From Nitrospirillum viridazoti CBAmc (GTDB lineage Bacteria; Pseudomonadota; Alphaproteobacteria; Azospirillales; Azospirillaceae): a stretch of 64,000 bases of DNA. A program made the position numbers and the translations under genes. Each line of letters starts with the position of its first letter. Position 1 is the first letter of the stretch. Shown one piece after another: positions 1-64,000 of the stretch. The notes beneath the pieces are model-generated. The model saw nothing but the letters and a program-made list of their open reading frames with translations. It made no database searches and had not been told where the DNA came from. The stretch is from assembly GCF_000730165.1 (NCBI RefSeq), contig NZ_CP022110.1, positions 2,549,501 through 2,613,500 of the forward strand. The letters run 5' to 3'.

Positions 1-3000
1 TTCCTGGGGACGGCGCCTGCTGGCGGCCGGCCATGTCGCCGCTTTCGCCATCCTGGGCATCGTCGCCGGCCTGGCCGCCGCGGTGGGCATATGCCTGTGG
101 TGGATGGACACGGGCTCCGGCCGCGCCTTCGCCACCCGCCAGGCGGAGGCCAATGTGCTGGGCCTGAAGGTGGAGGGACTGTCGGGCCTGCCCTTCCACC
201 CCCGGGTGGCACGCGCCACCCTGGTGGATTTGATCACGGGCAAGCCCTGGCTGCTGGTGGAGGACGCGGCGCTGGACTGGCGGCTGCTGCCCCTGGCCCA
301 CCGCGAACTGGCCGTGGATGCGCTCAGCGCCCGGCGCATCTGGGTGGCCCAGCCGGCCCCGTCGCTGGAGCCGCCGGACGGCACGGTCAAGGACGACGCC
401 AATCCCCTGACCCTGCCCTTCAGCATCACCGTGGCCCGCCTGGACCTGCCGCGCATCGAGCTGGCGCCCAGCCTGGCCGGCGGCCAGGGGGCGGCGCTGT
501 CCACCAGCGGCACGGTGCGGCTGGGCCCCAACCTGGACGGCGACAGCCGCCTGACCCTGACCCAGCTGGACGGCGGGGCCGCCCATGGCGAGCTGACCGC
601 CCGCTTCACCGCGCCCGGCCTGACCAGCCACGGCAGCCTGACCCTGGAGCTGCGGGGGCAGGAGGAGGCGGGCGGCCTGGTGGCCCGCCTGGCTGGCCAC
701 CCTGAACTGGGCCCGCTGACCCTGGACCTGACGGGCAGCGGGCCGCTGGACCAGTTCCAGGCGCACCTGGACCTGAAGGAGACGCCGCAGGCGGCCAAGG
801 CCGCCGATGGCGCCACCGTCACCCCGCGCACCGTGGCCCTGGTGGCCGACGTGGGCCTGGCCCGGCCCAAGGGCAAGGCCAAGCGCGTCACCCTGGACCT
901 GAAGGCCGCCCCCGGCCGCCTGCTGCCCGACAATCTGGCCTGGATGGCGGGCGACGCCGCCACCCTGCAGACGGCCGCCACCCTGGCCGATGACGGCACC
1001 ATCACCCTGGAAAGCCTGGATTTGGCCGCCGCCTTCGGTCGCGTCACGGCCAAGGGCAGCCTGAAGGACAAGGACGGCGACCTGACCCTGCGGCTGGTGC
1101 CGGCGGCACCGGAGGCCCTGTCCCCCGCCGTGCCCGGCCTGGCGCTGGGCAAGCTGGACGCCGTGCTGCACACCACCGACCCGGCGGCGGGCAAGGCCGG
1201 CGCCAAGAAGCAACGTGTCGTAACCGCCGACCTGACGGTGGAGGAACTGGGCTACAACGATGCCCATGTGCGCCACCTGACCGCCACCACCAAGCTGCAG
1301 GAGGATGGCACCCGCCTGCTGCTGGACCTGACGTCCAAGCTGCAGGGCCTGGATGCGCCCGGGCTGCCCCCGGCCCTGACCGACCATGCCGACCTGGCCC
1401 TGACCGGTGCGCTGGACCGCGCCAGCGGCAACATCCAGGTGGACAAGCTGGACCTCACGGGCGGTATCGGGCATCTGACCGGCAGCGGCAGCGCCCTGGC
1501 CTGGGGCCGCCAGGCCAAGGGCAGCCTGAAGCTGGCCGATGGCGAGCTGGCCACACTGATGGCCCTGGCCAATGTGGGCGGCACCGGCGGCAAGGAACCA
1601 CCCAGCGCGAAGCCGGCGCCAGAGGACATCATCACCGGCCACGTGGCGGCGACGGTGGAGGGCACGATGGCCGACGGCGTGGCCGAGGGCACGCTGTCGG
1701 TGCAGGCGACCGACCTGCGCACCGGCCAGCCGACGGAGGACGCGCTGCTGGCCGGCCGGGCGGAGATCAGCGGCAAGGTCCGCGCCACCCTGGACGGCAA
1801 GGACGTGGCGGTCACCCCGCTGACCGTGCGCACCGGCGCCGTCGACCTGGCGGGCAACGTCACGCTGAAGGACAACACCCTGACGGCCGACCTGAAGGGC
1901 AGCGGCCAGGTGGTGGGCAACCCGGCCAGCGTGGCCGCCCACGTGGTCAAGACGGGCCCCCGCCTGACCGTGCGCGACCTGGCCGCGGCATTGGGCCCGA
2001 ACAGGCTGGAGGGCGGGCTGGACGCCGACCTGGACCGGCAGCTGGCCACCGGCAAGCTGGCCGCCACCTTCCCCGACCTGTCCAGTCTGGGCGCCCTGGC
2101 CGGCGTGCGCCTGGCGGGCCGCGCCAAGGCCGACATCGTGCTGGGTGCCGCCGCGGCCGCCCCGGCGCCCACGCGCCCCGTCCGGCAACCCAAGACGAAG
2201 AAAGGCCAGGCAGCCCCGCCGTCGCCCGCGCCCGCCAGGGGCGCCACCCAGGGTGTGGACCTAAAGGTGGTGCTGGACGATTTGGTGGTGGAGGACCAGC
2301 GCATCCACCAGGCCACCTTGAGCGGCCATGTCGATGACGTGCTGGGCAGCCCCCGCCCCAACGTCACCCTGGCGGCCGATGGCATCGAGGCCGGTCAGGT
2401 GCTGGTCAACAAGGTGACCGCCGCCTGGCGCGGCACGCTGGGCGAGGGCGACATCACCCTGGCCCTGGACGGCACCACCGGCGTGGGCAGCGTGGGCCGC
2501 CGACGCGCCTTCCAGGTGGAGAGCGCCGGCCACCTGACCCAGGCGCCGGAGCCCAGGTCGCCCAAGGAGGCGCGGGGGCCCACCGTGGCGCGGCTGGACC
2601 AGCTGGACGGCCGCCTGGACCAGACCACCCTGAAGCTGGCGGCCCCCGCCACCATCACCGTGGCCAAGGGCAGCGTGGCGGTGAAGGGCCTGGACGTGGC
2701 GCTGGGCACGGGCCGCATCCGCGCCGACGTGGCGCTGAACGGCAAGGAAGTGACGGCGCAGGTGGAGGCGACGGCGCTGCCGCTGGCACTGGCCGCCCTG
2801 GCCGACCCGGCGCTGACCCTGGCCGGCACCCTGGACGCCAAGGTCACAGCCAGCGGTACCGCCGCCAACCCCACGGCCGACGCCACCGTCAGCATCCACG
2901 GCCTGTCCATGCAGCAGCTGGCCGTGACCCTGGACAGCGGGGCGACGGAGGCGCCGGGCACCCCACCCGAGGCCACGCCCGACGGCAAGCCGGCCGTCAG

Positions 3001-4555
3001 CGCGACCGTTGCCAACAACCCGGCCAACGCCACCGGCGCCGACACCACCCCCACCAAGAAAAAGACGCTGGAGGTCAAGAACAGCGCCGACCGACGGCTG
3101 AACGCCGACGCCACCCTGACGGCTGCCTGGCGCGGCGGGCGGCTGCGCAGCACCCTGGCGGCCCGTACCGCCGACGGGGCCGTGGACCTGAACGCCGAGG
3201 CCGACACGCCCCTGGCGCTGAACCCGGAGACGATGTCGCCGGTGATCCAGGGGCCGGTCAGCGCCAAGATCAACGGCCGGACGGAGCTGTCGCGCTACAA
3301 CGACTTCCTGGCGGCCTCGGCCCAGCGCATCGGCGGCAAGGTCTCGGTCGACCTGGCGGTGGCCGGCACGGTGGCGGATCCGAAGGTCACCGGTTCGGTC
3401 GACCTGATCGACGCGAAGTATGAGAACGGCGGCACCGGCACCCAGATCTTCGGCCTCAACGCCCATCTGGTGGGCGACGCGCGCGGCCTGGCGGTGGAGA
3501 AGTTCCACGGCGACACGGCCGATGGCGGTGCTGTGGATTTGAGCGGCCGCATCAACCTGGGCGACCCCAACGCGCAGGAAAAGGCGCCCGTGCTGGACCT
3601 GCACGTCACCACCACCAACGCCCGCCTGCTGCGCACCGACCCCATCACCGCCTGGGTGGACAGCGACCTGACGCTGAAGGGCCTGATGAACAAGCCGGAC
3701 CTGGCCGGCACCGTGCGCCTGCGCGAAACCTGGGTGGGCCTGCCGGACAAGCCGCCGGCCGACGTGGCCGACCTGCCCGTGCGCTACGTCAACGGCCGGC
3801 CGCGTCAGCCCCAGGGCCAGATGTCGGCTGCCGGCGGCGGGCTGCTGGTCCATCTGAAGGTGGACATCAAGGCGCGCAACCGCATCTATGTCCAGGGCCG
3901 GGGCCTGACGGCGGAGTTCGCCGCCGACATGCAGGCACGCGGCACCAGCGCCGACCCGCAGCTGACCGGCCGGGTCTATCTGGTGAAGGGTGATTTCAGC
4001 GCGCAGGGCCAGACCTTCACCCTGACCAAGAGCGACATCACCTTCACCGGGGACAGCGACCCCCTGCTGGACATCTCCGCCTCCGCCACCAAGGCGGACT
4101 TCACGGCCATCCTGAACATCACCGGCCGCCTGTCCAAACCCACCGTTGCCCTGACCTCGGACCCGCCCCGCCCGCAGGACGAGGTGCTGTCCCGCCTGCT
4201 GTTCGACCGGCCCATCAGCCAGATCAGCGCGCTGGAGGCCTTGCAGCTGGCGCAGGGCGTGGCCCAGCTGTCAGGCGTGCTGGGCAGCGGCCCGGGCATC
4301 CTGGACAACGTGAAGCGCAACCTGGGCATCGACCGGCTGGAATTCTCCAGCGCCGCCGTCGGCTCCAGCGCCTTCGGCACGGTCACCGCCGGCCGTTACA
4401 TCAACAGCCGCACCTATGTCGGCGTCAGCCAGTCGGTGGGCGGCACCGGCACCAACGTCACCCTGGAATACGCCCTGACCTCCCGCCTGCGCCTGAACGG
4501 CGCCGTCGGCAGCACGGACGACACCGTGGGCCTGAAGTACCAGTGGGATTATTAA
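1..4555 (+). CDS. tamB: TamB-like translocation and assembly protein, 5' end cut by window edge
   Basis: This is an inner-membrane-anchored periplasmic protein of the TamB/DUF490 family, which works with the outer-membrane protein TamA in outer-membrane biogenesis and lipid transport. The frame is open from base 2, and its first visible residues form a hydrophobic helix (LLAAGHVAAFAILGIVAGL). The N-terminal anchor is therefore partly present and the true start lies left of the window; the internal GTG at 83 is not the start. About 1500 residues of repetitive beta-rich, Ala/Gly/Asp-rich sequence follow, as expected for the long lipid-groove body. The last ~350 residues look like the conserved TamB C-terminal domain (LRETWVGLP, QLTGRVYLVKGDF, LSRLLFDRPISQ), and the protein ends in an aromatic, KYQWDY. 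tamA would be expected just upstream. Two low-complexity Ala/Pro/Lys linkers lie near residues 690-720 and 950-990. The family call is firm; the exact substrate is unknown. Confidence 0.9.
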   Translation, partial: SWGRRLLAAGHVAAFAILGIVAGLAAAVGICLWWMDTGSGRAFATRQAEANVLGLKVEGLSGLPFHPRVARATLVDLITGKPWLLVEDAALDWRLLPLAHRELAVDALSARRIWVAQPAPSLEPPDGTVKDDANPLTLPFSITVARLDLPRIELAPSLAGGQGAALSTSGTVRLGPNLDGDSRLTLTQLDGGAAHGELTARFTAPGLTSHGSLTLELRGQEEAGGLVARLAGHPELGPLTLDLTGSGPLDQFQAHLDLKETPQAAKAADGATVTPRTVALVADVGLARPKGKAKRVTLDLKAAPGRLLPDNLAWMAGDAATLQTAATLADDGTITLESLDLAAAFGRVTAKGSLKDKDGDLTLRLVPAAPEALSPAVPGLALGKLDAVLHTTDPAAGKAGAKKQRVVTADLTVEELGYNDAHVRHLTATTKLQEDGTRLLLDLTSKLQGLDAPGLPPALTDHADLALTGALDRASGNIQVDKLDLTGGIGHLTGSGSALAWGRQAKGSLKLADGELATLMALANVGGTGGKEPPSAKPAPEDIITGHVAATVEGTMADGVAEGTLSVQATDLRTGQPTEDALLAGRAEISGKVRATLDGKDVAVTPLTVRTGAVDLAGNVTLKDNTLTADLKGSGQVVGNPASVAAHVVKTGPRLTVRDLAAALGPNRLEGGLDADLDRQLATGKLAATFPDLSSLGALAGVRLAGRAKADIVLGAAAAAPAPTRPVRQPKTKKGQAAPPSPAPARGATQGVDLKVVLDDLVVEDQRIHQATLSGHVDDVLGSPRPNVTLAADGIEAGQVLVNKVTAAWRGTLGEGDITLALDGTTGVGSVGRRRAFQVESAGHLTQAPEPRSPKEARGPTVARLDQLDGRLDQTTLKLAAPATITVAKGSVAVKGLDVALGTGRIRADVALNGKEVTAQVEATALPLALAALADPALTLAGTLDAKVTASGTAANPTADATVSIHGLSMQQLAVTLDSGATEAPGTPPEATPDGKPAVSATVANNPANATGADTTPTKKKTLEVKNSADRRLNADATLTAAWRGGRLRSTLAARTADGAVDLNAEADTPLALNPETMSPVIQGPVSAKINGRTELSRYNDFLAASAQRIGGKVSVDLAVAGTVADPKVTGSVDLIDAKYENGGTGTQIFGLNAHLVGDARGLAVEKFHGDTADGGAVDLSGRINLGDPNAQEKAPVLDLHVTTTNARLLRTDPITAWVDSDLTLKGLMNKPDLAGTVRLRETWVGLPDKPPADVADLPVRYVNGRPRQPQGQMSAAGGGLLVHLKVDIKARNRIYVQGRGLTAEFAADMQARGTSADPQLTGRVYLVKGDFSAQGQTFTLTKSDITFTGDSDPLLDISASATKADFTAILNITGRLSKPTVALTSDPPRPQDEVLSRLLFDRPISQISALEALQLAQGVAQLSGVLGSGPGILDNVKRNLGIDRLEFSSAAVGSSAFGTVTAGRYINSRTYVGVSQSVGGTGTNVTLEYALTSRLRLNGAVGSTDDTVGLKYQWDY

Positions 4556-4571
4556 GAAAGGAGCTCACACG

Positions 4572-4693
4572 CCCCGAATGAGGGTTCCACCGGGCCGCCA
4601 GGCCCGTAGGACGCGACCGCGTCCGCCGGAGTGAGCACCGAAGGGCGCAACGAGGATAGCCAAGTGGCCGGATGGCCACGCCGGCGTCTGAGG
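4572..4693 (-). repeat. Dispersed intergenic repeat, copy A
   Basis: Read on the minus strand, this spacer carries the shared order of blocks CCTCAGACGCCGG, ATCCGGC, TTGGCTATCCTCG, TGCGCCCTTCGGTGCTC and GCGGTCGCG. The same blocks recur at about 7641, 29475, 30830 (inverted) and 61747. It lies between the convergent ends of tamB and the LysE-family gene. The blocks form imperfect palindromes, so it behaves like a REP/BIME-type element. The short frames in it (peptides like RCALRCSLRR) are by-products of the repeat. Confidence 0.7.
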
Positions 4694-4705
4694 AAAACGC
4701 AAAAA

Positions 4706-5371
4706 CTATTTACTGATAAACGCCCCGACCAGATCCTGCAGGTTCTCCGGCACCAGGGAGAAGAAGCTGAGCAGGGCCATCAGGCCCACTACGCCCAGTA
4801 CCACGCCGGTGCCCCGGTTGATCCACAGGACGAGGCGCGGGGTGAAGTGGTGGCGGATGAGGAAGGTGCCACCGCACAGGATGGACCACCAGCTCAGCGA
4901 ACCCAGGAACACGCCCAGGGTCATGGTGCCGGCCTTGGCATGGTCCAGGGCGCCGCCGAAGCCCACCACGACGGTGATGATGCCCATGATGGTGATGGGG
5001 TTGGTCACCGTCAGGAACAGGCCGGTGCCGACGGAGCCGATGAGGTTGCCGGCGTCGGGCGGCCTGTTCTTGCGCTCGTGCGGTTCCTTGAGCAGCGAAT
5101 GGATGGCGGCGCCCAGCAGGAAGATGCCGCCGATGAGGCGCAGTTCCTTAACGTGGCCCAGCAGGGCCTCAAGGATGGCGTTGACACCGAAGGCCGCCAC
5201 GCCGCCGAAGAAGCCGTCGGCCAGGGCGGAGCCGAAGCCGGTGGCGAGCCCCGCGATGATGCCCCGCTCCACCGTCCGCCGGATGCACAGCAGCCCGATG
5301 GGGCCGACCGGCGCCGCGATGGCCAATCCCAGGACGATACCCCGGATCAACACGCCGAAATCATCGAACAA
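4706..5371 (-). CDS. LysE family amino acid exporter
   Basis: A 221-residue polytopic inner-membrane protein of the LysE/RhtB superfamily, which exports amino acids or related small metabolites by proton antiport. The N-terminus reads GIVLGLAIAAPVGPIGLLCIRR, carrying the family hallmark of a proline pair in helix 1 (APVGPIG). A second signature, TNPITIMGI, falls near residue 120. Five to six hydrophobic helices and the length fit the family. It is transcribed away from the ClC gene and ends close to the tamB 3' end, with repeat copy A between them. No regulator of the ArgP/LysG type is adjacent, so the substrate cannot be deduced from context. Confidence 0.88.
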   Translation of the reverse strand: MFDDFGVLIRGIVLGLAIAAPVGPIGLLCIRRTVERGIIAGLATGFGSALADGFFGGVAAFGVNAILEALLGHVKELRLIGGIFLLGAAIHSLLKEPHERKNRPPDAGNLIGSVGTGLFLTVTNPITIMGIITVVVGFGGALDHAKAGTMTLGVFLGSLSWWSILCGGTFLIRHHFTPRLVLWINRGTGVVLGVVGLMALLSFFSLVPENLQDLVGAFISK

Positions 5372-5530
5372 TGCGGACTATCCCTGAGAAGTAAGGCAGG
5401 CGGCACCCCGGAGGGTTCCGGGCGCGGACGCCGCACTGAACATGGGGTCGCCCCCGTGATGCAACATCGGCGCACCGGGCGCAACGCCTAAGGCGATCTA
5501 TAGCCCTGGCTAGTTGAAGAGTTCGCGGCG

Positions 5531-7474
5531 TCAAACCCCGCCGAACAGGTCGCGCACGCCCAGTTCGTCGCCGCGCCGCCGCTCCAGCTCCTGCGAATAG
5601 CGGCGCAGGGCGTAGGCCTCGGTCAGGTAGCCGACGACGCGGCGGCTGCTGACCCCCTCCACCACCGGCAGGCTGTCGGCGTCCCAGTCGGCGAAGCGCT
5701 GCAGGGCCATGCGCACCGACTGGTCGGGCAGCAGGAAATGCTCGCGGTCGCGCGCCAGCTCCGCCGCCCGCTGGTCGGCCGGCAGCTCGTGCTGGGGGTC
5801 GTGCACGGCGTTCATGTCCACCCGGCCGGCGAAGGCGCCGTTGGGATCCAGGGCGAACACCGTCTTGGCGCTGCCGGGCGGGTAGTGGCCGCGCAGGGCG
5901 CCCAGGGTAATGTCGGCTGGCACCGTCTTGGGGTCGCCGCGCATCAGCCGGCCCACGGTCATGTCCTTGACCCAGCCGATGTCGTGACCGCCCCGGATCT
6001 GCACGCCGCGCTGGTGGAAGCGCCAGGTGGCGAAGGAATAGCCGAAGGTCTCGCGCACCAGCAGGGTGGAGGCGATGACGCCCATGAGCACACCGGCCGA
6101 AGCGCGTAGGTCGCCCGTCAGCTCCAGCACCAGCAGCACCATGGTCACCGGCGCGCCCACCACGGCGGCGGCGAAGGAGCCCATGCCCACCAGCATGACG
6201 GCGGAGCGCTGGGCCACCAGGTCCCAAGGCAGCAGGGTCCCGATGTCGGACACCATGCTGCCGAACAGGCTGCCCAGCAGCAGCGAGGCGCTGAACAGGC
6301 CGCCGCGGAAGCCGGCGCCCAGACACAGGGCGGACGCCACGACCTTGGCCACCAGCATCACGAAGGCCAGGCCCAGGCCATAGCCATGGTCGAAGCCGTA
6401 CTGCAGGGCACCCTGCCCACCCCCCAGCACACCCGGAAGCACCAGGGCCATGGGCCCCAGCAGCAGCCCGCCCAGGACGGGGTGTAGCGCGCGGGGAATG
6501 GGCAGCTGGCGGAACAACCGTTCCGCATGCGTGACGGCCTGCATGGTGAGGATGGCCAGGGCCCCGGCGGCAAGGCCGACCAGCAGGAAGGTCGCGAAAT
6601 CGCCGCCCCGGATGACCGGCGGCTCGGCCAGGATGAACAGGGCCGGGCGGTTCAGCGCCATCTGCGCCACCTGGTTCGCGACGACGGCGGCCACACAGAC
6701 GGGCGCCAGCGTCGCCATGGTATAGGTGCCGATGACCAGTTCGAACGCGTAGAAGGCGCCCGCCAAAGGGGCGGTGAAGGCGGCGGAGATGGCCGCCGCC
6801 GCCCCGCATCCCACCAGGGTGCGCAGATCGTTGCGCCGCAGGTTCAGCCGCCGGCCGAAGTTGGACGCCATGCCCGCACCCGTCTGGGTGAAGGCCGCCT
6901 CCATTCCCACCGAGCCGCCGGCGCCATGCGACACGACGATGGACAGGGTCAGGCGCAGGCTGTCGCGCAAGGACATGCGGCCGCCATACAGGGCGTTGGC
7001 TTCGATGGGGTCGACGGTGTCGCGGGCGCGGCGGAACAGCAGGCCCAGGCCGGCCAGCAAGGCGCCGCCCACCACCGGTGCTGCCAGCGCCAGGCTGGAC
7101 GGGATGAACAGGGCGCTGCTGATGTGGTCGCCGAATGGCACCTTGAAGGCCAGGCTGTGCAGCGCCAGCACCAGGGCGTGCAGCCCCGCCACCGCCAGGC
7201 CCACGCCGATGCCCACCGGCACGCTGAGCAAGGCCAGGGACAGTTCGGAGGAGCGCAGGCCCTTGGGTGTCAGGGCGTGGGTCAGCGCCCGCCAGACCAC
7301 CGGCAGGCGACGGCTGGCGCGCCGGCGGGGGCCACCCTGTTGCGGTCCACCCTGTTGCGGTCCATGGGTGGAGCCCATGGCGGCCGCTGCCGTTCCCTCC
7401 GCCTCCGCCTCTGGCGCGGACTCCGGGCCGGAGGACGCGGCCGGTGTCTGCGGGGAAGGCGGGAAGGTATCCAT
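5531..7474 (-). CDS. ClC family chloride channel or H+/Cl- antiporter with CBS domains
   Basis: A 647-residue ClC-type anion transporter. A ~75-residue N-terminal extension rich in Pro, Gly and Gln precedes the membrane core (residues ~80-470, ten or more hydrophobic segments). The second selectivity-filter block reads GSVGMEAAFTQTGAG, corresponding to the GxxGxE segment, so the gating glutamate is present although the usual GREGP is replaced by GMEAA. The C-terminal ~150 residues form a degenerate CBS-domain pair, with SLPVVEGVSSRRVVGYLTE as the clearest strand-helix unit. The protein ends DLFGGV. The gene is monocistronic. In the N-terminal extension a DNA duplication encodes a QQGGPQQGGP repeat (around 7340-7365). 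Whether it is a channel or an exchanger cannot be settled from sequence. Confidence 0.88.
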   Translation of the reverse strand: MDTFPPSPQTPAASSGPESAPEAEAEGTAAAAMGSTHGPQQGGPQQGGPRRRASRRLPVVWRALTHALTPKGLRSSELSLALLSVPVGIGVGLAVAGLHALVLALHSLAFKVPFGDHISSALFIPSSLALAAPVVGGALLAGLGLLFRRARDTVDPIEANALYGGRMSLRDSLRLTLSIVVSHGAGGSVGMEAAFTQTGAGMASNFGRRLNLRRNDLRTLVGCGAAAAISAAFTAPLAGAFYAFELVIGTYTMATLAPVCVAAVVANQVAQMALNRPALFILAEPPVIRGGDFATFLLVGLAAGALAILTMQAVTHAERLFRQLPIPRALHPVLGGLLLGPMALVLPGVLGGGQGALQYGFDHGYGLGLAFVMLVAKVVASALCLGAGFRGGLFSASLLLGSLFGSMVSDIGTLLPWDLVAQRSAVMLVGMGSFAAAVVGAPVTMVLLVLELTGDLRASAGVLMGVIASTLLVRETFGYSFATWRFHQRGVQIRGGHDIGWVKDMTVGRLMRGDPKTVPADITLGALRGHYPPGSAKTVFALDPNGAFAGRVDMNAVHDPQHELPADQRAAELARDREHFLLPDQSVRMALQRFADWDADSLPVVEGVSSRRVVGYLTEAYALRRYSQELERRRGDELGVRDLFGGV

Positions 7475-7567
7475 GGTATCGGGGAAATGGGGCCGCGTCC
7501 GGTCAGGACAAGGGTGATAGCAGGGGACCGGCCCGATATGGACGATAAAAGCGGCGCTTCTATGGAA

Positions 7568-7598
7568 AAGGGCGGCCGTCCCGGAGGACGCCGCCCTT
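7568..7598 (-). terminator. GC-rich hairpin downstream of pst operon
   Basis: The arms AAGGGCGGC and GCCGCCCTT plus the inner pair GTCC/GGAC enclose a CGGA loop, with one bulged C. It sits ~185 bp past the pstB stop, on the far side of repeat copy B. The downstream T-tract on the minus strand is weak, so this may be a Rho-assisted or 3'-end-stabilising hairpin rather than a classical terminator. Confidence 0.45.
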
Positions 7599-7640
7599 CA
7601 CGTTCACACGCGTGGCATTTGATCGTGATCGCTCAAATGC

Positions 7641-7735
7641 ACCTCGCGCCGGGCGGCTGCATCCGCAGCCTTGGCTATCCACGCTCCGCCCTGCGGTGCT
7701 CGCTGCGGCGCCCGCAGTCGCGGGCTATGGCGGCA
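7641..7735 (+). repeat. Dispersed intergenic repeat, copy B
   Basis: Plus-strand copy with GCGCCGGGCGGCTGCATCC, TTGGCTATCC, CCGCCCTGCGGTGCTCGCTG and GCAGTCGCGGGC. It is the most diverged of the complete copies in the CTTCGG block, which here reads CTGCGG. It lies between pstB and the ClC gene. Confidence 0.65.
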
Positions 7736-7782
7736 CGAGTCAAAATCCCGTCCCGCTGGCAACACGGCGGCCGCCGGCCGGA

Positions 7783-8598
7783 TCAGCCGAAGCGGCCGGT
7801 GATGTACTGCTCGGTCTTCTCTTCCTTGGGCGCGGTGAAGATGGTGTCGGTGGCGCCATATTCCACCAGCTCGCCCAGGTACATGAAGGCGGTGAAGTCG
7901 GAGACGCGGGCCGCCTGCTGCATGTTGTGCGTGACGATGGCGATGCAGTAGTCGGGCTTCAGCTCATCCACCAGCTCCTCGATCTTGGAGGTGGAGATGG
8001 GGTCCAGCGCCGAGGTCGGCTCGTCCAGCAGTAGGACGGCCGGACGCACGGCCACGGCGCGGGCGATGCACAGGCGCTGCTGCTGGCCGCCGGACAGCGA
8101 CAGGCCGCTCTGGCGCAGCTTGTCCTTGACCTCGGTCCACAGCGCGGTCTTGCGCAGCGCCTCTTCCACACGCACGTCCATGTCGGCGCGACTCAGCTTC
8201 TCATACAGCCGGATGCCGTAGGCAACGTTGTCGTAGATCGACATGGGAAAGGGCGTCGGCTTCTGGAACACCATGCCGACGCGGGCACGCAGCAGGTTCA
8301 GGTCCTGCTTGGGCGACAGCAGGTTCTCGCCGTCCAGCAGCACCTCGCCCTCGGCCCGCTGGTTGGGGTAAAGGTCGTAGATGCGGTTCAGGATGCGCAG
8401 CAGCGTGGACTTGCCGCAGCCGGACGGGCCGATGAAGGCCGTCACCCGCTTGTCGAACAGCGGCAGGTTGATGTTACGCAGGGCGTGGAAGCCGCCGTAA
8501 TAGAAGTTCAGGTTGCGGACGCTGATCTTCTCGCGCATGTCGCCGTCGGTGGCGAGGGCCGCCTGGGACTGTTCCGCCGTCATGGAAAGCGCGGTCAT
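7783..8598 (-). CDS. pstB: Phosphate ABC transporter ATP-binding protein PstB
   Basis: A 271-residue ATPase that powers high-affinity phosphate import through PstA/PstC. It carries Walker [10 protein letters not shown] near residues 57-65, ABC signature LSGGQQQR, Walker [13 protein letters not shown] and the switch histidine in [33 protein letters not shown] is characteristic of PstB. The chosen ATG is 5 bp past the pstA stop and fits the usual length, giving a ~25-residue N-terminal extension ahead of the ABC core; an in-frame ATG five codons later is also possible. It is the last gene of pstSCAB. phoU, which often follows pstB, is not here. Confidence 0.97.
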
Positions 8599-8603
8599 GG
8601 GGA

Positions 8604-9491
8604 TCACTGGCCTTTCTTGGTGCCGATGGAAGCGAGCATGCGCGCGCCGATGTTGAGCGCGAGGATGGCGACCGTGATGAGGAGCGAACCGCCCCACGCC
8701 AGGCGCTGCCAGTCCTCATACGGGCTGAGCGCGAACTGGAAGATGGTGACCGGCAGGTTCGCCATGGGAGCGTTCATGTTGACGCTCCAGAACTGGTTGT
8801 TCAGGGCGGTGAACAGCAGGGGCGCCGTCTCGCCGCTGATGCGGGCCACGGCCAGCAGGACGCCGGTCATGATGCCGCTGCGGGCGGCGCGGTAGGTCAC
8901 CTGCACGATGACCTTCCAGCGCGGCGCGCCCAGGGCGGCGGCGGCCTCGCGCAGGGAACCCGGGACCAGGTTCAGCATGTCCTCGGTCGTGCGCACCACC
9001 ACCGGGATGACCAGCACGGCCAGCGAGATGGAGCCCGCCCAGGCTGAGAAGTGGCCCATGGGGACCACGACGATGGTGTAGATGAACAGGCCGACGATGA
9101 TGGAGGGCGCGGACAGCAGGATATCGTTGATGAAGCGCGTCACCTCGGCCAGCTTCGTGCCCTTGCCGTATTCGGCCATGTAGGTGCCGGCCATGATGCC
9201 GATGGGCGTGCCGATCACCATGCCCAGCACCGTCATGACGATGCTGCCGAAGATGGCGTTCAGCAGGCCGCCGGCGCTGCCGGGCGGCGGGGTCATCTGG
9301 GTGAACAGGCCCAGGCTGATGGCACTGAGGCCGTTGATCAGCAGGACCGCCAGGATCCAGACCAGCCACAGCAGGCCGAAGACGGCGGCGCCCACGGCCA
9401 GGCCCATGGTGATGGTGTTGCCAACCTTGCGGCGCTTATAGCGGCCCATCGCGAAGTTGGTGCCGGGAGGGGAAGTGTCGGTGATGGCCAT
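8604..9491 (-). CDS. pstA: Phosphate ABC transporter permease PstA
   Basis: A 295-residue inner-membrane permease with about six transmembrane helices. The cytoplasmic EAA-type loop, [20 protein letters not shown], contacts Pst[20 protein letters not shown], near residues 66-84, is typical PstA sequence in the periplasmic region after TM1. It starts 3 bp after the pstC stop and ends 5 bp before pstB, so the three are one transcript with likely translational coupling. Length and motifs match the family. Confidence 0.96.
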
Positions 9492-9494
9492 GGA

Positions 9495-10472
9495 TCAGGT
9501 CCCCGCCTTGCGGTTCATGCGCACCAGCATCAGCTTGGCCAGCGACAGCACGATGAAGGTGATCACGAAGAGCACCAGGCCCAGCGCGATCAGGGAGGAG
9601 GTGTAGGTGTCGCCTACCGCCTCGGTGAACTCGTTGGCGATGGCGGCCGAGATGGTGGTGCCCGGCGCCAGCAGCGAGGAGGCGATGCGGTGCGAATTGC
9701 CGATGACGAAGGTCACGGCCATGGTTTCACCCAGCGCGCGGCCCAGGCCCAGCATCACGCCACCCACCAGGCCCACGCGGGTGTAGGGAATGGTGATGTC
9801 GCGCACCACCTCCCACGTCGTGGCGCCCAGGCCGTAGGCGCTTTCGCGCAGCATGGCGGGCATGGTCTCGAACACGTCGCGGGTAATGGAGGTGATGAAG
9901 GGCAGGATCATGATGGCCAGGATCAGGCCGGCCGTCAGCACGCCGATGCCGTAGGGCGGGCCCTTGAACCAGGCGCCGATGCCCGGGATGGTGCCCAGCG
10001 TGTTGATCAGGAAGGGCTGCACGGTCCGCTGCAGGAAGGGCGCGAACACGAACAGGCCCCAGATGCCGTAGATGATGCTGGGGATGCCGGCCAGCAACTC
10101 GACCGCGATGCCGATGGGCCGCTTGGCCCAGGCGGGGCACAGCTCGGTCAGGAAGATGGCGATGCCGAAACTGACGGGCACGCCCACCAGCATGGCGATG
10201 GCGGAGGTGACCAGCGTGCCGTAGATGGGCGCCAGAGCGCCGAACTTCTCCGTCACCGGGTTCCAGATCTCGGTCGTGACGAAGCCGAAGCCGAAGGCCT
10301 TCAGGGCCGGCAGCGCGCCATGAATGAGCGAGATGATGACACCGCCCAGGAGCGTCAGCACCAGGAGGGCGAAAAATAGGGTGGCGCCGCGAAACAGAAG
10401 GTCGTTGCGGCGCTGCGTGCGCGCCCGCGGACTTTCCGCGCTGATGTCCGATGCCTTTACCGCCATGTCCAC
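9495..10472 (-). CDS. pstC: Phosphate ABC transporter permease PstC
   Basis: A ~325-residue permease partner of PstA. Landmarks are GFGFVTTEIWNPVTEKFGA after the first helix, the LCPAWAKRPIG segment and the EAA loop LRESAYGLGATTWEVVRDI. Three in-frame starts lie close together (TTG 10475, GTG 10472, ATG 10466). A strong Shine-Dalgarno GGAGGGG lies at 10480-10486, 7 nt from the GTG, which is why GTG is preferred. The 175 bp gap from pstS contains two hairpins, consistent with pstS being made in excess of the membrane components. Confidence 0.94.
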   Translation of the reverse strand: MDMAVKASDISAESPRARTQRRNDLLFRGATLFFALLVLTLLGGVIISLIHGALPALKAFGFGFVTTEIWNPVTEKFGALAPIYGTLVTSAIAMLVGVPVSFGIAIFLTELCPAWAKRPIGIAVELLAGIPSIIYGIWGLFVFAPFLQRTVQPFLINTLGTIPGIGAWFKGPPYGIGVLTAGLILAIMILPFITSITRDVFETMPAMLRESAYGLGATTWEVVRDITIPYTRVGLVGGVMLGLGRALGETMAVTFVIGNSHRIASSLLAPGTTISAAIANEFTEAVGDTYTSSLIALGLVLFVITFIVLSLAKLMLVRMNRKAGT

Positions 10473-10561
10473 CAAAGCACCCCTCCGGCCGTAGGCCCTG
10501 CGATAACTCGAAACGCGATGACCTAAAAAACCCGGATGTCTGTCAAGGAAGCCGACAAAGA

Positions 10562-10624
10562 GGGAGAGGAGCCGTAGGCGACCCCTCTCCCGACCTTCGT
10601 CCCCCGGGGCGGAAGCCCCGCGGG
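10562..10624 (-). terminator. Two hairpins between pstS and pstC
   Basis: The first stem pairs GGGAGAGG with CCTCTCCC (10562-10591). The second pairs GGGGC with GCCCC around a 4-nt GGAA loop, flanked by extra GC pairs (10603-10624). Neither has a T-run on the minus strand, so they are more likely mRNA-stabilising or attenuating structures that set the pstS to pstCAB ratio than full terminators. Confidence 0.45.
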
Positions 10625-10647
10625 CGCTTCCTTTTACCCGAGGACTC

Positions 10648-11700
10648 TTACTTCGACCAGACGGGCTTGCCGTCGGCGGCCTTCACCGTGCTCCAGGACT
10701 TCTCGACCTGGGCGACCACGGCGGCCGGCATCGGGACGTAGTCCAGCTGCTCGGCGGCTGCCTGGCCGTTGTTGTAGGCCCAGTCGAAGAACTTCAGGGC
10801 CTCGGCGACGGCGGCGCCGTCCTGCGGCTGGCTGTAGACCAGGATGAAGCTGGCGCCGGTGATCGGCCAGCTGTCGGCACCCGGCTGGTCGACCAGCACC
10901 AGGTAGAAGCCCGGGGCGTTGGCCCAGTCGGCACCGGCGGCGGCGGCCTGGAAGGCCTTGATCTCCGGGCTGACGACCTTGCCGTCGTGGTTCTTCAGCT
11001 TGGTGTAGGTCAGGGTGTTCTGCTTGGCGTAGGCGTACTCGACGTAGCCGATGGCGCCGTCGGTCAGCTTCACCATGTTGGCGACGCCTTCATTACCCTT
11101 GGCGCCCAGGCCGGCAGCCCACTGCACGGAGGTGTTGGCACCGACGCGCTCGGCGAATTCCTTGTCTTCCTTGGACAGGTAGGTGGTCCACAGGAAGTTC
11201 GTGCCCGACCCGTCGGAACGGTACACCGGGACGATGGAGGTCTTGGGCAGGTTCAGGCCGGGGTTCTGCGCCTTGATGGCCGGGTCGTCCCACGAGGCGA
11301 TCTGGCCCAGGTAGATCTTGGCGATGGTCGGGCCGTCCAGCTGGATCTGGCCGGGGGCGATGCCCTTCACGTTCACGACCGGGACGACGCCGCCCATGAT
11401 CATCGGGAACTGCTGCAGGCCCGCTTCCTTCAGCTCTTCGGCCTTCAGGGGCATGTCGGAGGCGCCGAACGTGACCGTCTTCGCCTTGATCTGCTTGATG
11501 CCGCCGCCGGAACCGATGGACTGGTAGTTCAGGCCCACGCCGGTCTTGGCCTTATAGGCCTCGGCCCACTTGGCGTAGATGGGGTACGGGAAGGTGGCGC
11601 CGGCGCCGCTGATGTCGGCAGCCTGGGCGGCGCCCACCATCACCACCGCGGCCGCGGCGGCAACCATGCCCTTCAGCAGGTTCTTCGGTTGAAAGTTCAC
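10648..11700 (-). CDS. pstS: Phosphate-binding periplasmic protein PstS
   Basis: A 350-residue substrate-binding protein. It has a signal peptide (LLKGMVAAAAAVVMVGAAQA, cleavage before ADISGAGATF). The binding-site segments of the PstS family are ADISGAGATFPYPIYAKW, YQSIGSGGGIKQ, TFGASDMPL and VPVYRSDGSGTNFLWTTYLS. It is the first gene of pstSCAB. Upstream, on the same strand, lies a candidate Pho box, so induction by phosphate starvation through PhoB is expected. Confidence 0.97.
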   Translation of the reverse strand: MNFQPKNLLKGMVAAAAAVVMVGAAQAADISGAGATFPYPIYAKWAEAYKAKTGVGLNYQSIGSGGGIKQIKAKTVTFGASDMPLKAEELKEAGLQQFPMIMGGVVPVVNVKGIAPGQIQLDGPTIAKIYLGQIASWDDPAIKAQNPGLNLPKTSIVPVYRSDGSGTNFLWTTYLSKEDKEFAERVGANTSVQWAAGLGAKGNEGVANMVKLTDGAIGYVEYAYAKQNTLTYTKLKNHDGKVVSPEIKAFQAAAAGADWANAPGFYLVLVDQPGADSWPITGASFILVYSQPQDGAAVAEALKFFDWAYNNGQAAAEQLDYVPMPAAVVAQVEKSWSTVKAADGKPVWSK

Positions 11701-11837
11701 GGGATTCCCCCACGGGTTGGAACGTCTTAGTCGACCATCTCGGGGCCCCGGCCGATCCGCCCAGGGGTAGACCCCCGCGACCGCTTCCTGATCCCGTCTC
11801 GACGGGCGGACCCTAGATTCCGGGTCCTGAACCTTTG

Positions 11838-11855
11838 GTGACGACTCTGTTACAG
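11838..11855 (-). promoter_or_regulatory. Candidate Pho box upstream of pstS
   Basis: On the minus strand the site reads CTGTAAC-AGAG-TCGTCAC, two 7-mers at the 11-nt period of PhoB boxes (consensus CTGTCAT-N4-CTGTCAY). The first half matches at five of seven positions and the second half similarly. It lies ~140 bp upstream of the pstS start. Confidence 0.55.
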
Positions 11856-12262
11856 TTTTATGAAACCGTGGGCGTTTTGTCGCAGGTCTACCCCTCGTTC
11901 ACGCCCCGTACCGGCCGGCAGCGCTGGCGTGCCGCGGCAACACCAGCCAGAACCCGGCGGTTCCCCTGAGTCAACGCCGATTCTCAATTTCTTTTCAAGT
12001 GTCGGCGGATGCGCAACCCCGCCGCCGTTTTTTCTGCGCCGCAGCGGCATCCCCATGGTCGCCGTAAGCAGGCCCCGGGGTGCGCCCTATTCACAACACT
12101 ATAGATGCAGTCGATCCGCCCACCCTCTTTTTTCAGCCCGCCGGACCCGTCCGAACTCTACTGCTGTAGTCCCGGATTTGTTGCCCCGCCTTACTTTAAG
12201 CCCCCTAAAACGCCCGACTCGAAACTGTTGCAGCGGCGCCACAGCTAGCCCCTTTCATAAAT

Positions 12263-12291
12263 CTGTCAACCTTTAGCAGTCTCGCTGTCAT
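12263..12291 (+). promoter_or_regulatory. Candidate Pho box upstream of the porin
   Basis: CTGTCAA (12263-12269) and CTGTCAT (12285-12291) are exactly 22 nt apart, two PhoB half-site periods. The intervening 7-mer TAGCAGT is degenerate. A TATATT hexamer follows at 12294-12299. The spacing to that -10 is shorter than in E. coli Pho promoters, so the architecture is uncertain. Confidence 0.45.
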
Positions 12292-12412
12292 GCTATATTG
12301 CTACCGAGCGCTTCGTTAGGGCCGCAGCCCGAACGCTCCAAACGCGTGACGTCGGCCCCGAAACCCGGGATTGGGCGGCATGCCGTAGACCGGATGATGG
12401 GAGAATCTAGGA

Positions 12413-14026
12413 ATGAACCTGAAGACCGTGTTGCTCGCTGGCACGGTGCTGGGCGTGGCTTTCGCCGCCGCCGGCGCCTCCGCTGCAGAGACCAAGAAGT
12501 CGAACGCCGCCTCCGCCACTGCCGCCGCCGCCGCCACCCCGCTGGCCACCCAGGCGCAGATCGACGCGCTGAACAAGCAGATCCAGGCGCTGCAGGCGCA
12601 GTTGCAGGCGATCTCGGCCCAGACCGACGCCGCCAACAAGGCCGCTGCTGAGTCCAAGGCCGCCGCCGAGAAGGCCGCCACCTCGGCCACCGCCGCCACG
12701 GCGAACCTGCCCAGCATCACCTTCCCCAACGGCGTGCCGACCTTCACGTCCGCGGACAAGGCGTTCAGCTTCCAGCCCGTCGGCCGTATCCACCTGGATT
12801 ACGGCTACAACTTCCAGGATGCCAAGAACCCCGACAACCGGGCCAACAAGGACATCACCGACGGCTTCAACTTCCGTCGCGCCTACCTCGGCTTCGCCGG
12901 CAAGGCCTTCAACGACTTCACCTACAACGTGACGGCCGACTTCCCCGGCCGCTTCAACCAGTCCGGCCGCCTGCAGACCGCGCAGCTGACCTATACCGGC
13001 TACAAGGGCTGGCTGATCGATGTCGGCGCCATGCAGCCGGCCTTCACCTTCGAAGACAGCATCAGCTCCAACGACATCGGCCTGCTAGAACGTCCCGGCA
13101 TCAACAACGTCGTCACCGGCCTGATCGCCAGCGAAGGCCGCCTGTCGGCCGGCGTGCGCACCTTCGGCGACAACTACTTCGCCGACGTCTACCTGACCGG
13201 TAACAGCGTCAATACCAGCCCGTTCGGCAGCACCACGGTCCTGACCAGCACGACAGGTTCGACCGCCTCCGTCACCTCCAGCGCCGCCACTGGCGTGGCC
13301 GACGACCAGAAGGCCGCGTTCGCCCGCGCCGCCTTCCGGCCCATCAACGATGAGCACACCATCGTCCACATCGCCGGCGACGTCGGCTACATGTACGCCC
13401 CGCCGCAGACCAACGGTGTGAACGCCGCCGGTTCGCACGTGTTGGCCCTGTCCGAGCGTCCGGAAAACCGCTACGGCGGCCTGGGCTCCATCCTGAACAC
13501 CGGCAACATCAACGCCGACAGCGTCGCCATCTACGGCGGCGAACTGGCCGCCCGCTACGACAGCTTCTGGGCGCAGGGCGAAGGCTACCAGATCGACGTG
13601 AAGCGCCGTAAGGATCTGTCCGCGGCCACCAACGACCCGAGCTTCTTCGGCTACTACGCCGAAGCCGGCTGGGTCCTGACCGGCCAGAAGCGCAACTACG
13701 TCGCCAACCAGGGCGCCTTCAGTTCCCCGACGGTGGACAAGCCCCTGAACCCCGGTGCCGGTCAGTGGGGCACCTGGGAAGCCGTGGCGCGCTACAGCTT
13801 CCTGAACCTGAACTCCGATACCTGGGCCACCAACACCGCCAACCGCGTCCGCGGCGGCCAGCAGGAAGTGTGGACCCTGGGCCTGAACTGGTACATGACC
13901 GCCAACGTCCGCTTCATGCTGGACTACCAGTTCATCGACCTGAAGAAGTACTCGTCCGCCACCAACAACACCCAGGTGGGCGACAACTGGCAGTCCCTGG
14001 GCGGGCGCGTTCAGTTCACGTTCTAA
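12413..14026 (+). CDS. OprO/OprP-type phosphate-selective porin
   Basis: A 537-residue outer-membrane porin. It has a signal peptide (residues 1-25, ending GASA-AET), then an Ala/Gln-rich coiled coil (~45-95, heptads in IDALNKQIQALQAQLQAI), as in trimeric OprP-family porins. A beta-barrel follows that begins FSFQPVGRIHLDYGYNF, with the family segment FNFRRAYLGFAGKAFNDFTYNVTADF. The last residue is Phe (RVQFTF), the Bam recognition signal. A Ser/Thr-rich stretch (~residues 270-300) is probably a long surface loop. Divergent from pstS with Pho-like sites between, it is likely the outer-membrane entry for phosphate or polyphosphate under PhoB control. Confidence 0.88.
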   Translation: MNLKTVLLAGTVLGVAFAAAGASAAETKKSNAASATAAAAATPLATQAQIDALNKQIQALQAQLQAISAQTDAANKAAAESKAAAEKAATSATAATANLPSITFPNGVPTFTSADKAFSFQPVGRIHLDYGYNFQDAKNPDNRANKDITDGFNFRRAYLGFAGKAFNDFTYNVTADFPGRFNQSGRLQTAQLTYTGYKGWLIDVGAMQPAFTFEDSISSNDIGLLERPGINNVVTGLIASEGRLSAGVRTFGDNYFADVYLTGNSVNTSPFGSTTVLTSTTGSTASVTSSAATGVADDQKAAFARAAFRPINDEHTIVHIAGDVGYMYAPPQTNGVNAAGSHVLALSERPENRYGGLGSILNTGNINADSVAIYGGELAARYDSFWAQGEGYQIDVKRRKDLSAATNDPSFFGYYAEAGWVLTGQKRNYVANQGAFSSPTVDKPLNPGAGQWGTWEAVARYSFLNLNSDTWATNTANRVRGGQQEVWTLGLNWYMTANVRFMLDYQFIDLKKYSSATNNTQVGDNWQSLGGRVQFTF

Positions 14027-14063
14027 GGGTATCCTCCCTTCGGGGAAGACATCCGTTCCAGGG

Positions 14064-14098
14064 AAACCCCGCCGGTTCGCCGGCGGGGTTTTTCTTTA
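14064..14098 (+). terminator. Rho-independent terminator of the porin gene
   Basis: A perfect 12-bp stem (AAACCCCGCCGG/CCGGCGGGGTTT) with a UUCG tetraloop is followed by T-rich TTCTTT. It starts 38 bp after the porin stop codon. Confidence 0.92.
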
Positions 14099-14274
14099 CC
14101 TGCGACACTTGCACATGGGGGGCCGGGCGGACGGAACACATCTTCCCCTATGGCGATCGCGGAAAATTGTCATAGTTCGGTTATAGAAACACCTGTCAGT
14201 GTTTAGGTTGCGCCCCGGCGGATGCTGGGCCAAAACGGCCTGAGGCGTGATGCCGGATCGAGAGGACGAGTGCA

Positions 14275-15186
14275 ATGGATGAGGGGCGTGGCGGCATGAA
14301 CCCGCAGGACGAGAACGCGGCGCAGCCGGCACGGGACGCGCAGCAGGACGCCGCCATCGCCGCCGAGCTGGCGGCCGAGGCGGAGGAACTGGCCGACATC
14401 GACCTCGGCGACGAAGGCGACGATGACGGCCTCGATGGCCCGGAGGAAGAGCCCGGACTGGACGGCGCCCCGCCATCGGATGGCATGGCGCCCGCCAGCG
14501 GCAAGCGCGTGGCCTGCGGCGTCACGGGCAAGCTGCGCCCCAAGCGCGATCTGATCAGCCTGGACACCCTGCGCCCCAGCCTGGCCGTGCGCATCCGCCG
14601 CGACCATCCCGGCCTGCCGCCCGACGCCCTGGTCAGCCGCGGCGTCGTCGCCCGCTATCGCTCCCTGTATGTCGAGGAACTGCTGCAGCAGGAAAAGGGC
14701 GAACTGACGGAACTGGATCGCCAGGTCGCCGAAAGCATCGCCACCCACGAGACCCTGGCCGAGAACATCGAGGAAGGCTACGCCGAGGAGCGTACCCTGG
14801 GTGAGCGCATGTCGGACCATCTGGCCAGCTTCGGCGGCAGTTGGACCTTCATCCTCACCTTCGGCGGCTTCTTGATCATCTGGATGATCATCAGCAGCTT
14901 CCAAGGGGATAAGTCTTTCGATCCCTACCCTTTCATCCTGCTTAACCTCATCCTCTCCTGCCTGGCCGCCATCCAGGCGCCCATCATCATGATGAGCCAG
15001 AAGCGGCAGGAGGCCAAGGATCGCCTGCGGTCCGAGAACGACTACCGCGTCAACCTCAAGGCGGAGCTGGAAATCCGGCACCTGCACGAAAAAATTGATT
15101 ATCTTATCCAGCGGCAATGGAAGCGGCTCACCGAGATTCAGCAGCTGCAACTTGAGATTATGCAGGAAAAGCGCTACCGCCGCTGA
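14275..15186 (+). CDS. DUF1003 membrane protein with acidic N-terminus
   Basis: A 303-residue inner-membrane protein of the DUF1003 family, whose biochemical role is unknown. Residues 1-75 are strongly acidic and Ala-rich. The conserved part begins around residue 75 (CGVTGKLRPKRDLISLDTLRP). It continues through ERMSDHLASFGGSWTFILTF to two closely spaced transmembrane helices (~183-205 and ~215-235), with FDPYPFILLNLILSCLAAIQAPIIMMSQ typical of the family. A charged helical C-terminus (~240-303) follows. A Shine-Dalgarno GAGAGGACGAG precedes the ATG. The gene stands alone between the porin terminator and the response regulator. Confidence 0.85.
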   Translation: MDEGRGGMNPQDENAAQPARDAQQDAAIAAELAAEAEELADIDLGDEGDDDGLDGPEEEPGLDGAPPSDGMAPASGKRVACGVTGKLRPKRDLISLDTLRPSLAVRIRRDHPGLPPDALVSRGVVARYRSLYVEELLQQEKGELTELDRQVAESIATHETLAENIEEGYAEERTLGERMSDHLASFGGSWTFILTFGGFLIIWMIISSFQGDKSFDPYPFILLNLILSCLAAIQAPIIMMSQKRQEAKDRLRSENDYRVNLKAELEIRHLHEKIDYLIQRQWKRLTEIQQLQLEIMQEKRYRR

Positions 15187-15354
15187 CCCACCTATCCCTT
15201 TTGAGCAGGGTTCCGGCTATTCCTGGCTAGCTAAGGCGGGTTGGATACGCGAAAGGGCTAAAGCGACCGGACACAAGTGAGGGTTGTCTAATGGTCCGAA
15301 AGAGCCAATATTAAACACTCCGATCTAGTTGCATCTGCGTCGGAGGTTTGGATC

Positions 15355-16053
15355 ATGGCCACCCATGATGTTCTGGTGATAGACCCGAGTACCCTGTTCC
15401 GTCAGGGCTTAAGACAACTGCTGCCGCAGGATTTTCGCGTGGTTTCCGAAGCACGCGACGTCGAGGCGGCTCGGGCGGAGCTGTCCGCCCCCACACCAAA
15501 TGATATATCCGGTGCCAAGCTGTCCGGCCGTGGCATCGCCCTGGTCCTGTTCGACGTGACGGACGCGGGGGAGTTCCGGGCAGCTGCCAGCCAGCTGCAC
15601 AGTCTGTTCCCCGAGGCTCGCCTGGTCTACCTGACCAACGGGTTCGACGCCCCCCGCCTGCGCATGGCGCTGGAGGCCGGGATCGACGGCTACCTGACCA
15701 AGGACCGCTCCTCCAACGCGCTGATCCAGTCGCTGCACTTGGTGATGCTGGGCGAGAAGGTGTTCCCGTCAGACCTGGCCCTGCTGCTGACCCAGCAGAA
15801 CCATACCGGCAGCGTCGGCGCCGGCAGCCCGCACAAGGGCCTGTCGATGCGGGAAACGCAGATCCTGCGGGCCCTGGTCAAGGGTGAGAGCAACAAGGTG
15901 ATCGCCAACGGCCTGCACATCACCGAGGCGACGGTGAAGGTCCACCTGAAGAGTCTGTTGCGCAAGATCAACTGCAACAACCGCACCCAGGCCGCCATCT
16001 GGGCGTTGAACAATGGTCTGACGGAAGCGACCCCCACGGCGGGCGCGGCCTGA
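15355..16053 (+). CDS. LuxR/FixJ-type response regulator
   Basis: A 232-residue two-domain transcription factor. The N-terminal receiver (residues ~1-135) keeps the acidic Asp10, the probable phospho-acceptor Asp in ALVLFDVTD and the conserved Lys in YLTKD. A 15-residue insertion (TPNDISGAKLSGRGI) precedes the phospho-acceptor strand. The LuxR-type helix-turn-helix lies at ~158-215 (LSMRETQILRALVKGESNKVIA, ITEATVKVHLKSLLRKI). A Shine-Dalgarno GGAGG sits 8 nt before the ATG. No sensor kinase is adjacent, so it is an orphan regulator with unknown input and targets. A bidirectional terminator follows. Confidence 0.88.
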   Translation: MATHDVLVIDPSTLFRQGLRQLLPQDFRVVSEARDVEAARAELSAPTPNDISGAKLSGRGIALVLFDVTDAGEFRAAASQLHSLFPEARLVYLTNGFDAPRLRMALEAGIDGYLTKDRSSNALIQSLHLVMLGEKVFPSDLALLLTQQNHTGSVGAGSPHKGLSMRETQILRALVKGESNKVIANGLHITEATVKVHLKSLLRKINCNNRTQAAIWALNNGLTEATPTAGAA

Positions 16054-16183
16054 AAGGAAGTACCGGACCACGGGTGACACGCCCGCTGGAATCCGATCAG
16101 ACCTTGGAAACTATCCGGGGGCGCATCGCCGGCCCCCCTGAAGCCCGCGCGATTTCAAGCGGGACCAGTCGGCGGGACCAAGA

Positions 16184-16226
16184 AAAAGGCCGCTGTCCCA
16201 GGCAGGGGACGGCGGCCTTTTCTTTT
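16184..16226. terminator. Bidirectional terminator between the response regulator and POT gene
   Basis: A 16-bp stem with a single G-T mismatch (AAAAGGCCGCTGTCCC/GGGACGGCGGCCTTTT) encloses a 6-nt loop. It has A-rich sequence on the left and TTTTCTTTT on the right, so it can stop transcription from both converging genes. Confidence 0.9.
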
Positions 16227-16245
16227 CGAACGCTGCGGCCCCGGC

Positions 16246-17556
16246 TTACGCCACCGCCAGCACCCGCTGGCGCCGCAACGCGACGCTGTAGAATACGGCC
16301 CCCGCCAGCACCAGCAGCGCCACCTGGCCGCCAAAATAGGCGAAGGGCGACAGGCGGTCATAGAGCTGGACGTACAGCCCACCCACCATGTCGCCGGCAA
16401 AGACCGTAAGATAGAACACGGCCGTGATGGACGACTTCAGCCGGGCCGGCGCCTCCATATAGGCCCACTGCAGGCCGATCATGCTGATGCACAGCTCACC
16501 GAAGCCCAGCACGATGTTGGACACCAGCATGAACCAGATGCTGACCGGGTGGTCCCTGGTGGCCAGCAACCCGGCCAGCGCCATGATGGCGATGGACAGG
16601 CCGGTGATGCCGAAGCCCACGAACACCTTGGTGCGCGCCGGGGTCAGCGAGCCCCGGCGGCGGTCCACCCACCCCCAGAAGGCGTTGAAGATGGGGGTCA
16701 GCAGGATGATCATCAGCGGGTTGACCGCCTGCAGCTGGTCCGGTGTCAGGTCGAAGCCGAAGGGCCACAGGTTCAGGTCGATGTAGTCGCGGGCGAAGAA
16801 CACCCAGGTCGTGGCCGTCTGGTCATAGGCCATCCAGAACACCAGGATCATGGGGAAGCCCAGCAGCATGCGCACCAGGCGCGTGCGTTCCTCCGGCGTC
16901 ATGCCGCCGGCGGGCTGGCCGGCCTTGGCGCGGGCCGCAGCGCGGTCGGCGGCGTTTTCCTGCGGGTAGAAGCGCTTGCCGGCGGCGAACACCACCAGGG
17001 CCACCGTCATCAGGGCCGCCGGCAGCATCAGCGCCACCTGGTAGCCCGCCTTGTCGCGCACCCAGGGCAGCGCGTAGGAGGTGACGAAGCCGCCAATGTT
17101 GATGGCCACGTAGAAGTAGCTGAAGGCCTTGTCCATCAGGGCTTCCTTGCCCTGCTCCTGGTACATGCGGGCCATCATGGGGCTGACGTTGGGTTTGATG
17201 GCGCCGGCACCCATGGCCAGCATCGCCAGGCTGGCGTACAGCATCCACGGGCTGCTGGCGAAGCCCAGCACCACCTGCCCGAAGATGTAGGGGAAGGAGA
17301 AGAAGATGATGGTGGGATAGCGACCCAGCCAGCGATCGGCGATGACGCCGCCGACAAGGGGCAAGGCGTAGCAGGACGCCATGAAAATCTGGATGACGGT
17401 GGCCGCGTCGCTGTCCGAGAAGCCCAGCTGCGAGGTGATGTAGAGCGCCAGCAATGTCCGCATGCCGTAGTAGCAGGCGCGCTCGGCCAACTCACCCCAG
17501 AAGACGAACCAGAAACCCACCGGATGCCGAACGCGTGCCGTGACCTGTGCCTGCAT
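16246..17556 (-). CDS. POT family proton-dependent oligopeptide transporter
   Basis: A 436-residue major-facilitator protein of the POT/PTR family, importing di- and tripeptides with protons. The helix-1 signature ELAERACYYGMRTLL contains the ExxER motif that couples protons to peptide binding. GAGAIKPNVSPMMARMYQ and FSYFYVAINIGGF are PTR family motifs. About twelve transmembrane helices are visible, but the protein is shorter than the usual 480-500 residues because loops are trimmed. The start at MQAQVTARV was chosen over upstream in-frame codons because AAGGAT lies just before it and the helix-1 spacing then fits. It differs clearly from the second POT protein at 32191-33927. Confidence 0.88.
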   Translation of the reverse strand: MQAQVTARVRHPVGFWFVFWGELAERACYYGMRTLLALYITSQLGFSDSDAATVIQIFMASCYALPLVGGVIADRWLGRYPTIIFFSFPYIFGQVVLGFASSPWMLYASLAMLAMGAGAIKPNVSPMMARMYQEQGKEALMDKAFSYFYVAINIGGFVTSYALPWVRDKAGYQVALMLPAALMTVALVVFAAGKRFYPQENAADRAAARAKAGQPAGGMTPEERTRLVRMLLGFPMILVFWMAYDQTATTWVFFARDYIDLNLWPFGFDLTPDQLQAVNPLMIILLTPIFNAFWGWVDRRRGSLTPARTKVFVGFGITGLSIAIMALAGLLATRDHPVSIWFMLVSNIVLGFGELCISMIGLQWAYMEAPARLKSSITAVFYLTVFAGDMVGGLYVQLYDRLSPFAYFGGQVALLVLAGAVFYSVALRRQRVLAVA

Positions 17557-18051
17557 GCCCAAATCCTTGGAAAAATTGGTGCCTATCCCGCGGCCCCCTG
17601 CGGAACGGGTGCGCCCGGACATCCTGCAACCGGGACGCGGCGGCCTTGCCCATTCACGCCCGCGCTGCCCTTTCGCCGTCGGCCCCCAAAGCCGTCGCGG
17701 CGGATATGCCCACCTGTTGTCCATCATGGTCGCCGCACCCCACCCGGGGCCGGCGCCGTTGTTAGCCTGCTTCGTTAGGGGAATCGCGCCCGCGACACAA
17801 GCCGGGAATCACAAAACGACAGCGCATCAAAAAATTTAAGCGGGAGCCGCCCGAGCCGGCGTCCCTCCGGCAAGCCCGCGCCGCCCTTGCCGTCCAACAA
17901 TGGCGGGCGACACCGCCGCGGTTCCAGGACAGCGCGGACTGAGGCAAAGTGTAGCGCCAGCATAAACGGGGGATCCCATATTCCCCTTTCGCTGGCTGTG
18001 TGCCTTTTGATTGTCTTGTGCGGTGCGAGAGCGCCCTGTTAATTGGCGGGG
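17557..18051. other. Divergent promoter region, no gene seen
   Basis: About 495 bp lie between the POT gene (minus) and the polytopic membrane protein (plus). An A/T-rich patch near 17820-17840 (CATCAAAAAATTTAAG) stands out. Small open frames here have no credible ribosome binding site or protein-like composition. No operator palindrome was recognised. Confidence 0.5.
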
Positions 18052-19638
18052 ATGATGGTTGCCCTGGATGCCGACGCGCGCAGCGATGCCCGCCACCGTA
18101 GCTTGGACCTGCCCGTGGCGACGGTGCTGGGCCTTCTCGCCTTGGCGGTGGTCCTGGCCCCCCTGTTCTTCGTGCTGGTGCCGCCGCTGACGGACTACGC
18201 CAACCATCTGGCCCGCATGGACATCATCGCGCACCTGGGGCAGGAGCCCCTGCTGCAGCGCTTCTACGCCATCGACTGGCAGGTCATTCCCAACCTGGCC
18301 ATGGACCTGGTGACGCCGCCCATGGTCAAGGTCGTGGGCGTGTTCATCGCCGGCAAGCTGTTCATCGCCGCCATCATCGTCAGCATCGTCACCGGCACCT
18401 GGGCCCTGCACCGCGCCCTGCACCGGGCGGAGCATGGCCCCGGCGGCGCCAACGCGCTGCTCGCCATGGCTTTCATGTACAACGGCATCTTCCTGCTGGG
18501 CTTCACCAACTTCCTGTTCGGCATCGGCCTGGCGCTGTGGGGCACGGCCATCCGGCTGTCGCTGCGCCGCCGGTCGCACCTGCAGCGCCTGGCGGCCTCC
18601 ACCGCCACGGTGCTGGTGCTGTTCGTCTGCCATCTGTTCGCCGTCGGCCTCTATGGCATGGCCATCTTCTGCCTGGAGGCGCCGGGCCTGCTGCGCCGGC
18701 CGTGGCGGCAGGCGCTGCGCCATCTGGGCCTGATGGGCCTGCCCTTCCTGGTGGTCCTGCCGCTGCTGGCGGCCAGCCCGACGATGGGCCTGGCCGACCA
18801 GATGGTGTGGAGCTGGGTGGGCAAGGGCGAGGGCCTGCGCTTCCTGGTCACCACCTTCCATGAGAATTGGGAGGTGCCGCTGGGCCTGGCGGGCCTGGGC
18901 GTGGTCGCCGCCCTGCTGGCCACCCGGCGCATGCACCTGCACGCCGCCGGCTGGATGCTGCTGGCCACCGGCGCCGTGACCTACGTCGCCATGCCCACCA
19001 TCCTGTTCGGCTCGGCCTATGCCGACGAGCGGCTGCCGGTGGCGCTGCTGTTCCTGGGCCTGGGCTTCGTGCGGTTCGACTTCCGCAGCCGCCTGGGCCG
19101 CATGACCGCCCTGGCCGCCATCCTGGCCATCATCGTGGCCCGCAGCGTGGTCATGGTCGGCGACTGGCTGCCCCTGAGCCAGGTCTACAAGGACATGCGC
19201 GCGTCCATGGCGGCGGTGGAGCCCGGGTCCACCATCCTGGTGGCGGAGGCGACGGTGCCCACGGGCGACGTCAACTTCAACGCCGCCTTCAGCCATGCGC
19301 CCTGCCTGGCCATCATCGACCGCCAAAGCCTGGTCAGCACCGCCTTCAGCGTGGCCGGCAAGCAGATCCTGACCGTGAAGCCCGCCTATACCGAGCGCGT
19401 GGACCGCGAGGACGGCGACCCGCCCAGCACGGGCGAGATGGTGAAGGCCGTGACCAATCCCCTGCCCGCCGGCACCTATTTCTGGCAGGACTGGCAGCGG
19501 GACTATGACTACGTCATCGTCCTGAACACCGAGGCCGGACATCGGGAGTTGACGGGCCTGGCCGACCTGGTTCATGAGGGCAAGGGGTTCCAGCTCTACC
19601 GCGTGTTGCACGACGCGATGCCGGCCCCCGCCCCCTGA
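18052..19638 (+). CDS. Polytopic inner-membrane protein of unknown function
   Basis: A ~528-residue protein with roughly ten hydrophobic helices between residues 25 and 365, then a soluble C-terminal domain of ~160 residues beginning VYKDMRASMAAVEPGSTILV. The first periplasmic loop carries PLTDYANHLARMDII, and the overall plan resembles GT39/GT87-like membrane glycosyltransferases. I cannot identify a convincing catalytic motif beyond the acidic residue in that loop, so no function is assigned. The ATG at 18052 was preferred to the TTG at 18043; GGCGGGG just upstream may serve as its ribosome binding site. The TauE/SafE gene follows 64 bp later and may be co-transcribed. Confidence 0.7.
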   Translation: MMVALDADARSDARHRSLDLPVATVLGLLALAVVLAPLFFVLVPPLTDYANHLARMDIIAHLGQEPLLQRFYAIDWQVIPNLAMDLVTPPMVKVVGVFIAGKLFIAAIIVSIVTGTWALHRALHRAEHGPGGANALLAMAFMYNGIFLLGFTNFLFGIGLALWGTAIRLSLRRRSHLQRLAASTATVLVLFVCHLFAVGLYGMAIFCLEAPGLLRRPWRQALRHLGLMGLPFLVVLPLLAASPTMGLADQMVWSWVGKGEGLRFLVTTFHENWEVPLGLAGLGVVAALLATRRMHLHAAGWMLLATGAVTYVAMPTILFGSAYADERLPVALLFLGLGFVRFDFRSRLGRMTALAAILAIIVARSVVMVGDWLPLSQVYKDMRASMAAVEPGSTILVAEATVPTGDVNFNAAFSHAPCLAIIDRQSLVSTAFSVAGKQILTVKPAYTERVDREDGDPPSTGEMVKAVTNPLPAGTYFWQDWQRDYDYVIVLNTEAGHRELTGLADLVHEGKGFQLYRVLHDAMPAPAP

Positions 19639-19702
19639 CGAGACCGCCTGGGAACGGGGCGGCGGTCGCGGGGTTGCCGCCACCAACCGCACCGGACATC
19701 CG

Positions 19703-20458
19703 ATGGATCCCTGGACCTGGGCCTTGCTGATCGGCGCCGCCTTCGTGGCCGGCGTCCTTAATGCCGTCGCCGGCGGCGGCAGTTTCCTGGGCTTCCCCGC
19801 CCTGGTGTTCGCCGGCCTGCCGCCGGTGACGGCCAACGCCACCAACACCGTGGCCCTGTTTCCCGGATCGTTCGCCAGCGTCTACGCCTACCGGCGGGAG
19901 TTCCAGCCCATCCAGGGGGTGGGCATGGTGCCCATGGTGATGGTCAGCCTGGTGGGCAGCGTCGCCGGCGCCCTGCTGCTGCTGTGGACGCCCGAGAGCG
20001 TGTTCGTGGCCCTGGTGCCCTGGCTGCTGCTGATGGCCACCTTGGTCTTCGCCTTCGGCCGCCGCCTAGCCGGCCTGTTGCAGCACAGCGTGCGCCTGAC
20101 GCCCACGGCCCTGCTGTGCTGCCAGTTCGTCATCGCCATTTATGGCGGCTATTACGGCGGCGGCGTCGGCATCCTGTCCATGGCGGCCATGACCCTGTTC
20201 GGCCTGCGCGACATGCACGCGATGAACGCGTGGAAGACCCTGCTGAGCGGCAGCCTGAACGCCATCGCGACGGTGACCTTCGCCCTCAGCGGCCGCGTGG
20301 TCTGGGCCCCGGCCCTGGTCATGATGGTCTCCGCCATCGCCGGCGGCTATCTGGGTGCCGCCGTGGCCCGCCAGCTGCCCGGCGAACATGTCCGCCGCTT
20401 CGTCATCGTCACCGGCGTGGCGATGACGCTGTATTTCTTCGGGAAGACGTACCTTTAA
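19703..20458 (+). CDS. TauE/SafE (TSUP) family anion permease
   Basis: A 251-residue membrane protein with seven to eight helices. Both TSUP half-repeats show their glycine-rich signatures: NAVAGGGSFLGFPALVFAGLP at ~19-39 and IYGGYYGGGVGILSMAAM at ~150-167. Members move sulfite, sulfonates or other organic anions across the inner membrane. No sulfur gene is adjacent, so the substrate is open. The chosen ATG places helix 1 at the N-terminus, as in homologues; upstream in-frame codons overlap the preceding gene. Confidence 0.88.
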   Translation: MDPWTWALLIGAAFVAGVLNAVAGGGSFLGFPALVFAGLPPVTANATNTVALFPGSFASVYAYRREFQPIQGVGMVPMVMVSLVGSVAGALLLLWTPESVFVALVPWLLLMATLVFAFGRRLAGLLQHSVRLTPTALLCCQFVIAIYGGYYGGGVGILSMAAMTLFGLRDMHAMNAWKTLLSGSLNAIATVTFALSGRVVWAPALVMMVSAIAGGYLGAAVARQLPGEHVRRFVIVTGVAMTLYFFGKTYL

Positions 20459-20503
20459 AAGCCCACCGCGGCTTGGTAAAGCGGACCTTTCTCGCGGAGG
20501 GGA

Positions 20504-20692
20504 TCAGTGCCCGGCCTGGCCATCGGCCAGCTGGGCGGGGCCGGCGGGCGCGGCCTGGGCCTCGTCCACCGTCGCATCGGGTGCCGCGCTCAGCACCACC
20601 AGGGTCAGGAAGGCGGACACCACCACCAGTACCGCCAAGTCAAGGCCCCGGTCGTTCAGACGACGCCTCAGGCTGGTGATAAGGCTGGTCAT
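20504..20692 (-). CDS. Small single-pass membrane protein
   Basis: A 62-residue protein made of a basic N-terminus (MTSLITSLRRRLNDRG), one strong hydrophobic helix (LDLAVLVVVSAFLTLVVLSAA) and an Ala/Asp/Gln-rich tail. The positive-inside rule puts the tail in the periplasm. The ATG at 20692 was preferred to an upstream in-frame one because it starts right at the amphipathic lead. I do not recognise the family. The layered composition looks like a real gene, but coding in high-GC DNA is easy to overcall at this size. Confidence 0.45.
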   Translation of the reverse strand: MTSLITSLRRRLNDRGLDLAVLVVVSAFLTLVVLSAAPDATVDEAQAAPAGPAQLADGQAGH

Positions 20693-21102
20693 GGGCGGGT
20701 CCCCGGCGATGCCGGAGAAGGTTCCGGCAGTGCTGATACGGGCGACTTGCCGCAACCTTGCGCTTTAAAACCACGCACCGCTGAAAAAAAGACGGCCGCG
20801 CCGCCATGGGGTGCCCAGACTGAATCCCCAAGGCCAGCGCGGCCGCCTGCGGGGGCTCTGGGAGCCCCCCTTCCCTTGGGCCCGGGACCACACTGCCACC
20901 CTGTCAGGGGCCGGATAGGAGCGTGTGGTGTCGTCCCAATGCCATAGGCGCGATCCCAATCCCTGCTTCTTTTTCGCCGGGGCGGGCGCGACGCCACAAC
21001 CCCTGGTCGATTAGCTTGATAATTACTAATTGAGACAACGCTGTCAAGCCTGGTGCAGCACGCTGCGGATGGCACCGCGTCACAGCGGCGAGACAGGTTT
21101 TG
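20693..21102. other. Spacer with rmuC terminator and hairpin, no gene
   Basis: This stretch holds the rmuC terminator (20784-20847), an adjacent 8-bp hairpin GGGGGCTC/GAGCCCCC (20851-20869), and an AT-rich patch near 21011-21040 (TAGCTTGATAATTACTAATTG). I see no coding sequence. Confidence 0.5.
20784..20847 (-). terminator. Probable rmuC terminator
   Basis: Arms GACGGCCGCGC (20791-20801) and GCGCGGCCGCC (20837-20847) pair at 10 of 11 positions around an apical region that itself can pair GGGG with CCCC. On the minus strand the stem is followed directly by seven T residues. It lies ~255 bp past the rmuC stop. Confidence 0.65.
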
Positions 21103-22503
21103 TCAGGTCAGGGACAGGGCGCCGGCGGCTTCCAAGGCCGCCGCCTTGTCCTCCAGCCCATCCTCGCGCAGGTCGACGGGAATGGCCTTGGAGGTTTTGG
21201 CGCCCATGTCCTTCAGCTGTTCCACCTGGCGCACTAGGTTGCCGGTGCCGGTGCTGAGCTTGGTCATGGCGCCGCTGTAGCTTTTCTGCACGCGGTCCAG
21301 CTGGATGCCCAGGCTGCGCATGTCCTCCAGGAAGCCGACGAACTTGTCGTACAGCTTACCGGCGCGGTCGGCGATGGCCTCGGCGTTGCGGTTGCGGCGT
21401 TCCACCTGCCAGACGTTGGCCACGGTGCGCAGCGCCACCATCAAGGTCGTGGGGGTGGCGATGGCCACGTTCATGTCGGCGGCGTAGGCTGTCAGCGCCG
21501 GATCCTCCTGCACCGCCACGGCCAGGGCCCCCTCGATGGGCACGAACATCAGTACATAATCCAGGCCGCTGCCCACGGCGCCGGTATAGTCCTTGGACCC
21601 CAAGGTCTTGATGTGGGTGCGCAGGGACACGACGTGGCGCGCCAGCGCCGCCATGCGCGCCACCTCGTCCTCCGCGTTCACGTGCGCCTCGAACGCGGTC
21701 AGCGACACCTTGGCGTCGATCACCACCCGCTGGCCGCCCGGCAGGTTCACCACCACGTCGGGGCGCAGGCGGCTGCCATCGGCGTCCGTGCGGCTTTCCT
21801 GCGTCACATACTCCTCGCCCTCGCGCAGGCCGGAGCGTTCCAGGATGGTGGACAGGATCATTTCGCCCCAGGCGCCCTGGGTCTGAGCCTTGCCCTTCAG
21901 CGCCTGGGTCAGGTTGTGCGTCTCGCTGGTCATGCGGGCGCTGGTGTCGGTCAGTTGGCGGATCTGCTGCGCCAGCGCCGCACGGTCCTTGGCGCTTTCC
22001 GTATGGGCCAATTGCAGGCCCTGCTGGAACTCCACCATGCGGTCGCGCATGGGCGCCAGCAGGCCGTCCAGCTGGGCGCGGTTCTGCTTGGCAAAGGTCT
22101 CGCCATGCCGGGTCATGACCTCATCGGCCAGGACCTTGAACTCCTTGGCCATGGTCTCGCGCGCCTGGAGCAGCAAGGCCATCTTCTCTTCCGCCTGCCG
22201 CAGCTCCCGCGCCAGCGCCTCCTTGGACGCCGCCAGCGCCTGGCTGAGGCGGGCGCCCTCTTCCCGCACCGTGGCCAGGTCGCGCTCCAGCAAGGGCACG
22301 CGCGAGGCCCGTTCGCCCTCCACCGCCAGGCGGCGGTCGGCCTCGGCCTTGGCTGCGCGCAGGTCGGCCAGGTCGGCCTCCAGCATCGCCAGCCGCTCGG
22401 CCTGCGCCGCGCGGGCGCCAGCCCCGGCCGCGCGGGCGGCGACCAGGGCCACGACCAGCGCCGCGACGAAACCAAGGGCCAATGAGGCGAGATCAAGGGA
22501 CAT
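21103..22503 (-). CDS. rmuC: DNA recombination protein RmuC
   Basis: A 466-residue RmuC protein, a predicted PD-(D/E)XK-like nuclease that limits inverted-repeat rearrangements in E. coli. It has an N-terminal membrane helix (residues 4-26) and a long Ala/Glu/Arg coiled coil (~30-185). The conserved nuclease region follows: GAWGEMILSTILERSGLREG, RPDVVVNLPGGQRVVIDAKVSL with the D..DAK catalytic signature, and YVLMFVPIEGA. LMVALRTVANVWQVERRNRNAEAIADRAGKLYDKF is diagnostic of the family. It is a single gene with its own terminator. Confidence 0.95.
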   Translation of the reverse strand: MSLDLASLALGFVAALVVALVAARAAGAGARAAQAERLAMLEADLADLRAAKAEADRRLAVEGERASRVPLLERDLATVREEGARLSQALAASKEALARELRQAEEKMALLLQARETMAKEFKVLADEVMTRHGETFAKQNRAQLDGLLAPMRDRMVEFQQGLQLAHTESAKDRAALAQQIRQLTDTSARMTSETHNLTQALKGKAQTQGAWGEMILSTILERSGLREGEEYVTQESRTDADGSRLRPDVVVNLPGGQRVVIDAKVSLTAFEAHVNAEDEVARMAALARHVVSLRTHIKTLGSKDYTGAVGSGLDYVLMFVPIEGALAVAVQEDPALTAYAADMNVAIATPTTLMVALRTVANVWQVERRNRNAEAIADRAGKLYDKFVGFLEDMRSLGIQLDRVQKSYSGAMTKLSTGTGNLVRQVEQLKDMGAKTSKAIPVDLREDGLEDKAAALEAAGALSLT

Positions 22504-22594
22504 GGGACGGCGTCCTGCTCAAGAAGATGGGGGTATGGGTTTGATACACCCACAGCCCCTAGGACGAAAGCCCCCAAAAGGAACAAAACAAGGA

Positions 22595-22628
22595 CAAAAG
22601 AAAAGGGCGGACAGTCGCCTGCCCGCCC
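22595..22628 (-). terminator. Terminator of the arabinofuranosidase-DUF885 operon
   Basis: On the minus strand, GGGCGG and CAG pair with CTG and CCGCCC around a GCGA loop with one internal mismatch, followed by TTTTCTTTTG. It begins 26 bp after the DUF885 stop codon. Confidence 0.85.
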
Positions 22629-22654
22629 GTGGTCACTCAGGCCCCAGCGGTTGC

Positions 22655-24487
22655 CTATTGCGCCGGGTAGGGGCTCTTGCCGCCCTCGGCGATGAAGCGG
22701 TCGATGCGGGCCTCCAGCACCGGCAACGGCACGCCGCCCAGTTTCAGCACCGTGTCGTGGAAGTTGCGCAGGTCGAACTTCGGGCCCAGCGCCTTCTCCG
22801 CCTTGGCGCGGGCCTTCAGGATGGCCATCTCGCCCAGGTAGTAGGACAAGGCCTGACCAGGCCACGCGATATAGCGGTCGACCTCGGTCTCGATCTCGTG
22901 ATCGGCCAGGGCGGTGTTGTCGTGCAGGTACTGCTGCGCCTGCTCGCGCGTCCAGCCCTTGGCATGGATGCCGGTGTCGACCACCAGGCGGGCGGCGCGC
23001 CACATCTGATAGCTCAGCATGCCGAAGCGCTCATAGGGCGTCTCGTACATGCCCATCTCCTCGCCCAGCTTCTCGCAGTACAGGGCCCAGCCTTCGCCGA
23101 AGGCGGAGATGTAGACCTTCTGCCGAAACTCCGGCTGGTCCTTCTGTTCCGCCGCGATGGGCATCTGGAAGGCGTGGCCCGGGGCCGATTCATGCAGCGT
23201 CAGGGCCGGCAGGGCGTACAGGCCGCGCGACGGCAGATCGTAGGTGTTGACCAGATACACGCCCGGGCCGCCCCGGCCGGAGGTGTAGAAGGGTGCTATG
23301 TCCGCCGGCACCGGGATGATGGCGAAGCGCGAGCGCGGCAGGTAGCCGAAGTACTGGTCCGCCTTGCCGTCGAACTTCTTGGCGATCCAGGCCGCCCGCA
23401 TCAGCAGCTCTTCCGGGGTCTTGGCGTAGAACTGGGGATCGGTGCGCAGGAACTTCAGGAAGGCGGGGAAATCACCCTGGAAGTTGGCCTGTTTCATCAC
23501 GTCCAGCATCTGGGCGTGGATCTTCGCCACCTCTTCCAGGCCGATCTTGTGGATCTGGTCCGCCGTCAGGTCGACGGTGGCGAACTCCTTGATCTTGGAT
23601 TGGTAGTAGGCCTTGCCGTCGGGCAGGGATTCCGCCGCCAGCTCGGTGCGGGCGCCGGGGATGTACTCCTCGCGCATGAACTTCAGCAGGGCCTGGTGGG
23701 CCGGCACCACCGACCTGGTGATGGCGGCCACGGCGGCGGCGCGCAGTTCCGCCTGGGTCGCGGCCGGGATGGTGTCCGGCATCGTCTTGAACGGCGTGTA
23801 GTAGACGTTGTCTTCCGGCGTCTTGGCCTCGACCACGTTCACAATGCCGCTGTCGCGGCCGGTCAGCGTCACCTTGGGCGGGGTGAAGCCACGCTTCAGG
23901 CCGGCGCGCATGTTCACGATCTGCTCGCCGAAATAGCGTGGCATGTCGTTCAGCTGGCCGATGAAGGCCTTGTATTCCGCCACCGTGTGGAAGGGCTTGC
24001 GCGCGCCGCCGGCCATGTTGGACCAGAACGAGCTGTCGGCGTTCAGCGGCTTTTCATAGTCCTTGAACTTCTGGCTGTTCAGCAGCACCGTCACCTGGTC
24101 ACGGTAGATGCTGAAATCCACTTGCGCCTCGGGCGACAGGTCGGCCTGGGGGATGGCCGCCAGGTCCTTCAGGACGCCTTCCCAGACCTTCTGCCGCTTT
24201 TCCTGGGTGGCGGCGTCCACCTTGGGCAGGTGGCCGGCGACGGTGTCCGTGCTGTCCTCGTCATCCTCGCCCTTGAACTCCTCCTGACGCCACTTCCATT
24301 CCTTGGTGTAGATCGCCTTGAACTGGGCGTCGGCCTTGCCCGTCACGGCACCAGGGGCGGTTGCGGCATGGGCCACACCGAAGACGGGGGCGGTTGTGGT
24401 GGCCTGACCCAGGGTCAGAACACCGGCGAACAGGGCGGTGCCGACCAGCAGGCGGGCGGCCAAACGTCTTGAAGGCAAGCGGTACAT
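22655..24487 (-). CDS. DUF885 family putative zinc peptidase, exported
   Basis: A 610-residue protein with an N-terminal signal sequence (LAARLLVGTALFAGVLTLGQA), so probably periplasmic. The DUF885 core carries LTLHESAPGHAFQ near residue 428, a HExxxGH metal-binding motif, and GEGWALYCEKLGEEMG near residue 465, which supplies a further acidic ligand; both match metallopeptidase-like DUF885 proteins. The start was set at 24487 because that ATG overlaps the stop of the upstream arabinofuranosidase gene (TGATG), a strong sign of translational coupling. Its place in a hydroxyproline-peptide regulon suggests it cleaves peptides from deglycosylated cell-wall protein. That substrate is inference. 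A terminator follows. Confidence 0.85.
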   Translation of the reverse strand: MYRLPSRRLAARLLVGTALFAGVLTLGQATTTAPVFGVAHAATAPGAVTGKADAQFKAIYTKEWKWRQEEFKGEDDEDSTDTVAGHLPKVDAATQEKRQKVWEGVLKDLAAIPQADLSPEAQVDFSIYRDQVTVLLNSQKFKDYEKPLNADSSFWSNMAGGARKPFHTVAEYKAFIGQLNDMPRYFGEQIVNMRAGLKRGFTPPKVTLTGRDSGIVNVVEAKTPEDNVYYTPFKTMPDTIPAATQAELRAAAVAAITRSVVPAHQALLKFMREEYIPGARTELAAESLPDGKAYYQSKIKEFATVDLTADQIHKIGLEEVAKIHAQMLDVMKQANFQGDFPAFLKFLRTDPQFYAKTPEELLMRAAWIAKKFDGKADQYFGYLPRSRFAIIPVPADIAPFYTSGRGGPGVYLVNTYDLPSRGLYALPALTLHESAPGHAFQMPIAAEQKDQPEFRQKVYISAFGEGWALYCEKLGEEMGMYETPYERFGMLSYQMWRAARLVVDTGIHAKGWTREQAQQYLHDNTALADHEIETEVDRYIAWPGQALSYYLGEMAILKARAKAEKALGPKFDLRNFHDTVLKLGGVPLPVLEARIDRFIAEGGKSPYPAQ

Positions 24488-26934
24488 CAGATAGGCGCTC
24501 CCTGAGAGGCTGATGCTGCGACGACGCGGCACCCGAAGACGGGCCCCGCGGAGTAGCCGGTTTCCGGCTCGAAACGGACGACGACGGTGGACTTGCCCGC
24601 CGTCAGGTTGGCGGGGATGGGGTATTCCACGTCAAAGAACTCACCCGGCCGCTCCGCGTCCAGCTTTTGCGTGGCGATGCGGGTGCCGTCGACCAGGATG
24701 TGGAACAGGCGCTTGCGCTCATCGCCCCAATATGTCGCCTGCAGCACCATGGCGCCGCCGCGGACCTTGGCCTTGAACTCGAAGAAGCCGCCGGTGCGGG
24801 CGTCGCGTCCGTTCCGGCCGCGATAGGTCACGGGGTAGGAGATCTTGGCCTCCAGCCCATGATCGCGTTCCGGCTGCATCTCACCCAGGTGCATGACGTC
24901 GACGGAACGCGCCTGGATGTCGCGCTGGCGGGCCGCCTCCTGCGCCAGGGCCGCCTCTGCCGTCTTCCACTGCGCCTCGGTGTAGCGCTTGAAGTAAACG
25001 GCCGTGCGCCGGGTGTACTGCTGGTAGAAGGGCTTGAACTCCATGTCGCCCGGGCGACCGATGCCGGTGGTGCGCCACACCAGCGCGTCGGGCGTCGCCC
25101 GCTGGAAACCGTCCAGGACGGAAGCCGAGACCAGGGCCGGCGCCGGGCCCTGGAAGGCGTCGGAGACAGGCGTGGGCTGGGGCGAGCCGGTGGGCGCCTC
25201 GCTCTTGGGCGCGGCGCCCAGGTCGGCGGCCAGTACCAGGGGGCCGTGCAGGAAGGCCACGGTGTCGGCGTCGTCGTTGGTGGATTCCAGGCGCAGGGCC
25301 ATGGGCAGGCGCAGGGCGACGGCGTCGCCCGCCTTCCATTCCCGCCGCACGACGGCGTAGCCGTTCTGCAACTGCAGGTCCTGCGGTTTGCCGTTCACCG
25401 CCAGGGTGGCGCCGGTGCACCAGGCCGGGATGCGGAAGCTGACCGCGAAGGTGGCGGGACGCTTCAGCGCCTTCAGCGTCAGCAGCACCGTCTCAGCTTC
25501 CGGATAGCGGGTGTCGAGGTCGACCACCGCCCCCCGCTCCGCCCAGGTGAGGGTGGAAGGGATGTAGAGGTTGACGGCCAAATCCTCCGCACCGCGCTTC
25601 CAATAGACGCTCTCGCCATGCTTGGCGTGGCTTTCCATGCCGGTGCCGACGCAGCACCAGAAATCTTCCGTGGGCGTGGAGAATTCGCGCGCCGAGCCGG
25701 ACATCAGTGGCGTCATGTAGGTGAACATGCCGGTGGCCGGGTTCTGCTGCGCCAGCACGTGATTCAGGTGCGCGCGCTCGTAGAAGTCGAAGTAGTGCGC
25801 GTCGGCCTGGCGGGCGTACAGCAGGCGGGTCAGCTTCAGCATGTTGTAGCTGTTGCAGCCCTCGCAGGTCTGTTCGGTGATGTGGCGGGAGATGCTGCGC
25901 GGTGCCTGGAAATACTCCCGGTCCGCGTTGCCGCCGATGACATAGGAATGGTTGGTGGTGACCGTCTGCCAGAAGAAGGCGGAGGCCTTGGCGTGGCGCT
26001 CGGACCCCGTCAGCTCCGCCAGGCGGGCCAGGCCGATCAGCTTGGGGATCTGGGTGTTGGCGTGGATGTTGGCCAGCTCATCCCGGCCTTCCGACAGGGG
26101 CACCAGCACCTTGGCATGGTAGAGACGCTCGGCCAGCAGCAGCCAGCGCCGGTCGCCCGTGCGGGCGTACAGCTCGGCGAAGCTCTCGTTGATGCCGCCG
26201 TGCTCGCAGTCCAGCACCTTCTGGACCTGCTCGTCATTCAGGTGGCTGAACACCTCATCGATGTAGCCACCCAGCTTGACGCCCACATCCAGGGCCTGGG
26301 TGTTGCCGCACAGGGTCTGGGCGTCGAACAGGCCGGTGTAAAGCTTGTGCCAGTTGTACAGCGGCACCCAGCAGCCGTTGAGGTCGAAGCCGGCGGAGCG
26401 GATCTCGCCGCGCCGCAGCTCATCGAACACGACCTTGCCGTCCTCGACGATGTCGCCGCGCTTGCGGGTGAAGCCGGCGACATAGCCGTCGCCCTGGGCC
26501 TTCTGGCAGTCCGCCAGCTCGGCCACGATGTAGTCCACCCGCCGCTTGCACTCGGCATCGCCGGTCTGGGCGTGCATCAGGGACAGCGCGCTCAAATAAT
26601 GGCCCAAGGTGTGGCCGGCGATGGTATCGCCTTCCCAGCCACCATAGGCAGCGCCCTTGGGCTGTAGGCCGGTGCCGCTGCGGAAATTATGCAGCAGGCG
26701 GTCGGCCTCCAGGCTGTGCAGATAGGCCAGGTTGGCGTCCACCGCCGCCTTGAAGGGCGATGGCTTCAGGCGCACGGCCGACAGGGGAAAGGGTTCGGCG
26801 GTGCCGGTGTCGAGCGCCGGCACCAAGGGGGCGGCCACCGCCGGCACGGCCATCAGTGCAGCGGCCGAGGCCGCACCGCGCAGGATGGTGCGCCGGGACA
26901 CCGTTTGCCCGGAGGGGGCGCTGAAGGTTGCCAT
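24487..26934 (-). CDS. GH127/GH146 beta-L-arabinofuranosidase with Tat-type signal
   Basis: An 815-residue exported glycosidase (DUF1680 fold). The N-terminus has a twin-arginine signal (SRRTILRGAASAAALMAVPAVA). The alpha/alpha-barrel starts ~60 (AYLHSLEADRLLHNFR, GWEGDTIAGHTLGHYLSA). The zinc-cysteine active site of characterised GH127 enzymes is intact: HITEQTCEGCNSYNM near residue 355 supplies Glu and Cys, and EDFWCCVGTGMESHAKHGES near 425 supplies the Cys pair that includes the nucleophile. The C-terminal ~120 residues look like the accessory beta domain of longer GH146-like enzymes. These enzymes remove beta-L-arabinofuranose from hydroxyproline-linked arabinans of plant extensins or from pectin. 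It heads an operon with the DUF885 gene, and a GGATAC-type operator lies 140 bp upstream. GH127 versus GH146 is not resolved. Confidence 0.9.
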   Translation of the reverse strand: MATFSAPSGQTVSRRTILRGAASAAALMAVPAVAAPLVPALDTGTAEPFPLSAVRLKPSPFKAAVDANLAYLHSLEADRLLHNFRSGTGLQPKGAAYGGWEGDTIAGHTLGHYLSALSLMHAQTGDAECKRRVDYIVAELADCQKAQGDGYVAGFTRKRGDIVEDGKVVFDELRRGEIRSAGFDLNGCWVPLYNWHKLYTGLFDAQTLCGNTQALDVGVKLGGYIDEVFSHLNDEQVQKVLDCEHGGINESFAELYARTGDRRWLLLAERLYHAKVLVPLSEGRDELANIHANTQIPKLIGLARLAELTGSERHAKASAFFWQTVTTNHSYVIGGNADREYFQAPRSISRHITEQTCEGCNSYNMLKLTRLLYARQADAHYFDFYERAHLNHVLAQQNPATGMFTYMTPLMSGSAREFSTPTEDFWCCVGTGMESHAKHGESVYWKRGAEDLAVNLYIPSTLTWAERGAVVDLDTRYPEAETVLLTLKALKRPATFAVSFRIPAWCTGATLAVNGKPQDLQLQNGYAVVRREWKAGDAVALRLPMALRLESTNDDADTVAFLHGPLVLAADLGAAPKSEAPTGSPQPTPVSDAFQGPAPALVSASVLDGFQRATPDALVWRTTGIGRPGDMEFKPFYQQYTRRTAVYFKRYTEAQWKTAEAALAQEAARQRDIQARSVDVMHLGEMQPERDHGLEAKISYPVTYRGRNGRDARTGGFFEFKAKVRGGAMVLQATYWGDERKRLFHILVDGTRIATQKLDAERPGEFFDVEYPIPANLTAGKSTVVVRFEPETGYSAGPVFGCRVVAASASQGAPI

Positions 26935-27073
26935 GGGACTGTCTCCCAGATCGCGCACCATACCTTAAGCCCCTGTGTTCTTGATTGTTATGTCTTGGGT
27001 CCGCACGCAGACGCGCCGGATCACCGGCGAGGACGCCAGCGGAGCAAAGGGACCCAACTGCCAAGCTATTTTG

Positions 27074-27086
27074 GGATACTGTATAC
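27074..27086. promoter_or_regulatory. GntR-type operator upstream of the arabinofuranosidase
   Basis: GGATACTGTATAC is the same interrupted palindrome as the sites at 28485 and 34010 (consensus GGATAC-NN-TATMC), with one arm base changed. It lies in the AT-rich promoter region between the convergent end of the oxidase gene and the start of the arabinofuranosidase gene. A further GTATACGATAC overlaps it. Confidence 0.65.
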
Positions 27087-27155
27087 GATACTGCATCATA
27101 GAGAACTACGCCTCCGGTCATAGGACGGAAGTAGGTCCCGCCAAAGGGACGGCCT

Positions 27156-28466
27156 TCAGGAAAAGCGGTCCAGCGCCATGGCCGGATCGGGCAGCGCCCG
27201 GCCGGCGACGATGTCGGCCATGCGCCGCGCACTGACGGCCGCAAGGGTCAAGCCCAGATGCTGGTGGCCGCAGGCGGCGTAGAGGCCGGGATGGCGGCGG
27301 CTGGCGTCCAGCATGGGCAGGTAGTCGGGCAGGCTGGGGCGGCAGCCGGTCCACTCCGAACTTTCCGCCCCCGGGGTCATCAGGCCGACCTCGCGCAGAT
27401 GGTGGCGCAGCAGCGCCGGGCGGCGGGGATCGGGCGCGTCATCCGGCCCGCTGAAATCGGTGAAGCTGGTGGCGCGCAGGCCCATGGTCATGGGCGTCAC
27501 GATGATGGTGCGGTTCTCGAACACCACCGGCCGGTCCAAGAGGGGCGTGTTGGATCCCGAGTCGCCCGGTACCACCACGTGATAACCCCGCTCCGCGATC
27601 ATGGGCACGCGATAGCCCAGCGGTTCCAGCAGCGATCCGGAGTCCACACCCAGCGCCACCAGCACGGCATCGGCGCGGATGACGCCGCCGGCATGGCGCA
27701 GGCGCCAGCTGACACCATTCCCGCCCTGGCCGCTCTCCAGCCCCTGGATGTCGGCCTTTTCGATGCGCCCGCCGCGCGCGACGAAGGCGACGGCCAAGTC
27801 CTGGGTCAGGCCGAAGGGGTCGTTGACATGGCCGGTGCCGGTATAGGTCATACCCCCTGTGACACGCTGCCGCAGGGCATGGGGCAGGTCGGGCCAATCG
27901 CCCGGGTTGGGACCCCAGGGGGTGACGGGCACGCCCAGGCCCCGGGCGGCGGCGACGGACGCGGCGATGGCGGCCTCGGGCGCGGTACTTTCCCAGACGC
28001 TATGGTGACCCCGCGTCTGCAGGCGCGCTTCCGCGCCGGTGCCCACCAGCAGGGTGCGCCAGTCCTGGATGACGGTTTCGATCAGGCCGGACAACACCGC
28101 CGTGCCGTGGGCGTGCGCCCGGGGCAGGCAGGCGCCCAGGAAATCCCTGGCCCAGCCGCGCGCCAGGATGGGCAGGGCCCCCTTTCGGATGCCCAGGGGG
28201 CCCCCAGACTTCAGCAACAGGCCCGGCACGCGCCGCAAGGTGGCGAAAGAGGCCAGTGGCAACAACTGTTCCGTGGCGATGTGGCCGGCGTTACCGTAGG
28301 AACATCCACGCCCCGGTTCATCCCGGTCGATCAGGATGACGTCATGCCCATCGCGCACCAAGGCCAGCGCCGTGGCGGTGCCCACCACGCCGGCACCCAC
28401 CACCGCGATGGTGCCGGATCCTGGCCGGAACGGCATGGGTGGGTTGCTGACATCGGCGACAGGCAT
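27156..28466 (-). CDS. FAD-dependent D-amino acid oxidase/dehydrogenase, likely for cis-4-hydroxy-D-proline
   Basis: A 436-residue DAO-family flavoenzyme. It has an N-terminal Rossmann fold with TIAVVGAGVVGTATALALVRDGHDVILIDRDE (GxGxxG and the ribose-binding acid), then a substrate-binding domain. C-terminal FAD contacts include EWTGCRPSLPDYLPML and YAACGHQHLGLTLA, as in DadA-like proteins. Next to a hydroxyproline 2-epimerase and a pyrroline-hydroxycarboxylate deaminase, it most likely oxidises cis-4-hydroxy-D-proline to delta-1-pyrroline-4-hydroxy-2-carboxylate. It is divergent from the deaminase gene, and their shared operator at 28485 is only 19 bp from its ATG. AAGGGA upstream is the likely ribosome binding site. 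Class is firm; substrate is inferred from neighbours. Confidence 0.87.
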   Translation of the reverse strand: MPVADVSNPPMPFRPGSGTIAVVGAGVVGTATALALVRDGHDVILIDRDEPGRGCSYGNAGHIATEQLLPLASFATLRRVPGLLLKSGGPLGIRKGALPILARGWARDFLGACLPRAHAHGTAVLSGLIETVIQDWRTLLVGTGAEARLQTRGHHSVWESTAPEAAIAASVAAARGLGVPVTPWGPNPGDWPDLPHALRQRVTGGMTYTGTGHVNDPFGLTQDLAVAFVARGGRIEKADIQGLESGQGGNGVSWRLRHAGGVIRADAVLVALGVDSGSLLEPLGYRVPMIAERGYHVVVPGDSGSNTPLLDRPVVFENRTIIVTPMTMGLRATSFTDFSGPDDAPDPRRPALLRHHLREVGLMTPGAESSEWTGCRPSLPDYLPMLDASRRHPGLYAACGHQHLGLTLAAVSARRMADIVAGRALPDPAMALDRFS

Positions 28467-28478
28467 GTGCAGAGTCCC

Positions 28479-28506
28479 TTGATTGGATACAATATCCCAT
28501 TATACT
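28479..28506 (+). promoter_or_regulatory. Promoter of the deaminase gene with operator in the spacer
   Basis: A -35-like TTGATT (28479-28484) and a -10-like TATACT (28501-28506) are 16 bp apart. The operator GGATACAATATCC (28485-28497) occupies the spacer, so bound regulator would block RNA polymerase. Confidence 0.55.
28485..28497. promoter_or_regulatory. GntR-type operator between oxidase and deaminase genes
   Basis: GGATA-CAA-TATCC is a perfect 5-3-5 palindrome in the divergent region between the D-hydroxyproline oxidase (minus) and the deaminase (plus). The same arms recur at 34010, and with one change at 27074. Confidence 0.72.
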
Positions 28507-28564
28507 ATCTGTCACGGCGCTTCCCGACAAGCGCGTATGGCGGAAACGTGAAAGGTTTTAAGAG

Positions 28565-29467
28565 ATGTCCCTGCCCAACTGGCGCGGTGTGTTCCCCGCG
28601 GTGACCACGCAGTTCAACGAAGACCTCAGCATCAACCTGGCGGAAACCCAGCGGGTGATCGACGGCCTGATCCGCGACGGCGTGCACGGCCTGATCATCA
28701 TGGGCACCGTGGGCGAAAACAACTCTCTGGAACCGGAAGAGAAGCGCCAGGTGCTGGCCGCCGCCAAGGAAGTGACCGCCGGCCGCGTGCCCGTGATCAC
28801 CGGCGTGTCGGAACTGACGACGCCGCGCGCCGTCGCCTATGCCAAGGACGCGGAGAAGATCGGCGCCGACGGCCTGATGCTGCTGCCGGCCATGGTCTAC
28901 GTGCCCACCGAGGAAGAGCTGTTCCGCCACTTCGCCGCCGTCGCCGGCGCCTCGGCCCTGCCCATCATGCTGTACAACAACCCGCCGGCCTACCGCGTGG
29001 ACATCAGCGTCCCGCTGCTGCAGCGCCTGGCGGAGATCCCGACCATCGTGGCGCTGAAGGAATCGGCCCCCGACACCCGCCGTTTCACCGACCTGGCCAA
29101 CGCCATCGATGAGACGAAGATGATGCTGATGGCAGGATTGGACGACGTCGCCCTGGAAGGCCTGCTGCTGGGCGCCAAGGGCTGGATCTCCGGCCTGACC
29201 AACGCCTTCCCCAAGGAATCGGTGGCGCTGTACGACGCCGTCGTCGCCGGCGATCTGGCCAAGGCCCGCGCCATCTACCGCTGGTTCCTGCCGCTGCTGC
29301 ACCTGGACGCCCGCCACGACCTGGTGCAGAGCATCAAGTTGGCCGAGCAAGTCATGGGCCGTGGTTCCGAGCGCGTGCGCCCGCCGCGCTACATCCTGGA
29401 AGGCCAGACCCGCGCCGACGTGATCGCCATGGTCGAGAAGGCGGCGGCCACCCGTCCGAGTCTGTAA
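28565..29467 (+). CDS. DapA-family pyrroline-4-hydroxy-2-carboxylate deaminase
   Basis: A 300-residue Schiff-base aldolase-fold enzyme of the dihydrodipicolinate synthase family. The catalytic Lys165 (IVALKES) and Tyr137 (IMLYNNP) are present. The usual DapA motif GTTGES is GTVGEN here, as I recall for hydroxyproline-pathway deaminases. The predicted reaction converts delta-1-pyrroline-4-hydroxy-2-carboxylate to alpha-ketoglutarate semialdehyde plus ammonia. The gene is divergent from the oxidase and followed by the 2-epimerase. The ATG has an AAAGG-type ribosome binding site. The next step, alpha-ketoglutarate semialdehyde dehydrogenase, is not encoded in this window. An ordinary dapA role is unlikely given this context. 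Confidence 0.88.
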   Translation: MSLPNWRGVFPAVTTQFNEDLSINLAETQRVIDGLIRDGVHGLIIMGTVGENNSLEPEEKRQVLAAAKEVTAGRVPVITGVSELTTPRAVAYAKDAEKIGADGLMLLPAMVYVPTEEELFRHFAAVAGASALPIMLYNNPPAYRVDISVPLLQRLAEIPTIVALKESAPDTRRFTDLANAIDETKMMLMAGLDDVALEGLLLGAKGWISGLTNAFPKESVALYDAVVAGDLAKARAIYRWFLPLLHLDARHDLVQSIKLAEQVMGRGSERVRPPRYILEGQTRADVIAMVEKAAATRPSL

Positions 29468-29474
29468 GTAGTTC

Positions 29475-29562
29475 CCTCAAACGCCGGGCGCCGGCATCCG
29501 CCGGCTTGGCTTGTCCTCGCTGCGCCCTTCGGTGCTCGCTCCGGCGCCTGCGGTCGCAGGCT
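29475..29562 (+). repeat. Dispersed intergenic repeat, copy C
   Basis: Plus-strand copy reading CCCTCAAACGCCGGGCG, GCATCCGCCGG, GCGCCCTTCGGTGCTCGCT and GCGGTCGCAGGC. It sits inside the deaminase-epimerase operon, followed directly by the long hairpin at 29564. Confidence 0.7.
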
Positions 29563-29563
29563 A

Positions 29564-29599
29564 GCGAGGCTGGATCTGGGGAACCAGGTCCAGCCTCGC
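29564..29599 (+). repeat. 16-bp hairpin with GGAA tetraloop in the hydroxyproline operon
   Basis: GCGAGGCTGGATCTGG (29564-29579) and CCAGGTCCAGCCTCGC (29584-29599) pair at 15 of 16 positions, the mismatch being a possible G-U, around GGAA, a GNRA-type loop. No T-run follows, so it is not a classical terminator. It lies 54 bp before the epimerase ATG and may affect mRNA stability or coupling. Confidence 0.6.
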
Positions 29600-29652
29600 G
29601 AGTACCTCCAGAGTTCGTGTTGTTCCCACCGTCTGCCTCAAGGCCTGATGCC

Positions 29653-30699
29653 ATGACCACCGCCCCCAGCGTTCCGACCGGCGATCCCGTTCTGCCCACG
29701 GGCCGCCAGACCTTCGCCTGCATCGACGGGCACACCTGCGGCAACCCGGTACGGCTGGTCATGGGCGGCCATCCGCCCCTGGTGGGCGCCACCATGAGCG
29801 AGAAGCGCCAGGACTTCCTGTCGCGCTTCGACTGGATCCGCACGGCGCTGTGCTTTGAGCCGCGCGGCCACGACATGATGTCGGGCGGCTTCGTCTACCC
29901 GCCCTGCAGCCCGGAGGCCGACGCCTCCATCCTGTTCATCGAGACCTCGGGCTGCCTGCCCATGTGCGGCCACGGCACCATCGGCATGGTGACCTTCGCG
30001 CTGGAGCACGGCCTGATCCGCCCGCGCACGCCGGGCAAGCTGGTGCTGGACGTGCCCGCCGGCCAGATTGGCGTCGAGTATGAGAGGACGGCCGGCAAGG
30101 TGAACTGGGTGCGGCTGTTCAACATCGACAGCTTCCTGTTCACCAAGGGCGTCACCATCGAGGTGCCGGAGCTGGGCCCCCTCACCCTGGACATCAGCTA
30201 CGGCGGCAATTTCTACGGCATCATCGAGCCGCAAGGCGCCTACAAGGGCATCGATGACTTGGGCTCTCAGAAGATCATTCACTACAGCGGCCTGGTGCGG
30301 CAGCTGGTGCGGGAGAAGATCACCCCCGTCCATCCGCTGGACAGCACCATCCGGGGCCTGAGCCATGTGATGTGGGTGGACAAGCCCAAGCACAAGGACG
30401 CCCACGGTCGCAACGCCGTGTTCTACGGCGACCGCGCCATCGACCGGTCGCCCTGCGGCACCGGCACCTCCGCCCGCATGGCCCATTTGGCCGCCCAGGG
30501 CAAGCTGGCCGTCGGCCAGAGCTTCGTGCATGAGAGCATCATCGGCAGCCTGTTCGAAGGCCGCGTGGAAAGCGCCGGCACGCTGGGCGATTACGCCAGC
30601 ATCCGCCCGTCCATCAAGGGCTGGGCGGTGCAGACCGGGCTCAACACCATTTACGTCGACCCCACCCAGGATCCGTTCTGGCGTGGCTTCCAGGTCTAA
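29653..30699 (+). CDS. 4-hydroxyproline 2-epimerase
   Basis: A 348-residue cofactor-independent enzyme of the proline racemase family, converting trans-4-hydroxy-L-proline to cis-4-hydroxy-D-proline. Both catalytic cysteines are present: Cys105 in CLPMCGHGTIG and Cys268 in DRSPCGTGTSARMA. Trans-3-hydroxyproline dehydratases of this family replace one of them, so a dehydratase is unlikely. The substrate-side segment FACIDGHTCGNPVR is typical. The ATG at 29653 gives an N-terminus near the conserved domain; upstream in-frame codons run through the repeat and hairpin. Downstream of the deaminase it feeds the oxidase. A terminator follows at 30748. Confidence 0.92.
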   Translation: MTTAPSVPTGDPVLPTGRQTFACIDGHTCGNPVRLVMGGHPPLVGATMSEKRQDFLSRFDWIRTALCFEPRGHDMMSGGFVYPPCSPEADASILFIETSGCLPMCGHGTIGMVTFALEHGLIRPRTPGKLVLDVPAGQIGVEYERTAGKVNWVRLFNIDSFLFTKGVTIEVPELGPLTLDISYGGNFYGIIEPQGAYKGIDDLGSQKIIHYSGLVRQLVREKITPVHPLDSTIRGLSHVMWVDKPKHKDAHGRNAVFYGDRAIDRSPCGTGTSARMAHLAAQGKLAVGQSFVHESIIGSLFEGRVESAGTLGDYASIRPSIKGWAVQTGLNTIYVDPTQDPFWRGFQV

Positions 30700-30747
30700 G
30701 TCCCGAGCCTGACTTAGATCTGGCGTTTCCTCCCAAGGCACATCCTC

Positions 30748-30780
30748 AAGGGCCGGCCCGCAAGGACCGGCCCTTCTTTT
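30748..30780 (+). terminator. Rho-independent terminator after the epimerase gene
   Basis: A perfect 9-bp stem AAGGGCCGG/CCGGCCCTT with a 10-nt loop is followed by CTTTT. It lies 48 bp after the epimerase stop. Confidence 0.88.
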
Positions 30781-30829
30781 ATGTGTCGCTCAATTCCAGT
30801 CTCCAGCCCAGCGGCATGAGCCGGGGAGG

Positions 30830-30938
30830 CTCATGCCGTAGGCTGCGACCGCAGCCGCCGGAAGTTTCCGGGGAGCGTCAGCGGACTGGAAACTGAGGAC
30901 AAGCCAAGGGGCGGATGCCCCACCGGCACCTGAGGCGA
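30830..30938 (-). repeat. Dispersed intergenic repeat, copy D (diverged centre)
   Basis: Read on the minus strand: CCTCAGGTGCCGG, GGGCATCCGCCCCTTGGC, TTGTCCTCAG, then GGCGGCTGCGGTCGCAGCC. The ends match copies A, B, C and E. The central CGCCCTTCGG block is replaced by a different inverted pair, AGTTTCC/GGAAACT. It lies between the convergent epimerase and Xaa-Pro peptidase genes. Confidence 0.55.
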
Positions 30939-30941
30939 CCG

Positions 30942-32159
30942 TCAGCCATGCAGCCCGAAGGGGTTGTCCACATCCGTCGGCGGAACGGTGAACCAGCGGG
31001 GGCCGTCTTCGGTCATGTAGACGTGGTCCTCGAAGCGCACGCCGAACTTGCCGTAGAGGCACAGCATGGGCTCCACGCTGAAGCACAGGCCGGCCTCCAG
31101 CGGCTGCTTGTTGCCGCCGACGATGTAGGCGGGCTCGTGCAGGTCCAGGCCCACGCCGTGGCCGGTGCGGTGGGGGCAGCCGGGCACCTGATAGCCGGGG
31201 CCATAGCCGCGGGACTCCAGGAAGCTGCGGGCGGCCTGGTCCACCGCCTCGCACGGAACGCCGATCCGGGCGGCGTTGAAGGCCGCCATCTGGGCGTCGC
31301 GCTCATCCTCCCACACCCGGCGGTATTCGGGGGTGGCGTGGCCGAAGGTATAGCAGCGGGTGATGTCGGACTTGTAGCCCTCGATGGCGCAGCCGGTGTC
31401 GATCAGGACGGGGTCGCCCTCTTTCAGGAACCAGTCGCCGGGGGCGCCGTGGGGATAGGCCGTGGCCTCGCCGAACTGCACGGCGCAGAAGGTGTTGCCG
31501 CCGTCAGCCCCCAGTGCGCGGTGGGCCTGGCCGATGAAGGCCACCACCTCCGCCGGGGTGATGCCGGGGCGCAGGATGCCGGCGGCCAGGCGGTGGACCT
31601 CCAGCGTCAGGGCCTTGGCATGGGACAGCAGGGCGATCTCATGCGCCGACTTCACCCGGCGGCAGGCCTCCGTCAGGGGGCGGGCATCCACCAGGGTGGC
31701 CTGGGGCAGCGCCGTTGCAAGGTCGAAGAACACGCCGGCATAGCCCAGGGCGTCCACCGCCACCGTGGCGCTGCCGCCGGACTGGCCGCGCACCAGGTCC
31801 GCCACCAGGGCGTAGGCGCTTTCATCCTCCTGCCAGGTGCGCACTTCATCACCCACGGTGATATGGCCGCGCAGCTTGGGCTCCTCGAACGCCGGGCAGA
31901 CATAGACGGGGTCGCCGTCCTTCAGGATCACGGCCGCCGTCAGCCGCTCGCTGGGGTGCCAGTCCAGGCCGGTGAAGTAGAGGAGGTTGCTGGACGCCGG
32001 CAGCAGCAGGGCATCCACCTTGCGCGCCGCCAGGTAGGCCCGCACCGCCTCGATGCGGGCGCGGTATTCATCCGCCGTGATGGGCTGCACCGCCGCCCGC
32101 CGGGACTTCAAGGTCGACAGCACCGCCGGGGCCGACAGCCCCCCAATACCCTTGGTCAT
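30942..32159 (-). CDS. M24B Xaa-Pro peptidase
   Basis: A 405-residue two-domain metallopeptidase: a creatinase-type N-domain (~30-165) and an M24 pita-bread catalytic domain (~170-395). All five metal ligands are visible: Asp254 (VLIDTGC), Asp265 (YKSDITRCY), His334 (TGHGVGLDLHE), Glu363 (FSVEPML) and Glu377 (VRFEDHVY). No signal peptide is seen, so it acts in the cytoplasm. Enzymes of this group release the residue before proline, or split Xaa-Pro dipeptides. It lies 31 bp downstream of the POT transporter gene, in one operon under the 34010 operator. It would thus free hydroxyproline from imported Xaa-Hyp peptides, which is inference from context. Confidence 0.9.
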   Translation of the reverse strand: MTKGIGGLSAPAVLSTLKSRRAAVQPITADEYRARIEAVRAYLAARKVDALLLPASSNLLYFTGLDWHPSERLTAAVILKDGDPVYVCPAFEEPKLRGHITVGDEVRTWQEDESAYALVADLVRGQSGGSATVAVDALGYAGVFFDLATALPQATLVDARPLTEACRRVKSAHEIALLSHAKALTLEVHRLAAGILRPGITPAEVVAFIGQAHRALGADGGNTFCAVQFGEATAYPHGAPGDWFLKEGDPVLIDTGCAIEGYKSDITRCYTFGHATPEYRRVWEDERDAQMAAFNAARIGVPCEAVDQAARSFLESRGYGPGYQVPGCPHRTGHGVGLDLHEPAYIVGGNKQPLEAGLCFSVEPMLCLYGKFGVRFEDHVYMTEDGPRWFTVPPTDVDNPFGLHG

Positions 32160-32190
32160 GGTCTCAAACCCGCTTCTCTGGGATCACACA

Positions 32191-33927
32191 CTAATCATTC
32201 AGGCGGCGCAGCGGCACCACCAGCAACAGCAGCAGCACGGCCGCGGCGCAGGACCACAAGCCGGCCTTGAGGTACACCGCCTGGTATGAGGCCAGCTGCA
32301 CCGCCGCCGGCAGGCTGCCGTCCACCACCGTGGCCTGGGCCACCAGCGCGCTCAGGCGCTGGCCATAGGCCGTGGACAGGAACCACAGGCCCACCAGCAG
32401 GCTGGTGATGGCCGGCGGCGACAGGCGGGTGATGGAGGACAGGCCGATGGGGGACAGGCACAGCTCCCCCACCTCCTGCAGCAGATAGAGCGACAGCAGC
32501 CAGGCCACGCCCACGCGCAGGCCCGCCGGCGTCACCTCGATGCCGAAGGCCAGCGCCAGGAAGCCCAGGCCGACGAACAGCACACCCAAGCCGAACTTGG
32601 TCACCGGGCCGGGGTCGCGGCGATGGCCGTCCAGCCAGCGCCACAGGGCCGCCAGCGGCAGGGCCAGCAGGATGACGAAGGCCTTGTCCGGGAACTGCAG
32701 CACCGGGGCCGGCACCAGCACCGGGCCGATGTGGCGGTCCGTCCACTCGGCGGCGAAGACGTTCAAGGACGCCGGCCCCTGGTAGAACAGGGTCCAGTAC
32801 AGCACCGACACCAGCATGAGCAGCAGCAGCAGCGCCAGGTGGCGGCGCTGGCGCGCGTCGCAGCGGCGGGCGAACCAGAAGACGGCGGCCAGGCCGGCCA
32901 CGGCGGCGAGGTCCAGCACATGGCCCACCACCGTCGGATGATCGACGATCAGCCAGGCCCCCAGCGCCACCGCCAAGCCGCCGGCCAGGGCCAGCAGGCC
33001 ACCCGGCCCACCGCTGGCGGCACGGGGGCCGCCCTCGGCCGCGGGGAGTTCGGGCGGCAGCAGGCGGCGGCCCAGGGAGAAGGTGGCCAACGCCACGGCC
33101 ATGCCGATGCCGGCCGCGCCAAAGCCCCATTCCCAGCCCAGCGCGGCGCCCAGCCAGCCGCAGACGATGCTGCCCATCAGGCCGCCGGCGTTGATGCCCA
33201 GGTAGAAGATCAGGAAGCCACGGTCGCGCGCGGCGTGGCGCTGGCCGTACAGGCGGCCGACCAGGGCGGAGATGTTGGGCTTCAGCATGCCCACGCCGGC
33301 GGCGATGAGGGCCAGCGACAGGTAGAACAGCTTCAGCCCGCCGGCGTCCGGTGTCTTTTCCAGGCGTCCCCGCAGGGTGACGGCGGCGCCGTCGGGGCCG
33401 ACGTAGGTCAGTGTGCGGGCATCCGGGTCGGCACCCTGGACGCTGGCCAGGCTGGTGATGACTTGGGCCGTGCCGTTCACCACCACCTGGCGGGCGCCGT
33501 CCTCCCCCTCCGCGGGATAGAGGATGGGCCGTTTCAGGTCGTAGGTGACCTCGGGCGTCACCAGCCGTTCCACCGTCTGCACTGGCTGCCAGGCCATGAG
33601 GCCGTGGCCCAGCATCAGCAGCACGGCACCGGCCCGCACGGCGTGGCGGGCCCCCACCCAGCGGTCAGCCATGAAGCCGCCGACCACCGGGCACATATAG
33701 ACCAGGACGCCGAAGGCCCCCAGCTCGGCATAGGCCGACACCTTGTCCATGGACAGGTGCCACAGCAGGAAGAAGATCAGGATGGACTGCAGGCCGTAGT
33801 AGGAGAACCGCTCCCAGAACTCGACCGCGAACAGCAGGTAGAGGCCGGGAGGATGGCCGCCATCGTGGTCTTCAGGCGCCACCGCTGGGCCGCTTACCGG
33901 GCTGTCCGCCCCCGCCATCACCGCCAT
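32191..33927 (-). CDS. POT family peptide transporter with a periplasmic insert
   Basis: A 578-residue proton-coupled oligopeptide transporter. Helix 1 contains VEFWERFSYYGLQSIL with the ExxER motif (residues 36-40), and later GVGMLKPNISALVG and GFLIFYLGINAGG match PTR signatures. An ~80-residue hydrophilic, beta-rich segment (114-196) separates helix 3 from helix 4, a loop that faces the periplasm in this fold; the other POT protein in this window lacks it. The start at MAVMAGADS was chosen because upstream in-frame codons run through the promoter and operator. It heads an operon with the Xaa-Pro peptidase. A TTGACA and a GGATAC operator lie 80-105 bp upstream. Likely substrates are hydroxyproline-containing di- or tripeptides. 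Confidence 0.88.
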   Translation of the reverse strand: MAVMAGADSPVSGPAVAPEDHDGGHPPGLYLLFAVEFWERFSYYGLQSILIFFLLWHLSMDKVSAYAELGAFGVLVYMCPVVGGFMADRWVGARHAVRAGAVLLMLGHGLMAWQPVQTVERLVTPEVTYDLKRPILYPAEGEDGARQVVVNGTAQVITSLASVQGADPDARTLTYVGPDGAAVTLRGRLEKTPDAGGLKLFYLSLALIAAGVGMLKPNISALVGRLYGQRHAARDRGFLIFYLGINAGGLMGSIVCGWLGAALGWEWGFGAAGIGMAVALATFSLGRRLLPPELPAAEGGPRAASGGPGGLLALAGGLAVALGAWLIVDHPTVVGHVLDLAAVAGLAAVFWFARRCDARQRRHLALLLLLMLVSVLYWTLFYQGPASLNVFAAEWTDRHIGPVLVPAPVLQFPDKAFVILLALPLAALWRWLDGHRRDPGPVTKFGLGVLFVGLGFLALAFGIEVTPAGLRVGVAWLLSLYLLQEVGELCLSPIGLSSITRLSPPAITSLLVGLWFLSTAYGQRLSALVAQATVVDGSLPAAVQLASYQAVYLKAGLWSCAAAVLLLLLVVPLRRLND

Positions 33928-34009
33928 GCCCTGCCCGTCCCCGTTGTCGTCGAATGGATGCGCCAGGGTATCATGCCCGTGGGGTGCCCTGGTGGGGTGA
34001 TAGCGTATC

Positions 34010-34022
34010 GGATACGATATCC
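34010..34022. promoter_or_regulatory. GntR-type operator upstream of the POT-peptidase operon
   Basis: GGATA-CGA-TATCC has the same arms as the 28485 site. On the minus strand a consensus -35 TTGACA lies at 34032-34027, immediately upstream, so the operator occupies the promoter spacer. It overlaps a second small palindrome, GTATC-G-GATAC. Confidence 0.72.
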
Positions 34023-34187
34023 AAACTGTCAAGCATAGCGCCACCGGCACCCATTCTGGCATCCGGACGGACGGCGGGGAATGCTATCGCTTGAGGCTGA
34101 ACGGGAACTAGACCGGGCCATGCACCAACTGCCCATGGCGCGGCACCTCCGAACCGTCTAGCGTATTTTAGAAAATCAATTGCTTTT

Positions 34188-34206
34188 ACATCCGATATCA
34201 GGATGT
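34188..34206. promoter_or_regulatory. Palindrome upstream of the GntR gene
   Basis: ACATCC-GATATCA-GGATGT has perfect 6-bp arms and lies 59 bp before the gntR ATG in an AT-rich stretch. It shares GATATC with the other operators but not their full consensus. It could be an autoregulatory site with altered geometry. Confidence 0.4.
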
Positions 34207-34264
34207 TCAGAGGCAAATCACAGGGCCGTCTTTTCCAATCCGCACCCCGTCAAGAAGCCACCAA

Positions 34265-34927
34265 ATGATCGCACGCGCTAAGATCGAACGGAAATCCCTG
34301 TCGGCCCAGGTGGTTGACGCCTTGCGGCAGATGATCCTGTCCGGGGAATACGCGCTGGGTGCCCAGCTGCGGCAGGATGAAATCGCACAGAAGCTGGGGG
34401 TCAGCCGCATCCCCGTACGCGAAGCGCTGCAGCAGCTGGAGGCGGAAGGCTTGGTGGCCACCATCCCCTACAAGGGCTCGGTCGTGGCCCAGCTGTCGCC
34501 CGCCCAGGTGCGGGAATATTTCGAGGTGCGGCTGCTGCTGGAAATCGATCTGCTGCGCCGCGCCATCCCGCAGCTGAGCGCGAAGCAGATCAAGAAGGCC
34601 GAAGCCGTGCTGAAGGAGATGCATGCCGCCGAGGCCAGCCGCTGGGGGGCGTTGAACTGGCAACTGCATGAGGCGTTGTACGAGCCGGCCCAGCGCCCGG
34701 TGATGCTGGACATGGTGAAGCGAATCCACGACAGCCTGGACCGTTATGTCCGGCTGCACCTGTCCATGACCCCCGCCATCCACGATCGCTCCATGGATGA
34801 GCACGAGCAGCTGGTAGCCCTGTGCCGCGACGGCAAGGGCGATGAGGCGGTGGAGATGCTGCGCACCCACCTGACCCATGCGCTGGAGGAACTGGTGGTA
34901 TTCCTGGAAGGGCAAGAGGCGGCTTAG
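34265..34927 (+). CDS. GntR family (FCD) regulator of the hydroxyproline cluster
   Basis: A 220-residue FadR-like regulator. The winged helix-turn-helix is at ~10-75 (LRQMILSGEYALGAQLRQDE, LGVSRIPVREALQQLEAEGLV). The all-helical FCD ligand domain (~85-210) has the usual metal/carboxylate-binding pattern (LNWQLHEALYE, DEHEQLVALCRDG). It sits at the edge of the hydroxyproline/arabinofuranosidase genes, divergent from the POT-peptidase operon, and is the obvious candidate to bind the three GGATAC-NN-TATMC sites. Ligand unknown; a pathway intermediate such as hydroxyproline or the pyrroline carboxylate is likely. Confidence 0.9.
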   Translation: MIARAKIERKSLSAQVVDALRQMILSGEYALGAQLRQDEIAQKLGVSRIPVREALQQLEAEGLVATIPYKGSVVAQLSPAQVREYFEVRLLLEIDLLRRAIPQLSAKQIKKAEAVLKEMHAAEASRWGALNWQLHEALYEPAQRPVMLDMVKRIHDSLDRYVRLHLSMTPAIHDRSMDEHEQLVALCRDGKGDEAVEMLRTHLTHALEELVVFLEGQEAA

Positions 34928-35172
34928 GTCGCTCTCCTCAGACGCCGGGACGATGGTCAAGGCGTCTCATAGGCCGGGCGTAGCCGCCGCCTGGCGCAGC
35001 CTAGGGCTTAGGCGCAAGGGGCGACGCCCTTTGGCGGACTGGTAAAGATTCCGGCGGATTCGTAAAAACAGCCCCCGCAACCGCTGGCCTGCGGCGGCGC
35101 AAAGCCCTTTCGTGCCAGGGTGATCCTGCCCCCTCCCGCGTATGCCGGAGGGGTGGCCGCGAAAAGGCTATT
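34928..35172. other. Spacer with possible degenerate repeat copy F
   Basis: About 245 bp follow the GntR gene. Bases 34933-34985 begin CTCCTCAGACGCCGGGACG, like the repeat family, but the rest does not align well, so it may be a truncated copy. An imperfect direct repeat (GGCGGACTGGTAAAG / GGCGGATTCGTAAAA) lies at ~35034-35069. No coding sequence is seen here. Confidence 0.35.
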
Positions 35173-35195
35173 TGCGAATCATTCTCAATATCATT
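35173..35195 (+). promoter_or_regulatory. Fur-like iron box
   Basis: TGCGAATCATTCTCAATATC resembles Fur boxes of the type GCGAATnATTCTCATTTGC and contains the ATTCTCA core. It lies 44 bp before the start of the 52-residue gene in an otherwise GC-rich area, so it stands out by composition too. Confidence 0.55.
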
Positions 35196-35238
35196 ACTGT
35201 GGCCATACAATTTCCACCGAGACGGAAGAGGACGCACC

Positions 35239-35397
35239 ATGCCGATGCCGGAGATCGAGGAAGCGACGCTGGACGAGTTGCTGGCCGAACCCATCGTGCG
35301 CCTGATGATGGCGCGGGATCGCGTGACGGAGGGAGAGATCCGGACCCTGGTCCATGAGACCTGCCCCCTCCTCTTCACCTTCCTCTTCGCCGCCTGA
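35239..35397 (+). CDS. 52-residue protein downstream of a Fur-like box
   Basis: A small protein with an acidic amphipathic N-terminus (MPMPEIEEATLDELLAEPIV), a middle RLMMARDRVTEGEIRTLV and a short hydrophobic tail (CPLLFTFLFAA). The ATG is preceded by GGAAGAGGA at a good distance, and by a Fur-like box. The stop lies 3 bp from the convergent end of the isochorismatase-like gene. The codon pattern fits local genes. I do not recognise the family; iron-regulated small proteins such as HemP occupy similar positions, but the sequence is not HemP-like. Function unknown. Confidence 0.55.
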   Translation: MPMPEIEEATLDELLAEPIVRLMMARDRVTEGEIRTLVHETCPLLFTFLFAA

Positions 35398-35399
35398 CT

Positions 35400-35969
35400 T
35401 TAGCCCAGCGTGATGGCGTCGCTGGTGGTCCGGCGACCCAGACGCGGGAAGATGGTGTTCAGCGCGAAGTCCTGCATCTCGGCAGTGAAGGTGCTCATGG
35501 CATCGGTCGGGAACACCAGGGCATAGCCGTGTTCCCAAGCGCCGCGCGCCGTGGATTCCACGCCAATATTCGTGGCGATGCCCGCCAGCACGATGGTGGT
35601 GACGCCCCGGCGGCGCAGTTGCAAATCCAGATCCGTGCCGTAGAAGGCGCCCCACTGCCGCTTGGTGACGATGATGTCACCCGCCTTCACCAAATCCTCA
35701 TCCAGCGTGGCCCAGTCGGCCGGGAAGCCGCCCGGCGGCGCGGCCATGGCCTGGTCCGTGGGCTGGCGCGGGGCATCGCTGAAATCGGGCGCGAAGGCGA
35801 CGCGCACCAGCACCACCGGCGCGCCGGCCGCGCGGAAACGGTCGGCCAGCACCTTGGACCGGGCCAGCACCTCGGCCCCCGTGTGCGGCGCCAGGGGCAG
35901 GTTGACGATGCCGTGCTGCAGGTCGATCAGCACCAGGGCGGTGGTCTTGGGATCCAGGTTGAAGCTCAT
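35400..35969 (-). CDS. Isochorismatase-family hydrolase lacking the usual cysteine
   Basis: A 189-residue cysteine-hydrolase-fold protein. The Asp of the family triad is in ALVLIDLQHG and the Lys in IIVTKRQWGAFYGTDLD. The nucleophile position, normally Cys in a TxxCVxxTAR-like stretch, reads ATNIGVESTAR, with Gly instead; the same change is known in the YecD subgroup. It may therefore not be a nicotinamidase or isochorismatase, and its reaction is unknown. It is divergent from a TetR gene, and the double TetR-type operator lies between them, so it is probably the regulator's target. Confidence 0.85.
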   Translation of the reverse strand: MSFNLDPKTTALVLIDLQHGIVNLPLAPHTGAEVLARSKVLADRFRAAGAPVVLVRVAFAPDFSDAPRQPTDQAMAAPPGGFPADWATLDEDLVKAGDIIVTKRQWGAFYGTDLDLQLRRRGVTTIVLAGIATNIGVESTARGAWEHGYALVFPTDAMSTFTAEMQDFALNTIFPRLGRRTTSDAITLG

Positions 35970-36017
35970 GGCAACCTCCAGAAGCGGGGATGGACGGCGG
36001 GCGCCGGGAATGGGAAT

Positions 36018-36058
36018 ATGAGGGCGTCCTCATGAAAAGATTTATGAGAATGCCCTCA
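36018..36058. promoter_or_regulatory. Double TetR-type operator
   Basis: Two copies of TGAG-N6-CTCA, TGAGGGCGTCCTCA (36019-36032) and TGAGAATGCCCTCA (36045-36058), are 26 bp apart centre to centre. Together they make a larger symmetry in which TGAGGGC on the left mirrors GCCCTCA on the right. The first site overlaps the ribosome binding site and ATG of tetR, so repression could act on both divergent genes. Confidence 0.65.
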
Positions 36059-36715
36059 CAAAAGTCAACAGCCGACACCCCCGCGCCTATTGCCGCATCC
36101 CCGGAAGGCACGCCCCCCGCCGGCCCCAAGAAACCGACCCGCGAACGGGGCCGCGCCCGCGTGGCGGCCCTGCTGGCCGCCGCCGGCGCCGTGTTCGCGG
36201 AGAAGGGCTATGACGCCGCCACGATGACGGAGATCGCGGCCAAGGCGGGGGCGCCCATCGGCTCGCTCTACCAGTTCTTCCCCACCAAGGCGGTGCTGGC
36301 CGACGCCCTGCTGGCGCAATACGCGGAGGCGCTGATGGCCCTGCTGGCGGAAGTCGAGGCCCAGGCCCCTGCCCTGTCGCCGATCAAGCTGGGCGCCACC
36401 CTGATGGCCGTCCTGCCCAGCCTGAAGGTGGAGCGCCGCGCCGCCTTCGCCCTGATCGATGCCCGGCCGGACATGGTGGCGCAGCAAGGCCAACTGCGCG
36501 CCAGCCTGCGCACCGCCGTGGCCGCCGTGCTGCGCGCCAAAGCCCCCGCCCTGGCGCCGGAACGGGCGGCAACCCTGGCCGTCACCGTGCTGCAGATGAT
36601 GAAGGGCGCCGCCGCGCTGGCCGATGATGCGGGCGGAATGCCGGACGCGGTGGCGGAGATGACCCGCGCCGCCGGCTTGTACTTGGCCGACGCGCTTAAC
36701 GAGAATCGGAATTAA
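36032..36715 (+). CDS. TetR family regulator
   Basis: A 227-residue regulator. An ~40-residue Pro/Ala/Lys-rich lead precedes the TetR helix-turn-helix (~43-90: RVAALLAAAGAVFAEKGYDA, MTEIAAKAGAPIGSLYQFFP). The helical ligand domain follows. The ATG at 36032 was chosen because GAGGG lies 8 nt upstream; in-frame ATGs at 36044 and 36050 are alternatives. The gene is divergent from the isochorismatase-like hydrolase, and its own start region lies in the double operator, implying autorepression. Its 3' end overlaps the convergent small gene by 20 bp. Confidence 0.87.
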   Translation: MKRFMRMPSQKSTADTPAPIAASPEGTPPAGPKKPTRERGRARVAALLAAAGAVFAEKGYDAATMTEIAAKAGAPIGSLYQFFPTKAVLADALLAQYAEALMALLAEVEAQAPALSPIKLGATLMAVLPSLKVERRAAFALIDARPDMVAQQGQLRASLRTAVAAVLRAKAPALAPERAATLAVTVLQMMKGAAALADDAGGMPDAVAEMTRAAGLYLADALNENRN

Positions 36716-37010
36716 GCCAAGACTGCACGTATTGAAATTTTGGACTGTCCTTCAAGGCTTTGATGACGGCTTGCTGCACAGCAAGGGAATTCTGCCGCAA
36801 AGCTATGTGCAAGCTGCCGTCTTCGTCTGCGAAGAAGGGAACGACCTCTCCTTGAACAGGGAATTCAAAGCGGAGAACCCAAATCAGGTTCCTCTCCGGA
36901 CCGGGCCCCACATGCAAGGCTTGGCTAAGCGCATCCAAGACCTCGGTATAGGGAACGAAAGGAAACAGAATATCGTCTTGGTCGATGCGAAATTGGATCG
37001 GCTGCGCCAT
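36696..37010 (-). CDS. Hypothetical protein of 104 residues in AT-richer DNA
   Basis: I do not recognise this protein. It is a compact soluble sequence with mixed alpha/beta character (IQFRIDQDDILFPFVPYTEVL, LIWVLRFEFPVQGEVVPFFADEDG), no signal peptide and no membrane segment. Its DNA is clearly lower in GC and uses A/T-ending codons more than the neighbours, suggesting recent acquisition. The last 20 bp overlap the convergent tetR gene, and the next gene upstream ends 26 bp from its start. The aromatic-rich, balanced composition makes a chance frame unlikely. Confidence 0.65.
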   Translation of the reverse strand: MAQPIQFRIDQDDILFPFVPYTEVLDALSQALHVGPGPERNLIWVLRFEFPVQGEVVPFFADEDGSLHIALRQNSLAVQQAVIKALKDSPKFQYVQSWLNSDSR

Positions 37011-37036
37011 TTTAGGCTACCCTCCCCCTAAGCCCC

Positions 37037-38398
37037 TTAAACCCAGCGCCGGCTGGCGGCCGGATGGCCGGCCGGTAGACGGGCGCCATGGCCGGACAGC
37101 TTCTCCCGCAACGTGCCGGGCGAATATTCCGTCTTGTAGGCGCCGCGCCGCTGCAACTCCGGCACCACCAGATCGACGAAGTCGCCGAAGCACTCCGGCG
37201 TCACCGTGCGCGCCAGGATGAAACCGTCCACGTCCGCCTGTTCCACCCAGGCCGTTAGCTCATCCGCCACCGTGGCCGGGCCGCCGACGATGGGCACCTG
37301 GCGCCCGCCCAGCGTCAACCCCTCCACCAGGCCGCGCCGGGTCAGCACCTTGTCCGGCCGGCGGGCGGCCTGGTTCTCGATGTTCGATGTCACGGCCTGG
37401 CTCTGGCCGGGGTGGATGGGCTCATCCCACCCCCTAGCGGCGAAGTCGATGCCCAGGGAGGCGGAAGCATGGGCCAAGGCGCCCTCGACACTGGCGTAGC
37501 ACTCATAGTCCGCGCGCTTGGCCTGGGCCAGGGCGTCGGTCTCATCCACCACGACGGTGGCGCCGACGAACACCTTCAGATCCGAAGGATCGCGGCCCAG
37601 GCTGCGGGCCAAGTCGCGCAGGTCGGCAACCAGGCGGGCGACGTGGGTCTTGGGCCCGCCGTTGACGAAGACGCATTCGGCGTGCGCGGCGGCGAATTTG
37701 CGCCCCCGCTCGGACGACCCCGCCTGATACAGCACGGGCGTACGCTGGGGCGACGGCTCGCACAGGTGGGCCCCCTCCATCCGGAAGTGGGGGCCGTGGT
37801 GGCGGACGGCGCGGACCCGGGCCGGATCGGCGTAGACGCCGCCCGCGCGGTCGCGCCGCACGGCGTCGTCGGCCCAGCTGCCCTCCCACAGGCGATAGAC
37901 CACGTCCATATATTCCTCGGCCACGGCATAGCGGTCATCATGCGCCGCCTGCCCGTCAAGACCCAGGGCGCGGGCGGCGCTGTCGAGGTATCCCGTGACG
38001 ATGTTCCAGCCGATGCGCCCGCCCGTCAGGTGGTCCAGCGTGCTCATGCGCCGGGCGAAGGTGTAGGGCGGCTCGTAACTCAGGTTGGCGGTGACGCCGA
38101 AACCCAGGTGGGTGGTTGCCGCCGCCATGGCCGGGATCAGCAGCAGGGGATCGCCCACCGGCACCTGCACCGCCTCCCGCACCGCCGCGTCGGGCCCACC
38201 CTGGTAGACGTCGTAGATGCCCAGCACGTCGGCCAGGAACAGCCCGTCGAACAAGCCCCGCTCAAGCGTGCGCGCCAGGTCCATCCAGTAGGCGAGATCG
38301 GTGTATTGCGTCGAACGGTCGCGCGGGTGGCGCCACAGGCCCTGGTGGATGTGGCCGACGCAATTCATGTCGAAGGCGTTGAGGCGGATTTGCTTCAT
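37037..38398 (-). CDS. LLM-class FMN-dependent monooxygenase (NtaA/SnaA/DszA type)
   Basis: A 453-residue bacterial-luciferase-fold flavoenzyme of the nitrilotriacetate/dibenzothiophene-sulfone monooxygenase subgroup. Motifs include LFDGLFLADVLGIYD, ARRMSTLDHLTGGRIGWNIVTGYLDSAARALG (subgroup signature), DDRYAVAEEYMDVVYRLWEGSW and PVLYQAGSSERGRKFAA. Such enzymes use FMNH2 from a separate reductase to oxidise small organic sulfur or nitrogen compounds. No reductase or transporter is adjacent. The start at MKQIRLNAFDMN was chosen because the conserved first strand begins there; an upstream in-frame start would add ~34 low-complexity residues. Confidence 0.88.
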   Translation of the reverse strand: MKQIRLNAFDMNCVGHIHQGLWRHPRDRSTQYTDLAYWMDLARTLERGLFDGLFLADVLGIYDVYQGGPDAAVREAVQVPVGDPLLLIPAMAAATTHLGFGVTANLSYEPPYTFARRMSTLDHLTGGRIGWNIVTGYLDSAARALGLDGQAAHDDRYAVAEEYMDVVYRLWEGSWADDAVRRDRAGGVYADPARVRAVRHHGPHFRMEGAHLCEPSPQRTPVLYQAGSSERGRKFAAAHAECVFVNGGPKTHVARLVADLRDLARSLGRDPSDLKVFVGATVVVDETDALAQAKRADYECYASVEGALAHASASLGIDFAARGWDEPIHPGQSQAVTSNIENQAARRPDKVLTRRGLVEGLTLGGRQVPIVGGPATVADELTAWVEQADVDGFILARTVTPECFGDFVDLVVPELQRRGAYKTEYSPGTLREKLSGHGARLPAGHPAASRRWV

Positions 38399-38590
38399 GG
38401 CGGGAAGGTCCGGTTGGGCCCAGGGGCGGGCCCGGGGCAGGAGCGCCGCGCCATGATGGCAAGTTGACCACATTGCCGCCATGAAATTGCCAAGTGACAC
38501 CCGGGGACGGATCTCCTATGACACGGGGCTGTCCATACAGCCTATCCGGGGTAATCCGCGCCCCGGTCGTTTCCAGGGAACGGTTCCCCC

Positions 38591-40553
<1,963 letters not shown>

Positions 40554-40571
40554 GACGCCGGCCCCGTCGCC

Positions 40572-41651
40572 CTACTTCAGCAACTCCTCCAGCGCGCCCT
40601 TCCACACCTTGGCCTGGGTCAGGGTCTGGTGGCCGCGCGTCTGGTCCGAGGCGGGGATCAGGACGTAGCGGCCCTGCGGAATGCGCTTCATGGCCGCCTC
40701 CATCACGCCCAGCTCGGCCGGGTTCAGCAGGTCGTCGGCGAAGTTCACCGCCACCAGCTTGGCCTTGATCTTTTCCAGATCCGGGCCTGGGTCGTAGTCG
40801 TACGAGGACTCGAACCAGTAGAGATAATCGTTGGCGTCCACGGTCTTGGCGTAGTCGGCCACCCACTGGTCATAGAGGGTGGTGGCCGCCGTCCGGCTGG
40901 GGGCCTGCTGCTGCAGGACCGAGGCGTTGTTGACCATGATCTGGAAAATGGGCAGCGCGCGGGTGTAGCCGGTCGGCTGGGCCGTGTAGTCGCCGCCCTT
41001 CCAGTCCGGATCGTTGCGGATGGCCTCGATGATCAGTTGGCGCCACAGCATGTTGCGGCCGGAAATGGCCACAGGCTGAGAGGCGATGGGCATCAGCGCG
41101 TCCATCATGTCCGGATGGCGTTCCCCCCAGATCCAGGTCTGCATGCCGCCCATGGAGGTGCCGGCGACCAGCTTCAGGCGCTTGATGCCCAGGCCCTGGG
41201 TCACGATGCGGTACTGGCCTTCCACCGCGTCGACATAGCCGTAGTGGGGGAAGTGGCCCTTCAGCCCGTCCGACGGCTTGGAGGAGCCGCCGTGGCCGAT
41301 GCCGTCGGCCAGGATGATGAAGTACTTGGCGGCGTCCAGGGGTTGGCCCGGCCCGAACAGTTCCCCGCCCAGGCTGGCGTTCAGGAAGTTGCGGCCGGTG
41401 CCGGTGGTGCCGTGCAGCAGCAGCACCCCGTTGGTGATGGCGCCCGACGCGTCGCGCTGCGGCGTGCCCAGGGTGGTGTAATGGAACTTGGCGTCGGCCA
41501 GATGCTCGCCATTGGTCAGGGCGAAGTCGCGGACGACGACGTCGCCCTCCATCTGGTTGGGATAGCTGGGGGGAGTACCGTCGGCGGCGGCGGCAACGCC
41601 CGCCAGGGCCAGCGCCGCGGTGAGGGCCAGGGTGGAAAGCCAGGCTTTCAT
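40572..41651 (-). CDS. Exported alpha/beta hydrolase related to homoserine O-acetyltransferase
   Basis: A 359-residue MetX-like alpha/beta hydrolase with a signal peptide (LSTLALTAALALAGVAAA). The oxyanion strand LLLHGTTGTGRNFL, the nucleophile elbow VAGTSMGGMQTWIW and the late NFADDLLNPAE and HQTL segments are in the right order. MetX enzymes are cytosolic, so the export signal and standing alone argue for a periplasmic esterase or peptidase-like role; substrate unknown. The ATG at 41651 was chosen because it starts the signal peptide; an upstream in-frame ATG would bury it. It is convergent with pip and ends 18 bp from it. Confidence 0.82.
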   Translation of the reverse strand: MKAWLSTLALTAALALAGVAAAADGTPPSYPNQMEGDVVVRDFALTNGEHLADAKFHYTTLGTPQRDASGAITNGVLLLHGTTGTGRNFLNASLGGELFGPGQPLDAAKYFIILADGIGHGGSSKPSDGLKGHFPHYGYVDAVEGQYRIVTQGLGIKRLKLVAGTSMGGMQTWIWGERHPDMMDALMPIASQPVAISGRNMLWRQLIIEAIRNDPDWKGGDYTAQPTGYTRALPIFQIMVNNASVLQQQAPSRTAATTLYDQWVADYAKTVDANDYLYWFESSYDYDPGPDLEKIKAKLVAVNFADDLLNPAELGVMEAAMKRIPQGRYVLIPASDQTRGHQTLTQAKVWKGALEELLK

Positions 41652-41776
41652 TGATGTTCCTTCTGCCAACAACCCCGCACCATCCGAAGAGGGCACGGGA
41701 CTTTTATCTGTGGGCGCAACGATTCCACCCGCATCGGCCATCCCGCAAGAGACCCTTTTCAGTCAGCCCGCACCAA

Positions 41777-43450
41777 TCAGGCCGCGCGCAAGGCCGCCAG
41801 GAAGGTGGAGACGCGGGTGCGCAGGCCATCGGCCTGGGATGACAGGTCGTCAGCGGCCATCAGCACCTCCCCCGCCACGGTGCCGGTCTCGCCCGCCACC
41901 TGGCGCACGCCGTTCATGCCGGCGCTGACCTCGCTGGTGCCGCGCGCGGCCTCGGCCACATTGCGGGCGATCTCCTGCGTGGCGGCGCCCTGTTCCTCCA
42001 CCGCCGCGGCGATGGTGGTGGTGATGTGGTCGATCTCGGCGATGGTCTGGCCGATGGCGGCGATGGCGCCCGCCGCCTCCCCGGTCGCGGCCTGCATGGA
42101 TTCGATCTGCTGGCGGATGTCGTTGGTGGCCCGTTCCGTCTGGTTGGCCAGGGCCTTCACCTCGCTGGCCACGACGGCGAAACCCTTGCCCGCCTCACCC
42201 GCGCGCGCCGCCTCGATGGTGGCATTCAGCGCCAGCAGGTTGGTCTGCCCCGCGATGTCGCTGATCAGCGCCACGACGGCGCCGATCTGCTGGGCGGCTT
42301 CCGTCAGGCTGGTCACGGCGACGTTGGTGCGCGTCGCCTCCGCCACCGCCTTGGCGGCGATGGTAGCGGAAACGGAAACCTGGCGGCCGATCTCCCCGAT
42401 GCTGGCGCCTAGTTCCTCCGCCGCCACGGCCACGGTCTGGACGTTGGCGGCCGCCTGTTCGGAGGCGCCGGCCACCGCTACCGCGTCGCGGGCGCCGGTG
42501 TCGGCGATGCGGGTCAGGTTCTCCGCCGTCTCGTGCAGGCCGCTGGAGGCCTGGGTGACCGATTGCAGGGTGTGCGCCACATCGGTGTCGAAGGTCTGGA
42601 CCAGCGCGTCCACCCGGTTGGCCCGCTCGGTCTTGGCCGCCGCCTCCGCCGCCTGGGTGGCGGCCAGCTCATCCACCTGGCGCATGCTGGTGCGGAACAC
42701 GTCGACGGCGCGCGCCATGTCGCCCACCTCGTCCCGCCGGCCGGTGGCGTCCAGGGTGAAGCCATAATCCTTCTGCGCCAGGCGGCGCATCACGCCGGCC
42801 AGGCGCGCCAGGTGTTGCACCACGTCGCGGTCCAGCCAAAGCACGGCGCCCACCGATACCAGCACCGCCACCAAGGCGAAGATGGATATGCTCCACAGCG
42901 CGTGGGTGTACGCGGACTGCACCACATCGTTGGCCTTGGCGGCACCGGCGCGATCATAGGCGCTGAGCGCCTCCAGCGATTCCTGCACCTTGCGGAAGAC
43001 GGCCACGATCTCGCCGTTCATGGCCTTTTCCGCCTGCTCGTGGTTCTGCCTGGCGGTTTCGAACACGGAGGCCATGCTGGCCTCGTACGGGCCGCGCAGG
43101 GCCAGGTACTTGGCGTACAGGGCCGCCATCTCGCCCGTCTGGCCCACGGCCTCGAACCGCGCCACAGCCGCGTTCAGGTCGGCCGTCTGCTTGCCATACA
43201 GCTTGATGGCCTCGTCCCGCGCCTTGTCGTCGCCCGCCGCCACGACCCGGCCGGCGGAGATGCGCTGGCGGGCGGTGAAGGCCTTCATGTCGCCCACGGC
43301 GTCCACCGAGGGCAGCCAGACATCACGGATTTCCGTGGCGGCGCTGTTGATCGTGCCAATCCGCCACAAGGACAGCAGGCTGATGGCGATGGTCAGCAGT
43401 AACAGGCCACCGAACGCGGCCAACAACTTGGGGCGGAGGGCGAGATTCAT
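41777..43450 (-). CDS. Methyl-accepting chemotaxis protein
   Basis: A 557-residue transmembrane chemoreceptor. TM1 is at ~9-32. A helical-bundle periplasmic sensor (~33-185) begins [21 protein letters not shown], like four-helix-bundle MCPs. TM2 is at ~186-208, followed by HAMP (~210-262, [16 protein letters not shown]) and the signalling coiled coil. The highly conserved CheA/CheW-binding tip lies in [33 protein letters not shown]. The C-terminus (FLAALRAA) lacks a CheR-tethering pentapeptide. The ATG at 43450 was preferred to GTG at 43459. Ligand unknown. Divergent from the methyltransferase gene. Confidence 0.95.
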
Positions 43451-43669
43451 AAAATTCACCGTAAATGCTATCGAGCGCGCAGTAATTCAACCTTGAAGGT
43501 CGCAGCTTATAAGCGCTCTGTTACCCTTTGATGTGATGCGGCGAATCCGCCCATCGGCCATGTTTCAACCGCATTCTGAATCGCCACCCCCCTTTTACTC
43601 TCGACAGCGGGGCCGCCTGGGGCCAAGGTCTGCGCCAAGGACCGACATAAGTGCGAAGGACCAGGGTCG

Positions 43670-45094
43670 ATGAGCGGCAACAAGGCCATCCCCGGCGGCG
43701 GCACGCCCGAGGGGACCGTGCAGGACGACGTTCACCGCTATGTGACGGGCATCGCCTACCTGCGCCGCTATTACCAGGAACTGAACCCGGCCTCGATCGC
43801 CTACACCGCCCTGCAGTGCGGCTACCAGGCGCCGCGCCTGGACCGGCCCTTCCGCTACCTGGATCTGGGCTGCGGCCATGGCTACAGCCCCACGCTGTTC
43901 GCCAGCCTGTTCCCCCAAGGCCAGTTCATGGGCGTGGACTTCAACCCCGTGCACATCACCAGTGCCGAGAATCTGCGCCGCGCCGCAGGCATCACCAACG
44001 CCAGCTTCAGCGCCGCCAGTTTCCAGGACCTGGCGACGGAGGAGGATGGGCCCATCGCCGACTGCGACTTCATTGTCATGCACGGCATCATGAGCTGGGT
44101 CAGCGAGACGGTGCGGCGGGAGATCGGGGCCGTCATCCGCCGCCGGCTGAAGCCCGGCGGCATCGTCTACGCCAGCTATAACTGCCAGCCGGGCTGGGCC
44201 GGCAAGATGCCCATCCGCGCCCTGATGGTGGACGCCTACGCCGTCACCACCGGCACGGTGGAGGAGCGGGTGGGCAAGGTCCGCGCCTTCCTGCGGCAAA
44301 TGGCCGACACGGGCGCCCTGTACTTCGAATCCAACCCCGCCATCGAGCAGCAGTTGCAGGCCATCGAGACGCTGGACGCCAGCTATATCGTGCACGAGTA
44401 CCTGAACGAGTACTGGCGCGTCTTCTATCACAAGGAGATCGCGACCTTCATGGCCAACCACGGCGCGGGCTTCATCGGGTCCGGCACCGCCGCCGACAAC
44501 GTCCCCTTGCTGGCCGTGCCGGAGAAGCCGCGCGCCCTGATGGCGGCCATGCCGAACGCGCTGCTGCGCGAGGGCGTGCGCGACATGGCCCTGAACCGTC
44601 AGTTCCGCCGAGACATCTATGCCTGCGACCTGGCGCCCCTGAACATCAACGACCTGATCGCCGCCCATCGCGCCACCCGCTACAGCCTGGCCCGCCGGCG
44701 GGCCGACTGCCCCATGGTGGTGCCCCGGTCCTTCGGCGACGTCGCCTTGCACGAGGGCATCTTCAACCCGCTGCTGGACCGGCTGGCGGCCGGCGCCACC
44801 ACCTTCGACGATCTGGTGGGCGTGCCGCCGCTGAATGACTGGGCGGCGGCCGACCAGATCCAGGCGCTGCAGGTGCTGGTGGGCGCGGAATACGTCCGCC
44901 CGGTGGTGGATGGCGCCGGGGTGGACGCCGACAGCGACAGCGTGCGCCGCTTCAACCAAGTGGCCCTGGCCGCCGCCCGGGCAGAGGGCCAGACCGAGGT
45001 GGCCCTGGCCGCCCCCTCGCTGTCCGGCGCCCTGCGCGTCACCCTGACCGATACCGCCAACCTGCCGGTGGACCTGCCGGGCGCAGATTTCTAG
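43670..45094 (+). CDS. Class I SAM methyltransferase with regulatory domain
   Basis: A 474-residue protein. The N-terminal Rossmann methyltransferase (residues ~30-215) has motif I YLDLGCGHGYSPTLFA, acidic loop GVDFNPVHI and post-motif LKPGGIVYASYNCQPGW. A C-terminal ~250 residues match the methyltransferase regulatory domain seen in many proteobacterial proteins of this type (IVHEYLNEYWRVFYHKEIA, LPLLAVPEKP-like region, CPMVVPRSFGDVALHEGIFNPLLDRL). Homologues often sit near polysaccharide or surface-structure genes, but here it stands between a chemoreceptor and a LacI gene. The substrate is unknown. Confidence 0.85.
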   Translation: MSGNKAIPGGGTPEGTVQDDVHRYVTGIAYLRRYYQELNPASIAYTALQCGYQAPRLDRPFRYLDLGCGHGYSPTLFASLFPQGQFMGVDFNPVHITSAENLRRAAGITNASFSAASFQDLATEEDGPIADCDFIVMHGIMSWVSETVRREIGAVIRRRLKPGGIVYASYNCQPGWAGKMPIRALMVDAYAVTTGTVEERVGKVRAFLRQMADTGALYFESNPAIEQQLQAIETLDASYIVHEYLNEYWRVFYHKEIATFMANHGAGFIGSGTAADNVPLLAVPEKPRALMAAMPNALLREGVRDMALNRQFRRDIYACDLAPLNINDLIAAHRATRYSLARRRADCPMVVPRSFGDVALHEGIFNPLLDRLAAGATTFDDLVGVPPLNDWAAADQIQALQVLVGAEYVRPVVDGAGVDADSDSVRRFNQVALAAARAEGQTEVALAAPSLSGALRVTLTDTANLPVDLPGADF

Positions 45095-45162
45095 GCCAGG
45101 CCCGGAATTCCAGCACAGTGGCATGAGCCTCTGCTCTTGCCGTGGCCGGGGGCTGCGGGCGC

Positions 45163-46293
45163 CTAAACAAACGCGCCCGACGACTCCCTGATCACCAGGT
45201 GGGGCGTCACCGTGATGGGCTGGGCCTTTCCCGCATCCCCGTCGTTGATGCGGCCGATCAGGCGGTCGGCCGCCAGGCGGCCCATGTCGTGGATGGGCAG
45301 GCGCACGGTGGATAGCGCCGGGCACATGCGGGACGCCAGGGGCGTGTCGTCGAAGCCCACCACGGTCAGGTCGCGCGGGATGCTGATGCCCAGGCGGTAG
45401 GCCGCCTTGTAGACGCCGGCCGCCATCTCGTCATTGCTGGCGAAGATGGCGGTGGGGCGGTCGGCCTGGGACAGCAACTCCATGCCCCGCTTCTCCCCTG
45501 TCTCAAAGGTGTAGAGCCCCTCGACGATCCAGCGGTCGGGCACGGTCACCCCATGCTCGGCCAGGGCGCCCAGGAAGCCCTCGCGCCGCTCGTGGGTGGA
45601 GCGGTAGCGCTGCGGCCCGGTGATCAGCGCCACCCTGGTGTGGCCCAGCTGGGCCAAGTGGGCGCCCACCTCGGCCGCGCCGGTGCGGTCGGTGTGCAGC
45701 ACCATGGACGTGGGCTCGTCCAACGGCACCGACATCAGGCGCATGTAGCGGCAGCCGATGGCCCGCAGCAGGGCGACCAGGGCTGCGTCCTCCGACAGGG
45801 GTGGGACCAGGATCACGCCATCCAGGTTCTGGCGCTGCACGAAGGTCTTCACCTCCGCCAGGAAGCCGGGCGCCACCTGGCGGCAGGGATGGACCACCAG
45901 TTCGAAGCCCTCGCGATGGCAGGCCTCAAGGATGCCGCCCTGGACGTTCACGATGTATTGGGCGTTGGGATTGTCGTAGATCAGGCCCAGCAGAAAGGAC
46001 CGGTTGATGGCCAGGCCGCGCGCCTGGGGGCTGGGCACATAACCGATGCGGGCCACCACCGCGTCCACCACCGCGCGGGTGGCATCATGCACGTAAGGGG
46101 ACTGGTTGATGACCCGTGACACCGTCTTCTTCGACACCTTGGCCAGGCGCGCCACGTCATTGATGGTGGGCGCGCGGGCCAGGGTCCAGGCGGGGATGGC
46201 CAGGGGAGCGTCCGGCGGGGCCGCCAGCCGGCCGTCGCCGGCCAGCGCCTTGCGCCGCCGCACCTTGGGCTTTTCGGTATCGATGTCAGCCAC
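45163..46293 (-). CDS. LacI family transcriptional repressor
   Basis: A 376-residue regulator. An unusual ~40-residue basic/Pro-rich lead precedes the LacI helix-turn-helix (APTINDVARLAKVSKKTVSR, hinge VINQSPYVHDATRA). The periplasmic-binding-protein-like sensor follows (LGLIYDNPNAQYIVNVQGGI, FASNDEMAAGVYKAAYRLG, VVGFDDTPLASRMCPALSTV). The GTG at 46293 was chosen because GAGGA lies ~9 nt upstream and the next gene upstream ends 11 bp away. It is the last gene of the GH2-transporter operon, so it probably controls that operon in response to the released sugar. Confidence 0.9.
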   Translation of the reverse strand: MADIDTEKPKVRRRKALAGDGRLAAPPDAPLAIPAWTLARAPTINDVARLAKVSKKTVSRVINQSPYVHDATRAVVDAVVARIGYVPSPQARGLAINRSFLLGLIYDNPNAQYIVNVQGGILEACHREGFELVVHPCRQVAPGFLAEVKTFVQRQNLDGVILVPPLSEDAALVALLRAIGCRYMRLMSVPLDEPTSMVLHTDRTGAAEVGAHLAQLGHTRVALITGPQRYRSTHERREGFLGALAEHGVTVPDRWIVEGLYTFETGEKRGMELLSQADRPTAIFASNDEMAAGVYKAAYRLGISIPRDLTVVGFDDTPLASRMCPALSTVRLPIHDMGRLAADRLIGRINDGDAGKAQPITVTPHLVIRESSGAFV

Positions 46294-46304
46294 AGTGGAA
46301 ATCC

Positions 46305-47603
46305 TCACCGCGTGAGTCGTGCCGGCACGTAGCGCGGCGTCATCCAATGGATCAGCGCCAGGGCCACGAAATAGGCGCTGGCCGCCATCAGGAAGATGGG
46401 GCGGTAGCTGCCGGTGGTCTGCAGGATCCAGCCGGCGGCCTGGGCCATGGCCATGCTGCCGATGCCGCCCGCCGCCCCGCCCAGGCCGATGACCGACCCG
46501 GCGGCCCAGCGGGGGAACAGGTCGGACGGCAGGGCGTAAAGGTTGACGGAAAAGCCCTGGTGCCCGGCGCAGGCCAAGCCGATCAGGATGGCCGCCCCCC
46601 ACAGACTGCCCGTATCCATGGCCAACGCCACCGGCGCCACCACCAGCGCACAGACGAGGAAGGCGGTCTTGCGCGCGCGGTTCAGCCCGATGCCCCGCGC
46701 CAGCAGACGGGACGAACCCCAGCCGCCCAGCACACTACCCATGTCGGCCAGGATGTAGACCAACACCAGGGGCGGCCCGAAGCCCTTGAGGTCCAGGCCA
46801 TAGCGCTTGGCGAAGAAGTCGGGCAGCCAGAACAGGAAGGTCCACCAGATCGGATCGATCACGAAACGGCCCAGGACATAGGCCCAGGTTTCGCGCATCG
46901 CCAGCACCCGCCGCCACGGCAGGCGCGCTGGCGGCGGCACGGGATCGGCCTCGATATAGGCCAGTTCCCCCGGGCTCAGGCGCGCCACTTCGCGCGGGCG
47001 GCGGTAGAGGGTCAGCCAGGCCGCGAGCCACACCACGGTGAACAGGCCCGTGACCAGGAAAGCCGCGCGCCAGCCCCAGGCCAGGGTGACCGCCGGCACA
47101 ATGAGGGGCGTCAGGACGGCGCCGACATTGGCCCCAGCGTTGGTGAGGCCGATGGCCAGCGCCCGTTCCCGCTGCGGGAACCATTCCGCCACCGCCGCCA
47201 GGCTGGCCGGAAAGGCGCCGGACTCGCCCAGCGCCAGGGGGATGCGGGCGATGGCGAAGCTGGCGACGGAACCGGCGGCGGCATGGGCCATGTGAGCGAT
47301 GGTCCAGATGCCCACCGCCAGGGCATAGCCGGTGCGGGCGCCGATACGGTCCACCAGCCGGCCGAACACCAGGTAGCCGCTGGCGTAGGCCGCCTGGAAC
47401 CAGAAGACGATGGTGCCGTAGCCGACTTCCGTCCAGCCGTAGCGGTCCTGCAACAGGGGCTTCAGCACCCCCAGCACCTGCCGGTCGACGTAGCTGAGCG
47501 CCACGGCGGAGAACAGCAGGAAACAGACCAGCCAGCGATAGCGGCCCCGGGGTCGGGGGATCACCCCCGGGGCCGCCACCGCGTCCTTCATGGCCACGCT
47601 CAC
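46305..47603 (-). CDS. MFS transporter, hexuronate/anion:cation symporter type
   Basis: A 432-residue, twelve-helix major facilitator of the ACS family (ExuT-like). Family features are YRWLVCFLLFSAVALSYVDRQVLGVLKPLLQ in helix 1, ALGESGAFPASLAAVAEWFP and GLTNAGANVGAVLTPLIVP, as in hexuronate and glucarate transporters. The GTG start overlaps the TGA of the GH2 gene by 4 nt (GTGA), showing translational coupling. Together with the nearby D-mannonate dehydratase this points to uptake of glucuronate or galacturonate released by the GH2 enzyme; the exact sugar is inference. Confidence 0.86.
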   Translation of the reverse strand: MSVAMKDAVAAPGVIPRPRGRYRWLVCFLLFSAVALSYVDRQVLGVLKPLLQDRYGWTEVGYGTIVFWFQAAYASGYLVFGRLVDRIGARTGYALAVGIWTIAHMAHAAAGSVASFAIARIPLALGESGAFPASLAAVAEWFPQRERALAIGLTNAGANVGAVLTPLIVPAVTLAWGWRAAFLVTGLFTVVWLAAWLTLYRRPREVARLSPGELAYIEADPVPPPARLPWRRVLAMRETWAYVLGRFVIDPIWWTFLFWLPDFFAKRYGLDLKGFGPPLVLVYILADMGSVLGGWGSSRLLARGIGLNRARKTAFLVCALVVAPVALAMDTGSLWGAAILIGLACAGHQGFSVNLYALPSDLFPRWAAGSVIGLGGAAGGIGSMAMAQAAGWILQTTGSYRPIFLMAASAYFVALALIHWMTPRYVPARLTR

Positions 47604-50281
47604 CGCGCCGCCACCACGTCAATGGCCGACACCAGCGCCTGGCCGGTGACGGGGCGGAAGTCCAAGGCCAGGCCATCCTTGCCCTTCACCTCGACGGTCA
47701 CCGTGCGCTCCAGCGCCTTCAGGGCGCCGCCCGCCTCCGCCGCCACGTCCAGGTGCTTGACCACCACCTGGCCGTTGGCGGCCACGTCGAAGACGCGGGC
47801 ACCGGGCGCCAGCGCCGGCTCGGCGAAGCGCAAGGTGACTTGGTAGCGGCCGGCCAGCACCGGCACGCGGTAGGTGAAGGTGCCCTCGCGGTAGGTCTCA
47901 TACAGCTTGGGATCCGGCGTGCCGGTGGCCGCGGCGATGAACTTGTCCGGCTTGCCGGTTTCGGGGCCGGGGTTGCGGTCATGCGGTTCGCCCCCGGTGA
48001 CGAAGGCGTCGGAGCCGTAGCGGGCGCCGGCGGCGCTGGTCAGGCCGGCCGAGGCGCCGGCGCGGATGCGGATCTCGTCGGCCTTGCCGCCAAAGTGCCA
48101 GGTGATGCTGTCGCTCACCGGTTGGCCCTTGATGTCGGCGGTGGCGGTCAGGAGGTTGTCGCCGGCGTCCAGACGCACCGCCGGCCAGCGGCAGACATGG
48201 TCGGGGCAAGGTGCGGCGCCCAGGTCGCGGCCGTTCAGGCTCAGCCGCACGCTGGCGGCATTGCTGTAGGCCTGGATGTCGGTCACGGGATAGGCGCGGT
48301 CGACGTAGCGGCGGCCGTTCAGGTGCAGCACCGGCTGGTCGCTCCAATCCGCCTTGTAGAAGAAGAACACGTCCTTCTTCACCGTGCGGTCATAGGACAC
48401 CAGGCCCTTGTCGTTGGTATCGACCATATCGCCCTCCCTCCGGCTGTCGCTGGCGAAGTCGAACATGTTCCAGACGAAGGTGCCCCACAGGTAGGGCCGC
48501 GCCTTCAGCTGCGCCCACCAGATCTCATGCAGGCGGCTTTCCAGCTCCTCCGGATGGAAATGGCCCTTGGGGTAGACCACGCCGGTCTGCACCTCGTCGG
48601 TATGCTGGGTCAGGCCGCCACCGCCGCCATACTCGCTGACCGACAGGGGCAGGCGCGGATGCAGCTTGTGCAGCCGGTCCAGCACGGGGCCCAGGTCCTC
48701 CGGCTTGTCGTAGTACCAGCCCTGGTAGCGGTTGTAGCCCAGCAGGTCGGTGATCTCCGCCACCACGTCCACGCCGGGTTTGGGCGCGTCGGGCCAGGGC
48801 TCGCAGCAGTCGGCCATGGTGGTGGGGCGGGTGTGGTCCAGCTCATACGCCGCCTTGTTCAGCTGGGTCAGCAGCGGCCGGGCGTTGCTGACGCCGCGCC
48901 CCACGGCCGCCATCAGGTTCACCTCGTTGCCGATGGACCAGGTGACGACGCTGGGGTGGTTGTAGTTCTGCTTGATCAGCTCATGCAGCTGGCTGTCGGC
49001 GCTGGCGGCGAAGGCGGGGGTGGTGATGCCCTTGTCCCCGTCCGGCGTTTCCGGCGCGGTGCGGTTCACCAGGGGTATTTCCGCCCACACGACCACGCCG
49101 TCCCGGTCCGCCAGGTCGTAGATGGCCTGGTCGTGCTGGTAATGGGCCAGGCGCAGGGTGTTGATGCCCAGGTCCAGCATGATGTCCATGTCCTGGGCCT
49201 GGTCGGCCGGGCTGATGGCCCAGCCCTTGCCCGGTCGGTCCTGGTGGCGGGACACGCCGTGCAGGGCGATATGCTTGCCGTTCAGGAAGAAGCCCTGGTC
49301 CGGGTCGAAGCGGAAGGTGCGGATGCCCAGCGGCTGGGTCACCTGGTCCAGCAGCTGGCCGTCCGTCGTCTCGATGCGCGTCACCACGTGATAGAGGTAG
49401 GGGTCGGCCTTGCCGTCCCACAGGTGGGGATTCGGCACGCTCAAGGTCTGCGCCGGTTCCTCCAGCGCGCCGGGGGCGACGGTCAGGGGATGGCTGTCGC
49501 TGGCCACCGTGGCGCCGGTCGCGTCGACAATGGTGGTCTTCACCACCACCGGCTGGGCCTTGGCGCCGTCATTCTTCACCCGGCTGTTGACCTCGATGGA
49601 CGCGGCACCGTCCAGGGCGGCGGTGTGGGCATAGACGCCGGGCCCGCCCCAATCCAGCATGTCAATGTGCACCGGGTCGGTAGCGATCAGCGACACCTGG
49701 CGGTAGAGGCCGCCGAACAGGAAGAAGTCACCCGACATGGGGATGACCTCCGCCGTGGGCGATCCCGCCACGGCCGGGCTGGAATTGTCGGTGCGGACCG
49801 CCAGCACGTTGACCTTGCCCTGCTTCAGGGCGGCGGTGGCATCGAAGCGGAAGCGGCCGAAGGCCCCCTTGTGCACGCCCAGCTTCACGCCGTTCAACCA
49901 GACCTCGGTATTGATGCTGGCGCCGTCGAACTGCAGCCACACCTTCCGCCCGGCGTAGTCGGCCGGCGGGGTGAAGCGCAGGCGGTACCAGCCGGCGCCG
50001 CGCGCGGCGTTGTAGTCGGGCCCGCGCTCCGCCGTGCCGCCCAGGTGGTTCCAGGTGTGGGGCAGGGAAACGGTGGTCCAGCCCTTGTCGTTGAAGGCCG
50101 CGGCCTCTGCGCCCCCCTGCTTTCCCGACGGCACGTCGCCCTGATGGAACTGCCAGCCGGCGCTGAGCGGCAGATCGCGCCGCTCGGCGGCATGCGCCGC
50201 ACCCGCCGCCAAGGCGATGGCGGCCACCGCCAGCGTGGAACCAAGGGGCTTGCGCTTCTGGCGAGGGGCGCGAGACAGCAT
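47600..50281 (-). CDS. Exported GH2 glycosidase with malectin-like C-terminal domain
   Basis: An 893-residue glycoside hydrolase family 2 enzyme with a signal peptide (LGSTLAVAAIALAAGAAHA). GH2 sandwich domain (~25-200), Ig-like domain (~205-310) and TIM barrel (~310-600) are in order. The acid/base is Glu in VVTWSIGNEVN (~450), the nucleophile Glu in LSVSEYGGGG (~550). A further beta domain and a malectin-like carbohydrate-binding domain (~760-893) finish it. Both beta-galactosidases and beta-glucuronidases share these motifs. The MFS hexuronate-type transporter and D-mannonate dehydratase favour a glucuronide substrate. The start at MLSRAPRQKR follows GGAAGGATTCCC and begins the signal peptide. 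First gene of a GH2-MFS-lacI operon. Confidence 0.9.
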   Translation of the reverse strand: MLSRAPRQKRKPLGSTLAVAAIALAAGAAHAAERRDLPLSAGWQFHQGDVPSGKQGGAEAAAFNDKGWTTVSLPHTWNHLGGTAERGPDYNAARGAGWYRLRFTPPADYAGRKVWLQFDGASINTEVWLNGVKLGVHKGAFGRFRFDATAALKQGKVNVLAVRTDNSSPAVAGSPTAEVIPMSGDFFLFGGLYRQVSLIATDPVHIDMLDWGGPGVYAHTAALDGAASIEVNSRVKNDGAKAQPVVVKTTIVDATGATVASDSHPLTVAPGALEEPAQTLSVPNPHLWDGKADPYLYHVVTRIETTDGQLLDQVTQPLGIRTFRFDPDQGFFLNGKHIALHGVSRHQDRPGKGWAISPADQAQDMDIMLDLGINTLRLAHYQHDQAIYDLADRDGVVVWAEIPLVNRTAPETPDGDKGITTPAFAASADSQLHELIKQNYNHPSVVTWSIGNEVNLMAAVGRGVSNARPLLTQLNKAAYELDHTRPTTMADCCEPWPDAPKPGVDVVAEITDLLGYNRYQGWYYDKPEDLGPVLDRLHKLHPRLPLSVSEYGGGGGLTQHTDEVQTGVVYPKGHFHPEELESRLHEIWWAQLKARPYLWGTFVWNMFDFASDSRREGDMVDTNDKGLVSYDRTVKKDVFFFYKADWSDQPVLHLNGRRYVDRAYPVTDIQAYSNAASVRLSLNGRDLGAAPCPDHVCRWPAVRLDAGDNLLTATADIKGQPVSDSITWHFGGKADEIRIRAGASAGLTSAAGARYGSDAFVTGGEPHDRNPGPETGKPDKFIAAATGTPDPKLYETYREGTFTYRVPVLAGRYQVTLRFAEPALAPGARVFDVAANGQVVVKHLDVAAEAGGALKALERTVTVEVKGKDGLALDFRPVTGQALVSAIDVVAAR

Positions 50282-50422
50282 GGGAATCCTTCCTTCTAGC
50301 ATCTTCTTGGAAAAGGCCGGCAGGGCTGCCACCCGTACCCGACCCGAACGGCCCCCAAGCTACCGGCATCCGATCGTTTCCGCCGCCAAATCATGAGGTC
50401 CGCCACGTGACAAATGAAAGGA

Positions 50423-50476
50423 CCACCCGCCCGGACCCCGCCTTGCGGCACGAACCCGGGCGGACCGGGCGGGTGG
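50423..50476 (-). terminator. Perfect 12-bp inverted repeat after the TonB receptor gene
   Basis: CCACCCGCCCGG (50423-50434) and CCGGGCGGGTGG (50465-50476) are perfect complements around 30 nt that can fold further. It begins 11 bp past the receptor stop on the minus strand. The following tract (TCCTTTCATTTG) is only moderately T-rich, so termination efficiency is uncertain. Confidence 0.6.
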
Positions 50477-50486
50477 AGGGAGAGAC

Positions 50487-52835
50487 TTAGTAATTGAAGC
50501 CCAGGCGCATCCCCAGATAGCGGTTGTAGTCCCGGGGGATGGTCTGGGTATAGGCGAACACGCCCCAGGTGCCACGGACGTTGCCCATGTTGGCGGCGTA
50601 GTGCTGGTCGAACAGGTTGTTGGCGAACAGCGTCAGGCTGTAGCGCTTGTCGTCCTTCTCCACGAAGGAGATGGACAGGTTGGCGATGCCGTAGGCGTCC
50701 TGCACCGTGCCCGGGTCCTGCGTCAGGCTGAAGTTGACCTTGCTCTGCCAGGAATAGTTCAGGTTGATATCGCTGTAGACCGGCAGGCCCCCCAGGGCCA
50801 GGTGGTAGCTGGCGCCGATGTTGAACTTCTCCTCCGGCGCGTTGGGCAGGCGCTTGCCCGCCAGGTTCTGCACGTTCAGGGGCGCCGGCAACAGGCTGCA
50901 GGCCTGCCCGTTGTAGCATTGGGCGTAGGGGAAATCCGTGACGCGGGCGTCGGTATAGGCGAAGCCGCCCGTGAGGCTGAATTCCGGTGTCAGGCGGGCG
51001 AGCCAGTCCAGCTCCAGGCCGCGCGTCCGCACCCCGCCGACATTGGTCAGCAGGAAGTTGGTGGTCACCCCGGGCACGATGGACTGCACCTGGAAGTCCG
51101 TATACTCGGTGTCGTAGACGGTGGCGTTCAGCACCAGGTGGCGGTCGAACAGTTCCGACTTCACGCCCAGTTCATAGTTGTTGGACATTTCCGGCCGGAT
51201 GGGCTGGTTCGCGGCCACCACCGCATTGAAGCTGCTGGTCAGGTCATACGCCAGGCCCTTGTACCCGCGCGAATAGGTCGCGAAGGCCATGATGTCGGCC
51301 GTCACCTGGTACTGCAGGCCGACCTTGCCGGTGGCGACGGTGTCCCCATTCCCCGTGGAAGCGCCGGCCAAGGGGTAGAAGGCCTGCTTGTAATAGTCGT
51401 TGAAACTGTAGCTCCCCTCTTCCCGGTTGATGCGCAGGCCGGTGATCAGCGTCCAGTCGGGCAGGAAGGTCCAGGTGGTCTGGCCGAACGCCGCATAGTT
51501 CTGGTATTGCGCCTCGCCCCGCCAGTTGGCCGCCCCCACCCGGGTGTAGGGGCCGCGATAGAAGCCGCGCACCAGATCCTCATCCGACGCGTAGATGCCC
51601 GCCAGGTAGCCGAAGGGTGTGGCGTCATGGGAGGCGAGGCGGAACTCCTGGCTGAAGGTGCGGGCATCGAACGTGCCGCCCTGGATCATGCCGCCATGGC
51701 TGGCCGGCGTGACCTGGCCGCCGGCGCCGGTGTAGGGCGTCAGCATGCCCAGCGTGTCCTGCGCCGTCCCGTCCAGGTCGGTGTGGTCGTTCAAGCGGTA
51801 CTTGTTCCACCCGGTGATGGAGATCAGCGCCATGTCGTCGAAATCGTACGTCATGTGCAGCGACCCGCCATAGTCCAGCGTGTCGGACCGGGGCGCCTGG
51901 TCCTGGCTGACGTTGGTGTTGTCGGTGCCGGGGACCACGCCGGGCAACACCTTGGACGGGGTGGCGCCGGGGATGCCGAACAGCAGGGCGCCGGAATCCA
52001 CCCGCGCCAGCGTGCCGACGCAGCAGTTGGACTGGTCCTTGTTATAGTGGGCCAGCAGTTCGCCCTCGAACCGGTCGGTGGGCTTCCACCGCAGCTTGCC
52101 GTGCAGGCTCCACGACCGGTCGGCGTCCAGCTTGTCGTCGGTCGCCAGGTTATGGATGTTGCCCCCGAACTGGTGCTGCGACGCCGTCAGGCGGAAGCCC
52201 AGCGTGTCGCTGAGCGGGCCGGAGATGCTGACGTTGGTGCGCTGCTCGTCATCGTCGGTGAAGGAGATGTCGCCATAGGCCGTGAAGGTGTCGGTGGGCG
52301 CCTTGGTGGTGACGCTGACCACGCCGGCGGAGGCCGACTTGCCGAACAGGGTGCTTTGCGGACCGCGCAATACCTCAATCCGGTCGATGTCGGCCAAGTC
52401 GGTGAAGGCCTGGGCCTGCATGCCCACCGCCACGTCGTCGATCACCACCAGCACGCTGGGTTCCACGCCGATGCTGTAGGCGAAGGTGCCGATGCCGCGA
52501 ATGACGATGGCGCTGTTGGCCGGCTGATCGCCCGCCGACACGGTCATGGACGGCGCCAGCTTGGTGACGTCGGCGAACGCGCTGACGCCCGCTTTGGCCA
52601 GCGCGTCGCCGCTGACCACGGTGACGGCCACCGGAATGTCCTGGACGTTTTCCGCCCGCTTCTGCGCCGTCACCACGATTTCCTGAATGACGTCGAGGGC
52701 GTCGCCGGCGGCGCCCTGGGGGGCGGGCGGCTGTGAATTGGTTTGGGCGCCATTGGTCTGGGCACCGGCCGGCATGGTCCCGTTCAATAGGCCCAGCACC
52801 GCGGCGGTGGCCAGCAAGGCCATCTTACGCGTCAT
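50487..52835 (-). CDS. TonB-dependent outer-membrane receptor, probable carbohydrate uptake
   Basis: A 782-residue receptor. It has a signal peptide (MALLATAAVLGLLNG...AGA), a TonB-box-like region before EIVVTAQKRAENVQDIPVAV, and a plug domain (~60-170: IVIRGIGTF, DRIEVLRGPQSTLFGKSASAGVVSVTTKAP). The 22-strand barrel ends RLGFNY with terminal Tyr. The plug and barrel match the subgroup common in Caulobacter- and Sphingomonas-like bacteria, where many members carry plant-derived sugars. It stands between a GH2 operon and a D-mannonate dehydratase. A TGGT-N3-ACCA operator in its promoter is shared with the dehydratase. GGAGGGG precedes the chosen ATG. Glucuronide oligosaccharides are a plausible substrate. 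Confidence 0.88.
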   Translation of the reverse strand: MTRKMALLATAAVLGLLNGTMPAGAQTNGAQTNSQPPAPQGAAGDALDVIQEIVVTAQKRAENVQDIPVAVTVVSGDALAKAGVSAFADVTKLAPSMTVSAGDQPANSAIVIRGIGTFAYSIGVEPSVLVVIDDVAVGMQAQAFTDLADIDRIEVLRGPQSTLFGKSASAGVVSVTTKAPTDTFTAYGDISFTDDDEQRTNVSISGPLSDTLGFRLTASQHQFGGNIHNLATDDKLDADRSWSLHGKLRWKPTDRFEGELLAHYNKDQSNCCVGTLARVDSGALLFGIPGATPSKVLPGVVPGTDNTNVSQDQAPRSDTLDYGGSLHMTYDFDDMALISITGWNKYRLNDHTDLDGTAQDTLGMLTPYTGAGGQVTPASHGGMIQGGTFDARTFSQEFRLASHDATPFGYLAGIYASDEDLVRGFYRGPYTRVGAANWRGEAQYQNYAAFGQTTWTFLPDWTLITGLRINREEGSYSFNDYYKQAFYPLAGASTGNGDTVATGKVGLQYQVTADIMAFATYSRGYKGLAYDLTSSFNAVVAANQPIRPEMSNNYELGVKSELFDRHLVLNATVYDTEYTDFQVQSIVPGVTTNFLLTNVGGVRTRGLELDWLARLTPEFSLTGGFAYTDARVTDFPYAQCYNGQACSLLPAPLNVQNLAGKRLPNAPEEKFNIGASYHLALGGLPVYSDINLNYSWQSKVNFSLTQDPGTVQDAYGIANLSISFVEKDDKRYSLTLFANNLFDQHYAANMGNVRGTWGVFAYTQTIPRDYNRYLGMRLGFNY

Positions 52836-52896
52836 GGAGTTTCCCCTCCCTGTGTCAGGCCGGTCTGGCCGGCCTTTATAATTGGTAAGGCGATAC

Positions 52897-52907
52897 TGGT
52901 CATACCA
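52897..52907. promoter_or_regulatory. GntR-type operator in the TonB receptor promoter
   Basis: TGGT-CAT-ACCA is a perfect palindrome. On the minus strand a consensus -35 TTGACA lies at 52922-52917, so the site falls in the promoter spacer. The same palindrome occurs at 54320. Confidence 0.68.
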
Positions 52908-52987
52908 CATGGGGCCTGTCAAGCCCTTCAGAGCAACCTGGCCTGACCGAACGCTACGCCCTTAAGCAAAGTGGCCAGCCACAATGC

Positions 52988-53018
52988 AAAAGGGCGCGGC
53001 CGCATGGCCACGCCCTTT
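52988..53018 (-). terminator. Terminator of the D-mannonate dehydratase gene
   Basis: Stem AAAGGGCG plus GGCC pairs with GGCC plus CGCCCTTT around GCAT, with one mismatch; TTTTGC follows on the minus strand. It starts 26 bp after the stop codon. Confidence 0.75.
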
Positions 53019-53043
53019 GAGGACACCGAGGGAGCTATCGTCC

Positions 53044-54255
53044 TTACCAATTGTACATGGTGCCGTCTTCCAGGCGGTTCACCGGCAGGAAGGCGCGGCT
53101 GTAGGGGTATTTGGCGGCCAAGCCCTCATCCAGGTCCACACCCAGGCCGGGCGCGTCGCCGGGGTGCAAGTAGCCGTCCTTGAAGCTGTAGGCGTGGGGG
53201 AAGACGGCGTCCGTCTCCGCCGTGTGGCGCATGTATTCCTGGACGCCAAAGTTGGGGATGGACAGATCGAAGTGCAGGGCCGCCGCCATGGTCACGGGCG
53301 ACAGGTCGGTGGCGCCGTGGCAGCCGGTGCGGACCTGGTAGAGGTCCGCGAGGTTGGCGATGCGGCGCAGGTGGGTGATGCCGCCGGCATGCACCACCGT
53401 GGCGCGGATGTAGTCGATCAGCTGGTTCTGGATCAGATCCTTACAGTCCCAGATGGTGTTGAACACCTCCCCCACCGCCAGGGGGGTGGTGGTGTGCTGG
53501 CGGATCAGGCGGAAGGCCTCCTGATTCTCCGCCGGCGTCGCGTCCTCCAGCCAGAACGGTCGGTAGGGCTCCAGGCTCTTGCCCAGGTGCCCGGCCTCGA
53601 TGGGGGTCAGGCGGTGGTGCACGTCGTGCAGCAGGTGGACATCGTCGCCCAGGGCCAGGCGGGCCGCCTCGAACAGCTTGGGCACCGTGCGCATATACTT
53701 GGCCGTGGACCAGACGTTCTCGGTCGGCAGGGCGCCATCCGCCGGCTCATAGAACATCTTGTCGCCGGAAACGCCGTAGGTGGAGGGCAGGCCCGGCACG
53801 CCGGACTGCAGGCGGACGGCCTTGTATCCCAGGGCCTGGTACTTCAACGCCTCATCCACCGTTTCTTCCACGGTCTGGCCGTTGGCATGGCCGTAGACCA
53901 TGACGCCGGTGCGGCAGGCGCCGCCCAGCAACTGGTACAGGGGCATGTTGGCCGCCTTGGCCTTGATGTCCCACAAGGCCATGTCCACGGCGGCGATGGC
54001 CGACATGGTGACGGGCCCGCGGCGCCAATAGGCGCCCTTGTACAGGTATTGCCAGATGTCCTCGATCTGGTGGGCGTCCCGGCCGATCAGGCAGGGGATG
54101 ACGTGGTCGGCGAGATAGCTGACCACCGCCAGCTCGCGGCCGTTCAAGGTGGCATCGCCCAGGCCGTACAGGCCGTCCGCCGTCTCGATGCGCAACGTCA
54201 CGAAATTGCGGCCGGGGCAGGTGACCACCACCCGGGCGTCCTTGATCTTCAACAT
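53044..54255 (-). CDS. manD: D-mannonate dehydratase, enolase superfamily (ManD/RspA)
   Basis: A 403-residue mandelate-racemase-subgroup enzyme. The sequence is very close to characterised ManD proteins: [91 protein letters not shown], ending [10 protein letters not shown]. Mg2+ ligands are expected in the LHD, LED and VGE segments. The reaction is D-mannonate to 2-keto-3-deoxy-D-gluconate, the third step of glucuronate breakdown after isomerase UxaC and reductase UxuB, neither of which is in this window. Some RspA-type relatives have low activity, but the identity here is high along the whole length. A TGGT-N3-ACCA operator lies 65-75 bp upstream. Confidence 0.92.
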
Positions 54256-54319
54256 CGGTCGAACCTTTACCCTGAAGCGGACAGCCCCTGGGCAGGATGG
54301 CCAGGGGATGTCCGTAAAT

Positions 54320-54330
54320 TGGTCTTACCA
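54320..54330. promoter_or_regulatory. GntR-type operator upstream of manD
   Basis: TGGT-CTT-ACCA, the same palindrome as at 52897. On the minus strand it lies downstream of a consensus -35 TTGACA (54363-54358). It also lies 116 bp before the divergent gntR start, so it may serve both. Confidence 0.68.
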
Positions 54331-54445
54331 CTTATGTCTTCCACAGGCCAAAGAACCTGTCAAGAAGACGAATTGGACTGGCGGGAAAGGGCGCCCCTGC
54401 CCTATCCTGGGCGCCGTCCACCTCCCATCTGGTCAGAGCACTCGC

Positions 54446-55207
54446 ATGCTGCCCATACCCGCCAACGGCCAGCGCCTGTACCGCCAGGTGGCCGACGCCA
54501 TAGCCGCCGACATCCGCCGGGGCGTCTACGCCGCCGGCCAGCGCCTGCCCTCCGAACGGGACCTGGCGGAAACGTTCGATGTCAGCCGCCCCACAGTGCG
54601 CGAGGCCATGATCACCCTGGAAATCCTGGGGCTGGTGGAGGCGCGCCATGGCTCCGGCATCTATGTGACGGAGCAGTTGCCCCCCAGCGAGGCGGCGGCG
54701 GAACTGGATATCGGCGCCTTTGAGCTGACCGAGGCGCGCCGCCTGGTGGAGGGCGAGGTGGCCGCCCTGGCCGCCACCACCATCACCGATGAGGAGCTGG
54801 CGGAACTGAACGCCCTGCTGCGCGAGATTGGGGAAGAGAACGAGCGCAACGCGGTGGGGGAGCAGGCCGACCGCCGCTTCCACCTGACCATCGCGCGCCC
54901 CAGCCGCAACACCGCCCTGGTCGGCGTGGTCGAGCAGCTTTGGGACATGCGCTACAAGTCGCCGCTGTGCATGGCCATGCTGGAACGCGCCCGCACCGTG
55001 GGCGACCAACCCCGCGTGGAGGAACATCAGCGCATCGTGCAGAGCCTGGCCGCCCGCGACCCCCAGGCCGCCCGCGCCGCCATGCGCGACCATCTGGGCC
55101 GCGTCATCGAGGGCCTGCTGGAGGCGACCGAGATGGAAGCCGTGCAGCGCGCCCGCGCCGAGGTGGCGGCCAAGCGCAACGAGCTGCGCCGGCGCGCGGG
55201 GGTTTGA
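54446..55207 (+). CDS. GntR family (FCD) regulator, UxuR/ExuR-like
   Basis: A 253-residue FadR-subfamily repressor. The winged helix-turn-helix (~8-75) reads LYRQVADAIAADIRRGVYAA, GQRLPSERDLAETFDVSRPTVREAMITLEILGLVEARHG. The FCD domain (~90-235) includes LTEARRLVEGEVAALAA and EEHQRIVQSLAARDP. The N-terminal RLYRQVADAIAADIRRG and GSGIYV are typical of hexuronate regulators UxuR and ExuR. It is divergent from manD and is the best candidate to bind TGGT-N3-ACCA, the common FadR-family operator. The start at MLPIPANGQRLY follows the promoter; upstream in-frame codons run through the manD promoter. Confidence 0.9.
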   Translation: MLPIPANGQRLYRQVADAIAADIRRGVYAAGQRLPSERDLAETFDVSRPTVREAMITLEILGLVEARHGSGIYVTEQLPPSEAAAELDIGAFELTEARRLVEGEVAALAATTITDEELAELNALLREIGEENERNAVGEQADRRFHLTIARPSRNTALVGVVEQLWDMRYKSPLCMAMLERARTVGDQPRVEEHQRIVQSLAARDPQAARAAMRDHLGRVIEGLLEATEMEAVQRARAEVAAKRNELRRRAGV

Positions 55208-55212
55208 GCGGG

Positions 55213-56103
55213 TCAGTTCAATAAACGATTGCCCCGCAAAGCGGCCACCGCCCTGTCGACGAAGGCCCTGATCTTGGCCGGTGCCTGTCGCCCTTCGGCG
55301 TACAATACGTGGATGGGCAGCGGCGGCTCCTCATACTCGCTGAGCACCACCTGCAGGCGCCCCTCCAGCAGGGCCGGGCCGACCTGGTAGTGCAACACCC
55401 GCGTCAGCCCCCAGCCGGCCTGGGCGGTGGCGATCACCGCCTCATTGGTGTTGCAGTGCAAGGTGGGGTGGATGACGACCCGCTGATCGCCGGCGAAGCG
55501 CCATTCGGGGGAAGCCCAAGCGCTGGTGGAAACGGCGATGCGATGATCCTTCAACTCCGCGGGGTTGGAGGGCACGCCATGCTTCTCAAAATAGGCCGGC
55601 GCGCCGCAGACCACCCGGCGGACCGCGCCCACCTTGATGGCGGTGAAGCCTGAATCCGGCAGGCGGCCGATGCGGACGGCCACGTCCACCCCCTCCTCCA
55701 CGATGTTCACCGGGCGGTCGACGAAGAAGGTGCGCGCCGTCATGGCGGGATAGGTGTCCAGATAGTCCGTCACGATGGGCAGCACGTACATCTGCCCGAA
55801 CAGCAAGGACGCCGTGACGGTCAGCGTTCCCGATGGCGTGGCGTAAGACCCGGCGGCGGCGGCCTCCGCCTCCGTGATGTCGGCCAGGATGCGCCGGCAA
55901 TCGTCGAAGTAGCGCCCGCCGGCCTCGGTCAGCTTGACCGAGCGTGTGGTGCGCACGAACAGGCGGGCGCCGATGACTTCCTCCAGCGCCGCGATGGCGC
56001 GGGTGACCGCCGGCGCGCTCAGGTGCAGATGGCGCGCCGCTTCGGCGAAGCTTTCCGTCTCGGCCACCTTCACGAAGATGCGCATGGCTTGCCAACGATC
56101 CAT
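55213..56103 (-). CDS. LysR family regulator
   Basis: A 296-residue LysR-type regulator of the group that includes many redox- and detoxification-linked regulators. The helix-turn-helix occupies residues 1-62 (MDRWQAMRIFVKVAETESFAEAARHLHLSAPAVTRAIAALE, in order). The substrate domain follows, with TLTVTASLLFGQMYVLPI and the EEGVDVAVRIGRLPDSGFTA stretch. It lies 24 bp after the 47-residue gene at the 3' end of a redox operon running in the same direction. The long palindrome at 59711, at the other end of that operon, is its most likely target. Its end is 5 bp from the convergent gntR. Confidence 0.9.
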   Translation of the reverse strand: MDRWQAMRIFVKVAETESFAEAARHLHLSAPAVTRAIAALEEVIGARLFVRTTRSVKLTEAGGRYFDDCRRILADITEAEAAAAGSYATPSGTLTVTASLLFGQMYVLPIVTDYLDTYPAMTARTFFVDRPVNIVEEGVDVAVRIGRLPDSGFTAIKVGAVRRVVCGAPAYFEKHGVPSNPAELKDHRIAVSTSAWASPEWRFAGDQRVVIHPTLHCNTNEAVIATAQAGWGLTRVLHYQVGPALLEGRLQVVLSEYEEPPLPIHVLYAEGRQAPAKIRAFVDRAVAALRGNRLLN

Positions 56104-56127
56104 GAAACCCTCCTCCGCGCCCGGCCT

Positions 56128-56271
56128 TCACATCAGCCGGGCCAGAAACTCCGCATAAGTACATGGATCCTGGATGATCATGTCGCGAAAATAGTCAGGC
56201 GCCGGCGGTGCGCCGTCCCAACGGGCCGAAGGCTCCTCCTCCCCGTCATCCGCTTGGTCTGCGTCACACAT
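56128..56271 (-). CDS. 47-residue acidic protein, translationally coupled
   Basis: A small protein with an acidic lead (MCDADQADDGEEEPSARWDG) and a possible helix (APDYFRDMIIQDPCTYAEFLARLM). Its ATG overlaps the stop of the upstream CMD-like gene by 8 nt (ATGTGTGA), and the LysR gene begins 24 bp after its stop. The overlap geometry and balanced composition support it as a real gene. I do not recognise the family. Two cysteines (2 and 37) could matter in a redox operon, but that is speculation. Confidence 0.5.
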   Translation of the reverse strand: MCDADQADDGEEEPSARWDGAPPAPDYFRDMIIQDPCTYAEFLARLM

Positions 56272-56578
56272 GGCGAGGCCCTCCCCCGGTGTCGGCTTGG
56301 CGCGCCAGGGCCTCGATCTCGCGACAGGCCGCTTCGGGAATGCCGGCCTTGAGCGCCCTGGCTCGGCGATCCTGGCGCAGGTCCTCGGCCGCCAGCGCCA
56401 ACCCCAGGGCCAGGGACGTGCGCACGTCGAAGCTCCAGCCCTGGCGGGCGGCGTCGATTTCCGCGCCCGACATCCCCAGCGCACGGGCGGCGGCATCCTG
56501 CCGGGGGTCGGGACTGCCGGCGGTCAGGGCCAGTTCGATCGACAGGCGTGCGCGCCCATCCAGTGTGTCGGCGGTCAT
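56264..56578 (-). CDS. CMD/AhpD-like small protein without redox cysteines
   Basis: A 104-residue helical protein. The pattern RLSIELALTAG...RALGMSGAEIDAARQGWSFDVRTSLALGLALAA follows the core of carboxymuconolactone-decarboxylase/AhpD-like proteins, where a helix leads to CxxC and then to a GLSEAEI-type helix. In this copy the CxxC position reads SPDP, so no thiol chemistry is possible. The ATG follows a perfect GGAGG (8 nt away) that lies just after the stop of the previous small gene. It overlaps the next gene by 8 nt. Family placement is from my own alignment by eye and needs a profile search. Confidence 0.6.
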   Translation of the reverse strand: MTADTLDGRARLSIELALTAGSPDPRQDAAARALGMSGAEIDAARQGWSFDVRTSLALGLALAAEDLRQDRRARALKAGIPEAACREIEALARQADTGGGPRHV

Positions 56579-56592
56579 GGGTCCATGCCTCC

Positions 56593-56817
56593 TCAAAAGT
56601 CGCAGCCGTGGGCTTCGGCGATGGCCAACGCGATACGCTCGCGCAAGGTCGCCGGCAGTTCGCCCTTGGCCAGGGTGCCCCGCACGTCGATGCCAATGGC
56701 GACGGGGCCGCGAAGCAGGAAGCGAAGGCGGGCGAGCCGCCGGCGCAACAGCCAGAGGATCAGCCGGGTGGCTTCGGCGGCCATGCCCATGGCCTCCGGC
56801 ATCAGCAGGTAAAACAT
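56593..56817 (-). CDS. 74-residue protein ending at a CMD/AhpD-like CxxC site
   Basis: A short basic helical protein (EATRLILWLLRRRLARLRFL). Its last 30 residues, GTLAKGELPATLRERIALAIAEAHGCDF, resemble the AhpD/CMD helix that normally continues GCDYC into the redox CxxC motif. Here the codon at the second Cys position is TGA, and the protein stops. Another TGA follows within six codons in frame, so readthrough or selenocysteine would gain almost nothing. It could be a truncated remnant or a deliberately short subunit that works with the next gene. It starts 22 bp after the fusion flavoprotein gene. Confidence 0.5.
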   Translation of the reverse strand: MFYLLMPEAMGMAAEATRLILWLLRRRLARLRFLLRGPVAIGIDVRGTLAKGELPATLRERIALAIAEAHGCDF

Positions 56818-56838
56818 GATGTCGTCTCCGGTTCGGGA

Positions 56839-58908
56839 TCAGAGCGCCAGTTGCAGCGGGCCCGCGCCCTCGGGCTGCTCGGCCGGGACGGCGCAGCAGA
56901 TCAGCGCCTCGCCCTCGGCCACCGGGGCGGTTGGTTCCTTCACGTAAGTCACGGCCCCGGCCAGGACCTTGGTCCGGCAACTGCCGCAGGTGCCCGAGCG
57001 GCAGCTGAACTCCGGGCTCAGGCCCCGGGCCTCCGCCAGTTCCAGCAGCGTGCCGGAGCCGGGCGTCCAGCGCGCCTCCTTCAACGCCGTGGTGAAGACC
57101 ACCGGCACGGGACCGCTGGCGGGCGGCTGGCGCGGTGGCGCCGCGGTGGTGGCCTTGTCGGCCGTCCGCACCAGGGAAGAGGGGCCGAAAGCCTCGGCAT
57201 GGATGCGCTCATCGGCGACGTTCAGGCCGCGCAAGCCATCGTAGATCGCCTGCATGAAGGGTCCCGGACCGCACAGGTAGAAGTCGTAGTCGTTGAACGC
57301 CAGGAAGCGGCCCAGCAGCGCCATGTCGATGCGCCCGGCGGCCTCGTAATCGGCCCCCTCCGCCGCGCCGGTGGCGTCGCTCAGGACCCGTACAACCCGC
57401 ACCGCGCCCCTGGCCGCCGCCACCAGTTCCGCCACTTCGGCCTCGAAGGGCCGGTCCGCCTTGGTCCGGGCGGCATGGAACAGGGTGGTGGGGCGGACGC
57501 CGCGGGTCCGCAAGCCCTCGTAAACCACGTGGCGCAGCATGGCCAGCATGGGAGTGATGCCCACGCCGGCGCCCAGCAGCACGGCCGGCCGCTTCTGCCG
57601 GGCGTCGATGGTGAAACCCCCAGCCGGCGCCCGCGCCTCAATGACGTCACCCACGCGGACATGGTCGTGCAGATGGCTGGAGACCAGGCCGTCGCGCTTC
57701 ACGCTGATGCGATAGACGGCGTCGGACGGCGCCACCGAGAGGGTGTAGGTGCGGATGACCGGCTTGTCCGCGCCGGGAAGGGTCAGGCGGATGGGCAGGT
57801 GCTGCCCCGCCTCATGCGGGATCAGGCCGACGCCGTCGTCCGGCATCAGGTGGAAGGAACGGATGGTGGCGCTTTCATCCACGATCCGCGTCACCTTGAA
57901 CGGCCGCCAGCGCATGGCCAAGTCCGCCGCGCGCAGACGATCGGCGGCTTGCGCCCAGTCGCCCGTCATCAGGGAATTGGGGGACCAACCGTCCTCCTGG
58001 AAATCCCAGCGCAGGGCGAAGACGCCCGGGCGCCGCACCACCCGCCGGGCGCGGAAGGTCCACAGCCGCTCCGCCCCCTGAAAGGCGGCGACCTCGGGGC
58101 TGTCCAGGATGACCTGGGCGTCGCCCGTCAGCTGCAGCATGTCGCCGGTCTCGAAATCGATGAACACCAGCCCGGCCTTGCCGTTCACCAGGATGTTGCC
58201 CAGCGTGGCGAAGAACAGGTTGCCGGCGAAGTCCGGGATGGTCAGCGTGCCGTCCGCGGCCACGTGGACGAAGCCGGCCTTACCGCCGCGATGCGACACG
58301 TCCACCTGGCGGCGGTCGTCCCGGTCGGCATACGACGCCACGAAGAAGGTGTCCGCCGCCGCGATCATACGCCGCGCCTCGGCGTCCAGCTCGGCGTTTT
58401 CCAGCACCGGGCCGGTGAACACCTCGGCAGGGTCGCGGACGAAGCGGTAATCGCGCAGCTGGATATACTGCGGGCAGTTGCCGAAGCTCTGGTCCACCTG
58501 GAAGAGGAAGGGACCGGCGCCGGACCGCAGAATGCCGTTCACCCGGTTGCGCCGGCGGGTGTGCAGCTCGATGCCCAGCAGGCCGATGGCCTCACCTTCC
58601 CCGATACCCTGGGCCGCCGGATCGGTGGGATCGGGCCGCGCGTCGATCGCCAGCGACCGGGGCGTGGGGGAGGTGATGAAGCCCGGCCGCCCCGCCAGCA
58701 GGGTGGCCCAGGCGTCGCCCGCAGGGTCGACACTGCCCGCCACGATGAAGGGTATCTGGGCATAGAAGTCGCGGTGCTGGTCGGGCATGTAGTCGCGGAT
58801 CACCCGCTGCCCCACGCTCGCCATCCGCTCGGCCACACCGACCTTCTCCTGGATGGTCTTCTCGCCGGCATGCCAGACCGCCAGCTTGGTCAACGCGGTG
58901 TCGCTCAT
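56839..58908 (-). CDS. PNPOx-like / FNR / [2Fe-2S] ferredoxin fusion oxidoreductase
   Basis: A 689-residue, three-module flavoprotein. Module 1 (~1-310) is a pyridoxamine-phosphate-oxidase-like FMN split barrel (HRDFYAQIPFIVAGSVD, GKAGFVHVAADGTLTIPDF, NPRGLVFIDF-like GKAGLVFIDFETGD). Module 2 (~330-585) is a ferredoxin-reductase-type FAD/NAD(P) domain (IRTYTLSVAPSD, SSHLHDHVRVGDVIEARAPAG, GAGVGITPMLAMLRHV, YLCGPGPFM). Module 3 (~610-689) is a plant-type [2Fe-2S] ferredoxin with Cys in FSCRSGTCGSCRTKVL and ICCAVP. It would pass NAD(P)H electrons to or from the FMN site. GGAG precedes the second ATG by 6 nt, so that start was used. It lies between a GST and the CMD-like genes in a LysR-linked operon, suggesting detoxification of an electrophile or oxidant. 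Confidence 0.88.
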   Translation of the reverse strand: MSDTALTKLAVWHAGEKTIQEKVGVAERMASVGQRVIRDYMPDQHRDFYAQIPFIVAGSVDPAGDAWATLLAGRPGFITSPTPRSLAIDARPDPTDPAAQGIGEGEAIGLLGIELHTRRRNRVNGILRSGAGPFLFQVDQSFGNCPQYIQLRDYRFVRDPAEVFTGPVLENAELDAEARRMIAAADTFFVASYADRDDRRQVDVSHRGGKAGFVHVAADGTLTIPDFAGNLFFATLGNILVNGKAGLVFIDFETGDMLQLTGDAQVILDSPEVAAFQGAERLWTFRARRVVRRPGVFALRWDFQEDGWSPNSLMTGDWAQAADRLRAADLAMRWRPFKVTRIVDESATIRSFHLMPDDGVGLIPHEAGQHLPIRLTLPGADKPVIRTYTLSVAPSDAVYRISVKRDGLVSSHLHDHVRVGDVIEARAPAGGFTIDARQKRPAVLLGAGVGITPMLAMLRHVVYEGLRTRGVRPTTLFHAARTKADRPFEAEVAELVAAARGAVRVVRVLSDATGAAEGADYEAAGRIDMALLGRFLAFNDYDFYLCGPGPFMQAIYDGLRGLNVADERIHAEAFGPSSLVRTADKATTAAPPRQPPASGPVPVVFTTALKEARWTPGSGTLLELAEARGLSPEFSCRSGTCGSCRTKVLAGAVTYVKEPTAPVAEGEALICCAVPAEQPEGAGPLQLAL

Positions 58909-58983
58909 TTCCATCTCCTTCGGGCCCAGGTCCTTCGGGCAGGGCCGAGCGAGCGCACCCGGTGGCGCGCCCGCGCCACCGGG

Positions 58984-59613
58984 TCACGCAGCAGTCACGC
59001 CCTGGGCCGCGAGGCCCACCGGCGTCTCGACGAAGGGCACGAAGCCCGGCAGCGCCTCGATCCGGCGCAGGAAGGCGATGACGCCGGGATAGTCCGCCAG
59101 GTCGACGTTTCCTTCCGGGGCGCGGGCCACATAGCTGTAGAGCGCCACGTCGGCGATGGTCGGCGCCCCGCCCACCAGCCAGTCCCGATCCGCCAGATGG
59201 GTCTCGAGGTTCTTCAGCAAACCGTGCGCCCGGGCGATGACCTCTTGCGGGTTGTGCTTGGACCCGAAGACGGTGACCAGGCGGGCCGCCGCCGGACCGT
59301 ACGCCACCTCACCCGCCGCCACCGACAGCCAGCGCTGCACGGCGGCGGTGCCCTGCGCATCCTCGGGCAGCCAGTCGGCGCGGCCCAGCTTGCGGGCGAG
59401 ATAGACCAGGATGGCGTTGGAGTCCGACACGACGACGCCGTCGTCGTCCAGCACCGGCACCTGGCCGAAGGGGTTCAGGGCCAGGAACTCCGGCTTCTTA
59501 TGGGCGCCGGCCATCAGGTCGACCTCGACCAGGTCGTGCGGCACGGCTAGCAGCGAGAGGAACAGGCGCGCCCGGTGGGAATGGCCCGACAGGGGATGGT
59601 GATAGAGCTTCAT
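58984..59613 (-). CDS. Glutathione S-transferase
   Basis: A 209-residue GST: thioredoxin-fold N-domain ([20 protein letters not shown] with the active-site Ser region, [26 protein letters not shown] with the glutathione-binding cis-Pro and DSN) and an all-helical C-domain ([24 protein letters not shown] carrying the N-capping box). It conjugates glutathione to electrophiles or serves as a reductase; substrate unknown. The ATG at 59613 begins the fold; upstream in-frame codons add residues not seen in the family. It is the first gene of the operon, 98 bp from the long palindrome at 59711. Confidence 0.92.
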
Positions 59614-59710
59614 GATCCGGTTCCCGATGTTCAGGACCGGGGTCATTCCCGATCCGCGAACGCAGGGTCGCCCAATCGGCCCTTGCTGAGAATTATCGGT
59701 CTCGGCACTT

Positions 59711-59735
59711 CATTATTACGCATAGCGTAATGATG
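59711..59735. promoter_or_regulatory. Long palindrome in the GST/hydrolase divergent region
   Basis: Arms CATTATTACGC and GCGTAATGATG match at 10 of 11 positions around ATA; the inner ATTACGC-ATA-GCGTAAT is perfect. It is by far the most AT-rich and symmetric element in the 258 bp divergent promoter region, and has the T-N11-A character of LysR boxes. The LysR at 55213 is the likely binder. Confidence 0.65.
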
Positions 59736-59871
59736 GGGATGGCCTTCAGGGGCGAAATATGACCGCCAAACCTCCAAAGCCTCGCGCATTCTCCAATACG
59801 GCACCAGCCCCCGCCCCTGAAGATGTGACGACCGTCCCCCGACGGGTCGTCTCACTCAGGAGCTGAAGCCC

Positions 59872-60579
59872 ATGGAACCCACCCCGCCCTCCCCCAGCCC
59901 GACCGTCGTGCTCGTCCATGGCGCCTGGGCCGATGGCTCCAGCTGGCGCCGCGTCATCCCCCTGCTGATGAAGAAAGGCTTGCGCGTCGTCGCCGTCCAG
60001 AACCCCACCACCTCCCTCGCCGACGACGTGGCGGCGACCCGGCGGGCGCTGAACACCATCTCCGGACCGGTCGTGCTGGTGGGGCACAGTTGGGGCGGCA
60101 CGGTCATCACCGAGGCCGGAAACGACCCGAAGGTGAAGGCACTGGTCTATGTCGCGGCCTTCGCACCGGGCGTGGGCCAGAGCACCGGCGACCTGGTCGG
60201 GGCGCATGCCCCGCCGCCGGCTCTGGCCAAGATCATCGACGACGGCGCCGGCTTCCTGACCCTGAGCGCCGAGGGCTGGGTGCAGGACGTGGGCCAGGAC
60301 CTGCCGGAGGAAGAGGCCAGGCTTTTGGCGGTGCTCCAGCCGCCCCTGGCGGCCCGCACCTTCACCGACACGATCACCGAGGCCGCCTGGTCCAGCCGGC
60401 CCAGCTGGTACATCGTTTCCAGCGACGACCGGATCGTCAGCGTCGAGTTGCAGCGCAAGCTGGCCGGCGTGATGAACGCCCGCACCACCGAGCTGAAGGC
60501 CAGCCATCTGTCCCTGCTGTCGATGCCGGAGGCCGTGGCCCAGGTCATCATGGAGGCGGTGGAAAGCGTGGCCGGATGA
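59872..60579 (+). CDS. Alpha/beta hydrolase
   Basis: A 235-residue single-domain hydrolase. Oxyanion strand PTVVLVHGAWADGSSW, nucleophile Ser in VVLVGHSWGGTVI, acid region SSDDRIVSV and late His in LKASHLSLL complete the triad. It resembles small esterases of the EstE/salicylate-type hydrolase group; substrate unknown. Divergent from the GST operon with the LysR-type palindrome between, it is probably part of the same response. An AGGAG-type ribosome binding site precedes the ATG. dinB is convergent and ends 30 bp away. Confidence 0.87.
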   Translation: MEPTPPSPSPTVVLVHGAWADGSSWRRVIPLLMKKGLRVVAVQNPTTSLADDVAATRRALNTISGPVVLVGHSWGGTVITEAGNDPKVKALVYVAAFAPGVGQSTGDLVGAHAPPPALAKIIDDGAGFLTLSAEGWVQDVGQDLPEEEARLLAVLQPPLAARTFTDTITEAAWSSRPSWYIVSSDDRIVSVELQRKLAGVMNARTTELKASHLSLLSMPEAVAQVIMEAVESVAG

Positions 60580-60609
60580 TCCCGGCGACCGGCGCAGCGG
60601 GGCTGGGTG

Positions 60610-61683
60610 TCAGAACCCGAACTCCAGCTGCGCCGGCGGGCCGGACGCCTCGAAACTGGAAACGGTCACCCCCAGCAGGCGCACGCCCGTGGGCAGGGGA
60701 TAGACGGTGCGCACCAGTTCCACGGCCGTGTCGCGCAGGAGGCCCTGCGACACCACGGGTGCCGCCAGGGTGCGGCTGCGGGTGGCCTGGCGGAAGTCGC
60801 CGTACTTGATCTTCACCGTCACGGTGCGGCCGAAGGCCTGGGCCTTCTCACACCAGGCCCAGACCTCATCCGCCATGGACAGCACGCCCTGCTCCACCGC
60901 CGCCGGCTCCGTCAAATCCTCCAGGAAGGTGGTTTCGGAGCCGGAGGATTTGCGTGGCCGGTCGGAGACCACGGGGCGGTGGTCCTCGCCATGGGCGATG
61001 GCGTGGTACCAGGGACCGGACTTGCCGAAATGGGTTTGCAGGAAGCTGACGGTCTGGCGGCGCAGGTCGGCGCCGGTGTGGATGCCCAGGCTGTTCATCT
61101 TTTCCGCCGTCACCGGACCTACGCCGTGGAATTTGGCCACCGGCAGGTTTTCCACGAAGGCCTCGCCATGGCCGGGCGGGACCACGAACTGGCCGTTGGG
61201 CTTGCGGTAGTCCGAGGCCAGCTTGGCCAGGAATTTGTTGTAGGAAATGCCGGCCGAGGCGTTCAGCCCCGTTTCCGCCTTGATGCGGGCGCGGATTTCC
61301 GTGGCGGTGGCCGTCGCCGTGGGCAGGCCCCGGCGGTTTTCCGTCACGTCCAGATAGGCCTCGTCCAGCGACAGGGGCTCGATCAGGTCGGTGTAGTCGG
61401 CGAAGATTTCCCGGATCTGGCGGGAGATGGCGCGGTAGACCTCGAACCGGGGCGGCACGAAGATCAGCGGCGGGCACTTGCGCAAGGCGGTGGTAGAGGG
61501 CATGGCGCTGCGCACGCCATATTCCCGCGCCTCGTAGCTGGCCGCCGCCACCACGCCGCGCTTGGCGCCGTAGCCCACGGCCACCGGCCGCCCGCGCAGA
61601 TGCGGGTTGTCGCGCTGTTCCACCGACGCATAGAACGCGTCCATGTCGACGTGGATGATCTTGCGGATGCCGGGGCTGGTCAT
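60610..61683 (-). CDS. dinB: DNA polymerase IV (Y family)
   Basis: A 357-residue translesion polymerase. The first catalytic acid lies in IIHVDMDAFYASVEQ (residues 9-23), the second site in EPLSLDEAYLDVTEN (Asp107, Glu108). The palm/finger segment RGRPVAVGY, the thumb helix-hairpin-helix (LPVAKFHGVGPVTAEKMNSLG) and the little finger (~240-345) follow. The C-terminus ends QLEFGF, matching the beta-clamp-binding motif. Single gene; no LexA box recognised in the 190 bp upstream, which instead hold repeat copy E. Confidence 0.95.
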   Translation of the reverse strand: MTSPGIRKIIHVDMDAFYASVEQRDNPHLRGRPVAVGYGAKRGVVAAASYEAREYGVRSAMPSTTALRKCPPLIFVPPRFEVYRAISRQIREIFADYTDLIEPLSLDEAYLDVTENRRGLPTATATATEIRARIKAETGLNASAGISYNKFLAKLASDYRKPNGQFVVPPGHGEAFVENLPVAKFHGVGPVTAEKMNSLGIHTGADLRRQTVSFLQTHFGKSGPWYHAIAHGEDHRPVVSDRPRKSSGSETTFLEDLTEPAAVEQGVLSMADEVWAWCEKAQAFGRTVTVKIKYGDFRQATRSRTLAAPVVSQGLLRDTAVELVRTVYPLPTGVRLLGVTVSSFEASGPPAQLEFGF

Positions 61684-61746
61684 GGCCCCGGCATCCTAGC
61701 AGATCACCTATGAACGGAAAGGGAACAGATCACAGGTTGATTTGTT

Positions 61747-61840
61747 CCCTCATGCGCCGGGCGGCCGCATCCGCGGCCTGGGCTATCCTCGCTGCGCCCT
61801 TCGGTACTCGCTCCGGGGCCGGCGGTCGCCGGCCTCAGGA
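61747..61840 (+). repeat. Dispersed intergenic repeat, copy E
   Basis: Plus-strand copy: CCCTCATGCGCCGGGCGG, GCATCCGCGGCCTGGGC, TATCCTCGCTGCGCCCTTCG, GTACTCGCTCCGG and GCGGTCGCCGGC. It is the closest match to copy C, 32 kb away. It lies between dinB and the secreted glycosidase-like gene. Confidence 0.7.
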
Positions 61841-61869
61841 ACACATGCGGGACATCAGCGTACGCCGCT

Positions 61870-63870
61870 TCACCTCTCGATCTTGAACACCTGGTAGGAA
61901 TGCGGCTGCACCGTCACGCCGAAATCGGTGCGGGCGGCCACGTTGTCCCGCCGGAACTTGCCGTCCTTGGGCGCCGCCGCCGGCGCGGCGGTGATGGCGG
62001 CGTTGGTGGACAGGTTGCGCAGATGCACGCCCTGGCCCAGCAGCGACAGGGTCACCGGCACCGGCTGGTCGCGGAAGGACTCCACCACGAAGGTGTCGTT
62101 GTCATAGGCGAACAGGCTGACATGGTCCGGGCTGTCCAGGCGCACGGGGAAGTCCTGCTGCAGGTACTTCTTGATCTCGGTCACCAGGCCCTGGGGCAGG
62201 TTGTACAGATCGCCTGGGTTGTCCGGCATGGTCAGGACATAGAGGACGCCCTTGGAATACCGGTTCATCAGCAGGATGGGGAAGCCCTTGGCATTGGCCA
62301 CGCCGCGAATGATGGGCCAGCTGTCGTTGGTGTAGTAGTGGATCTCGGGGAACAGCACGGCGGGCCTGCTATCGGACACGCCATCATGCGCCGGGTCGTT
62401 CAGGCTGTCGCCGTTGCCGGCGCCGTAGCCGTTGATGAAGTCGTGGATGGCCACCTTGCGGCCCGTGTCCCACACCTCCGCGATGTCCTCGATGCCTTTC
62501 CCCTTGAGTGCGGACAGCAGGCCGGAGGTGATGACCACCGTCTTGCCCGCCACCAGGTTGCCCTTGATCTCATCCACGATCTTGGGGTCTTGCGCCGCCG
62601 CCTGCGTCAGCAGGGCCACGTCGGCATTGGTGGGGAACTTGGGCGACAGTTCGATCGGAATGCCGATGGTGCCCAGATAGTTATGCAGGAAATCCTCGCC
62701 GGAGGACTGGTAAGGCTTGTAGCTGGCGATGCCGATGGGCTTGCCCAGCTTGCCCAGATCCTTGTCCACCGTCTCCAGTGCATAGCCGGCGGCGCGGCCC
62801 CAGCCCGGGCCGGGGTCGTTGGCCTGGGCGCCCGCCTTGTAGCCTGAGACCATCTCCTGCCAGCGGAAGCTGGTGGGCAGGTTGGCCCAGGCCTGGCGGT
62901 CGCCCGGCTTCACCGCCTCGGCCTCCGACATGGGGCGCCAGTTGAACAGGGTAATCTCCGGCGCCTTGGCGAACAGCGTATCCCACAGCTGCTCGGCATA
63001 GCGGTCGACGTAGAGGGTGGAATAGGTATCCACCCAGCCGCCGCCGTTGCCCACCCCGCCTTTCGCATCGGTGGGGCGGATGTTGCTGTAGTACCGATAG
63101 ATCTCATAGCTCTCGTATTGCTGCAGCAACTGGTCGGTGATCACCGGGTCGCGCGTCTCGGTGCCGGTGTAGATGGCGTCGAAATCCTGGGACTCCTGCT
63201 CCAGATCATAGCCCGCGCCCTGGAAGTGTTCGTACCAGTTGGGGTACTTGATGATCATGCGGACCTTGGGATTGGCCGCCTTCGCCGGCTTCAGCACCAG
63301 GTCGCGCGCCACCTGCCGCATGGTCTCCAGCCGGTACTGGGTCCAGCTGCGGTTGCCCTTGGCGGCGATGTCGGCGTCGCTCTTGCTGGCATAGAAGAAG
63401 AAATCGTCCAGGATCACGTCGTCAAAGTGCTTGGCGGCCAGCGCCGCCGCCTTGGCGCATTCCTCGCGGTCAGCCGGCTTCTCATAGTCGAAGGTGCCGA
63501 ACTGCCCACCCTCGCCGCCGGCGGCCAGGGTGATGCCGCCCGACACCTGCACGCCCTTTTCCTCGAACCATTTCTTGACGCGGGTCACCTCCTCGTCGGT
63601 GGCGAAGACGTGGTTGCGATAGACCTCAAGGTAGACCTTGTTGAAATGGGTCTGGCGCATCGCCCGCTCGAACTCGCGGTCGAAGGTGGCCTTGTCGGCC
63701 AGCTGGCGGGTACTGGTGACGGCGATGTAGATCGCGACCCGAAAGTTCTGGTACGTCGACGCGGCTGTCGACGGGGTTGCCCTGGCCGCCGCCGTGGGCG
63801 GCACAAGCAGGGCGGTCAGCGGCAGGCTGAGCAGGGCGGCACAGGCCGCAACCCGGAGCGCGCGATTCAT
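61870..63870 (-). CDS. Secreted putative TIM-barrel glycoside hydrolase
   Basis: A 666-residue exported protein with a clear signal peptide (LRVAACAALLSLPLTALLVPPTAAA). The first 350 residues look like a TIM barrel: NFRVAIYIAVTSTRQL, FNKVYLEVYRNHV, AKHFDDVILDDFFFYASKSDAD with candidate acidic catalytic residues, VRMIIKYPNWYEHFQGAG, and DFDAIYTGTETRD. A Rossmann- or GATase-like middle (VALLTQAAAQDPKIVDE, GKTVVITSGLLSAL) and a C-terminal beta domain follow (SLFAYDNDTFVVESFRDQPV, HLRNLSTNAAI). I do not recognise the CAZy family, so no substrate is given. LacI-type operator candidates lie upstream. Confidence 0.72.
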   Translation of the reverse strand: MNRALRVAACAALLSLPLTALLVPPTAAARATPSTAASTYQNFRVAIYIAVTSTRQLADKATFDREFERAMRQTHFNKVYLEVYRNHVFATDEEVTRVKKWFEEKGVQVSGGITLAAGGEGGQFGTFDYEKPADREECAKAAALAAKHFDDVILDDFFFYASKSDADIAAKGNRSWTQYRLETMRQVARDLVLKPAKAANPKVRMIIKYPNWYEHFQGAGYDLEQESQDFDAIYTGTETRDPVITDQLLQQYESYEIYRYYSNIRPTDAKGGVGNGGGWVDTYSTLYVDRYAEQLWDTLFAKAPEITLFNWRPMSEAEAVKPGDRQAWANLPTSFRWQEMVSGYKAGAQANDPGPGWGRAAGYALETVDKDLGKLGKPIGIASYKPYQSSGEDFLHNYLGTIGIPIELSPKFPTNADVALLTQAAAQDPKIVDEIKGNLVAGKTVVITSGLLSALKGKGIEDIAEVWDTGRKVAIHDFINGYGAGNGDSLNDPAHDGVSDSRPAVLFPEIHYYTNDSWPIIRGVANAKGFPILLMNRYSKGVLYVLTMPDNPGDLYNLPQGLVTEIKKYLQQDFPVRLDSPDHVSLFAYDNDTFVVESFRDQPVPVTLSLLGQGVHLRNLSTNAAITAAPAAAPKDGKFRRDNVAARTDFGVTVQPHSYQVFKIER

Positions 63871-63914
63871 GGAGTCACTCCCTATCGTTCATTTTTATGG
63901 TCAATCTTCCGGAT

Positions 63915-63926
63915 GAAAACGATTTC
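63915..63926. promoter_or_regulatory. LacI-type operator candidate 1
   Basis: GAAAACGATTTC, an imperfect palindrome with central CG and GAAA/TTTC ends, is typical of LacI-family sites. It lies 45 bp upstream of the putative glycosidase ATG. Confidence 0.4.
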
Positions 63927-63944
63927 TGAAGGCCGGAAGGGCGA

Positions 63945-63958
63945 TGTTAGCGGTAACG
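63945..63958. promoter_or_regulatory. LacI-type operator candidate 2
   Basis: TGTTAGCGGTAACG is close to the TGTTAGCGCTAACA pattern of LacI-family sugar regulators. It lies 75 bp upstream of the same gene. Two adjacent sites would allow looping, but the second match depends on my memory of the consensus. Confidence 0.4.
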
Positions 63959-64000
63959 TTTCATTAATCACATTTATTCCCCTGCCACTCAAGACGGCAG

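What the first reader, a model, noticed from the sequence alone, without database searches (positions are those of the whole stretch)
22595..34927. A single GntR regulon for hydroxyproline-rich plant glycoproteins, from sugar stripping to central metabolism
One 12 kb block links an exported GH127/GH146 beta-L-arabinofuranosidase, an exported DUF885 peptidase, a POT peptide importer, a Xaa-Pro peptidase, and three consecutive hydroxyproline-pathway enzymes (2-epimerase, D-hydroxyproline oxidase/dehydrogenase, pyrroline-hydroxycarboxylate deaminase) with a GntR regulator. Extensins carry beta-L-arabinofuranose on hydroxyproline, so the set covers removal of the glycan, peptide cleavage, uptake, release of hydroxyproline and its breakdown. 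The enzymes are known singly; I am not aware of a described locus that joins the arabinofuranosidase, peptide import and hydroxyproline catabolism under one operator. The last step, alpha-ketoglutarate semialdehyde dehydrogenase, is missing here and must be elsewhere.
Basis: partly seen in the sequence, partly recalled or inferred. Interest (0 to 1): 0.88.

Follow-up and report, generated by a model that had tools for sequence, protein, structure and literature searches.

The report
Plant hydroxyproline-glycoprotein utilisation regulon
A plant-associated bacterium appears to carry, in separate parts of its genome, one jointly switched gene set for stripping sugars from hydroxyproline-rich plant cell-wall proteins, cutting and importing the peptides and burning the hydroxyproline, and a matching DNA switch occurs at similar genes in distantly related bacteria.

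Summary
A shared operator is real: GGATAYNRTATMC lies upstream of the GH127/146-DUF885, oxidase/deaminase-epimerase and POT-M24 units in 7 of 7 genomes, and 36 of 39 distinct sites in the genus are at these units or at S10, M1, S9 peptidase or DUF5695 genes. In 75 related loci outside the genus the fuller form TATCGTATACGATA occurs 73 times at up to 2 mismatches (12 permuted control palindromes: at most 4), and 33 of the 75 hold a hydroxyproline epimerase or deaminase beside GH127. A second cluster on contig C2 holds a TonB receptor, amino-acid permease, GH51, alpha-galactosidase and another GntR, with a candidate semialdehyde dehydrogenase 10 kb off. Corrections: the local GntR is not close to S. 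meliloti HypR nor the counterpart of the regulator in related loci (that one is on C2), so which GntR reads the operator is open; the deaminase is named by context only. A new variant of the known HypR-type hydroxyproline regulon, extended to plant glycoproteins. No experiment was done.

The parts
22655..24532 (-). DUF885 protein with a signal-like N-terminus (read by eye), predicted exported peptidase, second gene of the GH127 operon
   Evidence: PF05960 E 4.6e-154; overlaps the GH127 gene; found in the 7 genus genomes
24487..26961 (-). GH127/GH146 beta-L-arabinofuranosidase with a twin-Arg-like leader (read by eye); nearest solved structure 5opj (BT0349, GH146). Zn/nucleophile residues E367, C369, C436, C437 kept; E349 as likely acid/base (guess from position)
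   Evidence: PF07944 E 1.1e-126; 5opj E 3e-142; invariant columns in 9 sequences; residues read out
27077..27090 (.). Operator of GH127-DUF885 (TACTGTATACGATA, 2 mismatches to the cross-order consensus; 13-mer form at 27074-27086)
   Evidence: GGATAYNRTATMC form at this promoter in 7 of 7 genus genomes
27156..28466 (-). DAO-family FAD oxidoreductase, predicted D-hydroxyproline dehydrogenase/oxidase
   Evidence: PF01266 E 9.8e-49; 33% to the DAO-family gene of the S. meliloti hyp locus; role by context
28481..28497 (.). Operator between the divergent oxidase and deaminase genes (GGATACAATATCC at 28485-28497), inside the 16-nt spacer of a sigma-70-like promoter TTGATT (28479-28484) ... TATACT (28501-28506)
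   Evidence: (identical in 7 of 7 genomes)
28565..29467 (+). DHDPS-family enzyme, predicted 1-pyrroline-4-hydroxy-2-carboxylate deaminase (by context; distinct subfamily)
   Evidence: PF00701; 33% to S. meliloti HypD, 29-30% to the A. brasilense candidate L-KDA dehydratase
29653..30699 (+). trans-4-hydroxy-L-proline 2-epimerase, both catalytic Cys present (C105, C268 from this start)
   Evidence: NF010578 537 bits, cut-off 376
30942..32159 (-). M24 peptidase, predicted cytoplasmic Xaa-Pro (Xaa-Hyp) peptidase
   Evidence: PF00557, PF01321
32191..33927 (-). POT-family proton-coupled peptide importer (start corrected from 34062)
   Evidence: PF00854, TIGR00924 308 bits; operator lies inside the longer frame
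34006..34022 (.). Operator of POT-M24, between POT and gntR (TATCGGATACGATA 34006-34019; GGATACGATATCC 34010-34022), beside a TTGACA hexamer on the minus strand
   Evidence: identical in the 6 genomes aligned and present in G001; no full promoter pair found by the scan
34265..34927 (+). GntR-FCD regulator, candidate reader of the operator; of another lineage than S. meliloti HypR and the GntR of related loci
   Evidence: PF00392, PF07729; tree

Best explanation
The block is the core of a repressor-controlled regulon for using hydroxyproline-rich plant glycoproteins (extensins, probably also arabinogalactan proteins). Exported GH127/146 removes beta-L-arabinofuranose from hydroxyproline, helped by a GH51-type enzyme and an alpha-galactosidase encoded on contig C2; exported peptidases (DUF885 here; S10, M1, S9 elsewhere under the same operator) cut the bared protein; the POT carrier (and a TonB receptor plus amino-acid permease on C2) imports peptides or hydroxyproline; the M24 peptidase frees hydroxyproline; epimerase, oxidase and deaminase turn it into alpha-ketoglutarate semialdehyde, oxidised by a dehydrogenase encoded on C2. 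A GntR-FCD protein sits on the operator (ATATCGTATACGATAT type), which overlaps at least one promoter, and lets go when hydroxyproline or a breakdown product is present. Shown by computation: the genes, the operator, its conservation and the set of genes that bear it. Inferred: export, substrates, effector, repression, and which GntR.
For: Gene families. Block found in 7 of 7 genus genomes. Operator at the three units in 7 of 7 genomes. 36 of 39 distinct genus sites lie at these units (21) or before S10 (4), M1 (4), DUF5695 (6) or S9 (1) genes (counted by hand; genes). In 75 loci outside the genus: 33 hold epimerase or deaminase, 29 at least two of the three pathway genes, 49 DUF885, 26 DUF5695, 8 S10; the window's outer neighbours RmuC, isochorismatase and TetR are in 0. 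TATCGTATACGATA there: 24/73/125 hits at up to 1/2/3 mismatches, against at most 1/4/23 for 12 permuted palindromes, near projected starts of deaminase 27 of 30, DAO 26 of 30, GH127 37 of 73, TBDR 9 of 11, DUF5695 10 of 26. GH27 alpha-galactosidase and GH43 genes occur in 10 and 13 of the 79 loci. Contig C2 holds homologues of the related loci's TBDR (62%), permease (78%), GH27 (57%) and GntR (68%). The TBDR promoter block is invariant in the 6 genomes aligned. The operator fills the spacer of a deaminase promoter.
Against: No expression or binding data. GH127/146 enzymes also act on other beta-L-Araf glycans (Bll3HypBA1 on arabinogalactan proteins and arabinan, PMC10850190). The local GntR is of another lineage than the regulators of the related loci. 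Deaminase and oxidase are only about 33% identical to the S. meliloti ones. The own semialdehyde dehydrogenase has no good operator. HypE, M24, APC and POT starts carry no operator in relatives (0 of 27, 27, 24 and 5), as expected only if they are downstream genes. 42 of the 75 loci hold neither epimerase nor deaminase in the flanks fetched, some of which end early; 16 of 16 Duganella loci have no hydroxyproline genes. Of 28 other-genus genomes of the family searched only one (G026) has a close GH127 (62%; two more have weak matches), and in G046 (49%) none of the other block genes is near it. S10 and M1 bear the site in 4 of 7 genomes each. gntR has no conserved site of its own. The 75 loci are not phylogenetically independent.
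Confidence: 0.72

Rival explanations
1. The operator is read by the GntR encoded on contig C2 (C2:613595-614233), not by the GntR in the window; the window GntR is a paralogue of other duty or one of two partners.
For: C2 GntR is 68% identical to the regulator of the G026 locus and found in 7 of 7 genus genomes; it sits with homologues of the TBDR, permease and GH27 genes of related loci; the window GntR groups with TRAP-linked GntRs of S. meliloti and B. multivorans instead (support 94/81, just under the tool's mark).
Against: The window GntR is kept beside POT in 7 of 7 genus genomes; the genus operator (GGATACNATATCC) differs somewhat from the cross-order one, as a new regulator would explain.
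Confidence: 0.45
2. The regulon is a general plant cell-wall scavenging set (arabinan, arabinogalactan protein, pectin side chains) in which hydroxyproline use is one branch; GH127/146 and DUF5695 act mainly on arabinogalactan or arabinan.
For: Nearest solved GH is BT0349 (GH146); DUF5695 is nearest PL27 L-rhamnose-alpha-1,4-glucuronate lyase, an enzyme acting on gum arabic; GH43 in relatives and a GH51-type enzyme on C2, the GH43 matching beta-xylosidase/arabinofuranosidase structures.
Against: XeHypBA1, called GH127 in PMC6085000 and GH146 in PMC10850190, cleaves Ara-Hyp; in the genus the other operator-bearing genes found are peptidases, a peptide carrier, hydroxyproline genes and an alpha/beta hydrolase; arabinogalactan proteins are themselves hydroxyproline-rich (recalled).
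Confidence: 0.3
3. The DHDPS-family gene is an L-2-keto-3-deoxyarabonate dehydratase for the released arabinose (or does both jobs), so that arabinose and hydroxyproline converge on alpha-ketoglutarate semialdehyde.
For: 72% identical to an R. etli protein whose neighbours include L-arabinonate dehydratase; characterised L-KDA dehydratases are annotated as DHDPS-family (PMC7374468, passage); this query has only three hits in the genome, none in the C2 cluster with Gfo/Idh, IlvD/Edd and the dehydrogenase.
Against: Only 29-30% to the A. brasilense candidate of that function; in relatives it sits beside the epimerase or oxidase, though arabinose pathway genes were not searched for there.
Confidence: 0.2
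4. The set serves animal-type or generic proline/hydroxyproline peptides (collagen), as in Shewanella and Streptomyces HypR regulons, and the arabinofuranosidase is an accident of position.
For: Known HypR regulons include collagenases, prolidases and a di/tripeptide permease (PMC5343134 section 11; PMC6608401).
Against: GH127 has its own operator in 7 of 7 genus genomes and in 37 of 73 relatives; no M9 collagenase hit in the genome, but no control genome rang in that search, so it proves little.
Confidence: 0.07

Closest known systems
HypR regulons of Proteobacteria (PMC5343134, section 11 and passages read)
   Same: GntR-family regulator; epimerase, oxidase, deaminase core; in Alteromonadales and Aeromonas extended upstream to secreted collagenases, proline peptidases and a di/tripeptide permease
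   Different: Section 11 names no glycosidase and the term arabinofuranosidase does not occur in the main text; the window GntR is 27% to S. meliloti HypR and that hyp locus has no such operator at up to 3 mismatches; deaminase and oxidase are distant
HypR of Streptomyces coelicolor (PMC6608401; abstract, sections 20 and 25 and passages read)
   Same: GntR-FCD repressor of a Hyp operon and of a predicted secreted collagenase; induced by L-Hyp
   Different: operator CTNTGC(A/C)ATGTCAC, unlike TATCGTATACGATA; no glycosidase in its table of regulon proteins; collagen proposed as substrate
HypAA/HypBA1/HypBA2 sets of Bifidobacterium longum and Xanthomonas euvesicatoria (PMC6085000, abstract and passages read)
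   Same: an enzyme of the same clan frees arabinose from Ara-Hyp; a broken prolyl oligopeptidase gene beside the Xanthomonas genes is noted
   Different: an arabinose-releasing set; no hydroxyproline breakdown in the passages seen; the Xanthomonas hypBA2-AA operon is upregulated by HrpX
PL27 L-rhamnose-alpha-1,4-glucuronate lyase BACCELL_00875 (for the DUF5695 protein)
   Same: profile E 2.1e-11 over part of the length and Foldseek E 1e-23, TM 0.61 by target; beta-sandwich plus helical part
   Different: 16% identity; model of mean pLDDT 59; activity untested

Membership tests
HypR-type hydroxyproline regulon | Epimerase, D-Hyp oxidase and deaminase genes with a GntR gene and a shared operator | tested here: met
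   control by a GntR is inferred from the operator only
HypR-type hydroxyproline regulon | Regulator orthologous to S. meliloti HypR | tested here: not met
   27% to HypR (gene named by position and family); 44% to a different S. meliloti GntR; S. meliloti chromosome not searched
HypR-type hydroxyproline regulon | Induction by hydroxyproline | not testable with these tools
   needs expression data
4-hydroxyproline 2-epimerase | Score over the curated cut-off and two catalytic Cys | tested here: met
   NF010578 537 bits, cut-off 376; C105, C268
GH127/GH146 cysteine glycosidases | Catalytic domain and Zn site Glu-x-Cys, Cys-Cys | tested here: met
   PF07944; E367, C369, C436, C437
GH146 rather than GH127 | Closer to BT0349 than to HypBA1 | tested here: met
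   5opj E 3e-142 against 3wkw E 3.5e-11; no CAZy tree made; that 5opj is BT0349 is recalled
Aceric acid hydrolase (GH127 subgroup) | NF049879 cut-off | tested here: not met
   93.8 bits, cut-off 950
S. meliloti-type HypD deaminase | Same subfamily as HypD/LhpC-type enzymes | tested here: not met
   33% and 30%, while the S. meliloti and B. multivorans enzymes are 74% alike
alpha-Ketoglutarate semialdehyde dehydrogenase (C2 candidate) | Curated family score | tested here: inconclusive
   no NCBIfam model over its cut-off among those listed; 61-62% to the ALDH of related hyp loci, which is 53% to the ALDH of the S. meliloti hyp locus
PL27 (DUF5695 protein) | Lyase activity on Rha-GlcA | not testable with these tools
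   distant profile and fold match only

The most novel reading that the evidence does not exclude
A widespread, so far undescribed two-sided regulon for plant hydroxyproline glycoproteins, conserved by operator across Azospirillales, Sphingomonadales, Caulobacterales and Peristeroidobacter, in which sugar part (arabinose) and protein part (hydroxyproline) are stripped together and meet at alpha-ketoglutarate semialdehyde, with DUF5695 as a new carbohydrate-active family of the set and, in Nitrospirillum, the regulator swapped for a GntR of another lineage.
Probability: 0.35. Interest if true: 0.82.

Novelty: new variant of a known kind. Interest (0 to 1): 0.7.

Why it matters
Extensins and arabinogalactan proteins are abundant in plant cell walls and are laid down in defence, yet how plant-associated bacteria use the protein part is little described (general knowledge). 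If true, this gives a defined, testable route from cell-wall glycoprotein to central metabolism in a plant-associated bacterium, an operator with which to find it in other genomes, and candidate functions for DUF885, DUF5695, an S10 peptidase and an alpha/beta hydrolase.

Tried and rejected
An operator at the gntR start (ATCCGATATCAGGAT, seen by eye near 34190) was dropped: not conserved across the genus. Of the 39 distinct genus sites three were set aside as lying inside other frames: G000:C2:1662467, G002:C13:64711, G001:C130:2373. Of the eight one-mismatch sites only two were looked at: C3:175605, which is the DUF5695 site, and C4:45477, which lies in a very long frame. TATTGCATACGATA, in 6 of 7 genomes, was followed: it precedes an alpha/beta hydrolase in the two genomes read, with relatives in 5 loci at 55-61%. 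A G005-only site (C3:1693800) had no regulon-like neighbour. The first palindrome scan of relatives gave some meaningless positions near contig ends; it served only to spot the motif, counted afresh. M9 collagenase absence is inconclusive because no control genome rang. The DUF5695 model is of modest quality. The second, distant GH127-like gene of the genus (L034-L040) was not studied.

Papers: PMC6608401 (abstract, sections 20 and 25, passages), PMC5343134 (section 11, passages), PMC6085000 (abstract, passages), PMC10850190, PMC8377490, PMC7374468 and PMC4495286 (passages). Others were seen in search listings only, among them the single hit, PMC12542648, on another subject, which was not opened. 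That the S. meliloti HypR and HypD are the genes found in L186/L188 rests on position and family, gene names recalled; those records carry no annotation.

Corrected from my draft: the identity range of related GntRs (30-40%), the number of loci without epimerase or deaminase (42 of 75), and 'contig' for 'replicon'.
Full report
WHAT IS THERE. The window is part of a 7.38 Mb genome in four contigs, which are probably replicons. The closest GH127 relatives retrieved by name (92-99%) are three Nitrospirillum amazonense strains and 'Azospirillum sp. B4', so the genus is taken to be Nitrospirillum; this is inference. The eight genes of the block were confirmed by Pfam and NCBIfam. The epimerase passes its curated cut-off (537 against 376 bits) and has both catalytic cysteines. 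The glycosidase is nearest to 5opj (BT0349, GH146; E 3e-142) and much further from the GH127 enzyme 3wkw (E 3.5e-11); its Zn-site residues E367, C369, C436 and C437 are invariant in the nine sequences aligned. GH127 and DUF885 overlap, POT and M24 are 31 bp apart, deaminase and epimerase are codirectional, and the oxidase is divergent from the deaminase. The POT start should be moved to 33927, since the longer frame runs through the operator. Export is judged from leader sequences by eye.

CONSERVATION IN THE GENUS. tblastn found all eight genes in five further genus genomes; in the sixth, G001, epimerase to DUF885 are on one contig and GntR, POT and M24 (cut by the contig end) on another. The oxidase/deaminase operator GGATACAATATCC is identical in 7 of 7, the POT operator GGATACGATATCC in the 6 aligned and in G001, and the GH127 promoter carries GGATAYNRTATMC in 7 of 7. 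Outside the genus the gene is rare in the family: of 28 genomes of other genera one (G026) has a close GH127 (62%), two have weak matches. G026 has TBDR, GntR, DUF885, permease, GH127 and epimerase together on one 11-kb contig. In G046, of another family, none of the other block genes lies near its GH127 (49%).

THE REGULON IN THE GENUS. GGATACNATATCC occurs five times in the own genome, two of them in the window. With GGATAYNRTATMC, seven genomes give 64 match rows (palindromes count on both strands) against 7 for the reversed pattern. Counted by hand these are 39 distinct places: 21 at the three window units, 4 before a serine carboxypeptidase (S10), 4 before an M1 aminopeptidase, 6 before a DUF5695 protein, 1 before an S9 dipeptidyl peptidase (G004 only), and 3 inside other frames (Pfam on the own S10, M1 and DUF5695 and on the G004 S9 protein). 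Most trans sites are thus at peptidases or a carbohydrate-active-like protein with leader-like starts. S10 and M1 have the site in 4 of 7 genomes each, DUF5695 in 6 of 7. A further site, TATTGCATACGATA, recurs in 6 of 7 genomes and lies before an alpha/beta hydrolase in the two read.

OTHER ORDERS. One scan with the GH127 alignment returned 79 loci, four of the genus and 75 outside it. Of the 75, 33 hold an epimerase or deaminase, 29 at least two of oxidase, deaminase and epimerase, 49 DUF885, 35 a GntR, 27 M24, 27 an amino-acid permease, 26 DUF5695, 16 a TonB receptor, 8 S10, 5 POT; RmuC, isochorismatase and TetR, the window's outer neighbours, occur in none. 42 hold neither epimerase nor deaminase in the flank fetched. 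Clustering of neighbour proteins over the 79 loci added Ldh_2 (26 loci), S9 (15), GH43 (13), alpha-galactosidase GH27 (10), an aldehyde dehydrogenase (9) and gamma-glutamyltranspeptidase (7). 16 of 16 Duganella loci lack hydroxyproline genes, and only one of them (L135) has a site at GH127.

THE OPERATOR ACROSS ORDERS. Perfect palindromes TATCGTATACGATA were seen before oxidase, deaminase, GntR, GH127 and DUF5695 genes of relatives. Over the 75 loci (1.58 Mb) the 14-mer gives 24, 73 and 125 hits at up to 1, 2 and 3 mismatches; 12 palindromes of permuted half-sites give at most 1, 4 and 23, and Markov shuffles predict 1.0 and 13.3 for the last two. Within -60 to 300 bp of projected starts, at up to 3 mismatches, it is found at deaminase 27 of 30, DAO 26 of 30, GH127 37 of 73, DUF5695 10 of 26, TBDR 9 of 11, Ldh_2 8 of 31, GntR 7 of 33, S9 6 of 16, DUF885 5 of 48, S10 2 of 8, dehydrogenase 2 of 9, GH43 1 of 13, GH27 1 of 11, and at none of 27 HypE, 27 M24, 24 permease and 5 POT starts. 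Of the 37 GH127 sites, 19 are in the 33 loci with epimerase or deaminase and 18 in loci without, so the glycosidase carries the operator also where the pathway is not next to it. Loci of one genus count several times; the counts are not independent events. The window sites are 1 (POT), 2 (GH127) and 4 (oxidase/deaminase) mismatches from this consensus.

TWO CLUSTERS AND TWO REGULATORS. In the tree the window GntR groups with TRAP-transporter-linked GntRs of S. meliloti and B. multivorans (44-47% identity; support 94/81), while 28 GntR rows of related loci are 30-40% identical to it and S. meliloti HypR 27%. The counterpart of the related loci's regulator is on contig C2 (68% to that of G026) and is found in 7 of 7 genus genomes. 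Next to it lie a TonB receptor (62%), an amino-acid permease (78%), a GH51-type arabinofuranosidase and an alpha-galactosidase (57%). About 10 kb before that receptor gene is a cluster with the best candidate for the missing dehydrogenase (C2:592094-593638, 62%, 674 bits; next hit 71 bits), a Gfo/Idh oxidoreductase, an IlvD/Edd dehydratase and a sugar ABC transporter, resembling the annotated A. brasilense stretch taken here as its arabinose cluster. No curated model listed names the dehydrogenase. The TBDR promoter has an invariant block with two ATACGATAT half-sites in the 6 genomes aligned. No good operator was found before the dehydrogenase. So the regulon is larger than the block, and which GntR reads the window operators is open.

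HOW IT LIKELY WORKS. The operator fills the 16-nt spacer of a sigma-70-like promoter of the deaminase and lies next to a TTGACA hexamer before POT, where the scan found no full promoter; this geometry fits repression. The effector may be hydroxyproline or a downstream metabolite, by analogy with S. coelicolor HypR, where L-Hyp induced the genes but did not change binding in vitro (PMC6608401). Deglycosylation, peptide cutting, uptake and breakdown follow from the families; substrates are inferred. XeHypBA1, called GH127 in PMC6085000 and GH146 in PMC10850190, frees arabinose from Ara-Hyp.

UNCERTAIN STEPS. The DHDPS-family gene is 72% identical to an R. etli protein with L-arabinonate dehydratase among its neighbours but only 33% to S. 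meliloti HypD, 30% to a B. multivorans enzyme near oxidoreductase genes like those of a three-part D-Hyp dehydrogenase, and 29-30% to the A. brasilense candidate L-KDA dehydratase. Its role rests on its neighbours. DUF5695 matches PL27 BACCELL_00875 by profile (E 2.1e-11, over part of the length) and by fold (Foldseek E 1e-23) on a model of mean pLDDT 59; it is a plausible carbohydrate-active enzyme, no more.

COMPARISON AND NOVELTY. HypR regulons that reach upstream to collagenases, proline peptidases and di/tripeptide permeases are described (PMC5343134 section 11; PMC6608401), and so is the arabinose side (PMC6085000). A locus or operator joining beta-L-arabinofuranosidase with hydroxyproline breakdown was not found in the open-access library with the searches; most subscription papers are not held. 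It is therefore taken as a new variant of a known kind: the plant-glycoprotein counterpart of the collagen-type HypR regulon, with a regulator that did not pass as a HypR orthologue.

Noticed in passing
L182:10018-11166 (G000:C2:1730017-1731165): alpha/beta hydrolase with a leader-like N-terminus and an operator-like TATTGCATACGATA just before its likely start; the site recurs in 6 of 7 genus genomes (gene read in two) and relatives of the protein sit in 5 of the related loci.
   Followed up: partly
L044:4759-7569 (G000:C3) and 26 of 75 related loci: DUF5695 protein under the operator; distant match to a PL27 lyase by profile and fold: a candidate new carbohydrate-active family.
   Followed up: partly
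L041:3944-6652: A tyrosinase-domain protein and a small protein directly upstream of the operator-bearing S10 peptidase gene; possible link to tyrosine-cross-linked extensins, untested.
   Followed up: no
L034-L040 (e.g. G000:C4:30017-30976): A second, distant GH127-like protein (30-33% over part of its length) in 7 of 7 genus genomes.
   Followed up: no
L081:5351-7819 (G004:C3): S9 dipeptidyl peptidase IV-like protein with the operator, the site seen only in G004; S9 genes also sit in 15 of the 79 related loci.
   Followed up: partly
L140, L147, L156: Two different GntR genes side by side in Asticcacaulis loci, one with an operator-like site.
   Followed up: no
L187:8989-9900 (R. etli p42c): DHDPS-family protein 72% identical to the window deaminase, near L-arabinonate dehydratase and a GntR gene; its substrate would tell the function of the subfamily.
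   Followed up: partly
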